Part shown: positions 1-48,860 of the stretch, one piece after another
How the letters are laid out: each line of letters opens with the position of its first letter
Position numbering within the stretch: position 1 is the stretch's first letter
Assembly (NCBI GenBank): GCA_019247895.1
Contig: JAFBAF010000102.1
Coordinates: 1 to 48,860, forward strand
Direction: 5' to 3'
DNA length: 48,860 nucleotides
DNA from: Parafilimonas sp.
GTDB lineage: Bacteria > Bacteroidota > Bacteroidia > Chitinophagales > Chitinophagaceae
Notes under the pieces: generated by a model
The model's input: only the letters and a program-made list of their open reading frames with translations
Told to the model about the DNA's origin: nothing
Databases searched by the model: none
Translations under genes and position numbers: made by a program

Positions 1-824
1 TTATTTGCGGTTGATGCTGCAACTGCTTTTTTAAGTGTTGATAAAATACAGGTGTTGGTCCTGGCATTGTTTATAAAACAATTGACAGCGGACATAATTG
101 GTTGCCTGTGTTCACGCACAAAGGAACATGCAATATTTTAATAAGCATGTTTGATGCTGAACAAGGATTGTTAGCATGCAGCTTTGATAGCTTTAATGGC
201 TCAATACCGGCAGGTGAAAATTTATATTCAACCTATAATAGCGGTAATACGTGGATGATTGATTCGGCAGTTACACCAAAAAGTTTTATTCTTGATCTCG
301 AAGCAAAATCTCATAAGGCTGCTTTTATTGATTACAATAACTTTTATTATTCATCAAACAGAAGCGGAACATTTCCTTTGCGATATTCTATTCCTCATCC
401 ATCTGATCCTAAAAGTTATTTGCAGTTTGAAGACAGCAATTATGTGATCTTTAATTCAAGCAGCTTAATTGATATAATTGTGCGCAGGCCCGCCAGCAAC
501 GGCTGGATTGATATGCATACACCGCAAGAGGTGGTTGCCGGCGCAGTTACAGCAATTGTTTTAGATGGTAACGAATGCTGGATGAGCGAAGCATTTGATA
601 CAAATCAATTATATTATTCTTCAGACAGTGCAAAAACATTTACGCCAACTGTTCCCATTCAAAATTCTTCATTTCAATTTTTAACCAAAGCGAGAACTGG
701 CAAAACATTGGTTGGCGGCACACCATCATTTACGAATGGCCAGATATGGCTTAATAAAAGACAAGCAACCACTGCCAACAATATTTCTGTTACCAGTGAA
801 AGGTTCCCTGCTGTTGAACAATGA
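1..824 (+). CDS. Partial BNR/sialidase-like beta-propeller secreted protein, with an apparent frameshift near 43-47
   Basis: Frame 1 reads LFAVDAATAFLSVDK. Frame 3 then reads NTGVGPGIVYKTIDSGHNWLPVFTHKG...GNTWMIDS, a BNR-like 'YKTxDxGxxW' pattern. One extra A in the A4 run at 43-46 would join the frames. The 5' end is outside the window. Confidence 0.55.
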
Positions 825-870
825 GTGTAGCATTAACAATAAGCTGAATAGAAATGCTGCAACTCTATCG

Positions 871-878
871 TACATTTG
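871..878 (+). promoter_or_regulatory. Candidate Bacteroidota -7 box (TACATTTG) upstream of ribBA
   Basis: Exact match to TAnnTTTG, 14 nt before the ATG at 893. Confidence 0.4.
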
Positions 879-892
879 CTTAAATTTTATAT

Positions 893-2098
893 ATGTTGAA
901 CACGATTGAAAGTGCGATTGAAGATATAAAGCAAGGCAAGCTTGTGATTGTGGTGGATGATGAAGACCGCGAAAACGAAGGTGATTTTATAACGGCTGCG
1001 AGAAATGTTACGCCTGAAATTATCAACTTCATGAGCAAAGAAGGAAGAGGTTTGATTTGTGCGCCGATTAACGAGGAGCGTGCGGATGAATTAAAGCTTG
1101 ATCTGATGGTAAGCAACAATACTGCGTTGCATGAAACTCCTTTTACAGTAAGTGTTGATTTGATAGGTAACGGTTGCACAACGGGTATCAGCGCACACGA
1201 TCGTGCAAAAACAGTACAGGCATTAATTGATCCAAATATAAAACCCGAAGATTTAGGAAGACCCGGTCATATCTTTCCTTTGCGTGCAAAAAAAGGTGGT
1301 GTTTTAAGAAGAACTGGTCATACTGAAGCAACTATTGATTTAGCAAGATTGGCAGGTTTTGAATCTGTTGGTGTGTTGGTTGAAATTATGAATGAAGATG
1401 GAACAATGGCGCGTTTAACGCAGCTTAAAAAAATTGCAGAGAAGTTTGATCTGAAAATAATTTCTATAAAAGATTTAATTGAATATCGCTTAAAAACCGA
1501 TTCTTTGATTGATGAGATAGTGCGTGTGGCTATGCCTACAAAGTATGGCGATTTTAAGCTGGTTGCATTTAAAGAAAAAACAACAGGCGGCGAACATCTT
1601 GCATTGATAAAAGGCGAGTGGCAAAAAGATGAACCTGTGTTAACACGTGTGCACTCAAGTTGTTTTACAGGCGATATTTTAGGCAGCTTCCGTTGCGATT
1701 GTGGTGAGCAATTGCACAGAGCCATGCAGATGGTGGAAGCTGAAGGCAAGGGTTTGATTTTATACATGAACCAGGAAGGTCGTGGCATTGGATTGATGAA
1801 TAAGCTGCGTGCTTATAAACTGCAGGAAGAAGGCATGGATACCGTTGAAGCGAATTTGCATTTGGGTTTTGGAATGGATGAACGCGATTACGGTGTTGGC
1901 GCACAAATTTTGCGTTATCTCGGCGTAACCAAGTTACGGCTGATGAGCAATAACCCAAAAAAACGCGCAGGCTTAAGTGGCTATGGTTTGGAAATTGTTG
2001 ACATTGTTCCGATCGAAATAAAACCTAACGAACACAACGAAAAATATTTGCTTACAAAGCGTGATAAACTTGGTCACAAAATCTTGTCACATAAGTAA
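893..2098 (+). CDS. ribBA: Bifunctional 3,4-dihydroxy-2-butanone-4-phosphate synthase / GTP cyclohydrolase II
   Basis: RibB motif [13 protein letters not shown] and RibA motifs [23 protein letters not shown] and [10 protein letters not shown]. Confidence 0.97.
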
Positions 2099-2129
2099 TT
2101 TTATGTAACCGGCTCTTGTACTTTGTGGC

Positions 2130-2156
2130 ATCACGGTTGTGTCACTCCCTTGTACT
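2130..2156. repeat. 27-bp intergenic repeat, copy 1 (atcacggttgtgtcactcccttgtact)
   Basis: Identical to 4421-4447. Confidence 0.85.
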
Positions 2157-2160
2157 TTTG
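2153..2160 (+). promoter_or_regulatory. Candidate -7 box (TACTTTTG) upstream of pgl
   Basis: Exact TAnnTTTG match overlapping the end of the 27-bp repeat. Confidence 0.35.
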
Positions 2161-2226
2161 ATTCACTATTCGGCATTAATTTAGCATTCAAATCTTGAAT
2201 CTTTTCAAACTTTGAAATTTTAAATT

Positions 2227-2955
2227 ATGGAACTTCACGTTTGCAAAAATTACAATGAACTAAGTGAACACATCGCCGATTGGATGGTGGAATATTTATG
2301 CAAAACACTTGCAATGCACGAGAGATTTTCAATTGCATTAACCGGCGGTAACACCCCAAAAAAATTGTACGAGATTCTTGCCAGCGATGAGTACAAAAAT
2401 AAAATTGACTGGAGCCGCGCAAACATTTTCATTGGTGATGAACGCTTTGTTCCGTTTAATGATGATAAGAGCAACGCAAAAATGATTCGCGAAACTTTGC
2501 TTGATCATGTTTCAGTAGATGAAGCCCATGTTCATTTCATGCAAACGGAAAATATGTCGCCCGAAACCGCAGCCAATGCCTATGAAGAAGTGCTGGAACA
2601 TTATTTCAATAAGAATACTGCTCAATCAACTTTTGATCTTGTGTTGTTAGGCATGGGTGATGATGCGCATACACTTTCACTTTTCCCGGGCCAAAAGGAT
2701 GCTATAAATGAACAAACAAAATGGTGCACTTATTTGTGGGTGGAGCAACAAAATATGCATCGCATTACATTAACTGCACCTGTTATTAATGCTTCAAAAC
2801 AAGTTGCTTTTTTAATTAGTGGAGAAAGCAAATCATCAGCACTAAATTATGTGTTGCATAAAAAATACGATCCGCTTAATTATCCTTCGCAAATAATAAA
2901 ACCAGCCAACGGTGAATTGCACTTTTTTGTTGACGAAGCTGCGATGAACGGTTAA
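2227..2955 (+). CDS. pgl: 6-phosphogluconolactonase (DevB type)
   Basis: ALTGGNTPKKLYEIL, IFIGDERFVPFNDDKSNAKM and LLGMGDDAHTLSLFPG motifs. Confidence 0.93.
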   Translation: MELHVCKNYNELSEHIADWMVEYLCKTLAMHERFSIALTGGNTPKKLYEILASDEYKNKIDWSRANIFIGDERFVPFNDDKSNAKMIRETLLDHVSVDEAHVHFMQTENMSPETAANAYEEVLEHYFNKNTAQSTFDLVLLGMGDDAHTLSLFPGQKDAINEQTKWCTYLWVEQQNMHRITLTAPVINASKQVAFLISGESKSSALNYVLHKKYDPLNYPSQIIKPANGELHFFVDEAAMNG

Positions 2956-2964
2956 TGCTCAAGA

Positions 2965-3006
2965 GCTTTTCCTTTTTCGTAAACCGCTTTTCCCAATTCG
3001 TAAACC
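2965..3006. repeat. Two adjacent 21-bp direct repeats (gcttttccNNNttcgtaaacc)
   Basis: gcttttcctttttcgtaaacc followed directly by gcttttcccaattcgtaaacc, 18/21 identical. Confidence 0.75.
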
Positions 3007-3024
3007 ATGGCGCTATCGCACAGC

Positions 3025-3032
3025 TACTTTTG
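3025..3032 (+). promoter_or_regulatory. Candidate -7 box (TACTTTTG) 5 nt before the porin start codon
   Basis: Exact TAnnTTTG match; ATG at 3038. Confidence 0.45.
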
Positions 3033-3037
3033 CTGCA

Positions 3038-4264
3038 ATGAAATATTTATATACAGCAACCACATTTATCCTGGCTTCTGTTTTAGCTATAACAAGCCAG
3101 GCACAATACAAAACAAGAGCGCAAAATCTTATTACAACTAACGAAGATTCACTCCATGCAGGCAGCAACAAAAGCAGTACTGTTATCTCAGGTTATGGTA
3201 GTGCTTTTTATCAAAGAGATTTTAATGCAGAGCAATCTATTGCAACATTAGAGCGTGCGGTATTGTTTGTTGGTCATAAGTTCAACAACAAAATTTCTTT
3301 TTTCTCTGAGCTTGAGATTGAAAACGCAAAAGTTGAAGGTGGCGAAGGTGGCGAAGTTGCCATGGAACAGGCTTATTTAAAATTCAATTTCAATGCGCAT
3401 CAGTATTTAGTTGCCGGTTTGTTTTTGCCACGCATTGGTATCTTAAACGAAAATCATTTGCCCGTAAATTTTAATGGCGTTGAACGACCAATAGTTGAAA
3501 CGTTGGTTATTCCTGCAACGTGGCGTGAATTAGGTGTTGGGTTGTATGGCTCGTCAAACAGCCTGCCGTTAAACTATAGTATTGCATTAATGAATGGATT
3601 AAACAGTGCAGCGTTTGAACACGGCTCAGGTTTTAGAGAAGGCCGTGCTGAAGGCAGTAATGCATATGCAAATAACCTCGCAATAAATGCATCAGTACAA
3701 TATAATATTTCAGATTTTAAATTGCAGGTATCGGGTTATGCCGGCGGAACGGTTGGATTAAATAAGCAAGATGCTGATAGTTTAGGTTTGAATAATGGCG
3801 CATTTGGTACAACGCTTTATCTTGGCGAAGCCGATGTTCAGTTTGAAAAAAACGGCATCAGCGCAAAAGCGTTGGCCACATATGTCGCGTATCCTAATGC
3901 TGACAAAGTGGATGTTGCGTACGCTAAAAATATAGGTAGCGGCATGTATGGCGCTTATGCAGAAATTGGTTATGACTGGTTATATAAAAAACAAAGCACA
4001 ACTCAATTTATAACATTTGCGCGTGGTGAAATACTTGATCTCAATTCAAGTGTGCCACCGGAACCAAAAGGTATTTACGATGGTACTTTAAAACAAACTC
4101 ATATTATTGCGGGCTTTAGTTATTTGCCCATTCCAAATGTTGTGATAAAAGCTGACGTGCGTTTGTTACATACAGGTCCGCAAAATCCTGAGTTGGCAGT
4201 TGATCCTTCATCTTATAAACAGAATAATCAGTTTTTAAATATTGGAATTGGATATTCCTTTTAA
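3038..4264 (+). CDS. Outer membrane porin-like beta-barrel protein
   Basis: Signal peptide, GYGSAFYQRDF start of barrel, alternating amphipathic strands, terminal aromatic (GIGYSF). Confidence 0.7.
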   Translation: MKYLYTATTFILASVLAITSQAQYKTRAQNLITTNEDSLHAGSNKSSTVISGYGSAFYQRDFNAEQSIATLERAVLFVGHKFNNKISFFSELEIENAKVEGGEGGEVAMEQAYLKFNFNAHQYLVAGLFLPRIGILNENHLPVNFNGVERPIVETLVIPATWRELGVGLYGSSNSLPLNYSIALMNGLNSAAFEHGSGFREGRAEGSNAYANNLAINASVQYNISDFKLQVSGYAGGTVGLNKQDADSLGLNNGAFGTTLYLGEADVQFEKNGISAKALATYVAYPNADKVDVAYAKNIGSGMYGAYAEIGYDWLYKKQSTTQFITFARGEILDLNSSVPPEPKGIYDGTLKQTHIIAGFSYLPIPNVVIKADVRLLHTGPQNPELAVDPSSYKQNNQFLNIGIGYSF

Positions 4265-4420
4265 TATCTGAACAAAGATTTGGGTTGATTAAAAAGATGA
4301 TAAGATGACGAAGAACTATTTGTTAATCAGCAATTCTATTTGTCTCGTATTCTATGTCTTTTCAAAGGTCTCGCCGAATGCCGCATTAATTTTTTGTTAT
4401 CAGCTGCGGCATTTCAATTG

Positions 4421-4447
4421 ATCACGGTTGTGTCACTCCCTTGTACT
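4421..4447. repeat. 27-bp intergenic repeat, copy 2
   Basis: Identical to 2130-2156; lies between the porin and the Rieske gene. Confidence 0.85.
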
Positions 4448-4543
4448 GAAGGAAAAATGGCATCTTTGATTTCAAAATCTTACCAATATAATTAAGTCAA
4501 ACAGCATAAACAACAAGCAGTAAATCAGAAAATACTATAAATC

Positions 4544-4987
4544 GTGGTTCAGACAAGAAGAAACTTTATATCATCCTCCTGCAAAATTTGTTTACTGGGT
4601 GCAGCAGGTTTTTCATTAACCCAATCGATTGGCTGCGCACCAACGTCATCAGTATATAAAGCGGCTATCAGCAATGGGAATCTAAATGTGCCTTTGAATT
4701 TGTTTGAAAAAAATGCATTGCAAATTGTTCGTCCTGCAGGTTGGTATTATGATGTTGCCGTTCAAAAGAACGATGATAATTCTTATACCGCTTTATTGTT
4801 GCAATGCACACACCAGGAAAATCAATTAACAGTAACAGGAACAGGTTATCATTGCAGTTTACATGGCAGCGATTTTGATAAGCAAGGCAATGTGCGCAAA
4901 GGTCCGGCAGAACAATCATTGCATCATTTCGAAACTTCAGTTGATAACAATGTCCTCAACATACACATAAATAATTTCAAACCATAA
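4544..4987 (+). CDS. Rieske [2Fe-2S] protein, exported
   Basis: Rieske ligand pattern CTH...YHCSLHGS; RRNFISSSCKICLLGAAGF Tat-like leader; GTG start. Confidence 0.85.
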   Translation: MVQTRRNFISSSCKICLLGAAGFSLTQSIGCAPTSSVYKAAISNGNLNVPLNLFEKNALQIVRPAGWYYDVAVQKNDDNSYTALLLQCTHQENQLTVTGTGYHCSLHGSDFDKQGNVRKGPAEQSLHHFETSVDNNVLNIHINNFKP

Positions 4988-5319
4988 ATAAAAGAAGCAA
5001 TTTATGAACCTAAGTAAACAGACAGGGGTAAACTGCTGAAGTTTTTGAATAGTCTGTAATGCTCATTAAGGTAATGCATCACCTTTAAACTTTTTCCAGA
5101 AAATATTTCATAAAAAACATTTCGCTTCATGCGAGGATTTTCATGAAGTCATTCGTAATAGCATTCATATAATTTTGTTAAATGATTCACTGATATTTCA
5201 GACTAACTAATTACACGTAACTAATTTTGTAAAAAATAGAACGCTGCCCTTTACATAAGGTTAAGCGTTCAGTTTTTCTTCAACATTTATTTTAAATTTT
5301 ACAGCTTACTTAAAAATTA

Positions 5320-7803
5320 ATGCAACGATTATTACTCTTACTCTCCATACTTTTTTTATATTTCAATACAAAGGCGCAAAACAACATTTCCGTTACGGGC
5401 ATTGTTGCAGACAGTGCATCAAAAATGCCGGTTGAATATGCAACGATAACTTTATCTGACGCAAAAACAAACAAAACTGTAAACGGAACAACAACTGATA
5501 GTCTTGGTTATTTTAATTTAACAGGTGTTGAGTCAGGCGTGTATAATTTTTCATTTGAGTTTATTGGTTATTTCAAAAAAACAATCAATAATATAAAGAT
5601 CGAACAAAGCCGTACTCCGCACAATATCGGAATGATCTTTTTGCATAAGGATTTGAATACTTTAAAAGACGTTGTAGTTACATCGCAGGCAAAACTGGTC
5701 GAAAATAAAATTGATAAACTCGTTTATAATGCCGAGAATGACCTTACATCTGTTGGTGGTTTGGCAACCGATGTTCTTAAAAAAGTTCCGCAGGTTTCTG
5801 TTGATGCAGATGGCAATGTTGAACTTGCCGGCAGCAGTAATGTTCGCTTTTTAATAGATGGAAAACCTTCGACAGCATTTGGAAGCAACATTGCAGATGT
5901 GTTGCAGGCTATTCCTGCAAGCCAGATAAAAAGTGTTGAAGTCATCACTAATCCAGGTGCTAAATATGATGCGCAAGGTTTGGGTGGGATCATTAATATC
6001 ATTTTAAAAAAATCCAAAGTAAATGGTGTGAATGGAAACGTATCATTAAGCTTGGGAACACGATTGGAAAATGGTTCTTTCAATATTACAATGCGTCATG
6101 GAAATTTTGGTTTGCATGCATTTACAAGCGGCAATGAAAGGCTTCCCGCTCAAACACCAACTTCATCTTATCGTACCACAACAGATACAATCAACAAAGA
6201 GTATGATATATTGATGCAGCAAAGTACCCCGGAAACAAAAAGATATGGAACTGAATCAGGCCTTGGGTTTGACTGGACATTGAAAAAATACAACAGCTTT
6301 TCGGGTAGTTTAAATTATAGCAAGTATGGCTATTCCGGCAACGGCATAATGAGCCAGCAACAACAAGTCATTCCTTTTAATAGTAATGATGTGATTTCTG
6401 ATATCCAATCATTAAGTAATTCAGCAAATAAATATTATTCTGATTACATTAATGCCGACCTGGATTATAAAAGAACTTTTGCAAAAGAAGATCAGTCACT
6501 TGAAATCGATGTAAGTACAAATTATGGCCACGATAATTCAGCGGGCGGAAATTTTCAGACATTGATTCCGCAAGATTCTGTTTTTTATGGTATCAATAAT
6601 AAAAATATTGGCAGGCAAAATGAAACCGAGATTGAAATAGATTATACGCAACCATTTGCAAAGGATATTGTTTTTGATGCAGGCGCCGATCTCACATTTG
6701 ATAAGATAAACAGCAATGCGCAGGTATATGCTTTGCAAACTGATAGCAAGGAATATATTTATGACAGCTTAATTTCAAATCATCTTACCTATAATCAACA
6801 AGTGTATGCTTTGTACGCTGAATTAAGCATGCCTGTTGGCCATTTGTTTGATGTAAAAATTGGTTCAAGATATGAGCGCACCGAGATAAGCTCTTTTTAT
6901 TCCAATGCCGCGCAACAAGCAAAAACACCCGGTTATAATACAGTGGTTCCTTCTGCTTTTCTGTTACATCACTTAACCGATCATCAAACATTAAAATTGA
7001 GTTATTCAAAAAGAATTGAGCGGCCCGATTATGAAGACCTGAATCCATTTATAAATACGGCAGATCCTAAAAATATTACGGCGGGCAATCCTTACTTAAA
7101 ACCGGAGATTGGTAATCGTGTTGAGTTTAGTTATAATCATGAGTATGGTAATGCAGGCTCGTTTATGATCACTGCATTTTATCGTGCTAATAAAGATGAT
7201 ATTCAGCCTTACACGGCGGTTTACCCTGAACTTGCAATTGGCGATAGTGTATATACAAATGTTTCTGTAAGTACAAGAGAAAATATTGGCCGGGAACATA
7301 ATATGGGCGTTAACCTTTTTGGTGATGTTCGCGCAACAGATAAATTCAGCTTACGAACAAACCTTTCATTTTTTAAGCGACATATTATTAATGATATTGA
7401 TTCCGGCAGTGATGCCCACAGTTTTAATTACAGGATCAATTTGAACGCAACATACCAGTTCAGTAAAAGTTTGTCTGCAGAATTTTTCGGCAACTTTAAT
7501 TCGCCAAGAAATGAGTTGCAGGGAAAATATCCCTCATTCACTTTTTATACATTCGCTGCACGCAAACAGCTTTGGAATAAAAAGGCAAGCATAGCTTTAA
7601 CGGCTTCTAATTTTTTAAGCGAATATTTAAAATTGCCGACTGAATTATTCGGCACAAATTTTACAAGTACAAACGTGCGTAAAATTCCCATTCGTTCATT
7701 TGGTATCAACTTCACATACAAGTTTGGCAAGCTTGAATTTAAGAAAGATAAGGATGATAGTAAAGACAATAGCGTACCTGAGCTGGGTAGTGGAAATAAT
7801 TAA
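5320..7803 (+). CDS. TonB-dependent receptor-like outer membrane protein (CarboxypepD_reg-like N-terminus, plug, barrel)
   Basis: GIVADSASKMPVEYATITL, plug motif SVEVITNPGAKYDAQGLGGIINIILKK, long C-terminal barrel. Confidence 0.9.
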   Translation: MQRLLLLLSILFLYFNTKAQNNISVTGIVADSASKMPVEYATITLSDAKTNKTVNGTTTDSLGYFNLTGVESGVYNFSFEFIGYFKKTINNIKIEQSRTPHNIGMIFLHKDLNTLKDVVVTSQAKLVENKIDKLVYNAENDLTSVGGLATDVLKKVPQVSVDADGNVELAGSSNVRFLIDGKPSTAFGSNIADVLQAIPASQIKSVEVITNPGAKYDAQGLGGIINIILKKSKVNGVNGNVSLSLGTRLENGSFNITMRHGNFGLHAFTSGNERLPAQTPTSSYRTTTDTINKEYDILMQQSTPETKRYGTESGLGFDWTLKKYNSFSGSLNYSKYGYSGNGIMSQQQQVIPFNSNDVISDIQSLSNSANKYYSDYINADLDYKRTFAKEDQSLEIDVSTNYGHDNSAGGNFQTLIPQDSVFYGINNKNIGRQNETEIEIDYTQPFAKDIVFDAGADLTFDKINSNAQVYALQTDSKEYIYDSLISNHLTYNQQVYALYAELSMPVGHLFDVKIGSRYERTEISSFYSNAAQQAKTPGYNTVVPSAFLLHHLTDHQTLKLSYSKRIERPDYEDLNPFINTADPKNITAGNPYLKPEIGNRVEFSYNHEYGNAGSFMITAFYRANKDDIQPYTAVYPELAIGDSVYTNVSVSTRENIGREHNMGVNLFGDVRATDKFSLRTNLSFFKRHIINDIDSGSDAHSFNYRINLNATYQFSKSLSAEFFGNFNSPRNELQGKYPSFTFYTFAARKQLWNKKASIALTASNFLSEYLKLPTELFGTNFTSTNVRKIPIRSFGINFTYKFGKLEFKKDKDDSKDNSVPELGSGNN

Positions 7804-7888
7804 TTTGATTAATGAATCATTTTCTGCTTACTTCTAATTTTCTTCAAATTATGGCCTGTATTTTGAAAAATAATTAAACAGCCATAAA

Positions 7889-8866
7889 ATGAAAATTATG
7901 CGAGGATATGTTTGTGTTTTATTAATGATTTTATTTTTTAAAAACGTAAATGCGCAAAATGATACGCTGGTAAATAAGCTGGATAGCCTTAATAGAAAAA
8001 CTGACACCACCGGCAGTCAAACCAACATCATCAATCCCCACGCCTATACAGAAAACACACGAATAAGTTTTCCGGCATACTTTATATTGCTGGGTAATGA
8101 TTTTAAACAACAGGTAACGGCGCCATTTCATCAAACTTCAAAAGAGTGGCTACGCATTGGTGTTTACTGCGCTTCAGTTGCAACTATATCAGCCGTTGCT
8201 GATGAACCTGTTCAACGCTTTGCAGTAAAAGTGCACGATAGCAGCAAGGCTGTATCAGCTGTTAGCAGTTATGTTACCAAATTTGGCGGCAGATACGAAG
8301 TATATACTTTAGCGGCATTAGGTGGTTATGGATTTATTTTCAATAATAAAAAAATGCAAACAACAACTTTGCTTGCCACTCAGGCTTACATAACAAGCGG
8401 TCTTATAGAAACTATACTTAAAACTATCAGCGGAAGGCAAAGACCAAGTTATTATAACCCAAATCATCCGGAATCGGAGCCTTATTTTCATGGCCCTTTT
8501 TTTAAAAAAGGTGTTGATGTAAGTGGTCATGCAATAAATAGCTCTTTTCCTTCAGGGCACACTACAGTTATATTTGCAGCGGCAACTGTTTTTGCAAAAG
8601 AATATAAGAATACTCCGTGGGTTCCGCCATTAGCGTATGGCGCTGCTACTCTTGTTGGATTAAGCAGAATTACGGAAAACAAGCATTGGACTACAGATGT
8701 TATTGTGGGCTCAACACTTGGATATTTATGCGGCAGGCAAGTTGTAAATAACTACCATCGCTATGCTAAATTGAAAGCACCGAATAAAAGCGGGACGCTA
8801 TCGTTTAATTTGAATTATAACGGTTATAATTTTGAGCCGGGTTTTGTTTATACTTTTAGAAATTAA
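7889..8866 (+). CDS. PAP2-superfamily phosphatase, exported or membrane
   Basis: GRQRPSYYNP, SSFPSGHTT and SRITENKHWTTDV motifs. Confidence 0.92.
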   Translation: MKIMRGYVCVLLMILFFKNVNAQNDTLVNKLDSLNRKTDTTGSQTNIINPHAYTENTRISFPAYFILLGNDFKQQVTAPFHQTSKEWLRIGVYCASVATISAVADEPVQRFAVKVHDSSKAVSAVSSYVTKFGGRYEVYTLAALGGYGFIFNNKKMQTTTLLATQAYITSGLIETILKTISGRQRPSYYNPNHPESEPYFHGPFFKKGVDVSGHAINSSFPSGHTTVIFAAATVFAKEYKNTPWVPPLAYGAATLVGLSRITENKHWTTDVIVGSTLGYLCGRQVVNNYHRYAKLKAPNKSGTLSFNLNYNGYNFEPGFVYTFRN

Positions 8867-8872
8867 TTGTGT

Positions 8873-9871
8873 TTAATATTTACATACAATCACCTGGAAT
8901 GTTCCGGGCATGAGCGGAGGTCTTTTTGAGGTATCAGTTGATGCGCCAAAATCTGCTGTTGGTGTATAAACATTATGGGTATGCATATCTACCGTTAATG
9001 TTCTTGCGCCACGCTTTGTTGCAAGGTTATTGATAACCGTAAACTTATTTTTCGATTCTTCCTTTATAATCGTTAAAGTGCCTTCGCCATTGGATGAATA
9101 GATTGTGTTTAGTGACGGATCAAACGCAGTTCCATCACAGCCATCCCCAATAGGAAGTTTTGTAATTAATTTGCCGTTTGTGGCATCTATCACAATCAAT
9201 AATTTATTATCACAACCGGCAAACAATAATTTATTTTTTTTATCGATCGATAAGCCGGAAGGTGATTCTCCCGGTGCAACAGACCATGTATGAATTAATT
9301 TCATTGAATTGATATCAATCACTTCTATTTCACTTTTGTCTTCATTATTAATATAAATATTTCCTGCATTATCACTAACAGCAGTTTCGGGTTTCCCTTT
9401 CACATCAATTGTTGCAACTACTTTGTTTGTTGATGGATCAATTACACTTATATCTTTACTTCCACCATTACAGGTTATGATTTTTTTAGAATATTCATCA
9501 TAAAAAATTGCATCCGGATTTTTCCCGGTTGCAATGCTATCAGTAACGTGTAGTGTATTTAAATCAAACACAAAAACATTATTTAATCTTCCGTTGCTTG
9601 TAAATCCTTTATTTAAATTATGCACAAGTGCAATGCCGTGCACGCCAAGTGTACCCGGAATTATGCCGACTGAATCACCATTATTCTTATCAATTACATT
9701 TACTTGTGTGCCGTGAGAAACAAATAATTTATTTGACGCAGAATCAACAAAAATGTAATCCCACCAGCCATCACTTTTTATGTGAAATGAGTCTGCAACA
9801 TGCAATGGCGTTTGCGCAAATAAATTTGCTGACATAAATAATAGAGCGATCGACAAAATTTGCTTAAGCAT
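8873..9871 (-). CDS. YncE-like beta-propeller secreted protein (paralogue of 45183-46193)
   Basis: Repeats such as SNKLFVSHGTQVNVIDKNNGDSVG and KIITCNGGSKDISVIDPSTNKVVATIDV. Start chosen at MLKQILSIALLF (signal peptide) rather than the upstream ATG at 9919. Confidence 0.85.
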   Translation of the reverse strand: MLKQILSIALLFMSANLFAQTPLHVADSFHIKSDGWWDYIFVDSASNKLFVSHGTQVNVIDKNNGDSVGIIPGTLGVHGIALVHNLNKGFTSNGRLNNVFVFDLNTLHVTDSIATGKNPDAIFYDEYSKKIITCNGGSKDISVIDPSTNKVVATIDVKGKPETAVSDNAGNIYINNEDKSEIEVIDINSMKLIHTWSVAPGESPSGLSIDKKNKLLFAGCDNKLLIVIDATNGKLITKLPIGDGCDGTAFDPSLNTIYSSNGEGTLTIIKEESKNKFTVINNLATKRGARTLTVDMHTHNVYTPTADFGASTDTSKRPPLMPGTFQVIVCKY

Positions 9872-10038
9872 ATTAATATTGTTATTTAAAGAATGTTTTT
9901 TATTATAGTTGAGAACCAATAACCATTAAGAATTTTTTCAGAAAGAATACCAAAACCGGCACCGCAATCACATCGCTTGCTTAATGCCTGATTTCATTCA
10001 ACAGAAATTGCTTTATATATTTTAGCTTCTGTTTAAGA

Positions 10039-10449
10039 TTAATCTTGTTCCTCTTTTAAAAATTTACCGTTCTCATCAAACAAAAGATCTTTGCCCTTTA
10101 CTTCGGCTTCATACATTTTACTTGATGTTGGATTGCTGATAATAGCTGCTTCTTTTATTGATGCTCCTTTGTAATTTGTTTGCACGTAATCTGCAACTGC
10201 TTTTGGCAATTCGCTTACATTAATATCGGTTTCTGTTTCCAGCCATTTACCTGCTGCATCAAAAGTTGCCGACATTGTTTTTCCATCTTTACTAAAGTTT
10301 GCTTCATAGTTACCATCTTCCTTATCCCATTTTTTTACGGTCGTATTGGGAAAGTTTTTTTCAAACGCAGTTTTAACCGCTGAAGGAACATTTTGAGCGC
10401 TGCAACTGATGGTTGCAAAAAGAATCATACCTGCAAATAGATGTTTCAT
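10039..10449 (-). CDS. PepSY-like secreted protein
   Basis: Lipoprotein-like signal; VPSAVKTAFEKNFPNTTVKKWDKEDGNYEANFSKDGK pattern. Confidence 0.8.
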   Translation of the reverse strand: MKHLFAGMILFATISCSAQNVPSAVKTAFEKNFPNTTVKKWDKEDGNYEANFSKDGKTMSATFDAAGKWLETETDINVSELPKAVADYVQTNYKGASIKEAAIISNPTSSKMYEAEVKGKDLLFDENGKFLKEEQD

Positions 10450-10542
10450 TTTTTAAAATTTATCCTGCAATTTTCATTATGAATTTGGAGGTATTCTGTA
10501 GCAGGTTTTGGTAGCAATTTTTCAAAATTATTGCTGTTGAAA

Positions 10543-11334
10543 TTATTTGGTATACAGTTCTGCTTTAAATCTTTTTGCTAAAAATCCTGTAGCAATTAAA
10601 GGATCAATATCAACAACAATAACTCCGGCTTCACCATAGTTTTGATGTGCGATACATTTTCCATCCGGCGCAATTAATGATGTTGCTGATTCCTGGAATT
10701 TCGTTGCATAATTTATACTCGCAAAATAGATCGTGTTTTCTATTGCCCGCATCATCATTGCTTTTTCATAATAAGGATTGTCTTTATTTCCCCATTCTGT
10801 AAGTTGAACGCCTTCAACATCGCTGCCTGCATAATGCGGATGAAAAACAATGGCTGCGCCATTTTTTGCCGCCCATCTTACGGTTTCAGGATAACGAAAT
10901 CCTTCATGGCAAATTGCAATGCCAAATTTCAAACCATTCGCTTCAAAAATTTTTCTTTCAGTGCCTGCAATCCACGTATTATCTTCCGTTGGATCGAGTT
11001 GATTTTTTGATTGATAACCTAATACTTCACCTTTATCATCAATTACAAAAGCAACGTTCATCATTGCTTCGTCAACAAACCAATTCATGGGTAGAATAAT
11101 CACAATTGAATTTTCTTTGGCAATAACACATGCTTTTTGCAAAGCGTATCGCATATTTTCAGGTGTTGATTTTTCTGTTTTAAACTCTGTTGTTGGATAA
11201 CCTGGAATATATGTTTCGGGGAAACAAATTATTCCGGCGCTTTGTTGCGCAGCATCCTTGGCTAATTTTTCAAGTTGCGATAAACATCCGTCAATTGAAT
11301 GTGAAAATGTTGGAGAAGCTAATGCGATTTTCAT
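10543..11334 (-). CDS. Carbon-nitrogen hydrolase (nitrilase superfamily)
   Basis: FPETYIPGYP (Glu), QSKNQLDPTED (Lys), GIAICHEGFRYPE (Cys) triad motifs. Confidence 0.92.
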   Translation of the reverse strand: MKIALASPTFSHSIDGCLSQLEKLAKDAAQQSAGIICFPETYIPGYPTTEFKTEKSTPENMRYALQKACVIAKENSIVIILPMNWFVDEAMMNVAFVIDDKGEVLGYQSKNQLDPTEDNTWIAGTERKIFEANGLKFGIAICHEGFRYPETVRWAAKNGAAIVFHPHYAGSDVEGVQLTEWGNKDNPYYEKAMMMRAIENTIYFASINYATKFQESATSLIAPDGKCIAHQNYGEAGVIVVDIDPLIATGFLAKRFKAELYTK

Positions 11335-11580
11335 GGCTTGAAGATAAAAGGAAAAAACTTTTCAGATTGATAAAAATGACCTTTTTATTGCATTTATACC
11401 GATAGACTTATACGGGAAAATTAGTTAAGAATGCTATCGGCACAAAACATAGTATCTTGAAAGAATTGGAGAACCAGGAAAAGGGAATGCTTTATTAAGC
11501 AAATAATTTTTTTGCGCTTGTCCAATTTTACAAACCTCGCTTGTTATATAATCAATTACTTAACAACTAAATTTTAAATC

Positions 11581-11934
11581 ATGAACGAATATGCATTAAT
11601 AATGCGGCATGAAGACGGCACTAAAATAGCCTCGCCAGAACAAATGCAAATATGGATGAAGCAAACAATGGACTGGATAAACAGCATTGCTGCGCAGGGA
11701 AAATTTGTAAGCGGCACCGGTTTACCTTTTGATGAAGCCAAAGTAGTACACTCGGATAAACTTGTAACCAATGGCCCGTTTGGAGATATTAAGGAAACCA
11801 TCGGTGGTTTTATAACTGTTTATGCAGAATCTGCTGAAGAAGCGACCGGGTTTGCAAAAGGTTGCCCTGTTTTACAAGGCGAAGGCAATACTGTTGAAGT
11901 AAGAAAGATTGCTAAGCGCGATGGTGATAATTGA
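11581..11934 (+). CDS. YCII/DGPF-domain protein 1
   Basis: LVTNGPFGDIKETIGGFITVYAESAEEATGFAKGCPVL and EVRKIA. Confidence 0.92.
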   Translation: MNEYALIMRHEDGTKIASPEQMQIWMKQTMDWINSIAAQGKFVSGTGLPFDEAKVVHSDKLVTNGPFGDIKETIGGFITVYAESAEEATGFAKGCPVLQGEGNTVEVRKIAKRDGDN

Positions 11935-12101
11935 TTCGAAAATAGAATGGAATTTCGAAATTGATTAAGCTGACTGAATGTAAAACACAAGTTGATTGAA
12001 GATATATTGTACAAGTGTTGCGACGCAAGGAACGATGCCACCAAGTACAAATGCTTGTGACCAAAAGAAATCAAAATTTTTATACCATAAAATATTAAAA
12101 A

Positions 12102-12443
12102 ATGAAAGAGTACTTGCTTTTATACAGAACAGATTACACTGCTATGCAACAAGCTACCGCAGAACAGGCAGAAGCCATGATGAAAAAATGGATGGATTGG
12201 CTGGGAGGCATTGCCGCACAAAATAAATTAAGCACTAATGGAAACCGCTTGCACAACTCCGGGAAAATAATAAAGGCTAATGGTGTTATTACGAACGGAC
12301 CTTATACAGATATTAAAGAATCGATTGGAGGTTATTCAATTATTAAAGCTGATTCGTATGAAGAAGCGGTTGAAACGGCAAAAGGTTGCCCGGTATTAAA
12401 TACGGGCGGCAATGTTGAAGTAAGAGAAATTAATCCTATGTAA
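12102..12443 (+). CDS. YCII/DGPF-domain protein 2
   Basis: MKEYLLLYRTDY, VITNGPYTDIKESIGGYSII and NVEVREI. Confidence 0.92.
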   Translation: MKEYLLLYRTDYTAMQQATAEQAEAMMKKWMDWLGGIAAQNKLSTNGNRLHNSGKIIKANGVITNGPYTDIKESIGGYSIIKADSYEEAVETAKGCPVLNTGGNVEVREINPM

Positions 12444-12474
12444 GATCAATTATTCAATTATTAAATTCAAGATC

Positions 12475-12834
12475 ATGAAAGAGTTTGTATTAATTTTCAG
12501 AACTTCAGCTAACGCTGATTTTAAACCAACGACAGAACAGGCGCAGCAAATGATAACAGGCTGGATGAACTGGATGAGTGGCATTGAAAGCAGTGGTAAA
12601 CTTGCAAATCGCGGAACAAGATTAGGCATTTCAAATTCAAAAGTGGTAAAGGCAAACAATGTTGTAACAAATGGCCCGTTCACTGAAATTAAGGAGTTCA
12701 TTAATGGTTTTATTATTGTGAAAGCAGATTCAATTGATGAAGCGGTTGCAATAGCAAAACAATGCCCGATGGTAGCAGGAGGTGGCGGCAATGTTGAAGT
12801 GAGACCGGCGGTTTCGCCTGATGATAATAGTTAA
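12475..12834 (+). CDS. YCII/DGPF-domain protein 3
   Basis: MKEFVLIFRTS, VVTNGPFTEIKEFINGFIIV and NVEVRP. Confidence 0.92.
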   Translation: MKEFVLIFRTSANADFKPTTEQAQQMITGWMNWMSGIESSGKLANRGTRLGISNSKVVKANNVVTNGPFTEIKEFINGFIIVKADSIDEAVAIAKQCPMVAGGGGNVEVRPAVSPDDNS

Positions 12835-12840
12835 AAAATA

Positions 12841-12863
12841 AAGCCTCTTAACTGAGGCTTTTA
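12841..12863 (+). terminator. Terminator-like hairpin between YCII-3 and the sigma gene
   Basis: aagcctc-ttaact-gaggctt, 7-bp perfect stem followed by Ts. Confidence 0.65.
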
Positions 12864-12868
12864 AATGT

Positions 12869-14095
12869 ATGGCTTCAGAAGAACCAATACCGCATTTGTT
12901 CAGAACTGAATTTACAAAAATTGCTTCGGTGCTTTGCAAGCTGTTTGGCATTGAGCATATTGAAGTAGCTGAAGATATTGCTGGTGAAACTTTTTTACTG
13001 GCACTTGAAACATGGAGCTATAAAGGCATTCCCGAGAACCCGGTTGCATGGTTATACGCTGTTGCAAAAAATAAAGCAAGAAACCTCATCGTACGCAATC
13101 AAATATTCAATACAAAAATTCAACCCGAATTAAAGAAATCAGAAAGCAGTATTGATGAAATTGAGATCGATCTTTCAGAAAAAAATATAACCGACAGCCA
13201 ATTGCAAATGCTGTTTGTAATTTGTAATCCGTCTATTTCAGCAGAATCCCAAATTGGCCTGGCATTGCGCATTCTTTGTGGTTTTGGCGTTGAAGAAATT
13301 GCGAACGCTTTCCTGACAAATAAAGAAACGATCAATAAACGATTGCATCGTGCAAAAGAAAAACTACGGCATGAAAAAGTAGCCATTGAATTCCCTTCAG
13401 CAAAAGAAATAGATAAAAGACTGGCGCCTGTGCTTACAACATTATATCTTTTATTTAATGAAGGATATTATTCTGAAACCAGTAATGCGGTGTTGCGTGA
13501 AGATCTTTGTTTAGAAGCAATGCGTTTAACGCATTTACTGATTGAATATGAACCAACCAATTTGCCACCGGTGAATGCACTTATGTCGTTAATGTGTTTT
13601 CATGCATCAAGATTTAAAGCAAGAAAGAATGAGAATGGCGAATTGATTTTATATGAAAACCAGGATGAAAATTTATGGAACAAAGATTTAATTCAACAAG
13701 GAATCTATTTCTTGAATCAAGCATCAATCGGCAATACAATTTCAAAGTATCATTTGGAAGCAAGCATCGCTTACTGGCACACCATTAAAGCAGATACCAA
13801 AGAAAAATGGGAAAACATTTTACAATTATATAACCGCTTGTTGCAAATAGAATATTCGCCTGTGGCAGCACTGAACAGAACATTCGCTTTATCAAAAGCC
13901 AATGGAAAAGAAGAAGCCATTATAGAAGCGGAGAAGTTGCAATTAAACAATAATCACTACTATTTTACTTTATTGGGTGAACTATATAAAGGTGTCAATA
14001 ACAGTAAAGCAAAACACAATTTTGAAAAAGCATTGTCATTAGCAAAAACACAAACTGATAAATATGTGATTCAAAAGAAAATTCATGAACTTTAA
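12869..14095 (+). CDS. ECF sigma factor of the ECF42 type (long C-terminal TPR-like extension, DGPF-associated)
   Basis: Sigma2/sigma4-like N-terminus (AEDIAGETFLLALETWSYKGIPENPVAWLYAVAKNKARN; EEIANAFLTNKETINKRLHRAKEKLR), a C-terminal helical extension, and the adjacent YCII genes. Confidence 0.92.
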   Translation: MASEEPIPHLFRTEFTKIASVLCKLFGIEHIEVAEDIAGETFLLALETWSYKGIPENPVAWLYAVAKNKARNLIVRNQIFNTKIQPELKKSESSIDEIEIDLSEKNITDSQLQMLFVICNPSISAESQIGLALRILCGFGVEEIANAFLTNKETINKRLHRAKEKLRHEKVAIEFPSAKEIDKRLAPVLTTLYLLFNEGYYSETSNAVLREDLCLEAMRLTHLLIEYEPTNLPPVNALMSLMCFHASRFKARKNENGELILYENQDENLWNKDLIQQGIYFLNQASIGNTISKYHLEASIAYWHTIKADTKEKWENILQLYNRLLQIEYSPVAALNRTFALSKANGKEEAIIEAEKLQLNNNHYYFTLLGELYKGVNNSKAKHNFEKALSLAKTQTDKYVIQKKIHEL

Positions 14096-14121
14096 TAATA
14101 GGTCTGCCTTATTTTTATTGC

Positions 14122-15981
14122 ATGAAAATATTTATTACGGCCTGCTGCGCATTTATTTGTGTTCATTCCATTTCTCAAACATTACCGGTTGCTAAAAATT
14201 ACCAGCGTGCGTTTGATAAAAGCACACGTACAACAAGCGGTAAACCCGGTGCTAATTATTGGCAAAATACAGCAACGTATAACATTGATGTAAGCTTCTC
14301 ACCTCAAACAAGAATTATATCAGGCGCCGAAGAAATAAATTATATCAACAATAGTCCTGATACACTACGTCGTATTTGGTTTAAGTTATATCCTAATTTT
14401 TATAAAAGAGGTGTTGGCCGCGACCAGGATATTGATGCTGCTGATGAAACGGACGGCGTGCGTATTGAAAAAATTTCGATTAATGGACAACAACATTCTT
14501 CCGATGAATTTAATATTCGCGGAACAAATGCATCCGTACCAGTGCCAGCCTTGTTGCCAGGCAAACAGATAAAATTTAATATCAGTTTTTCTTATGTTTT
14601 AAATAAAACATCTCATGTAAGAACAGGAATGGTTGACGACAGCTCAGCATTCATCGCTTATTTTTTTCCACGTATTGCAGTGTATGATGACATTGACGGA
14701 TGGAATAAAATTCCTTATACAGGCACGCCTGAGTTTTACAACGATTTTTGTTCTTTTAATGTGAATATAACCGTTCCCAAAAATTATATTGTTTGCGCAA
14801 CCGGTAATTTATTAAATGCAAGTGAAGTGTATGCACCGCAAATAGTGCAACGAATTGCTGATGCGGAAAAAAATGACGGCATAACAAAAGTGATTGATAC
14901 TACTGAGATGTTAAACGGAAATATTACTGCACAAAACACAACCAACACATGGAAGTTTAAAGCCGATAGCGTTACGGATTTTGTTTTTGCAACAAGCAAT
15001 CATTATGCATGGTACGCAAGCAGTTTGGTTGTTGATTCATCAACTCAAAGAAGAACAAGAGTGGATGCTGTGTTTAATCCGGAACACGAAGATTATTTCA
15101 ATGTAATAAATTATGCGAGAAAAACAATTGCGCTAATGAGCTATAATTTTCCTGCATGGCCTTATCCTTATGCGCATGAAACGGTATTTGATGGATTGGA
15201 CCAAATGGAATACCCGATGATGGTGAATGATAACCCGCTTGACGAAAAAGCTGATGAAATTGAACTGACCGATCATGAAATATTTCATACTATGTTCCCA
15301 TTCTATATGGGTATTAATGAAACAAAATATGGATGGATGGATGAAGGCTGGGCAACAATAGGAGAGTGGTTGCTTTCGCCAATGATTGATTCGACAATTG
15401 ATCCAGATGACTATGGCATGGAAGCAACAGATTCTGGTGCTGATAACGATTTTGATATTCCAATTACAACATTAAGTACACAACAAAACGATGCAAGCTA
15501 TTTTCTCAATTCTTATCCAAAACCTGCAATGGGTTATTTGTATGTAAAAGATTTGCTTGGCGATGAACTGTTTACAAAAGCCTTGCATTATTATATTCAA
15601 CAATGGCATGGCAGGCACCCAATACCGCTTGATTTTTTTAGTTGTATCAACACAGGAAGTGGCAAAAATTTAAACTGGTTTTGGAAGAAATGGTTTTACG
15701 AAACCGGCTTTCCTGATCTTGCTATCACCAACGTAAAACAAAGTAGCAAACAAATTACAATAACAATTTCAATGAAAGGAACCAAACCCGTTCCTGTTCA
15801 TCTTACGGTTTATTACAAAGATGGTTCGCAGCAAAGCTGGCATCAGACTATTGCAGTATGGGAAAACAGTAACACAACCACGTTAAGTTTTACAACAGAC
15901 AAATCAATACAACAAGTTGTTTTGGGCAATGTACATGATGCAGATGCAAATGGTAATAATAATGTTTGGCAAATGAAGTGA
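14122..15981 (+). CDS. M1-family zinc metallopeptidase (secreted)
   Basis: DHEIFHTMFPFYMGINETKYGWMDEGWATIGEW carries HEXXH...E; signal peptide. Confidence 0.9.
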   Translation: MKIFITACCAFICVHSISQTLPVAKNYQRAFDKSTRTTSGKPGANYWQNTATYNIDVSFSPQTRIISGAEEINYINNSPDTLRRIWFKLYPNFYKRGVGRDQDIDAADETDGVRIEKISINGQQHSSDEFNIRGTNASVPVPALLPGKQIKFNISFSYVLNKTSHVRTGMVDDSSAFIAYFFPRIAVYDDIDGWNKIPYTGTPEFYNDFCSFNVNITVPKNYIVCATGNLLNASEVYAPQIVQRIADAEKNDGITKVIDTTEMLNGNITAQNTTNTWKFKADSVTDFVFATSNHYAWYASSLVVDSSTQRRTRVDAVFNPEHEDYFNVINYARKTIALMSYNFPAWPYPYAHETVFDGLDQMEYPMMVNDNPLDEKADEIELTDHEIFHTMFPFYMGINETKYGWMDEGWATIGEWLLSPMIDSTIDPDDYGMEATDSGADNDFDIPITTLSTQQNDASYFLNSYPKPAMGYLYVKDLLGDELFTKALHYYIQQWHGRHPIPLDFFSCINTGSGKNLNWFWKKWFYETGFPDLAITNVKQSSKQITITISMKGTKPVPVHLTVYYKDGSQQSWHQTIAVWENSNTTTLSFTTDKSIQQVVLGNVHDADANGNNNVWQMK

Positions 15982-15993
15982 TTTCACTTAAAG

Positions 15994-16033
15994 AATATAA
16001 AAGGCACAAAATTTTCTTTGCGCCTTTTATATT
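15994..16033. terminator. Bidirectional terminator between convergent genes
   Basis: aatataaaaggc...gccttttatatt, 12-bp perfect outer stem with an inner caaa/tttg stem. Confidence 0.8.
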
Positions 16034-16056
16034 ATACTTTGCGTTTTTGTGTGAAG

Positions 16057-17796
16057 TCACATCTTAACAAACTCAACTCTCCGGTTATTGGCTTTGCCTG
16101 AAGGTGTGTCATTTGTATCAATCGGCTTTGTATCGCCAAGGCCTTTTGTCGTAAGGCGGGAAGCATCAATGCCCATGCTTGTTAATTGTGCTTTTACTGC
16201 ATCCGCACGTTGTTGTGATAATGTCATATTGTGGCTCGCATCTCCTGTATTATCTGTATGCCCGTCAATTTCAAATTTCACATCAGGATTTGATTTTAAT
16301 ACACCCGCGATCATATTTAAGGTACCCATACTTTCAGGTTTTATAGTGGATTTGTCAACATCGAATGTAATGCCATGCGTTACAATCTTTGATTCGGTAA
16401 ATTTTTTTCCTACCAAGTTCATATTACCGCCTGATGCCAGCCGGACATTTGTAAAAATGATCGGGTTATCCTGGTTGCCGATTCCTTCAAAACCAAAAGA
16501 AGTTGGATTAATACCTGTGTTAGGCATAACTAAAACACGATATTGATCAACATAGCATTTCAATTGCCCGCCTTTGAATATCATAGCACAATGGTGCCAT
16601 TTATTAAAGAATGCATCCCCTTTTTCGCCCGGATAACTTCCTTCCAAATCATTTGGAAAGTTTCCGGATGTTGCGCCTCCTTGTGTATCAAACTGAATAT
16701 GAACTTCAGCTTCGTTACCATTCTCATCCATGCGATTGAAAAAAACCACAGGGCCGTATGCTTCTGCAGTTGGAAAATAATCAAACTCAAGGGTAAAAGG
16801 ATCGTGCAGGTAATGAGTTGTTTTCATGCGGGGTGTAACCACAGCGTAATTTCCGTCGGTAAGAGCGAAGGCAGCTTTGCCGCCTAAATTATTTACCACA
16901 GCCTGCCCTTTTGATAAATCCCAGTGTGAAGGAAATTCTCCGTCCTGGTCAGCAACAAAATCATCCGCGAACAACACGGTATCGCCGGGCACAAAATCAT
17001 AATTCTGGTAAGATTTTGCAGAAACAGTTGTGCTGCCGGAAGACGAATTTGTTTGTTGGCTATTTTGATTAGATGAATTATTGTTTCCCGCAGTATTGCC
17101 GGCCATATTTTGTTGCGGTACATGCTCACTTAAAGCAATTGTTTTTACCGGAACACTGCTGCAAGGCTTGTCTTTTATAATGCCGAATGCTTTACCTAAT
17201 TTTTTACCTTCCTGTACAGCAGTATTTACGCTGTTAGCAGCATCTGCACCCGCGCCAAGTTTATAAGCACCGCCTGCAACCCTGTTGCTTGCACCAAACG
17301 TATTTATACTACCATTTGATAACACCCAACTATCCCATGCTAAATTTGATGCGCTTGAGCTTATGTTTTGTGTGCTGCTTACTACCTGGCTTAGTTGCCC
17401 GCTTATCTTCGCAGAAGGTTGTGGTATACCCTGCGCCTTTGCTTCATTCATATCAATGGCATAAATACCAGTGGCAAGCATTTCTTCTACGTCGCAGGAT
17501 TTTTCTGCGTTTAATGCCTGGTCTCTCATGCCTGATAAAAATGCATATTGAATAGCTTGCGAAGTGGTAGCAGGTTGTGTTGCCTGCAGCGTTAATAATG
17601 TAGCATAGATCATCTGGTTTAAATCTTCTTTATTCTTCCCTGAAAAATAAATTTGCTCTATATAGTCAACTTTACTTTCAGCAGTTTGCGCAATGCTGTT
17701 TTGATGAAATCCAAACAGGAACAGGAAAAAACAGGTAATAATTTTTAAAAGATGCGTTTGAATTAATTCCTTAAAGGAACAGGTGAATGCTTTCAT
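16057..17796 (-). CDS. OmpA-family protein with a laminin-G/concanavalin-like middle region
   Basis: C-terminal FEIDGHTDNTGDASHNMTLSQQRADAVKAQL...GLGDTKPIDTNDTPSGKANNRRVEFVKM. Confidence 0.93.
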   Translation of the reverse strand: MKAFTCSFKELIQTHLLKIITCFFLFLFGFHQNSIAQTAESKVDYIEQIYFSGKNKEDLNQMIYATLLTLQATQPATTSQAIQYAFLSGMRDQALNAEKSCDVEEMLATGIYAIDMNEAKAQGIPQPSAKISGQLSQVVSSTQNISSSASNLAWDSWVLSNGSINTFGASNRVAGGAYKLGAGADAANSVNTAVQEGKKLGKAFGIIKDKPCSSVPVKTIALSEHVPQQNMAGNTAGNNNSSNQNSQQTNSSSGSTTVSAKSYQNYDFVPGDTVLFADDFVADQDGEFPSHWDLSKGQAVVNNLGGKAAFALTDGNYAVVTPRMKTTHYLHDPFTLEFDYFPTAEAYGPVVFFNRMDENGNEAEVHIQFDTQGGATSGNFPNDLEGSYPGEKGDAFFNKWHHCAMIFKGGQLKCYVDQYRVLVMPNTGINPTSFGFEGIGNQDNPIIFTNVRLASGGNMNLVGKKFTESKIVTHGITFDVDKSTIKPESMGTLNMIAGVLKSNPDVKFEIDGHTDNTGDASHNMTLSQQRADAVKAQLTSMGIDASRLTTKGLGDTKPIDTNDTPSGKANNRRVEFVKM

Positions 17797-17918
17797 AATT
17801 GCAGAAATTTAGTGTTTAATGCAGAAAGGTGCAGTTCTTAATATTTAAATAAATATAGTGGAAAGCGAGTATAGTTTCTAAAAAATTCTCTGCTGAAGTT
17901 CGGGGTTTAAAACTATGC

Positions 17919-19019
17919 TTATTCTTCTGTAGTTTCTTCAATAGCTTCATCAGTAGCATTTGCAATAATTATATTGCTCATTTTGCGCAAGGGATTGCTG
18001 TGATTTTCGTCATAAGAGGCGCGTCTTTTTATAATATCAATACATTCAAAAGTTGCAGCAAGAAAAGATGAAATATCTGCGATTCCTTTCCCTGCAATAT
18101 CAAAAGCAGTTCCATGATCGGGACTTGTTCTTACAACGGGCATACCGGCTGTAAAATTTATGCCTTCGCCAATTGCCAAAGATTTAAACGGGATCAATCC
18201 CTGGTCATGATACATGGCAAGCACCGCATCAAAATTTTGATATTGTCCTCTTGCAAAAAAAGCATCCGCACTAAATGGCCCAAATGCAAAAATGCCTTTA
18301 TCTTTTGCTTCTTTTATTGCAGGCTTTATTATTGTTTGTTCTTCGTTGCCTACCAGGCCCTCATCGCCGGCATGCGGGTTTAAACCCAACACGGCGATCT
18401 TAGGTTTTTCGACACCAAAATCTCTCTTTAAACTCTCATTTAAAATATTCAATTTGCTTGTAATGGCGTTTTTCGATATGTGTGAAGCAATATCTTTAAC
18501 GGCCACATGTTCAGTAACCAAAGCCACACGCAGGTTTGATGCAACCATCAACATTACCACATCATTCAATTCAAAAGCATGTTGCAAAAAAGGTGTGTGG
18601 CCGGTGTAGTTAAATTCATTCGATTGAATATTTTTTTTATGGAGAGGCGCTGTTACGAGCCCATTAATTTGCCCTTCCTTTAAAGCATTTACTGCAAGTT
18701 GTAAAGAAATGCGTGCATACTTTCCGCCGGTTTCATTTAGCTGGCCGGCACTTATCATTACATCTTCATCCCAGCAATTAAAAACATTCAGTTGCTTATA
18801 ATTGATCTTTGAAAAATCTTTTATGCTTTGATAAGAAAAATTTATATCGGGCAAAGATTTGCGGTAAAAATTAATGCTTTTATTGCTTGCAAAAACTATT
18901 GGCGCACATTGATCGAGGATGCGGTTATCGCTTAAAGCTTTTATGATAAGTTCAATGCCAATACCATTTAAGTCGCCGCAGGTAAATCCAATCAATGGTT
19001 TTGATTGTTCAGTATTCAT
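17919..19019 (-). CDS. pdxA: 4-hydroxythreonine-4-phosphate dehydrogenase
   Basis: GDLNGIGIELI, GHTPFLQH, LGLNPHAGDEGLVGNEE, AMYHDQGLIPFK and VRTSPDHGTAFDIAGKG motifs. Confidence 0.97.
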   Translation of the reverse strand: MNTEQSKPLIGFTCGDLNGIGIELIIKALSDNRILDQCAPIVFASNKSINFYRKSLPDINFSYQSIKDFSKINYKQLNVFNCWDEDVMISAGQLNETGGKYARISLQLAVNALKEGQINGLVTAPLHKKNIQSNEFNYTGHTPFLQHAFELNDVVMLMVASNLRVALVTEHVAVKDIASHISKNAITSKLNILNESLKRDFGVEKPKIAVLGLNPHAGDEGLVGNEEQTIIKPAIKEAKDKGIFAFGPFSADAFFARGQYQNFDAVLAMYHDQGLIPFKSLAIGEGINFTAGMPVVRTSPDHGTAFDIAGKGIADISSFLAATFECIDIIKRRASYDENHSNPLRKMSNIIIANATDEAIEETTEE

Positions 19020-19264
19020 CCCAATTGTTTGGGTAAAAATAAATGAATATAGAATATGAAACCGCTAAACCTAAATAACAGGCTTTGTGATTAAGCGCTT
19101 TAGCTGTTTTGAATTATCACGGTTATGCCATGTTTTTGCAACTTGTAATTTTTCTAAGAATTTTTTTTAAAACCGGTTACGTTATCATTTACTGCTGATA
19201 CCAATAATGTATATGATGCACATTAAACGCATCATCTTAATTTCTAATCATAAAAAATAAATTC

Positions 19265-19576
19265 ATGAAAAAAATCTTTTTGGCAGCCTCATTATTAATT
19301 GCTGCAACATCATTCGCAGGTATTACCAGCGCTAATGCTACTACAATGTCAGTAACAAAAAAAGGTGATGGCCAGCATATTTCACAATCGCAAGTGCCGC
19401 CACCAGTTCTTGCTTCCTTTAACGCAAACTTTCCGAATGCCGTTAACGTACAATGGGAAAAAGAAACGGAGCATGGCAGTACAACTTACCAGGCAACTTT
19501 TTTAATGAACGGCAAACGCTGGAGAGCAACATTTTCTTCAAACGGAACATTATTAAGTTCAGGCCCCAAAAGGTAA
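19265..19576 (+). CDS. Small PepSY-like secreted protein
   Basis: Signal peptide; PPPVLASFNANFPNAVNVQWEKETEHGSTTYQATFLMNGK pattern similar to 10039-10449. Confidence 0.75.
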   Translation: MKKIFLAASLLIAATSFAGITSANATTMSVTKKGDGQHISQSQVPPPVLASFNANFPNAVNVQWEKETEHGSTTYQATFLMNGKRWRATFSSNGTLLSSGPKR

Positions 19577-19630
19577 GCATGGGATTATGATAATCCTGAA
19601 TGTAAAAGCTGCTTTACAGCGGCCACTATT

Positions 19631-19663
19631 AACCAGGCTTTGCAGCACAAAGCCTGGTTTTAT
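19631..19663. terminator. Terminator between convergent genes
   Basis: aaccaggctttg-cagca-caaagcctggtt, 12-bp perfect stem followed by Ts. Confidence 0.85.
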
Positions 19664-19676
19664 TATATCGTGTTCA

Positions 19677-21683
19677 TCATAACCCATTTATTTTTTCCAA
19701 TGTCTTTTTCAAATCAATTCCTTTTTCCAGCACTGGTTTAAAAATATCGCCAACATTTTTTACGCGATCAAAAATTGTAGTGATGTTGAATTGTTTTATC
19801 GTTAAACCTTTTTTTACTTCACTCCAATCCAACGGCGTTGAAACAGTTGCGCCTGGCTTTGGCCGCAAAGAATAAGGCGCAGCAATTGTTTGAATGGTTC
19901 GGTTCTGTAAAAAATCAAGATAAATTTTGCCTTTACGTTTTGACGGGTTTCTTTCCAAACTTGTAAACTCAGCAACTTCAGGATAAACCATATTTACAAT
20001 TAGTTCTGCCAGCAACTTAGATTGTTCATAGGAATATTTTGCGCCCAACGGGATATAAATGTGCATGCCGGTTGAACCCGAAGTTTTGGGATATGCAGGA
20101 ACATCAATTGCATCTAATACTTTTTTTACAACCTGCGCCACTTCAATCACCTGGTCATAAGTATTGTTGTCGTCGGGATCAAGGTCAACCACACACCAGT
20201 CAGGATTTTCTGCAGTTTGAATTCTGCTGTGCCAGGGATTCATTTCAATACAGCCTAATGATGCGATGTACATTAAACTTGCTTCGTCAGTACAAACCAA
20301 AAATTTTTTATCTCCGCTACTTTCACTTTTATAATCGTAAGTAGTTAACCAGTCGGCCACCTTGCCGCCAACATTTTTTTGATAAAAGCTTTCGCCTTTA
20401 ATCCCGTTTGGAAAACGGTTTAATGATTGCGGACGATCCTTCATGTATGGCAAAATATATGGCATGATGTTGTAATAATAATTCAGCATATCTCGCTTGG
20501 TTATTTTTTCATCAGGCCAATACAATTTATCAAGGTTCGTGAATTTTAAATCGTGACCATTAATGTTTATTGTTTCTTCTTTTGAAGTTAAAGGCAGAAG
20601 TTGTTTGGAGTTTGTAGTTTTTAGTTTGTGGTTTTTTTTGATTTGCGAATTATCGGATTCCGGATTTTTTGTTTCTGTTGTTTTTGACTTTTTAATTTTT
20701 ACTTTTGACTTATTTCTTTCATCTGCATCAACTACTTCAACATTCATTTCATTCTTTGCTTCTTTGTCTTCACGCAAACCCATAAAAACAGGATGGCGTA
20801 AAATGCCTTCGTCTGTAATTTCTGAAAACTTTATTTCGCAAACAAGTTTTGGTTTTACCCATGTTACCGGCATGTTTGTTTTTGGCTTTTTAGGGAACGG
20901 CAATTTATCAGTAACAAGGGGTGTTAATTTTTTTTCAACTTCATTCAAGCTTTTTTCATTAAATCCTGTTCCTGTATGACCGATATAAATTAATTTATTG
21001 CCTTCATATTTTCCCAACACTAATGCGCCAAAATGTTTGCGGCTTTTTCTGCCTTCAGTAAAGCCACATATTATGGCTTCAAGGCGTTTATTGTTTTTTA
21101 TTTTCAGCCATTGTTTAGTACGAAAGTTTTTTGTGTAAGTGCTGTCTGCTTTCTTGGCCATAATCCCTTCAAGTCCGCGTTTGGTTGCAAGCTCAAAAAA
21201 TTCTGTCCCTTTTTCTTCTATGTGGTCGCTGAATTTAATTACGGCATCATTCTGCGGAATAATGCTTTGCAAAATTGATTTACGTTCAAGCAGTGTAAGG
21301 TCAGTTAAATCTTTTCCATCAAGCCAAAGAATATCAAAGATGTAATATTCAAGATGCACATCTTCACCTTTTGTTGCAAAGTTTTGCAACTGCTGAAAAT
21401 TTGCAACGCCTTCTTCATTCATGGCAACAATTTCTCCGTCGAGCACAGCATCAATATTCCATTGTTTTAATGCATTTGTTACTTCAATAAATTTTTGTGT
21501 GAAAGAAAGATTGTTTCTTGAAAGGATTTCAACCTCGCCTTTGTTTAAATAACTCACCGCACGATACCCATCCCATTTTATTTCATAAATCCAGCCCGCA
21601 TCATCAAACGGTTCATCCGTTAGTGTTGCCAGCATTGGTTTTATGTGTGAAGGAAATGCAGCACGTTTTCCTTTCTTCAACAA
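19677..21683 (-). CDS. ligD: LigD, ATP-dependent ligase plus primase-polymerase domains (3' part of a split ligD)
   Basis: YEIKWDGYRAVSYL (ligase KxDG), LEGIMAKKADSTY, LVCEIKFSEITDEGILRHPVF; polymerase domain NLDKLYWPDEKITKRDMLNYY...DWCVVDLDPDD...KTSGSTGMHIYIPLG. Confidence 0.95.
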   Translation of the reverse strand: MLKKGKRAAFPSHIKPMLATLTDEPFDDAGWIYEIKWDGYRAVSYLNKGEVEILSRNNLSFTQKFIEVTNALKQWNIDAVLDGEIVAMNEEGVANFQQLQNFATKGEDVHLEYYIFDILWLDGKDLTDLTLLERKSILQSIIPQNDAVIKFSDHIEEKGTEFFELATKRGLEGIMAKKADSTYTKNFRTKQWLKIKNNKRLEAIICGFTEGRKSRKHFGALVLGKYEGNKLIYIGHTGTGFNEKSLNEVEKKLTPLVTDKLPFPKKPKTNMPVTWVKPKLVCEIKFSEITDEGILRHPVFMGLREDKEAKNEMNVEVVDADERNKSKVKIKKSKTTETKNPESDNSQIKKNHKLKTTNSKQLLPLTSKEETININGHDLKFTNLDKLYWPDEKITKRDMLNYYYNIMPYILPYMKDRPQSLNRFPNGIKGESFYQKNVGGKVADWLTTYDYKSESSGDKKFLVCTDEASLMYIASLGCIEMNPWHSRIQTAENPDWCVVDLDPDDNNTYDQVIEVAQVVKKVLDAIDVPAYPKTSGSTGMHIYIPLGAKYSYEQSKLLAELIVNMVYPEVAEFTSLERNPSKRKGKIYLDFLQNRTIQTIAAPYSLRPKPGATVSTPLDWSEVKKGLTIKQFNITTIFDRVKNVGDIFKPVLEKGIDLKKTLEKINGL

Positions 21684-21688
21684 TTCAT

Positions 21689-22420
21689 TTATGTCAGCGC
21701 TGAAGTTCTTTTGGGTGTCGTTTTTTTTTTCGTTGTTTTTTTTTCGGATTTCGGATTTGCGGATTGTGAATTTGACTTTTCAGCTTTTGAATTTTTAGTT
21801 TTCACTTTTTGTTCCCTGTTGCTTTTCCAAATCCTGTCGCTTGTTTTTTCAACCTGTGCAATTGTTTTTTTCGATACAACTGATTTATCTTTTTCTGTTA
21901 CATCATCATCGCTTGCATATTTATCATTATGTTTTATCAGCAGCCAACTATTTTCACCGCGGTAAGCAGTTTTCACCAATGCAAATTCACCTTTTAATTT
22001 TTTGCCGTGCATTACAAACTTTAAGCTGCCTGCATATAATTGTTTCAACAACTTTTTTTCGTTTTCTTTTTTATTGGTTGAAGGATCTTCAAGTGGTTCG
22101 TATGTTCCTTCATCCCAAACGATTACTGTTCCTGCTCCATAGTTTCCTTCAGGAATGATACCTTCAAAATCTCTGTAATCAAAAGGATGGTCTTCAACCA
22201 TCATTGCTAAGCGTTTATCAGCCGGATTTAATGAAGGTCCTTTCGGCACAGCCCAGCTTTTTAGAACGCCTTCCATTTCCAAACGGAAATCATAATGCAA
22301 ATGCGAAGCGTCATGTTTTTGCACGACAAAAATTAATTTCTCTTTTGATGTTGATTTACCGCCTTCAGGTTCCGGTGTATCATTAAAGCTGCGCTTCTTT
22401 TTATATAATGAAAGACTCAT
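21689..22420 (-). CDS. ligD: LigD, 3'-phosphoesterase domain (5' part of a split ligD)
   Basis: FVVQKHDASHLHYDFRLEMEGVLKSWAVPKGPSLNP...VEDHPFDYRDFEGIIPEGNYGAGTVIVWDEGTY. Confidence 0.95.
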   Translation of the reverse strand: MSLSLYKKKRSFNDTPEPEGGKSTSKEKLIFVVQKHDASHLHYDFRLEMEGVLKSWAVPKGPSLNPADKRLAMMVEDHPFDYRDFEGIIPEGNYGAGTVIVWDEGTYEPLEDPSTNKKENEKKLLKQLYAGSLKFVMHGKKLKGEFALVKTAYRGENSWLLIKHNDKYASDDDVTEKDKSVVSKKTIAQVEKTSDRIWKSNREQKVKTKNSKAEKSNSQSANPKSEKKTTKKKTTPKRTSALT

Positions 22421-22544
22421 TAAAATTGCTTTTTGCTAATAACTGCAAATTGTTCGCCAAGCTTATTATCGTAAGCTTTCACATTAAAGAAATAAAAAAC
22501 CGGCACTGGATAGTAACCGGTTCCTTGTGGTAAAACTTTACCTT

Positions 22545-24032
22545 CTATTTATTAACCACAAAATTTTGTGTTAAGCTTACCCTGGCAGATTGTACATGCA
22601 GCATGTACACGCCTTCATTTAATTTTAAAGAGGAAATATTCCACCTGTTTAAACCTTTAACTGCAGATTTATTTTCTGCAAATATGGTTGTTCCTGCCGC
22701 ATCAGTTATCGAAACGGAATAGTTTTCATTAGCGGGCACAGTTAATTCAATTGTAAACTGGCCTTTATTGGGGTTAGGTGAAAGTTTTAAATTAAGAGCC
22801 GCAAAATTGTTGGTGTAACCTTGTTTCCCGGCGATCTTTTGTGATGCATCTATTATATGTTCTATCATGCCGGTGCTTTCGTTTATAGCGTATAATTCAC
22901 CTTTGGTATCTTCTCCGATACTTACATAAGCAGCATCATCTTCATCAAGCATAAATACATTTAACCATGTTTGCGTATTCCTGAAAACAACGCTGTATTT
23001 GCCGGTGCAGTAATCATTATAAACATACATGCCGTACATTTTTGGATACATTGAGCCGCGATACACAAAACCGCCTGTTATTGCAGCGCAGGGATTTTCT
23101 GTATGCCCATATTCAACAATTGGAAAAGTGTAAGGCAAGCCGTTATAATCACAACCGTCGAACTTATAATTATGATTGCCTTCATAACAACTCCATCCAT
23201 AATTTCTGCCGCCTTTAGCGCCATTTTTCTGGAAATTGATTTCTTCCCATTTATCCTGGCCAACATCTGGCAGCCATAAATCGCCGGTTAATTTATCAAA
23301 GCTGAAACGGAAAGGATTGCGTAAACCGCAAGCCCATATTTCATCCCTTGCATTTGGTTTCCCGACGAATGGATTATCTGAAGGAATAGAATAATGCATG
23401 TTATTTTTTTTATCTGGTTTGTTTACATCGATCCTGATTATTTTACCCAGGAATTTTCCGAGATCCTGTGCATTATTGTGCGGGTCACCCATAAAACCGC
23501 CATCGCCGAATGTGGCGTATAAATAACCATCAGGACCAAACTTTAAACAGCCTGCTTTATGATTTACATAATTTTTTCCCTTAGGCTGGCTTACCGTTAA
23601 AAAAATTACTTCACTATTTCTTAATGCTTTATTTGGATTGTCAGGATCAACTTTAAAACGGGAAATATGACTATTACTGTCAAACCCGATATAGTTTACA
23701 TAGAAGTAAGGTGAATCAGGAAAATTTGGATGAAAAGTAAGCCCCAGTAAACCGCGTTCATCGTAGCCATCAGGAAAAATAGTAAACACTTCGTCCGTTA
23801 TATCAAGAAAGGGTTTCTGCGTAAGTTTTTTACCGGTTGAATCAATTGCCCATATTTTACCAAGCCTTTCTACAACAAATAAGCGGCTGTCGCCACAATT
23901 CGCAAGGTCAATCGGGTACTGAAAATTTTTGGCGAAAGGCGCTAATTCCAATTGGGGAAGATTGTTGATGTTTTGTGCTTTTGAAAAATACATCAGGCAT
24001 AAAAATACACAAGCGAGGATACGTGTTTTCAT
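22545..24032 (-). CDS. PQQ-dependent sugar dehydrogenase-like (GSDH) protein with T9SS sorting domain
   Basis: RLFVVERLGKIWAID, ERGLLGLTFHPNFP, LKFGPDGYLYATFGDGG, DEIWACGLRNPFRFSFD; C-terminal LKLSPNPNKGQFTIEL...NFVVNK. Confidence 0.93.
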   Translation of the reverse strand: MKTRILACVFLCLMYFSKAQNINNLPQLELAPFAKNFQYPIDLANCGDSRLFVVERLGKIWAIDSTGKKLTQKPFLDITDEVFTIFPDGYDERGLLGLTFHPNFPDSPYFYVNYIGFDSNSHISRFKVDPDNPNKALRNSEVIFLTVSQPKGKNYVNHKAGCLKFGPDGYLYATFGDGGFMGDPHNNAQDLGKFLGKIIRIDVNKPDKKNNMHYSIPSDNPFVGKPNARDEIWACGLRNPFRFSFDKLTGDLWLPDVGQDKWEEINFQKNGAKGGRNYGWSCYEGNHNYKFDGCDYNGLPYTFPIVEYGHTENPCAAITGGFVYRGSMYPKMYGMYVYNDYCTGKYSVVFRNTQTWLNVFMLDEDDAAYVSIGEDTKGELYAINESTGMIEHIIDASQKIAGKQGYTNNFAALNLKLSPNPNKGQFTIELTVPANENYSVSITDAAGTTIFAENKSAVKGLNRWNISSLKLNEGVYMLHVQSARVSLTQNFVVNK

Positions 24033-24292
24033 AAATAGATATTTAGTGTTAAAAAATGCGGAGATTCACTGTAACAATTACAATTGACAGAAGTTTGCCA
24101 TGCTAAAAAGCGATAAATTTTAAACGTGATCGCTTAATTGAGATAAAGCATTAAACTTTTCAAGGGCAACGCACAGATACGATATTAAAAAACTTATGAT
24201 TCAAAAAAAGGGTTGCTGTTAGTAAAGCATTTTTTAAATTGTTATACGATGCTGCCTTAAAAAAACTTAATCGATTATTTTATATGTTTGCA

Positions 24293-24300
24293 CGCACCAA
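24293..24300 (+). promoter_or_regulatory. Candidate -7 box (TATGTTTG) upstream of the acyltransferase gene
   Basis: Exact TAnnTTTG match, 27 nt before the ATG at 24328. Confidence 0.4.
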
Positions 24301-24327
24301 AAAATACGGCTTATCATCAGCACGGAA

Positions 24328-25455
24328 ATGAATACATCAATAACACCTGCACAAACATCAAAAAAATATAGTGTACGCAAGCTGCTTTTTCCTTACGATT
24401 CTAAAAAAGATCATTTTAAAGCATTAGATGGCTTAAGAGGAGCGGCGGTATTGCTTGTAATTTTAAGCCATGCAAGCTTACACAAAGTTTACCTGTTGCC
24501 GGGTTTAGATTTTTCAGGAATGGGTAAACCGGGCGTATTTCTATTTTTCGTGTTAAGTGCTTATTTGCTGGACAGGCAAATTATTGTTGGTTTTGTAAAT
24601 GGAAAAGCCAATGCACTGTTTTGGGCGAACTATTTTTTGCGCCGGTTTTTACGAATATTCCCGCTTTATTTAATTGCCTTACTTGTTTTTTACGGATGCT
24701 TCAAATTTGGTGTAAAAGCTTCATGGATAGATAGTATTTCAACCATCTGGAAGCACTTGACTTTGCAGGAAGGGCGCGGAATTTTCTGGAGCATTGCAGT
24801 TGAGTTTAAGTATTATTTTATCTCGCCTTTAATAATGGCTTTTTGCAATTATGTGTTGAAATGGGACTTAAAAAAAGTAACTGTTTTTCTTGTAGCACTG
24901 ATGGGCATTTCTATTTACCTCCAGGCAAAAAATAAATATGATGAAATTACACTGGTAAGATATCTGCCTGTTTTTTTAGTTGGTACATTAATATCGATAT
25001 ATGAGGTGTTGCTTGAAAAGAAAAGAGATTTAAAAGTATTTAAAAGTAAGGGTTTTGAATATGCCGGGTGGATATGCAGTGTGCTTATCATCATTTCCAT
25101 TCCTTCTGTTTACGGGCGTTTATTTTTACAGGGCGGACAAAAATATCCGTTATCCGATTCGATTTTTTATTTGCCTTATGCCATTGTATGGTCTGTTATT
25201 TTATTAGCAGCGAAGTATGGAAGCTTTCATGTTTTAAAAAGATTTTTCGAGATAACTATTATCAGGTTTTTGGGAATTGTAAGTTTTAGCGCTTACCTGT
25301 TTCATGTGCTCGTTTTAAATTTTGTTGAAATGAAAAAACTGCACATACCTAACTATATTCAATTCTATGTTTTTTTCCTCGTTGTTTGCATTACGTCTTT
25401 CTTAAGTTATGTTTTGATTGAAAGGAACCTGCAAAAAGTGCGGATTAAATATTAG
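24328..25455 (+). CDS. Acyltransferase 3 family (OafA/YrhL-like) membrane protein
   Basis: LDGLRGAAVLLVILSHAS, GVFLFFVLSAYLL, FLRRFLRIFPLYL; multiple TM segments. Confidence 0.92.
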   Translation: MNTSITPAQTSKKYSVRKLLFPYDSKKDHFKALDGLRGAAVLLVILSHASLHKVYLLPGLDFSGMGKPGVFLFFVLSAYLLDRQIIVGFVNGKANALFWANYFLRRFLRIFPLYLIALLVFYGCFKFGVKASWIDSISTIWKHLTLQEGRGIFWSIAVEFKYYFISPLIMAFCNYVLKWDLKKVTVFLVALMGISIYLQAKNKYDEITLVRYLPVFLVGTLISIYEVLLEKKRDLKVFKSKGFEYAGWICSVLIIISIPSVYGRLFLQGGQKYPLSDSIFYLPYAIVWSVILLAAKYGSFHVLKRFFEITIIRFLGIVSFSAYLFHVLVLNFVEMKKLHIPNYIQFYVFFLVVCITSFLSYVLIERNLQKVRIKY

Positions 25456-25481
25456 TCGAAAATTGATTAAAAAGTTCAACC

Positions 25482-25526
25482 ATCAGTCAGCAGATTCCCG
25501 TTAAAAACGAGAATCTGCTGACTGAT
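25482..25526. repeat. Long perfect inverted repeat between convergent genes (terminator-like, or part of a dispersed palindromic element)
   Basis: atcagtcagcagattc / gaatctgctgactgat, 16-bp perfect stem with an inner cgtt-aaa-aacg hairpin. Confidence 0.85.
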
Positions 25527-25556
25527 CTTCATGCATCGTAATTATACTAAAGCAGA

Positions 25557-25575
25557 TGCCCAATCAAGTTGGGCA
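25557..25575. repeat. Short palindrome tgcccaa-tcaag-ttgggca
   Basis: 7-bp perfect stem, within gatgcccaatcaagttgggcatgacg. Confidence 0.75.
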
Positions 25576-25614
25576 TGACGACAAGGTTGTTAACAAATAT
25601 CAAATAAGTATACA

Positions 25615-26619
25615 CTAATAATATTTCTTCTCTCTTAAATAATTTCTTATGTAATCATTTACGCCTTCTTCAAGCGAAATAAATGCTTCTTCATAACCGG
25701 CATGCTTTAATTTCAACATCGATGCTTCTGTAAAATATTGATAAGTGTTGATCAAGTCTCCAGGCATATCTATATAAGTAATGTTTGGTTCTCTATCAAG
25801 CGCCGCAAAAGTTGCTTTAACCAGGTCATTAAATGTTCTTGCCTTGCCGGTTCCTAAATTATAAATGCCATTTTTTTCAGCAGACCATTTTGCATCAAGC
25901 ATTTCAGATGCAAGCCAGTAAATAACTTTTATGATGTCTTTTACATAGATAAAATCACGCAGTTGTTCGCCATCTTTAAACTCAGGCTTATAACTTTTAA
26001 AAAGTTTTACGCAATTGGTTGCTTCAATCTGTTTGCTGGAATGAAATATTACACTCGCCATTCTTCCTTTATGATATTCATTCGGACCATACACATTAAA
26101 GAATTTTAAGCCGGTCCAAAAAGGTGGTGCATTAAATTGTTGAACTGCCCATTTATCAAATTCGTTCTTGCTTACTCCATAAGGATTTAAAGGTTTCAAA
26201 TCATTGAGCATTCTATCATCATCATCATAACCTAAATCACCATTGCCGTATGTTGCCGCGGAAGAAGCATAAATTAGCGGGATGTTATTAGCAGTGCAAT
26301 AATTCCAAACATCCTGAGAGTATTCTTCGTTCAGTTCTTTATGAATGTTGTAATCAAATTCTGTTGTGTCTGTTCTTGCACCAAGATGTATAACGAGGTC
26401 AATTTTTATTTTTTTGTTTTCATCCAACCATTCCAGTAAAAGTTCACGGTCAACCAGGTATTTATATTTTTTGAATTTCCAGTTAGGTTCTTTTTCTGCG
26501 GAGCGGAATTTATCAACCAGCACAATATTTTCAAAATCCTGTTCATTTAAATACTGAACCATGCAACTGCCAATAAAACCTGCTGCGCCCGTAATTATTA
26601 TCATTGAATCTTTTTCCAT
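25615..26619 (-). CDS. rfaD: ADP-L-glycero-D-manno-heptose-6-epimerase
   Basis: IIITGAAGFIGSCMVQYLNEQ, VIHLGARTDTTE, YASSAATYGNG, NVYGPNEYHKGRMASV. Confidence 0.93.
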   Translation of the reverse strand: MEKDSMIIITGAAGFIGSCMVQYLNEQDFENIVLVDKFRSAEKEPNWKFKKYKYLVDRELLLEWLDENKKIKIDLVIHLGARTDTTEFDYNIHKELNEEYSQDVWNYCTANNIPLIYASSAATYGNGDLGYDDDDRMLNDLKPLNPYGVSKNEFDKWAVQQFNAPPFWTGLKFFNVYGPNEYHKGRMASVIFHSSKQIEATNCVKLFKSYKPEFKDGEQLRDFIYVKDIIKVIYWLASEMLDAKWSAEKNGIYNLGTGKARTFNDLVKATFAALDREPNITYIDMPGDLINTYQYFTEASMLKLKHAGYEEAFISLEEGVNDYIRNYLREKKYY

Positions 26620-28850
26620 TATTTGCTTAATATTTTTTCTATTGCTGTGTCATATAAATTATTCCAGCTTGAAACCTCACCCCAATCTTCATTATTAATT
26701 TTTATTGTTGATGCAGTAACATTTCCCAACACTGTAATATCAATTCCTGATGAAGCAGCTTTATGTTTTAAATCTTGCAATTTTTCCTGCGTACAACTTA
26801 CAACAACGCGGCTTTGTGCTTCACCAAACCAAAATGCATCAGACCTCACCCCTAACCCCTCTCCAAAGGAGAGAGGAACTACATCAAAACCCAAATTACG
26901 AGTGAACCCGCTTTCAAATAAAGCAACAATTAAACCACCTTCACTTACATCATGAGCACTAACAATAATTTTTTCTTTTATTAGCGATGATATAAATTTT
27001 TGTACCGCAAACTCTTCATCCAAATCAAATTCTGGTGCAGGTGATAATTCAACCTGTTTTATTTTATGCAAATATTCGCTGCTCGCAATATCATTTTTTT
27101 GTGTGCCGATAAGAACAATAACATCACCTTCATGTTTAAAGTCAAGCGTCATCTTATCATTCGCATCATTTAATAAACCAACCATACCAATTGTTGGTGT
27201 TGGATAAACAGGTCCTTCAGGGTTTTGATTATAGAAACTTACATTGCCACCAGTAACCGGCGTATTAAATTTTCTGCAGGCTTCACCCATGCCCTGCACT
27301 GCTTTTACAAATTGATAATACACTTCAGGTATGTATGGATTACCAAAGTTCAAGCAGTTGGTAACGCCGATTGGTTCGCCGCCGCTGCAAACAATATTTC
27401 TTGCGGCTTCGGCAACAGCAATCATTGCGCCTTTATATGGATCTGAGTTTACATATCTGCCGTTACAATCAACTGTAACCGCTAATGATTTGCCTGTACC
27501 TTTTGCTAAGATAATTGCAGCATCACTTGGCGAATTCGTACTTGTGTTGGCAGCACCAACCATGCTGTCATATTGAATGTATATCCATCTTTTGTTAGCA
27601 ATATTTGGCAACTGAATTAATTGTTCAGTAATATTTTTTAATTCAGTATTATCCTTAATATCTTTTATAGCATCAATACTGAATTTTTTTATTTCATCCA
27701 GATAAGCAGGCTCTTTATACTCACGTTCATACTGCGGAGCACCGCCACCTAACACTAATTCATAAGCCGGTATTTGCGCTTCTAATTTTCCATTTACATA
27801 AAAGCTTAACAACTTATCATCAGTAACTTCACCAATCCGGCTGCAGGGCAAATCCCATTTATCAAATATTTTTAAAACAGCTTCTTCTTTACCTTTTTCA
27901 ACAACAAGCAGCATGCGTTCCTGGCTTTCGCTCAATAATAATTCCCAGGCTTTCATGTTTTGCTGCCGTGTTGGAACTTTATCCAAATCAATACGCATTC
28001 CTACTTCACCCTTTGCGCTCATTTCACTGCAACTGCAAATAATTCCTGCAGCACCCATATCCTGCATACCCACTACAACACCTGTTTCAATAACTTCCAA
28101 ACAAGCTTCTAATAATTTTTTTTCCTGGAAAGGATCACCAACCTGAACGGCAGGTAAATCTTCAGCACTTTCCGCAGTAATATTTGCTGATGCGAATGAT
28201 GCGCCGCCGATTCCGTCTTTACCCGTTGCACTTCCAACAAAAAAAACAGGATTGCCGGTGCCTTTTGCAGTTGCACTTATAGTTTTATCCACTCTCACAA
28301 TACCAACACTCATTGCATTAACAAGCGGATTGGTTGAATAACAATCTTCAAAATACGTTTCGCCCGCAACGGTTGGAACACCGAAGCAATTACCATAATG
28401 GCCAATGCCATGCACAACGCCTGCAAGCAAACGCTGATTTTTTTTATCTTTTATATTTCCAAAACGCAAACTGTTTAATGATGCAATTGGCCTTGCACCC
28501 ATTGTAAAAATATCGCGTTGAATGCCGCCAACACCTGTTGCCGCGCCCTGAAAAGGTTCAATAGCAGACGGATGATTATGACTTTCAATTTTAAATACCA
28601 CACCCCAGCCGTTGCCAAGATCCATTAAGCCTGCATTTTCTTCACCCGCCGCCACCAGCATTCTACCGCCGCTGCGTGGCAAAGTCTTCAACCATTTAAT
28701 AGAATTTTTATAGCTGCAATGCTCACTCCACATAGCACTAAAAGCACAGAGCTCTGTAAAGTTTGGCGTGCGGCCAAGTTTTTGTTTTATTAATTCGAAC
28801 TCTTCGGCGGTAAGTCTTAATTCTTCGGCGGTTTTTGCGGTAATTTCCAT
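26619..28850 (-). CDS. purL: Phosphoribosylformylglycinamidine synthase II
   Basis: [68 protein letters not shown]...[14 protein letters not shown]. Confidence 0.98.
26844..26879. repeat. Palindromic repeat-like segment inside the purL reading frame
   Basis: cctcacccctaacccctctccaaaggagagaggaac; ctctcc-aaa-ggagag core; translates as [13 protein letters not shown] on the minus strand. Confidence 0.75.
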
Positions 28851-29081
28851 TCAATTAAAAAATGAACGATGATGTATTTAAGAAATGCTGCCGCAAATTT
28901 AAGCAATTGAGTTTGATGTTATTTTATGTAACACAAATATCATTTAGCCACCCGCGGTAAATCTTGAATACTCTGTATATGTTTAATTCAACAACCAATT
29001 TACTTATGTGGTTCATTTTTTTTGAAACGCTGCTGCAAACATTAAAAACTATACTGTGGCTGAACAATATAATTTCGTGCT

Positions 29082-29981
29082 GTGGCGCATCATCACGATC
29101 ATCACCATCATGAGGTAACTGCAATAAAATCAAATGCTGCATTTGTTTTTGGCATTACATTCAATTTTTTATTTGTAATTATTGAAACCGTTGTTGGTTT
29201 TTATATTCATTCCCTTTCGCTGCTTAGTGATGCAGGCCACAACCTGGCTGATGTTTTTGCGCTGAGTTTATCATTACTGGCATATCGTTTAACTAAGGTT
29301 AGCTCAAATAAAAATTATACATACGGCTATCGCAAATCGTCCGTCATCGTTGCATTATTCAATTCCATGGTTTTAATACTTTCTATCGGAGCTATTTTAT
29401 ATGAAGCCATTCATAAACTTATAAAATCCGAACCATTGGCGGGAACAACTATTGCATGGGTTGCGGGCATTGGTATTATAATTAATGGTGCTACCGCTTT
29501 TATGTTTTTACGCAACAAAGCAAAAGACCTGAATATAAAAGCGGCTTACCTGCATCTTTTGGCTGATGCTTTGGTTTCACTTGTTTTGGTTATTGGAGGG
29601 ATTATTATTCATTTTACCAATTGGTTTTGGATTGATCCTGCATTAAGTATTATTGTAGCACTAACTATTTTATTCAGCACATGGAATTTATTGAAAGAAA
29701 GTTTGCGCTTATCATTAGATGGCGTTCCTGCAGATATGAATTTGGAACAGGTAAAAAAGGAAGCTGCAAAAATTAAAGGCATCCGCGAAATTCATCACAT
29801 ACATATATGGGGAATGAGTACCACTGAAACTGCATTAACCGCACATATTGTTATTGATGCAAAAAGCTCTCTTGACGAAGCTGAAAAAATTAAGCGTGAT
29901 TTTAAACATGCGTTAGAGCATATGAATATTCAACATGTAACGTTAGAAGTTGAAAGCAGCGATACCAAATGCGAAGGTTAA
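29082..29981 (+). CDS. Cation diffusion facilitator (CzcD/ZitB-like) transporter
   Basis: His-rich N-terminus, SLLSDAGHNLADVFALSLSLLAY, HLLADALVSLVLVIGG, HHIHIWGMSTTETALTAHIV; GTG start. Confidence 0.95.
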   Translation: MAHHHDHHHHEVTAIKSNAAFVFGITFNFLFVIIETVVGFYIHSLSLLSDAGHNLADVFALSLSLLAYRLTKVSSNKNYTYGYRKSSVIVALFNSMVLILSIGAILYEAIHKLIKSEPLAGTTIAWVAGIGIIINGATAFMFLRNKAKDLNIKAAYLHLLADALVSLVLVIGGIIIHFTNWFWIDPALSIIVALTILFSTWNLLKESLRLSLDGVPADMNLEQVKKEAAKIKGIREIHHIHIWGMSTTETALTAHIVIDAKSSLDEAEKIKRDFKHALEHMNIQHVTLEVESSDTKCEG

Positions 29982-30014
29982 CGGATGCGGAAACAATGCA
30001 TGCGCCTTTAATAC

Positions 30015-30410
30015 TTATGGCCCGAGTTTCTTAAATATTTCTTTCATTGTGCCCGGGTCTATCGCTTTCATTTCTATAAGCCGCAATGCTTTCACCATTT
30101 TAAGCGTTGAAGTTTTATATTCAAGAAAGTGAGCTGTTTTCAAATGCGATTCGTACGCTTCTTTATCGGCGTATATTTCCAGGAGCCGCACTTGTGTTGG
30201 ATTTTCTTTTTGATACATCGGGTAAATGCAAATCACTCCGGGTTCTAATTTTACTGATGCACGGGATTCTGCCTGTAAGATATTTGTATATTGTTCAAAA
30301 TAGTTTGAATCGATTTCGATTTCTGCTATACGAATCATCATATTATTTTTTTGTGCAGACATGCTGGTATATAAAAACAGTACTGGTATTATAATTAAAC
30401 AATATTTCAC
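30015..30410 (-). CDS. Antibiotic biosynthesis monooxygenase-like (quinol monooxygenase) protein, exported
   Basis: AEIEIDSNYFEQYTNILQAESRASVKLEPGVICIYPMYQKENPTQVRLLEIYADKEAYESHLKTAHFLEYK. Confidence 0.88.
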   Translation of the reverse strand: MKYCLIIIPVLFLYTSMSAQKNNMMIRIAEIEIDSNYFEQYTNILQAESRASVKLEPGVICIYPMYQKENPTQVRLLEIYADKEAYESHLKTAHFLEYKTSTLKMVKALRLIEMKAIDPGTMKEIFKKLGP

Positions 30411-30565
30411 GCTAAATTATTTTCTAATTAAAACGAGCTTACTTGAAACTTTCGTTTTCTTGCCTTTCGCTTATTAAATGTTGCAGTGCTAAAGTTATAA
30501 ACTAAACATAAAATAATGTTGCAAGCTTATAACCTGGTTATATAACTATCTTTTATCTTTATTAA

Positions 30566-30997
30566 ATGAATAAAGATGGCCCCGTTTTAATAATTGAAGA
30601 CGACCTTGACGACCAATTTCTTCTTGAAGAAATCTTTAAAGAATTAAAGTATTCCAATAAAATTATTTTTTTTGCTGATGGCGAAGCAGCACTGGAATTT
30701 TTAATTCACGGCGATCAAAACCCTTTTCTTATTCTTTCGGATATTAATTTACCAAAACTTAACGGCATACAACTTAGACAAAAATTAAAAACAGATGCTA
30801 ACCTGCATCTGAAATGCATTCCCTATTTATTCTTTACTACTATTGGTAATCACAGGGCGGTAATTGAGGCTTACAGCACCTCTGTACAGGGATTTTTTAC
30901 AAAGCCTAACTCGTATAATGAGTTGCGGGAGCAGATACAAATTATTATGGATTACTGGAAGCATTGCTCAGCGCCTAACTATTTTTTAAGTTCATAA
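30566..30997 (+). CDS. Stand-alone response regulator receiver protein
   Basis: VLIIEDDLDDQFLL, LILSDINLPKLNGIQL, FFTTIGN...QGFFTKP. Confidence 0.93.
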   Translation: MNKDGPVLIIEDDLDDQFLLEEIFKELKYSNKIIFFADGEAALEFLIHGDQNPFLILSDINLPKLNGIQLRQKLKTDANLHLKCIPYLFFTTIGNHRAVIEAYSTSVQGFFTKPNSYNELREQIQIIMDYWKHCSAPNYFLSS

Positions 30998-31077
30998 CCG
31001 TCCTTTTCTTTTATTATCTCACACAAAATATTGCAGAATTATATCTTGTTTAACTGCAATAAAATAAGCATTCCATT

Positions 31078-31188
31078 TTATTTCTTTGGCCTTGTGAGCA
31101 GTTCGCCAGAATTAAATAACTTCCATTGTCCTTCAGAAATTACTTCTACAGAACCATCTTTAATTTTAATGGCAATCGATTCATGCAT
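31078..31188 (-). CDS. 36-aa small ORF following the cupin gene, same frame
   Basis: MHESIAIKIKDGSVEVISEGQWKLFNSGELLTRPKK, starting 9 nt after the cupin stop codon; not in the ORF track (too short). Confidence 0.3.
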   Translation of the reverse strand: MHESIAIKIKDGSVEVISEGQWKLFNSGELLTRPKK

Positions 31189-31197
31189 TGGATTGGC

Positions 31198-31788
31198 TTA
31201 AAATTTAAGCGGAGGACCAACGATCTCCATCCCGTGTTTTCTCCAGAGCTCTTTTAACGTTTCCTGGTTTTTTGGAATCGAGGGCCCCAGTTTGCTCATT
31301 TCTTTAAAGAAATCCTCCATCAGACCAGCGGGTTGAAAAAGCACCAGCATTTGGCCTTCACCTTCGCTGGTTTTTGCAAACGCATGCGGAATCGTTCGGG
31401 GCGCAAATGCAGAATCACCCGGTTTTAAAGTAAAGGTATCATCAGCAACTTTCACAATAAACTCTCCTTTGATAATATAAAACCATTCGTCCTGGCTATA
31501 ATGAAGATGATACGCGGGGCCACCTTTCTCCTCACGGATGGTATCATAAATGAGCAAATCACCGTCCGTGTCTTTCGACGAAACTTTGCAGCTGAAATGT
31601 CCACCCATGATTAGAAGCTCTTCCTGGTAGCGGTCTTTGTTTGCTTCTACTTTAAAGCCTTTGTTAGGCCGGTTTTTTGAAAAGCCTTTCGCTTCCGCGG
31701 CAAGCGCTGAAGCCACAAGGGGAAACTGAAGAAACAAGCGACGATTCATTAATTTTTGTTTTAATGGTGAATTGTTTTTTTCGTCCAA
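31198..31788 (-). CDS. Cupin-domain protein, exported
   Basis: GPAYHLHYSQDEWFYIIKGEFIVKVADDTFTLKPGDSAFAPRTIPHAFA. Confidence 0.9.
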   Translation of the reverse strand: MDEKNNSPLKQKLMNRRLFLQFPLVASALAAEAKGFSKNRPNKGFKVEANKDRYQEELLIMGGHFSCKVSSKDTDGDLLIYDTIREEKGGPAYHLHYSQDEWFYIIKGEFIVKVADDTFTLKPGDSAFAPRTIPHAFAKTSEGEGQMLVLFQPAGLMEDFFKEMSKLGPSIPKNQETLKELWRKHGMEIVGPPLKF

Positions 31789-32064
31789 AGCAGCTAATGT
31801 TTAAAGCTTATCAAATTGCAATAGACATATTTTATTTGAAGTTCAAGTGAGGAAAGCTGTATTCCACTTACTACTAATTAATTAGAGATATGCTGATTAT
31901 GAGGAGCGGAAATATTTTACGCAGATCGAGTTATTCCTGCTACAGCATTATTTATCGCCACTGAAACAGCCGCATCTCTCATAACGCAGGGTCTCTGCCA
32001 TATAATAAGCTTTGCTGTAAAGATCCGGATCAATAAAGTCATGCATTGAAAACGAAGCCAACGG

Positions 32065-33681
32065 TTACCTCGCAACAATCATTTGTTTGGTTCCTGATAA
32101 TTTTCCGTCAACATATAAAGAATAGTTGTACGCACCAGCCGCAAGCAGGTCTGCATTTACTTCCAAACTTCCTTTTCCTTTTGCTGTTATATTTACTTCT
32201 TTTAGTGCTTTTCCCGATTTATCACTTACTATAATTTTTGCTGAAGTATATATTTCAGGCAATACATAATTAATGGTAGTAGAGTTGTTGAACGGATTTG
32301 GAACATTTTGTGCAAGCATTGCGGTTCCCGGTATCTTGCTCGCAACGGCATTAGTGCCACTGATCATCGCTTTCATCTCATTTATCTGTCTTTGTAAATC
32401 AGCGTTTATACTTTGCTGCGCGTCTACTTTGGTTTTTAAATCCTCATTTTGCTTGCTTAGCTCCTGCACTGCTTTAACAAGCGGCACCACAAACTCTGCA
32501 TAACGCAACCCGTAAAGATCTTTGTCAGACTTGGCAGCATCCACACCGCTAAAATTATAGTTCAATGACTTTGCAGCCTTTTCTACATCTTGCGCAATAA
32601 ACCCGGAGTAAACGATCTGTTCTTTAATTTTTTGTGCCTGCAGGGTCTGTGCTGAAGCCATAATAGCTTTACCATTTTTATCGCGAATATCAGACCTGCC
32701 AGTAATTTTATTTGCCGCATCAATATCAAGATTATATGTAACCGCATTGAGTTTGTTAATAAAGGCTAACCCCGGAACATTGGCTTTAATATTCTTTTTA
32801 ACCCTGCCATCTGAAATGTTGCTCCAGTTAACATAACCGCCTATGCTGGTAACATCACCGTTGCCAATACGCACCTGGTTGCTTGCGGTTATCAATGCGC
32901 CATATCCAAATGCTGAGCTGTTAGACAGGTTTGGAGTACCAAAATATACATCCGCTCCATATCCTACCGCGGTAAGATCATTCCCCGTTCCATTTCCCGA
33001 AAGCGCATACTCGCCAACGGCTGTATTCTCGTTGCCTGAAGTATTGTTTTGCATGGCACTATAACCAAGTGCTGTGTTATCCTGACCGCCCTGGTTGCTA
33101 AGCAAGGCTAATACCCCGTTGGCGGTATTTTGAGAACCAGTCGTATTGCTTTTCAGAGCTACAGAACCTGTTGCCGTATTGTTGGAACCCGTGTTGTTAT
33201 ACAGGCTGTAATAACCGATAGCAGTATTGTCGGCTCCTGTAGTGTTATAGTACAATGCGCGGCTGCCATAAGCAACATTATCGTACCCGGCATCGTTACT
33301 GGTAAGTGCCTGGTAACCGGTAGCTATATTGTCGCTTCCAAGTGTTAAAGAAGAAAGCGCTGAGTAACCGTTGGCGATATTGTACGTACCGGTAGTAGTA
33401 CTGTTACCGGCCAATGGGCCAATGAACTGGTTGATATGATTTACATCAAAGCTTACTACCGTGTAGCCGCCACTGCGAAGGCTGCCCGTGAAATATATAT
33501 TTCGCCAACCCTTATTGGCATTGCCAAGGTCGCGCTTATTGTCTTGACTTGGTAATAAATGCTGGTTTATCTTAGTAGGTGAAGTAAGATTTGATAAAGA
33601 CTGGTTTGCCTGTGCAAGGATAGTTTCACTGCATGTGATCGAAATGAAATAAAGGATAAGATGCAGAAAGTTTAGTTTCAT
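32065..33681 (-). CDS. Secreted fibre-like protein: YadA/tail-fibre head repeats, S74 endosialidase-chaperone domain, coiled coil, T9SS sorting domain
   Basis: Repeats of the form xxNTAxGxxALxxNxxG; SDGRVKKNIKANVPGLAFINKLNAVTYNLD and SGFIAQDVEKA; C-terminal VPNPFNNSTTINYVLP...KQMIVAR. Confidence 0.9.
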   Translation of the reverse strand: MKLNFLHLILYFISITCSETILAQANQSLSNLTSPTKINQHLLPSQDNKRDLGNANKGWRNIYFTGSLRSGGYTVVSFDVNHINQFIGPLAGNSTTTGTYNIANGYSALSSLTLGSDNIATGYQALTSNDAGYDNVAYGSRALYYNTTGADNTAIGYYSLYNNTGSNNTATGSVALKSNTTGSQNTANGVLALLSNQGGQDNTALGYSAMQNNTSGNENTAVGEYALSGNGTGNDLTAVGYGADVYFGTPNLSNSSAFGYGALITASNQVRIGNGDVTSIGGYVNWSNISDGRVKKNIKANVPGLAFINKLNAVTYNLDIDAANKITGRSDIRDKNGKAIMASAQTLQAQKIKEQIVYSGFIAQDVEKAAKSLNYNFSGVDAAKSDKDLYGLRYAEFVVPLVKAVQELSKQNEDLKTKVDAQQSINADLQRQINEMKAMISGTNAVASKIPGTAMLAQNVPNPFNNSTTINYVLPEIYTSAKIIVSDKSGKALKEVNITAKGKGSLEVNADLLAAGAYNYSLYVDGKLSGTKQMIVAR

Positions 33682-33910
33682 AATTACGGTTTAAAAATTT
33701 ATAAAAATTAAAAATAGCAATAAAACTGTAATATTTATTATGGTTTAAACTAAGTGCTGAAGCATTATAAGACCAGCGCTGTTTAAAGACTTTTATCGTT
33801 TGCAAAATTGTATTATTTATACATTGTCATAAGCATTCTTACTTTACCAACTTCTGCATAGTTGCTAAACTTAGCATACGAATGGTATACCTTTACAAAA
33901 AGTAATCGGC

Positions 33911-34828
33911 ATGTCATCTGCTGGTGATAAAATATTTCTTGATGAATTTTCAAAAGCCCTAAAGAAAAATGCTAAAGACGGTGTAATAAACCTCGATGAA
34001 AAATTTGTACAACAGTTTAATTTTTTTGCCCAGAAATACGAGAACATAATAAGGATAACGGGCAATATAATTCCTACAAATAAATGGTCGTATCATCGTA
34101 TTTGCATAGTTACAAATGGCTTTGCTAATTATACCTGCGGCATTTATAAGTTTAAGGCCGTAAAGAATACATTATTTGTTTTGCCTGCAAATATTCCCGC
34201 CAGCAGCGAATGGAGTGATGATGGAAAAGGACTTGCAATTGTGTTTAATCGCGACTTCTTTATTCAACACAAATTTTCTCCCGCACATTTTGAAGATAAA
34301 ACGATCCTGCAATTTACGGTGCCGCCCTGCATTAACGTTTCAGATGAAAAGGCGGGGGAAGTAAAAAAAATATTCATAGAAGTTTTGAAAGAATATGAAA
34401 GCGATAACCTGCATAAATATCAATTGATCGCTTTAAAAGTTCTTGAGCTGTTTATAATCATTGAAAGACTGTATGAAGAAAAAACAGCATTAAAGAACAA
34501 TGGCAAAAACTTTGATATCATAAGAAAGTTCACACAGCTTATAGAAAAAAATATAAGGCAGCACCACGGTGTTACATTCTACGCTGCTCAGTTGCATATT
34601 CATCCCAATCATCTTAACGCAATAATAAAAGCACGAACGGGTTTAACTGCTAAAGAATGTATTCAAACACGCTTATTGCTCGAGATAAAATTTCTTTTGC
34701 ATTCAACAAACATGTCAATTAAAGAAGTTGCAAACCAGCTTGGCTTCGGTAATCCGTATTACCTCACAGTTTTTTTTAAAAGGTACCAGGGTATTTCGCC
34801 GGCTGCCTACAGGCACTCTTTTACTTGA
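33911..34828 (+). CDS. AraC-family transcriptional regulator
   Basis: C-terminal HTH: LHIHPNHLNAIIKARTGLTAKECIQTRLLLEIKFLLHSTNMSIKEVANQLGFGNPYYLTVFFKRYQGISPAAYR. Confidence 0.94.
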   Translation: MSSAGDKIFLDEFSKALKKNAKDGVINLDEKFVQQFNFFAQKYENIIRITGNIIPTNKWSYHRICIVTNGFANYTCGIYKFKAVKNTLFVLPANIPASSEWSDDGKGLAIVFNRDFFIQHKFSPAHFEDKTILQFTVPPCINVSDEKAGEVKKIFIEVLKEYESDNLHKYQLIALKVLELFIIIERLYEEKTALKNNGKNFDIIRKFTQLIEKNIRQHHGVTFYAAQLHIHPNHLNAIIKARTGLTAKECIQTRLLLEIKFLLHSTNMSIKEVANQLGFGNPYYLTVFFKRYQGISPAAYRHSFT

Positions 34829-34943
34829 AAATAGCAAGGCTTACTTTGATTTTTAAAAGTACCGGCACTTAATACAAGGCAACTTTGCATTTACGATAAA
34901 GCGTGAGCATACTTATAGCAAAGCTTTTCCTGAGGTTAAGAAC

Positions 34944-35366
34944 ATGCAAAGAGAAAACACTAACAATTTTATTATTGTTGACGACAACCCCATCGACATT
35001 ACCCTGTGTACTGCAATGATTAAAAAGGTAGTTAAAGATGCAGATATAATATCTTTTGAATTTCCACAAAAAGCATTTGCATACATTCAGAACGAAATGG
35101 ATAATGCCGCAAAAGATTTCACCACATTTCTGTTTCTTGATTTAAACATGCCGATATGGGACGGGTTTGAATTTCTTGACAACTTTTTGCAGTTGGGCGA
35201 AACAACAAGGGAAAAGTTTAAGATAATTGTGCTTTCGGTTTGTCATGACAGGAGAGAAAAACAAAGGGCCCTGAATTACCCTTGCGTATTGCAATACATT
35301 GAAAAGCCTCTTACAATAAATATGATTCATTCACTCGTTAATAAGCAGCAGGAAACCGGGCTTTAA
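34944..35366 (+). CDS. Stand-alone response regulator receiver protein
   Basis: NFIIVDDNPIDITLC, TFLFLDLNMPIWDGFEFL, QYIEKPLTINMI. Confidence 0.92.
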   Translation: MQRENTNNFIIVDDNPIDITLCTAMIKKVVKDADIISFEFPQKAFAYIQNEMDNAAKDFTTFLFLDLNMPIWDGFEFLDNFLQLGETTREKFKIIVLSVCHDRREKQRALNYPCVLQYIEKPLTINMIHSLVNKQQETGL

Positions 35367-35375
35367 TCATCCAAA

Positions 35376-35444
35376 CGCCTGGCGTGGTACCGGCCAGGCT
35401 CGCAACTTCGCCGAGAGGCCGGAGCACTTCGCGAAGCCGGGGAA
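35376..35444. repeat. GC-rich palindromic intergenic segment
   Basis: gcctggc...gccaggc (7-bp stem) and ccggagcacttcgcgaagccgg (contains the palindrome cttcgcgaag); 49 of 69 bases are G/C by hand count, in an AT-rich neighbourhood. Confidence 0.75.
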
Positions 35445-35585
35445 GCATCTTTTGATTCAGTAATGGAATAATCGCTTTAAAAAAACAATTTTTGGTTCAA
35501 TCTATACTTCGACCGCAATGTTCTTGCTTGCGCAGATGGCTTTGATGAAGAAACATCGTGTAGAAGAAAAGTATATAATCACCTT

Positions 35586-36899
35586 ATGACTATCCCCTCC
35601 CAAACTTATAAGCAGTTCTTTGATGATAGTCCGGTGCCGATGTACATCTACGATGCTGAGACCTTTCAATTCATCGCGGTAAACAATGCGGCACTAAAAC
35701 AATATGGTTACACAAAAGAAGAATTTCTTTCTCTTGATGCAACCAGGATTCGTCCCGTAAACGATATTGCTTCGTTCAAAGCTGCCAATATTGGTGTGCC
35801 GGGCAGCTATTTCGATTTTGGAAACTGGCTTCATAGTAAAAAGAATCTTGAGATTTTTTATGTACAAGTCTATGCCTACAGAACGCAATTTGAAGGCAGG
35901 GAGGTAACAATTGTAAAAGCCATTGATGTTGACAAAAAGGTAAAAGCAGAAAAAGTGCTTTCCGAAAAGAATGCAGAAATAGCCGACATCCTGGAAAGTA
36001 TCACAGATGGTTTTTACACGCTTAATAATAAATGGGAGATAACCTATTTTAATAAAACGGCGGAACGGGTACTTTGCTGCAAACGGGAAGACGTTACAGG
36101 GAAAAATATCTGGGACTATTTCCCGCGGTCAAGGGAAGGAAGATTTTATGAAGAATACCAGCGTGCGATGAATGAACGAGTAAGCATTCAGTTTGAAGAA
36201 TACTATGCGCCATTAGGTGTATGGGGCGCTATCAGCGTTTATCCTTCAAGGGATGGTATTGCGGTATACTTTGTAGATATTACGGAACAGAAAAAAATAC
36301 AGGAAAAAATATACATAGATGAGCAGAACTTAAGAGCTATTATTGATAATACCGATGATGCAATATGGTCCATAGACCTAGACTACCAGTTTATTTCTGC
36401 GAACACTGCTTTTTGGCAAAAATTGAAGGCGGCCTTTGGAATACAGGAAGGAACGCTCTCAAAAGATGATTTTGATAAAAAAATATTCAAAGAATGGGAA
36501 GTGTACTACCAGCGAGCCTTTGCAGGTGAGGCTTTCAGTATAGTACGTACAAATGAAATTAAAGGAAAAAGGAGCTATGAAGAAGTTCGGTTTAATCCTA
36601 TCCGCAACAAACAACAGCAAGTGATTGGAATTAGCTGCTTTTCCCGGGATGTTACCGAACTATACCTGTATCTGCAGAAGATTGAAATCCAAAACGAGCA
36701 GCTCAAAAAAATTGCATGGGTGCAGTCTCATGAACTCAGGGTTCCCGTAGCAAATATCCTGGGCCTATCCACTTTATTTGACATGGAGAACCACGGCAAC
36801 TGTTCGAATAAGGAGATACTGGAATTAATTATTAAAAGCACAGAACAACTCGATCAGCTTATAAGGAAAGTTGTTAACTATTCGAATGACATAAGCTAG
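35586..36899 (+). CDS. Multi-PAS sensor protein ending after a HisKA-like H-box (no HATPase_c domain)
   Basis: PAS segments (YKQFFDDSPVPMYIYDAETFQFIAVNNAALKQYGY; ILESITDGFYTLNNKWEITYFN; IDNTDDAIWSIDLDYQFISAN); ends QSHELRVPVANILGLSTLF...VVNYSNDIS*. Confidence 0.9.
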   Translation: MTIPSQTYKQFFDDSPVPMYIYDAETFQFIAVNNAALKQYGYTKEEFLSLDATRIRPVNDIASFKAANIGVPGSYFDFGNWLHSKKNLEIFYVQVYAYRTQFEGREVTIVKAIDVDKKVKAEKVLSEKNAEIADILESITDGFYTLNNKWEITYFNKTAERVLCCKREDVTGKNIWDYFPRSREGRFYEEYQRAMNERVSIQFEEYYAPLGVWGAISVYPSRDGIAVYFVDITEQKKIQEKIYIDEQNLRAIIDNTDDAIWSIDLDYQFISANTAFWQKLKAAFGIQEGTLSKDDFDKKIFKEWEVYYQRAFAGEAFSIVRTNEIKGKRSYEEVRFNPIRNKQQQVIGISCFSRDVTELYLYLQKIEIQNEQLKKIAWVQSHELRVPVANILGLSTLFDMENHGNCSNKEILELIIKSTEQLDQLIRKVVNYSNDIS

Positions 36900-36971
36900 C
36901 TTTTATTTTTAAAACCTGATTCGAAATCTGCAGCCATAGTTCAATTGCGTAAATGCTAAATGCAAAACCCT

Positions 36972-37447
36972 TTATTTCCCCAATTGTTTATCGATCTGTT
37001 TTACTTGTTGCGGTATTAATGCAATATTGTATAATCTGATTTCAGCAATTGAGCCATAAAAAAACTTTTGCTGATCGCCGCTTGCCGATTTGCCGATTAT
37101 TAAGTCATATTCGTTGTTCGTATAAATTCCACTGTGCTTCCACTTATCGGCAAAAGCATCGTTTATATATAATTTTACCCAAGCTCCATCATATGTGTAA
37201 ACAAGTTTATACCATTGTCCAATACTCAACAGTACCCGTTTAGCTTGTAGCTTCATTTTCGCAGGGGAAACCATCGCCTAAAACCTGTTACAGAATTGCC
37301 TCCAACGGCTAAACGATAAGAACCCCTAGACAGATAATCATAATCCACAAGAACAATAATGCCAGTACCAGAAAGATAGTTTGGCTTTACCAAGCTACTA
37401 TAGAAAATTGTGATGGCACCATTGATGGCGAATAACTCGCTCTTAAG
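36972..37447 (-). pseudogene. Remnant of a LamG/concanavalin A-like domain gene, split into two frames
   Basis: LLKSELFAINGAITIFYSSLVKPNYLSGTGIIVLVDYDYLSRGSYRLAVGGN...* (37447-37253), then GQWYKLVYTYDGAWVKLYINDAFADKWKHSGIYTNNEYDLIIGKSASGDQQKFFYGSIAEIRLYNIAL (37274-36972) in another frame. Confidence 0.6.
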
Positions 37448-37544
37448 TAACTACTGTACCAGCCTGATTACTGTTCGGCTAAACCTTAAAAGAAACTTAC
37501 ATTTTTATTTGGTTTTTTAAACAGTTCATATTGTGTGCAGGCAT

Positions 37545-38081
37545 TTAGAAAAGCTTCAATATTTGTTTATAAGTCCAGTCATTTCCCTTTTCAAAAAAAC
37601 TGTATGCTTTATCCCAATGGCTTCCTTGTCCCCAACCTACCATCGTAGAAATTATTTTGGTTTTATTATCGTCCACTTTTACGAATTGCAAAATTTCTTG
37701 CAGATTTTTATCTTCCTTTTTAGCTTCTGGTGGGAAGCTATTATTCAAATTCACTTTTAATGTGAGCATTTCATACTCTATGTAATTAATTATGTCAAGT
37801 TTTATTGAAGTGGTATCATCGACTGTTTTGTTCTCGGCATAATTGGTTCTGATTGAGCCGCCAATTTTCATGTCGATTTTTGCTACTGGTGCTATCCATT
37901 TTTTTAGTCCTTCATCTGTTGTAAAAAGCTTCCAGGTTTCTTTAATGTTTATAGGAACAATAATTGAAAGTTGTAAAACCTTTTCTCCGTATTGAGTAAC
38001 ATAAGAAGTATTAGCTACCTGAGCATTGAGATTATTAGAAATTAGATGTGCTAAAATAATTACTAAAAAGATTTTTTTCAT
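37545..38081 (-). CDS. SRPBCC/AHSA1-like protein with signal peptide
   Basis: LQLSIIVPINIKETWKLFTTDEGLKKWIAPVAKIDMKIGGSIRTNY; C-terminal GWGQGSHWDKAYSFFEKGNDWTYKQILKLF. Confidence 0.85.
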   Translation of the reverse strand: MKKIFLVIILAHLISNNLNAQVANTSYVTQYGEKVLQLSIIVPINIKETWKLFTTDEGLKKWIAPVAKIDMKIGGSIRTNYAENKTVDDTTSIKLDIINYIEYEMLTLKVNLNNSFPPEAKKEDKNLQEILQFVKVDDNKTKIISTMVGWGQGSHWDKAYSFFEKGNDWTYKQILKLF

Positions 38082-38316
38082 AGTGTTTCTAAATTTAAGT
38101 TGTCAATTGCTTGCAGACAATGTTGAAGTATTTGCTTACGGCAGTGCATTCGATGCTCGTCACGCTGGTGCCGAAGCTGATTTTTATTCTTTGCCGAAGA
38201 TAGCATTTGTTGCTCAATAGAATTCTGTCGCTCTGATAGCTGAAGATGAACAGCGTTGCCACTGTTGATGCTGCGTTGGGCCACCCCGCTGACGCAAAAC
38301 CGCTGTTAGCGAGGTT

Positions 38317-39102
38317 TTATCTTTCTAACTTAAATGGTCCTGTGTCAATCTCGCCTGAACCTTTCCAGCCCATGTATAGCCCTTCAAAACAATTTGCATG
38401 TCCATTCAATGCCGCTTGAAAGGCACCATAACGACCAATGTTTTGTACTTCATTAAAACTGCCGGTTAAAAAGTGCCTTGAGATTTCTCCCTTGATTAAA
38501 TACCTTTCATATTTACTAACATCAAGAATAAATTTAAAAGTGCTTTCATAGTGAAACACCTCTACTTCTTTTGTTTCAGGCTTATTGTATTCAGAGGAAC
38601 CTTTTCTACCCCATGTCGCTTTCCATTTTCCTCCTAATGTATATTTCGAAGGGTTAAATACTTGTGACTTAAGTTTAGTGCAAAATACTGAGACCGCAGA
38701 CTCTGGATTTGAATTGATTTTTGAAGCATCGTATTTACCTAAATTGATACCTATCAAATCCGTAGGAAGATGAAAATCTTTAATCAAATTATCAGGAGCA
38801 ATAATAAAGCAATTCTTTCTTCCCAATTTACCTGTGTATAACCCTAATTCATATAAAACATTGTCTCTAACAACACTTAGCTGTTCATTCTTTATTGTCG
38901 CTTTATCATCAGGCGAGAATACAAAAATTCCAAAATCAGACTCGTTTAACTTTGCAAGCAAATCGTCAATAGTTGTATTGCCGATTCCAAATACTCCCTC
39001 ACTCCATAAGTCAACATCAAAGCTGAAATCTAACTTCACTTTGATGTTTTCTGCAACTATTAAACCTTCTACTGAAGAACCAATAAATAGTTTAGGTTTC
39101 AT
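38317..39102 (-). CDS. CAP12/TIR-STING-type TIR (predicted nucleotide-binding) protein with an extra C-terminal beta-rich domain
   Basis: KLFIGSSVEGLIVAENIKVKLDFSFDVDLWSEGVFGIGNTTIDDLL, DFGIFVFSPDD and RDNVLYELGLYTGKLGRKNCFII with candidate catalytic Glu85; C-terminal GGKWKATWGRKG...GRYGAFQAALNG...GLYMGWKGSGEIDTGPFKLER. Confidence 0.85.
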   Translation of the reverse strand: MKPKLFIGSSVEGLIVAENIKVKLDFSFDVDLWSEGVFGIGNTTIDDLLAKLNESDFGIFVFSPDDKATIKNEQLSVVRDNVLYELGLYTGKLGRKNCFIIAPDNLIKDFHLPTDLIGINLGKYDASKINSNPESAVSVFCTKLKSQVFNPSKYTLGGKWKATWGRKGSSEYNKPETKEVEVFHYESTFKFILDVSKYERYLIKGEISRHFLTGSFNEVQNIGRYGAFQAALNGHANCFEGLYMGWKGSGEIDTGPFKLER

Positions 39103-39316
39103 TTCTTTTGTTATAAATAATTTCAGCTAACAATTAAATATACGAAACTTACTTATTTCATTAAATCTAGAATCAAGATTTACACTCCCATTTTTGAGTG
39201 GACTTTTTACTACTTAAAAAACGAAATTATTTACCAGTTTAACTTATCTAAATGGTTTTCAGTTTTATCCAAACTTAGTCTCAGCAGGTTCTCATACCTG
39301 CTGATCTCGCAGGTTT

Positions 39317-39443
39317 AGTCTCAGCGGGGTCTTCGTTCAAGGCTTATGTGTAAAGCCACGAAACCCTGCGCCTATTTGCAAACATTATTGTAAACGCATG
39401 GTCTCATGCCTATGCAACTGCAGTGCAATGAAGAGCCCTGCTG
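39317..39443. repeat. Dispersed ~130-bp repeat with inverted ends, copy A
   Basis: agtctcagcggggtcttcgttcaaggcttatgtgtaaagcc...gcagtgcaatgaagagccctgctg; aligns end to end with 43593-43719. Confidence 0.85.
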
Positions 39444-39501
39444 AAACGGAAGCAGCTTTCAAAATATGCTGATCTTGCACGTAATTCTGTGAAGACCGAA
39501 C

Positions 39502-39543
39502 AATATAGTTAGGAGCTATGTGAATATAGTTAGAAGATCTGTC
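39502..39543. repeat. 21-bp tandem direct repeat
   Basis: aatatagttaggagctatgtg / aatatagttagaagatctgtc, 17/21 identical. Confidence 0.6.
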
Positions 39544-39598
39544 AATAGATTATAAATCATATATTACATAAAATTTTTTAATCCGCTAAATCATATTT

Positions 39599-40015
39599 AT
39601 GAAAAAATATTTTACCTTTTTCTTATTGATGCTTTTTGCAGAAAAAATTTTTAGCCAGGTGGATACTGCAACAGCACATACCTCCTTAAAAACAGAGTAT
39701 CTTAAAAAAAGCAAAACACAAAAAACAATCGCGTGGGTTTTAGTTGCCACAGGCACTACACTAATGATAATTGGTGGCAGCGTTGGAAACCATGCTGCGA
39801 CAGATTTAAGCATTAATGAGGCTGCTTCCGGCGGAGGTTTAATCATTGCCGGAGCGGTTATGGATCTCGGCAGTATTCCGTTGTTTATAGCAGGCGCAAA
39901 AAATAAACGCAGAGCAATGTCTGTTTCAATTAACAGTGATTTTGTTCCCAGATTGCAGCAAGGTATGGTTGCGCGGGTACGCATGCCGGGAATTGGACTG
40001 CGGATAAGGCTGTAG
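39599..40015 (+). CDS. Small exported/membrane hypothetical protein
   Basis: Signal peptide MKKYFTFFLLMLFAEKIFSQ; two hydrophobic segments (IAWVLVATGTTLMIIGG; GGLIIAGAVMDLGSIPLFIAG). Confidence 0.7.
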   Translation: MKKYFTFFLLMLFAEKIFSQVDTATAHTSLKTEYLKKSKTQKTIAWVLVATGTTLMIIGGSVGNHAATDLSINEAASGGGLIIAGAVMDLGSIPLFIAGAKNKRRAMSVSINSDFVPRLQQGMVARVRMPGIGLRIRL

Positions 40016-40522
40016 AAAAATGTAATAATGTTATAAATTATACGCCATCTTTTTTTGTTATGGCTTTGCAAACAGGCATTGGAAATACGGGCATTTGTGC
40101 CTTAGTCATGTTACCCAACATGGTTATACAATTAGGACCCGCTGTGACGAAACTATATCGCATAATTTCATTGAAACTGCTACATAAATGGTACTTGCAA
40201 TTTGCTTAAGTTTATGCAACGGTATAAATTAACCCCCCGCTCAGTTAATTTCATAAAAGCACTTATAAAAACCGCAGTCTTCGCTCCCGAAAAGAGCACA
40301 AGAATTGCGCAGAACCTCAATAGTACATCAAAAGTTTTCAGTTAAAAACTTTAATCACGCTAACTAAAAACACACCAATGCACAATTACCAAGTGTAATA
40401 AAACATGCTGCTATTGCACTATAAAAAAATCAAACAATGGAAGTCGCAGAAAATCCAGATAAGAGTATGCTGTGAATTGCCGAAAACACAACATAGAGTA
40501 GGCCAATTTCAAAACAAATAAA

Positions 40523-42658
40523 ATGGAAGATTTAGAAAATAAATCCGGAATGCCCGTTTCGTTAATGGATAAACCAGTAAAAAAACCAGAGCCTGACGGA
40601 GTAAGAATAACATTTTTAACCGAGCAAGAGGAAACATCCAAAACCAAAATGCCGGCAGCATTGATGCAAGCCAAAACGATTCGTGCAAAGGGCCAAATGC
40701 CCAGCGGTAAAGCGATCATGAAAATTTCAGAGGATAAGAGTAAAGGATCAAGGGCTGATAAATTGGTGGACGGTAAAATGCCGGCAGTTGATATGAATGT
40801 AAAAAGGCCAAAGCCATCAAAAAAAAGAGCCGATGATAATTTAATGCAGCCACCTTCTTTACAAACTGAAATTGAAGTAAGGCGTCCTCATGTTTTTCAT
40901 AAATCAGAATCTGCTGAAACAAAGCTGGTATATGAAATTTTAAGCAGACAAAAAATGGGGCCAACCGGTTTTGATTATCCTACTACTTTCAGAGGCAGCA
41001 CCGCACACTTTAATGTGTACTACGATCCAAGCCTGGGAACCGGCGGCGCAACAATAGCAGATGGCGTATTGGCAAGCTGCGAAGATGAATATAATTATCT
41101 CAAAATGCAGTTTGGCGGAATTGATGCCGGGCCTTTCAATATAATAATTGCTGCAGGTATTGGAGGCGCATTTCACTGGGGGTGTGCTGCCACCGATCTT
41201 TATTGCGACGCGGACACTTCTGCTACTCCTGACGTTGACCATACAAGGATGCTGGTTGTAGCAGAAGAAACCGAAGTATTTTCTGCCGTGCAAAATCTTG
41301 GATGGGATTGCGGCGCAAGCAATGGCGAAGGGCTTTCCAGAATTTTCGCTACTGAATTATATCCCGCAGAATTAAATGGTTTTACGTCTGCCGGTTATTG
41401 GCTTGATACTCCGGGTCGTCCTGATTATGTAAATGTAAATGATCCCACTGACAGAAATTATATATCCATAGGCTGTTCAGTACTGTTTTTAAATTATTTG
41501 CATTATCAATTAGGTTATAGATGGGAACATATTACATGTGCTGCTGCCTCTACACTTGCAGAAACCTATACAAAATTAACAGGAAGAACCGGTGGTTTTG
41601 ATGACTTTAAAGCTTTGCTCCAGGTTTATTTTCCGGAAGGAACGCCAAGTGGTGTTACAATAGATAATGTTTTTCCGCTGGGTGCTGTCAGTACCGGGCG
41701 CCTGGAAGTTTTTGTACGGGGAAGTGATGGGGCAGTATGGCATAACTGGCAAACTGCACCGAATAACGGATGGAGCGGATGGGATTCTCTTGGTGGATGG
41801 GTATCAGAATTAGTGGTGGGTAAAAATGCCGATGGCAGGCTTGAAGTATTTGCAATAGGTGGTGATAATGCTCTTTGGCACAACTGGCAAACAGGATATG
41901 GCTGGAGCGGCTGGGACTCATTAGGCGGATGGATAGACAGGCTGGCGGTGGCACGCAATGCTGACGGGCGCCAGGAAGTATTTGCCCGGGGCGCTGATGG
42001 CGCTTTATGGCATATCTGGCAAACAGCTCCAAATAATGGCTGGAGCGGTTGGTATTCATTTGGCGGATGGATTGATATGATAACAACAGCACAAAATGCC
42101 GACGGGCGAATAGAAGTGTTTGTAAGGGGCGGTGACGGAGCCGTTTGGCATATCTGGCAAACAGCCCCAAGTAACGGATGGAGCGGATGGGATTCTCTTG
42201 GCGGATGGATTGATATACTTAATGTAGGTCAAAATGCTGATGGACGATTAGAAGTGTTTGCACGGGGAAGTGATGGAGCACTATGGCATAACTGGCAAAC
42301 GGCGCCGAACAACGGTTGGAGCGGCTGGGCGTCTATGGGAGGATGGATAGATAGAATTGCAGTAGGTCAAAATGCCGATGGACGACTCGAAGTGTTTGCA
42401 AGAGGGGGTGACGGAGCGGTGTGGCATAATTGGCAAACAGCGCCAAACAACGGCTGGAGCGGCTGGGGCTCTCTTGGCGGATGGATAGATATGCTTGCAC
42501 TGGGATCAAATCAAGATGGCAGAATAGAATTGTTTGCGCGGGGAGGTGATGCTGGCCTGTGGCATAACTGGCAAACAGCACCCAACAACGGTTGGAGCGG
42601 CTGGGGGTCTATGGGAGGCTGGTTTGATTTACTTGCCGTTGGACAAAATTCATTGTAG
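40523..42658 (+). CDS. 711-aa protein: basic N-terminal region, peptidase-like middle domain, seven-repeat PLL-type beta-propeller lectin
   Basis: Seven repeats of DGRLEVFARGxDGALWHNWQTAPNNGWSGWxSLGGWIDxLAVGQNA; middle domain with VVAEETEVFSAVQNLGWDCGASNGEGLSRIFATELYP; no obvious signal peptide. Confidence 0.85.
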   Translation: MEDLENKSGMPVSLMDKPVKKPEPDGVRITFLTEQEETSKTKMPAALMQAKTIRAKGQMPSGKAIMKISEDKSKGSRADKLVDGKMPAVDMNVKRPKPSKKRADDNLMQPPSLQTEIEVRRPHVFHKSESAETKLVYEILSRQKMGPTGFDYPTTFRGSTAHFNVYYDPSLGTGGATIADGVLASCEDEYNYLKMQFGGIDAGPFNIIIAAGIGGAFHWGCAATDLYCDADTSATPDVDHTRMLVVAEETEVFSAVQNLGWDCGASNGEGLSRIFATELYPAELNGFTSAGYWLDTPGRPDYVNVNDPTDRNYISIGCSVLFLNYLHYQLGYRWEHITCAAASTLAETYTKLTGRTGGFDDFKALLQVYFPEGTPSGVTIDNVFPLGAVSTGRLEVFVRGSDGAVWHNWQTAPNNGWSGWDSLGGWVSELVVGKNADGRLEVFAIGGDNALWHNWQTGYGWSGWDSLGGWIDRLAVARNADGRQEVFARGADGALWHIWQTAPNNGWSGWYSFGGWIDMITTAQNADGRIEVFVRGGDGAVWHIWQTAPSNGWSGWDSLGGWIDILNVGQNADGRLEVFARGSDGALWHNWQTAPNNGWSGWASMGGWIDRIAVGQNADGRLEVFARGGDGAVWHNWQTAPNNGWSGWGSLGGWIDMLALGSNQDGRIELFARGGDAGLWHNWQTAPNNGWSGWGSMGGWFDLLAVGQNSL

Positions 42659-42687
42659 CCACACGTGTTAGGATTCTGACTGTTTTC

Positions 42688-42722
42688 AAAATATAGCTCA
42701 CATTGCTGAGCTATATTTTTTT
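42688..42722 (+). terminator. Rho-independent-like terminator after the lectin gene
   Basis: aaaatatagctca-cattgc-tgagctatatttt, 13-bp perfect stem followed by Ts. Confidence 0.85.
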
Positions 42723-42790
42723 GTCTTAGCAAGGCCTTCGTTTTAAAGAATTTGAGATAAGCCACGAGACCCTGCATTCATTATTTCTAT
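42722..42790. repeat. Diverged left-half copy (copy C) of the ~130-bp repeat
   Basis: tgtcttagcaaggccttcgtttt...gataagccacgagaccctgcattcatta aligns with the left halves of copies A and B. Confidence 0.6.
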
Positions 42791-43339
42791 GTTGCAGCAA
42801 AAACGGGTACCTAAGTGTTCATCTCACCTGTACTTTCTTGTACCATCTTGGCCGGCCGCAATAAGTGAGACGAACATAGTACAAACGAAAAGGAAAATCT
42901 GTAACTACACATTCGCCTCCATCACTTAATTTTCCCCGTGTTTTGGTTGTTATATTTCTATTTGCTATAAGATAGCCTAATTAAATAGTACAACTGATAC
43001 CGTACATATATAATTGCTGCATCATCATTTTGACTTGCGTTATGTGATGGAAGAGCGTTGCGGTTTAGCAAAAACATTGTGTTTCAAATTAAAAAATTTA
43101 TATTGAAACAATGTTCTTTACTACTTCATTAAAACGACACTGAAGATTTATATTCTCTGCAATGTATCTTAGTATTGCTTTTTGTAAGGGGCCATTGCGA
43201 AGAAAGAAAAAAGTAAGCATATCTTTGTCACTTATAGCCTGGCTGGCAGTCGCCGCTTCTGAAACAACAACATGGAAGAACAGGACGAAATCCTTTGCAG
43301 CCATGAGTAAACAATTCACTAACCTTTTAATTTAATTGT

Positions 43340-43435
43340 ATGTCGAAAAAAACAACTGAACCAAGGAAGAATAAGCCTACGAAAAAGAAAAGTTCAGCAC
43401 AGAAGAAAGCGGATCCAAAGAAAAAAGCACGGTAA
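43340..43435 (+). CDS. 31-aa lysine-rich microprotein
   Basis: ATG...TAA: MSKKTTEPRKNKPTKKKSSAQKKADPKKKAR (12 Lys, 2 Arg); followed by a terminator-like hairpin; below the size cutoff of the ORF track. Confidence 0.5.
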   Translation: MSKKTTEPRKNKPTKKKSSAQKKADPKKKAR

Positions 43436-43448
43436 TAGCAAAAACGCA

Positions 43449-43480
43449 GCGCCCTGTTCACAGTTCCGGGCTTCTTTTTT
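43449..43480 (+). terminator. Terminator-like GC hairpin with T tract
   Basis: gccctgttcacagttccgggcttctttttt; short gccc/gggc stem plus T run. Confidence 0.5.
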
Positions 43481-43592
43481 CGCTGTTGCTGGTGAGGTGG
43501 AGTAACGCAATGTGATTTATGTTTTAGAACACTTAAGGCATGGTACGTGCGGGCATAAACCGTGGCGGCGGGTGAATATCTGTGATACTTTC

Positions 43593-43719
43593 AGTCTCAG
43601 TAGGGTCTTCGTTTAAGGCTTATGTGTAAAGCTGCGGACCCTGCGCTTATTAATTCAAACGTACAATAAATGCAGAGTCTCATGGCGCACACAATTGCAG
43701 TGCAATGAAGACCCTGCTG
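43593..43719. repeat. Dispersed ~130-bp repeat with inverted ends, copy B
   Basis: agtctcagtagggtcttcgtttaaggcttatgtgtaaagc...ttgcagtgcaatgaagaccctgctg; ends cagtagggtcttcgtt / aatgaagaccctgctg are near-perfect inverted repeats. Confidence 0.85.
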
Positions 43720-43828
43720 TTACGAAGTAGAGGTGTACTTATCATCTATGAAGATACTAATCATACTTATGATTTTGTTGATTTGAAATTCCTTGTTGGT
43801 GACAACCAACAAGTGCGGAGAACCATTG

Positions 43829-44650
43829 CTATTGTTTTTGTTTCTGTTGTTTCGTGCCGGCACGAACCGGGGTGATAGGCTTGTAAGTTAATTCGTCAAC
43901 AGCACTACCATTTTCCAGAACAACCATTTTTTGCGGCTTGCCCGATGCATCGATTATAAAGTTAAAAACAAGATCACGGTCTTTGGTAAAGAATGATGTT
44001 GCTGATTGCGGGTATAATGTATAGCTGTTTTTATCATCGTATAAAATAAGTGTATTATCCTGTCTCTTCAATTTCAATGTACCGGATTGCACACTGCTAT
44101 ATGTGCCCGTTAGTTTATCCAGTTGTGAGCTGCTTAACGTTACTTCCTTTTTTGTACCCACATATGTGGGCGCATGATGATTATAACTTAAAATTCGTGA
44201 CATTTTCCATGCATTATTCTTCAGCAACCACAGGTGCGTAAAATTTGCGTCGCCGTCAAGATATTCCGGCTTGCCATCTTGCGTTATATAAAACAAATGT
44301 TCACCCGTAATGATAGCGCCATACACCTGGTTATTTTGCATCAGCGGAAACACCTTTACTGAACCGGCAACCGCTTCTCTTCTTAAGTGATAATTTGAAT
44401 TACTGCACAGATTTTTTTCAAGAGATTGAATGAGTGCGGAAGCGCCTTTGGTTATTCCGCCTTTGTCGTGATAAAACTCAACATCATCTTCGAGATAATT
44501 TTTAAATACTGATGTATCGCAATGATTGTATGCATTCCAAAAACCACTGTCGAGATGCAGTATAATTGCAGTAACCGAATCTGCAATGCTTTGTGCTGAT
44601 GCACACATACTAATAAGGAGTGCCGGAACAAATAACAAATACTTTCTCAT
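43829..44650 (-). CDS. NTF2-like (SnoaL/DUF4440-type) secreted protein with C-terminal beta-rich domain
   Basis: LHLDSGFWNAYNHCDTSVFKNYLEDDVEFYHDKGGITKGASALIQSL...GDANFTHLWLLKNNAWKMSRILSYNHH. Confidence 0.85.
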   Translation of the reverse strand: MRKYLLFVPALLISMCASAQSIADSVTAIILHLDSGFWNAYNHCDTSVFKNYLEDDVEFYHDKGGITKGASALIQSLEKNLCSNSNYHLRREAVAGSVKVFPLMQNNQVYGAIITGEHLFYITQDGKPEYLDGDANFTHLWLLKNNAWKMSRILSYNHHAPTYVGTKKEVTLSSSQLDKLTGTYSSVQSGTLKLKRQDNTLILYDDKNSYTLYPQSATSFFTKDRDLVFNFIIDASGKPQKMVVLENGSAVDELTYKPITPVRAGTKQQKQKQ

Positions 44651-44893
44651 TTGTAAAATTTAATAGAGGTTAATTCACGGCTATATAATAGCAGCGAATT
44701 GTTTAATTATCAAGCCGGTTAAGTGAGTACTTGTTAAGGATGGAAACATAAAGATATGAACTGTGATTGTATGCAATTTTTTAATTGTATAAGTGGAAAT
44801 TATTTAGGCTAAGCGGAATGTAAAGCTTGAATGTAAAGTGAATTCAGGAATGAAGGATGATGTACAATAAAACAGCAAGTGCAGGTTAACTCA

Positions 44894-45106
44894 TTACTTC
44901 CTGGAAGAATTTTCTTCAGCTAAAATGATAACATTCTTACCCAGGGTTTTGAACCTTACTCCGTTTTTTTGTTCAACCGTTATGGTTACATGGCCCGTTT
45001 TACTTGTGTGCACATCTCTTACTGTTCCTGATTTTCCGGCATGTGTTCCTCCAACAACTTTGCATTGGTCGCCGTCTTTTAAATTTTGTGATGTTTTGGC
45101 CTTCAT
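44894..45106 (-). CDS. KOW-motif small protein
   Basis: LKDGDQCKVVGGTHAGKSGTVRDVHTSKTGHVTITVEQKNGVRFKTLGKNV; start set at MKAKTSQ. Confidence 0.8.
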   Translation of the reverse strand: MKAKTSQNLKDGDQCKVVGGTHAGKSGTVRDVHTSKTGHVTITVEQKNGVRFKTLGKNVIILAEENSSRK

Positions 45107-45182
45107 AATATTTATAAATTTAGTGATGCAGGCATAAAGATAAGAGCCGCTAATAAAAACTATACTTATATGTTGCAACTGC

Positions 45183-46193
45183 TCAATGCGGTTCTACTAC
45201 CATTATTTTAAATGTACCGGCAATAGTTTGCGGACGAAAAGACTCTTTTGAAGCAGGCTTAAATAATGCTGATGGCAGGTAAACTTTGTGCGTTGCCTGG
45301 TCAACAGTAATGGTTCGTGCTCCCGGCTTTGTCACAACATTTTCAGCCAAAACAAAATTATCTGCAGACACTTCTTTGATAACGGTTAATGAGCCTTCCC
45401 CGTTTGATGAGTAAGCGGTTTTTAAACTGTTATCAAAAGCAGCGCCATCTGCTCCGTCACCTGTTGGAATAGTTGTAATTATTTCGCCGTTCTCGGCATT
45501 CATTACAATCATCATCTTATTTTCACAAGTAGCAAACAAACGCATAGTTGCCCGGTCTATCGCAAGCCCCGATGCGCCTGTTCCCGGTTTATTCGGCCAG
45601 TTATGTATAACCTTAAAGCTGTGTGCATCTATTACATCCACTTCCGCTTTTTCAGCATTATTCACGTAAATATTTCCTTTGCCATCACTCACTGCAGTTT
45701 CGGGCCAGCCTGTTAATTGCATGGTTGCAACAACAGTGTCTGACGTTGGATCAATCACCGTCATATTTTTACTCATGCCATTGCAGGTAATAATCTTGTT
45801 TGAAAAATCATCGTAAAAGATCGCATCGGCAAATTTTCCTGTTGGAACATACTTCAGAATTTTGTTGTCTGCAAGATCAAACACCAATACTTTATTTAAT
45901 GTACCGTTGCTGATGTATCCTTTACCCAATGCATGCACAAGCGCAATACCATGAACATCTTTTTCAGTTTTTATTACGCCGATAGAATCACCTGTATTTT
46001 TGTTTAAAACATTAACCTGCGAACCATGTGAAACATATAATTTTTCTGAAGCCGAATCCACAGTAAGATAATCGTACCCGCCAATGCTTTTTATAGGGAA
46101 CGAATCGGTGATATGATAAGTTGATTGGTTTTGGGCAAATGAAACAATCGCCGTTACCAGGAGCAGCGCAACGAGAAGAAAATATTTTTTCAT
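45183..46193 (-). CDS. YncE-like beta-propeller secreted protein (paralogue of 8873-9871)
   Basis: SEKLYVSHGSQVNVLNKNTGDSIGVI, KIITCNGMSKNMTVIDPTSDTVVATMQL; start set at MKKYFLLVALLL (signal peptide). Confidence 0.87.
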   Translation of the reverse strand: MKKYFLLVALLLVTAIVSFAQNQSTYHITDSFPIKSIGGYDYLTVDSASEKLYVSHGSQVNVLNKNTGDSIGVIKTEKDVHGIALVHALGKGYISNGTLNKVLVFDLADNKILKYVPTGKFADAIFYDDFSNKIITCNGMSKNMTVIDPTSDTVVATMQLTGWPETAVSDGKGNIYVNNAEKAEVDVIDAHSFKVIHNWPNKPGTGASGLAIDRATMRLFATCENKMMIVMNAENGEIITTIPTGDGADGAAFDNSLKTAYSSNGEGSLTVIKEVSADNFVLAENVVTKPGARTITVDQATHKVYLPSALFKPASKESFRPQTIAGTFKIMVVEPH

Positions 46194-46936
46194 AAAACTG
46201 ATTTTTTGTATCACGCAATAATGCGATGAGCACAATGTTACGCATCAATGTAAGCGGTTTGAAAGAATAGAGATTAAACCACAAGTTTCATAGACGAAAC
46301 TTTTCATTTCTTTTTAATTAATCAATTAATTCCGTAATGTGCCTGCACATTGCTTTTAAGGAGAAATTGCGGAGGAAAGAAGATAATTTACCTTATCTGT
46401 AAGGGGACAACAACGCCATAATTTCCCGTAACCAATATAAGATTTTAAGTGGATCAACAAAAAGCACTCAACTAATATATTGATCAAATATGCTAAAACT
46501 ATTTAGTTATTGAATAACCCCATCAAAGTGTTTTTCTAATATACATACATGTTCCTTTCCGGCAGTTCTTCGATTTATAAAAGCGAGAGTAACGACCAAC
46601 TACCGGCAAACGATAGAAGAAATAAGCTAAGAGCTATTTACTATGAAGAGCCAAATTTAAAGCATAAACGTTTACTTCATTCTGCGAGCACATCTCGTTC
46701 TCGATTTCTCTATGGCAGCAGTAATATGTAAAAAAAACCGGTTGGTAAGTTTTTTGTAAATGCGCCCAACATTTTGCAGGTATTGGGTAAAAACTTAATT
46801 TAGGTAATTGTAACTGTGATATTGGGCTGGCAGCATACCTTTTATTTATAAAATGTTGGTGAGTATTAGCCCTTCGCCGACATATCAAAACTGAAATAAG
46901 CGCTAACTGTAATTATTTATACCTAAAACTTACACT

Positions 46937-47473
46937 ATGAAACATTTCAAATTTCTTTTGGTGACTGTTGTACTTGCATTTAGTTTCAATTCGTCGTTTG
47001 CTGACGTTACGATTTATTTAAGCATTGAAGGCGGTAAATTAGTTGTAGACAAACCAACTGTACGGGTAGCGGTTGGAGACAATATAACCTGGCAAATAAA
47101 CGATCCAAATATTCACTTGTTTTGGTTTATGCAAAACACAATGGGGACGAATCCATTTACAACATCGGTTCCTACACCTGCCACTCCTTCATCAACTTCT
47201 TTTACAATAATGGCCCGCCGCGCAAATGATCCAGATGGGTGGACTTACCATCTTGGTGCTCGCCTAAATATGGGAGGGAATGTCTTCTCGGATCCAAAAA
47301 TTATAGTGAGGCCCAGAACAGGTATTTACTTAAAATTAGCCAGCATCCTCGCAGCGCTTTTTGGTATTCTTAGTATTTTCCTGGCTTTTACTGTAATGCG
47401 ATTAAATAAAAAAATTAAAGTATTAAAGTCTTCTTCACCCGGATATGAACATGGTACTACAATGAAACTATAA
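46937..47473 (+). CDS. Exported cupredoxin-like protein with a C-terminal TM anchor
   Basis: Signal peptide; VRVAVGDNITWQINDPNIHLFWF; TM IYLKLASILAALFGILSIFLAFTVM. Confidence 0.6.
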   Translation: MKHFKFLLVTVVLAFSFNSSFADVTIYLSIEGGKLVVDKPTVRVAVGDNITWQINDPNIHLFWFMQNTMGTNPFTTSVPTPATPSSTSFTIMARRANDPDGWTYHLGARLNMGGNVFSDPKIIVRPRTGIYLKLASILAALFGILSIFLAFTVMRLNKKIKVLKSSSPGYEHGTTMKL

Positions 47474-47523
47474 TGATATTGTTAAACATTTTAATTAAAG
47501 TTTTAGTACTTAGTATTAATTAA

Positions 47524-48860
47524 ATGAAAGATGCCTGTTCTTATTACTACAAAAAAGATTTGCAATTGAATGCAAAAAATAAAATAATTTTTATATGCCT
47601 TATATGCTTTTGCCTCGGATCCTCAATAAAAACTTTTTCGCAAGACCAAAAGATAGCAGATAGTCTAAAACATATTTACGAGTTAAATGAGGTACAAGAT
47701 ACTGCAAGGTTAGAACTGCTTTTAAACTTATCCTTCAACGAGAATAGTGATCAAAATTTAGGGTTAAAATACTCTGATGAATTAATTGCCCTATCGCAGC
47801 GATCTAATAACACTAAATATCTGCAGGCCGGATACTTTATGCAGGGTTCAAAAGAAAGATTGCTCGGCAATTTAGACAAGGCTCTCGACGCTTTTTTTAA
47901 AAGCGCTAAACTCGCGGAACAATTACATAATCTTACAAATGCCGGGGATTCATATAGTTCCATTGCAGACATTTATTCTGTTGCGGGCAATCATGCAAAT
48001 GCAACTCAATATTACCATAAGGCCGTAGCTATACTCAGGCAATCAAATGATTCAATTCATTTAGCATCGGCACTTTTAAACTTTGCGGATGAATTTCTAA
48101 AAATCAAACAGTATGATTCAGCACTGCTGTATTTAAAAGAATCAAAATTAATTTTTGATAAGGCAGATTATTTAAGCGGGAAAGGTTATGTGCTTGGAGA
48201 AATTGGAATGGTGTACGCCGGTATGGGTAATAGTACGCTTGCTGAAAAAAATATAAATGATGCTGTCAAAATATTGGAAGAGGCACAGGATTATTACCCC
48301 ATTTGCGATTACCTTATTTCAATGAGCGATATATACCATGAAAAAAATGATTTACCAAAAGCTGTAGAGTATGCATCAAAAAGTTTGCAATTGGCGCAGC
48401 AGTACAAGTTGGTAGAACAAATAAGGAATGCAAGCCTTACATTATCCCGGTTATATGAAAAATCCGGTGATGTTAACGGGGCATTTACTTACTACAAAAA
48501 TTATATAATTTACAGGGATAGTTTAAACAACATTACATCCGTTGAAAAAATGGCTGACCTGCGTACAACATTCGAGGTGTCGCAAAAACAGGCAGAAGTA
48601 AACTTGCTCAATCAACAAAAAAGTAATCAAAGAAATATATTGGTTTCGCTTGCCGTTATACTTTGCCTCGCCATCATTATAATTTTCATTTCACTTAAAC
48701 ACAATAGGAATAAACAAAAAGCTTACACAATTTTAAATGAACAAAAACAGGAGACAGAAAAGCAAAAAGCAAAAGCAGAAAAGGCACTTAGTGAATTGCA
48801 GGTAACACAGAAGCAACTTATCCAGTCAGAAAAAATGGCTTCACTTGGCCAGCTTACAGC
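47524..48860 (+). CDS. TPR-containing sensor histidine kinase (5' part; continues beyond window)
   Basis: ATG at 47524 opens a frame with no stop to the window end: signal/TPR region, TM ILVSLAVILCLAIIIIFISL, coiled coil, then TQKQLIQSEKMASLGQLTA, the start of the usual HisKA box. Confidence 0.88.
   Translation, partial: MKDACSYYYKKDLQLNAKNKIIFICLICFCLGSSIKTFSQDQKIADSLKHIYELNEVQDTARLELLLNLSFNENSDQNLGLKYSDELIALSQRSNNTKYLQAGYFMQGSKERLLGNLDKALDAFFKSAKLAEQLHNLTNAGDSYSSIADIYSVAGNHANATQYYHKAVAILRQSNDSIHLASALLNFADEFLKIKQYDSALLYLKESKLIFDKADYLSGKGYVLGEIGMVYAGMGNSTLAEKNINDAVKILEEAQDYYPICDYLISMSDIYHEKNDLPKAVEYASKSLQLAQQYKLVEQIRNASLTLSRLYEKSGDVNGAFTYYKNYIIYRDSLNNITSVEKMADLRTTFEVSQKQAEVNLLNQQKSNQRNILVSLAVILCLAIIIIFISLKHNRNKQKAYTILNEQKQETEKQKAKAEKALSELQVTQKQLIQSEKMASLGQLT

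Follow-up and report, generated by a model that had tools for sequence, protein, structure and literature searches.

A single gene of the analyzed stretch of DNA (a contig of 48.9 kb, C112, referred to in its whole length as the window) encodes a protein which appears to combine an N-terminal TIR domain of the CAP12/Pycsar family with a C-terminal domain of an unnamed family, predicted to form an eight-stranded barrel. The best reading of this TIR-barrel protein is that of a self-contained or trans-activated abortive-infection NADase, in which the barrel would act as the sensor. The open reading frame claimed for positions 38317-39102 by a previous sequence-only reading proved to be real. What that reading had noticed was confirmed, and its interpretation was borne out in part. 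The features of the gene are compiled in Table 1.

Table 1. Positions in the window of the gene for the TIR-barrel protein, its predicted domains and active-site codons, and a nearby repeat element.
Feature	Positions	Strand	Basis
TIR-barrel gene (261 aa)	38317..39102	minus	ATG start, TAA stop; complete ORF; full-length homologue L076/L083
TIR domain, residues 4-125, assigned to CAP12/Pycsar family PF10137	38728..39093	minus	Pfam, PDB, and PADLOC matches
W33 codon, BB-loop residue equivalent to ElSTING W34	39004..39006	minus	alignment and PMC12421889
F38 codon, BB-loop residue equivalent to ElSTING F39	38989..38991	minus	alignment and PMC12421889
E85 codon, predicted catalytic glutamate, equivalent to ElSTING E86	38848..38850	minus	alignment and PMC12421889
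TIR end and linker, residues 126-154	38641..38727	minus	inferred from the boundaries of both domains
C-terminal domain (predicted barrel), residues 155-261	38320..38640	minus	family profile; fold from the model of the homologous XRE domain
Short repeat element 5' of the gene	39314..39365		second copy at 43590-43641 (85%)

The N-terminal part of the protein matches Pfam family PF10137 (CAP12-PCTIR_TIR) over residues 4-125 with an E value of 1.6e-28 and 99.6 bits, as compared to a cut-off of 24.7 bits. This is the sole Pfam match in the protein, and the TIR domain is assigned to this family as judged from its sequence. The PADLOC models for the CBASS TIR effector (1.7e-39) and PycTIR (6.6e-27) are matched as well, with only the TIR part of either model covered, and the nearest sequences in the PDB are those of Cap12 (9lmq, 1.2e-18) and PycTIR. 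Residue E85 is located within the motif RDNVLYE-LGLY and aligns with the catalytic E86 of ElSTING, while W33 and F38 are present at the positions of ElSTING W34 and F39; the E86A variant of ElSTING served as catalytically dead control, and W34 and F39 belong to its BB loop (PMC12421889). With PF10137 scoring above its cut-off and a glutamate at the catalytic position, the CAP12-type TIR domain with intact active site proposed by the earlier reading is borne out. PF10137 TIR domains assayed in the literature are NADases which are switched on by oligomerization (PMC12421889, PMC13142454), and a TIR atlas places the family in one clade, with other CAP12/Pycsar TIRs becoming active NADases via oligomerization (PMC13142454). 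Because the active-site residues are present and other members of the family are oligomerization-activated NADases, NADase activity is also likely for the TIR-barrel protein.

The closest TIR domain (45% identity) occurs in a Herminiimonas MAG (L026:8001-9638), where it is joined to a TPR-like C-terminal half that is neither STING nor barrel, indicating that this group of TIR domains pairs with many different C-terminal parts. Other genes encountered with TIR domains include an overlapping pair in Paenibacillus (L031-L035, around 8001-9430). The first gene of this pair encodes a protein with nothing but a TIR domain, and the second joins a divergent TIR-like domain, devoid of the RDNVxxE motif, to an unknown domain of about 200 amino acids. 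Two identical-looking copies of a gene for a 317-aa TIR protein are present on one contig of Paenibacillus ottowii, about 60 kb apart (L028, L029).

The C-terminal domain is of a different kind. The NCBIfam equivalog models of Cap12 match residues 1-131 and 4-135 only, at 114 and 93 bits versus a cut-off of 450 bits, so the models end before the C-terminal domain, which falls into another family, in agreement with the earlier view that it is not STING. Residues 155-261 do not match any entry in Pfam, PADLOC, the PDB sequences, plasmids, or phages, and are regarded here as belonging to an unnamed family that was assembled in the present analysis by sequence comparison. A family profile built without the TIR-barrel sequence assigns it 33.2 bits, whereas the best of 2000 shuffled sequences reaches 7.5 bits, and an hhalign comparison of the Bacteroidota-side set with the set of XRE regulators yields a probability of 98% and a score of 76, versus values of at most 16.4 in 20 column-shuffled controls. 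These values place the homology of the barrel domains beyond chance. The conserved features are a tryptophan near the start and the motifs TG-x-W/F, Y-x-GA-x-Q, and G-x-W/Y-x-G; the TIR-barrel protein itself carries GGKW (residues 157-160), FLTGSF (211-216), RYGAFQ (224-229), EGLYMG (240-245), and IDTG (252-255).

The relatives were gathered stepwise in whole genomes, starting with L038/L085 and proceeding to L076 and L077 by a two-row profile, and L149 and the weaker L150 were the last to emerge. A tblastn search with L077 against plasmids reached XRE-type regulators of actinobacteria (3e-6), and further XRE-barrel relatives were detected in IMG/VR contigs, at 23 loci in one search and 30 in another. 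The distribution is patchy: 396 genomes of the same taxonomic family contained two further credible barrel matches, seven other genomes of the genus (three of them only 63-67% complete) contained none, and no second match to the TIR-barrel protein occurs in its own genome (94% complete, 6% contamination). Weak single-sequence matches such as L039-L063 and the profile matches L088/L089 were judged to be due to chance on inspection, and the XRE regulator DdiA was dismissed as an unrelated protein with a helical C-terminal domain. No relatives turned up in phage records, be it for the whole protein, for its C-terminal part, or for the XRE barrel, and the IMG/VR contigs yielded no protein of the TIR-barrel type. 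A word search of open-licence papers returned no account of a TIR domain joined to such a barrel. The barrel family is unlisted in the defense catalogs searched (Pfam and PADLOC).

As judged from the sequences of these relatives, the barrel domain is modular and carried by TIR, transmembrane (TM), and XRE-HTH partners. The TIR-barrel layout is shared with only one other protein found, L076/L083, which stems from a different genus within the taxonomic family (genome G936) and is 35% identical from end to end (E=2e-51, pairwise); the TIR tree does not resolve whether the two proteins derive from one shared fusion or from separate ones. The TM-barrel layout is represented by four small proteins of 154-177 aa in the same phylum (L077/L084, L085, L149, and the weaker L150), and a hydrophobic N-terminal segment above the threshold is present in L077, L085, L149, and L150, while the TIR-barrel protein lacks such a segment (maximum 0.93). 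The XRE-HTH-barrel proteins, in which the barrel makes up the C-terminal half, are encoded in plasmid records of Streptomyces and Nocardia and in viral contigs. CBASS and Pycsar effectors show such a layout, with one sensor exchanged between TIR and TM effectors, and the earlier proposal that the same NAD-cleaving TIR is fused here to a different sensor fits with the modularity of the C-terminal domain.

Evidence from gene neighborhoods comes from a handful of loci and does not constitute a statistical survey. One TM-barrel gene (L084, L084:8963-11309, plus strand) is located 212 bp upstream of an NsnA/PD-T4-2_A gene (1e-68/1e-62; GmrSD_N), and the same locus also holds a gene for a 179-aa protein with weak HEPN similarity. 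Another one (L085, L085:9017-11252, minus strand) lies 4 bp after a gene for a GHKL ATPase, so that the two may form a two-gene unit; the pair did not match any known PADLOC system, and the ATPase is only weakly similar to TmtA. The surroundings of L150 contain a putative nucleotidyltransferase-type gene, a methyltransferase gene, and an NYN-type gene, and no defense neighbor was seen at L149.

The C-terminal domain had been described as beta-rich, which agrees with the model of the homologous XRE domain. AlphaFold2 on the XRE-type alignment returned eight consecutive strands and no helix (pLDDT 93, pTM 0.85), and the best folds retrieved with Foldseek were TbpB barrels, lipocalins, the spirocyclase OlmO, NHBA, and GrlR, whose TM-scores are moderate (0.4-0.6); Cap15 does not appear in the list of the 50 best PDB matches. 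The domain of the XRE homologue is thus modeled as a lipocalin-like eight-stranded meander barrel. The alignment consisted of 29 rows, namely 28 actinobacterial-type sequences with L106 as the first, and the TIR-barrel row. Because the first half of the latter is poorly registered, the eight-stranded fold is transferred to the TIR-barrel protein by homology instead of being modeled directly; the modeled XRE homologue and the TIR-barrel domain share about 20% identity, and a single-sequence AlphaFold run on the whole TIR-barrel protein gave a pLDDT of 34. By homology, the C-terminal domain of the TIR-barrel protein should share the barrel. The fold alone does not settle its role, because such barrels bind small molecules and some of them bind proteins.

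Taken together, the TIR-barrel protein would be an effector of the TIR type that resides in the cytoplasm, carries a ligand-binding barrel of eight strands at its C-terminus, and is inactive in the resting cell. A small molecule that binds inside the barrel or on its surface, most likely a metabolite or a signal derived from a nucleotide, would change in level upon infection, and the barrels would then allow head-to-tail stacking of the TIR domains, creating composite active sites from the BB loop of one subunit and E85 of the next. The ensuing destruction of NAD+ would stop phage growth, with the cell being lost. We consider it somewhat probable that ligand-gated TIR oligomerization leads to NAD+ depletion and halts the phage at the expense of the cell. 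The TIR half of this mechanism is well supported by the family assignment and the active-site residues, and we infer the sensor and antiphage halves from the modularity of the barrel, its fold, and the neighbors of a few relatives; the barrel fold of this protein, its NADase activity, oligomerization, ligand sensing, and antiphage function are predictions. The role of the barrel as a sensor is a prediction too, because barrels of the lipocalin type are also found in enzymes, in modules that bind proteins, and in lipid carriers.

The fold leaves some room for direct sensing, in which the barrel would bind a phage protein or another macromolecule, as DSR2 does with the tail tube protein, and no small molecule would be involved. 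This appears improbable. It would suit a single gene without a signal-making partner, and the matching folds include proteins engaged in protein-protein interactions, such as the lobes of the transferrin-binding protein TbpB and GrlR in its complex with GrlA. However, a barrel that recurs on HTH regulators and on TM proteins is more typically a domain for small molecules, and the conserved positions are glycines, tryptophans, and the GAxQ motif rather than a variable surface, neither point being decisive.

Comparison with known effectors leads to a second alternative. Cap12 and the TIR-STING proteins SfSTING and ElSTING share with the TIR-barrel protein the N-terminal PF10137 TIR, the equivalents of W33, F38, and E85, and a regulatory domain in a similar C-terminal position, but the C-terminal domain of about 106 aa is unrelated to STING. 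PycTIR contains a TIR of the same family, but at its C-terminus (positions 151-282 of the 288-position model), whereas the TIR of the TIR-barrel protein starts at residue 4, and the latter lacks a cyclic-nucleotide-binding domain and an adjacent cyclase gene. Cap15 and OptE (S-2TM-beta; CBASS and Panoptes) consist of an effector part and a small C-terminal beta-barrel, as is predicted for the TIR-barrel protein, and the outline is also seen in L077, L085, and L149, but a TIR replaces the TM helices in the TIR-barrel protein, and no cyclase or mCpol partner was seen in the window. Common descent of the barrels was rejected at the level of sequence, as hhalign comparisons with three Cap15 proteins gave probabilities of at most 1.2% and PF18153 did not match; this family was also not found elsewhere in the genome. 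The actinobacterial XRE regulators do carry a homologous C-terminal barrel, but joined to a helix-turn-helix domain instead of an enzyme. The TIR-barrel protein should therefore be regarded as neither a Cap12, nor a PycTIR, nor a Cap15/OptE protein.

Such likenesses would allow for a trans-activated effector whose barrel binds a cyclic nucleotide from a cyclase encoded elsewhere, as in CBASS, Pycsar, or (inverted) Panoptes, which we regard as distinctly improbable. Its layout would parallel that of TIR-STING and of Cap15/OptE, whose 2TM segments are followed by barrels described as nucleotide-binding in the Panoptes and mCpol papers (PMC12657218, PMC12657230), and two class III cyclase genes are present in the genome, both on other contigs. 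Yet known partners are encoded by adjacent genes, and the absence of a cyclase neighbor asserted earlier was upheld: reading the open reading frames of the window revealed no CD-NTase or other cyclase, and the genome, at 94% completeness, has no SMODS CD-NTase match (one family searched).

Another kind of partner is suggested by the homologue of the same two-domain layout in another genus. The end of this sole other TIR-barrel gene is separated by 107 bp from a full-length ThsB1-type TIR gene in convergent orientation (L083:9550-10260, minus strand, 1.7e-117), so that a partner in trans is possible. The barrel might then read a ThsB-type TIR signal, and TIR-barrel and TM-barrel proteins would represent alternative effectors to ThsA in a Thoeris-like branch. 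The effectors of type II Thoeris, too, are TM proteins that carry a domain for ligand binding, a layout which the TM-barrel proteins would share. Such a connection is nevertheless very unlikely, since it draws on a single locus with convergent genes that do not form an operon, and ThsB genes may occur alone. No ThsA was recognized in the 19 kb around L083, where ThsB alone adjoins the homologue, and neither a ThsB-like gene nor a locus combining ThsB and ThsA was noticed in the window.

The genomic surroundings bear on whether the gene serves in defense at all. Reading the open reading frames of the window revealed ordinary genes and no recognizable defense gene. The accessory nature claimed for the gene is supported by the finding that the genus has seven other genomes which all lack both the barrel and the neighboring AHSA1 gene, which marks the region as variable, and less so by the repeats and the pseudogene that had been adduced for it. 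The repeats come down to an element of about 50 bp on the 5' side with one other copy, and the 3' flank occurs only once in the genome. An integron cassette at this flank was rejected as well, because positions 38200-38340 are single-copy and no close repeats of the core motif were seen. The presumed pseudogene corresponds to a partial laminin-G/ConA-like fragment (36972-37274, minus strand), which matches the Pfam profile in its second half only and is a probable gene remnant. On the other side, a gene for a 711-aa protein (40523-42658, plus strand) contains in its second half about seven tandem repeats of about 46 aa with a period of 138 bp, resembling a propeller-type lectin. A stress-related or regulatory NADase outside of defense, or a gene remnant that decays within a variable region, would accord with the lack of a surrounding defense island, the adjoining laminin-G fragment, and the AHSA1 neighbor missing elsewhere in the genus, but is hard to reconcile with a complete open frame containing all active-site residues checked and with a full-length homologue in another genus, and is given very little credence.

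TIR effectors are defined by their activating trigger, and for the proposed abortive-infection NADase with its barrel as sensor, the trigger would be what the barrel reads, which is directly testable with one gene for 261 aa. A barrel family that occurs on a TIR domain, on membrane proteins beside defense genes, and on regulators in plasmid and viral contigs of actinobacteria suggests that there is a sensor, and possibly also a signal, outside of Pfam and PADLOC. It is a tentative and rather doubtful extension that the barrel represents a new portable sensor for an infection-linked small molecule, employed by a TIR NADase, by membrane effectors, and by mobile-element regulators of actinobacteria, which would constitute a new signal-gated branch of defense parallel to those of STING, SAVED, and Cap15 and would possibly read ThsB-type TIR signals. 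The protein may thereby lead to a new mechanism by which bacteria detect infection and bring the cell to a halt.
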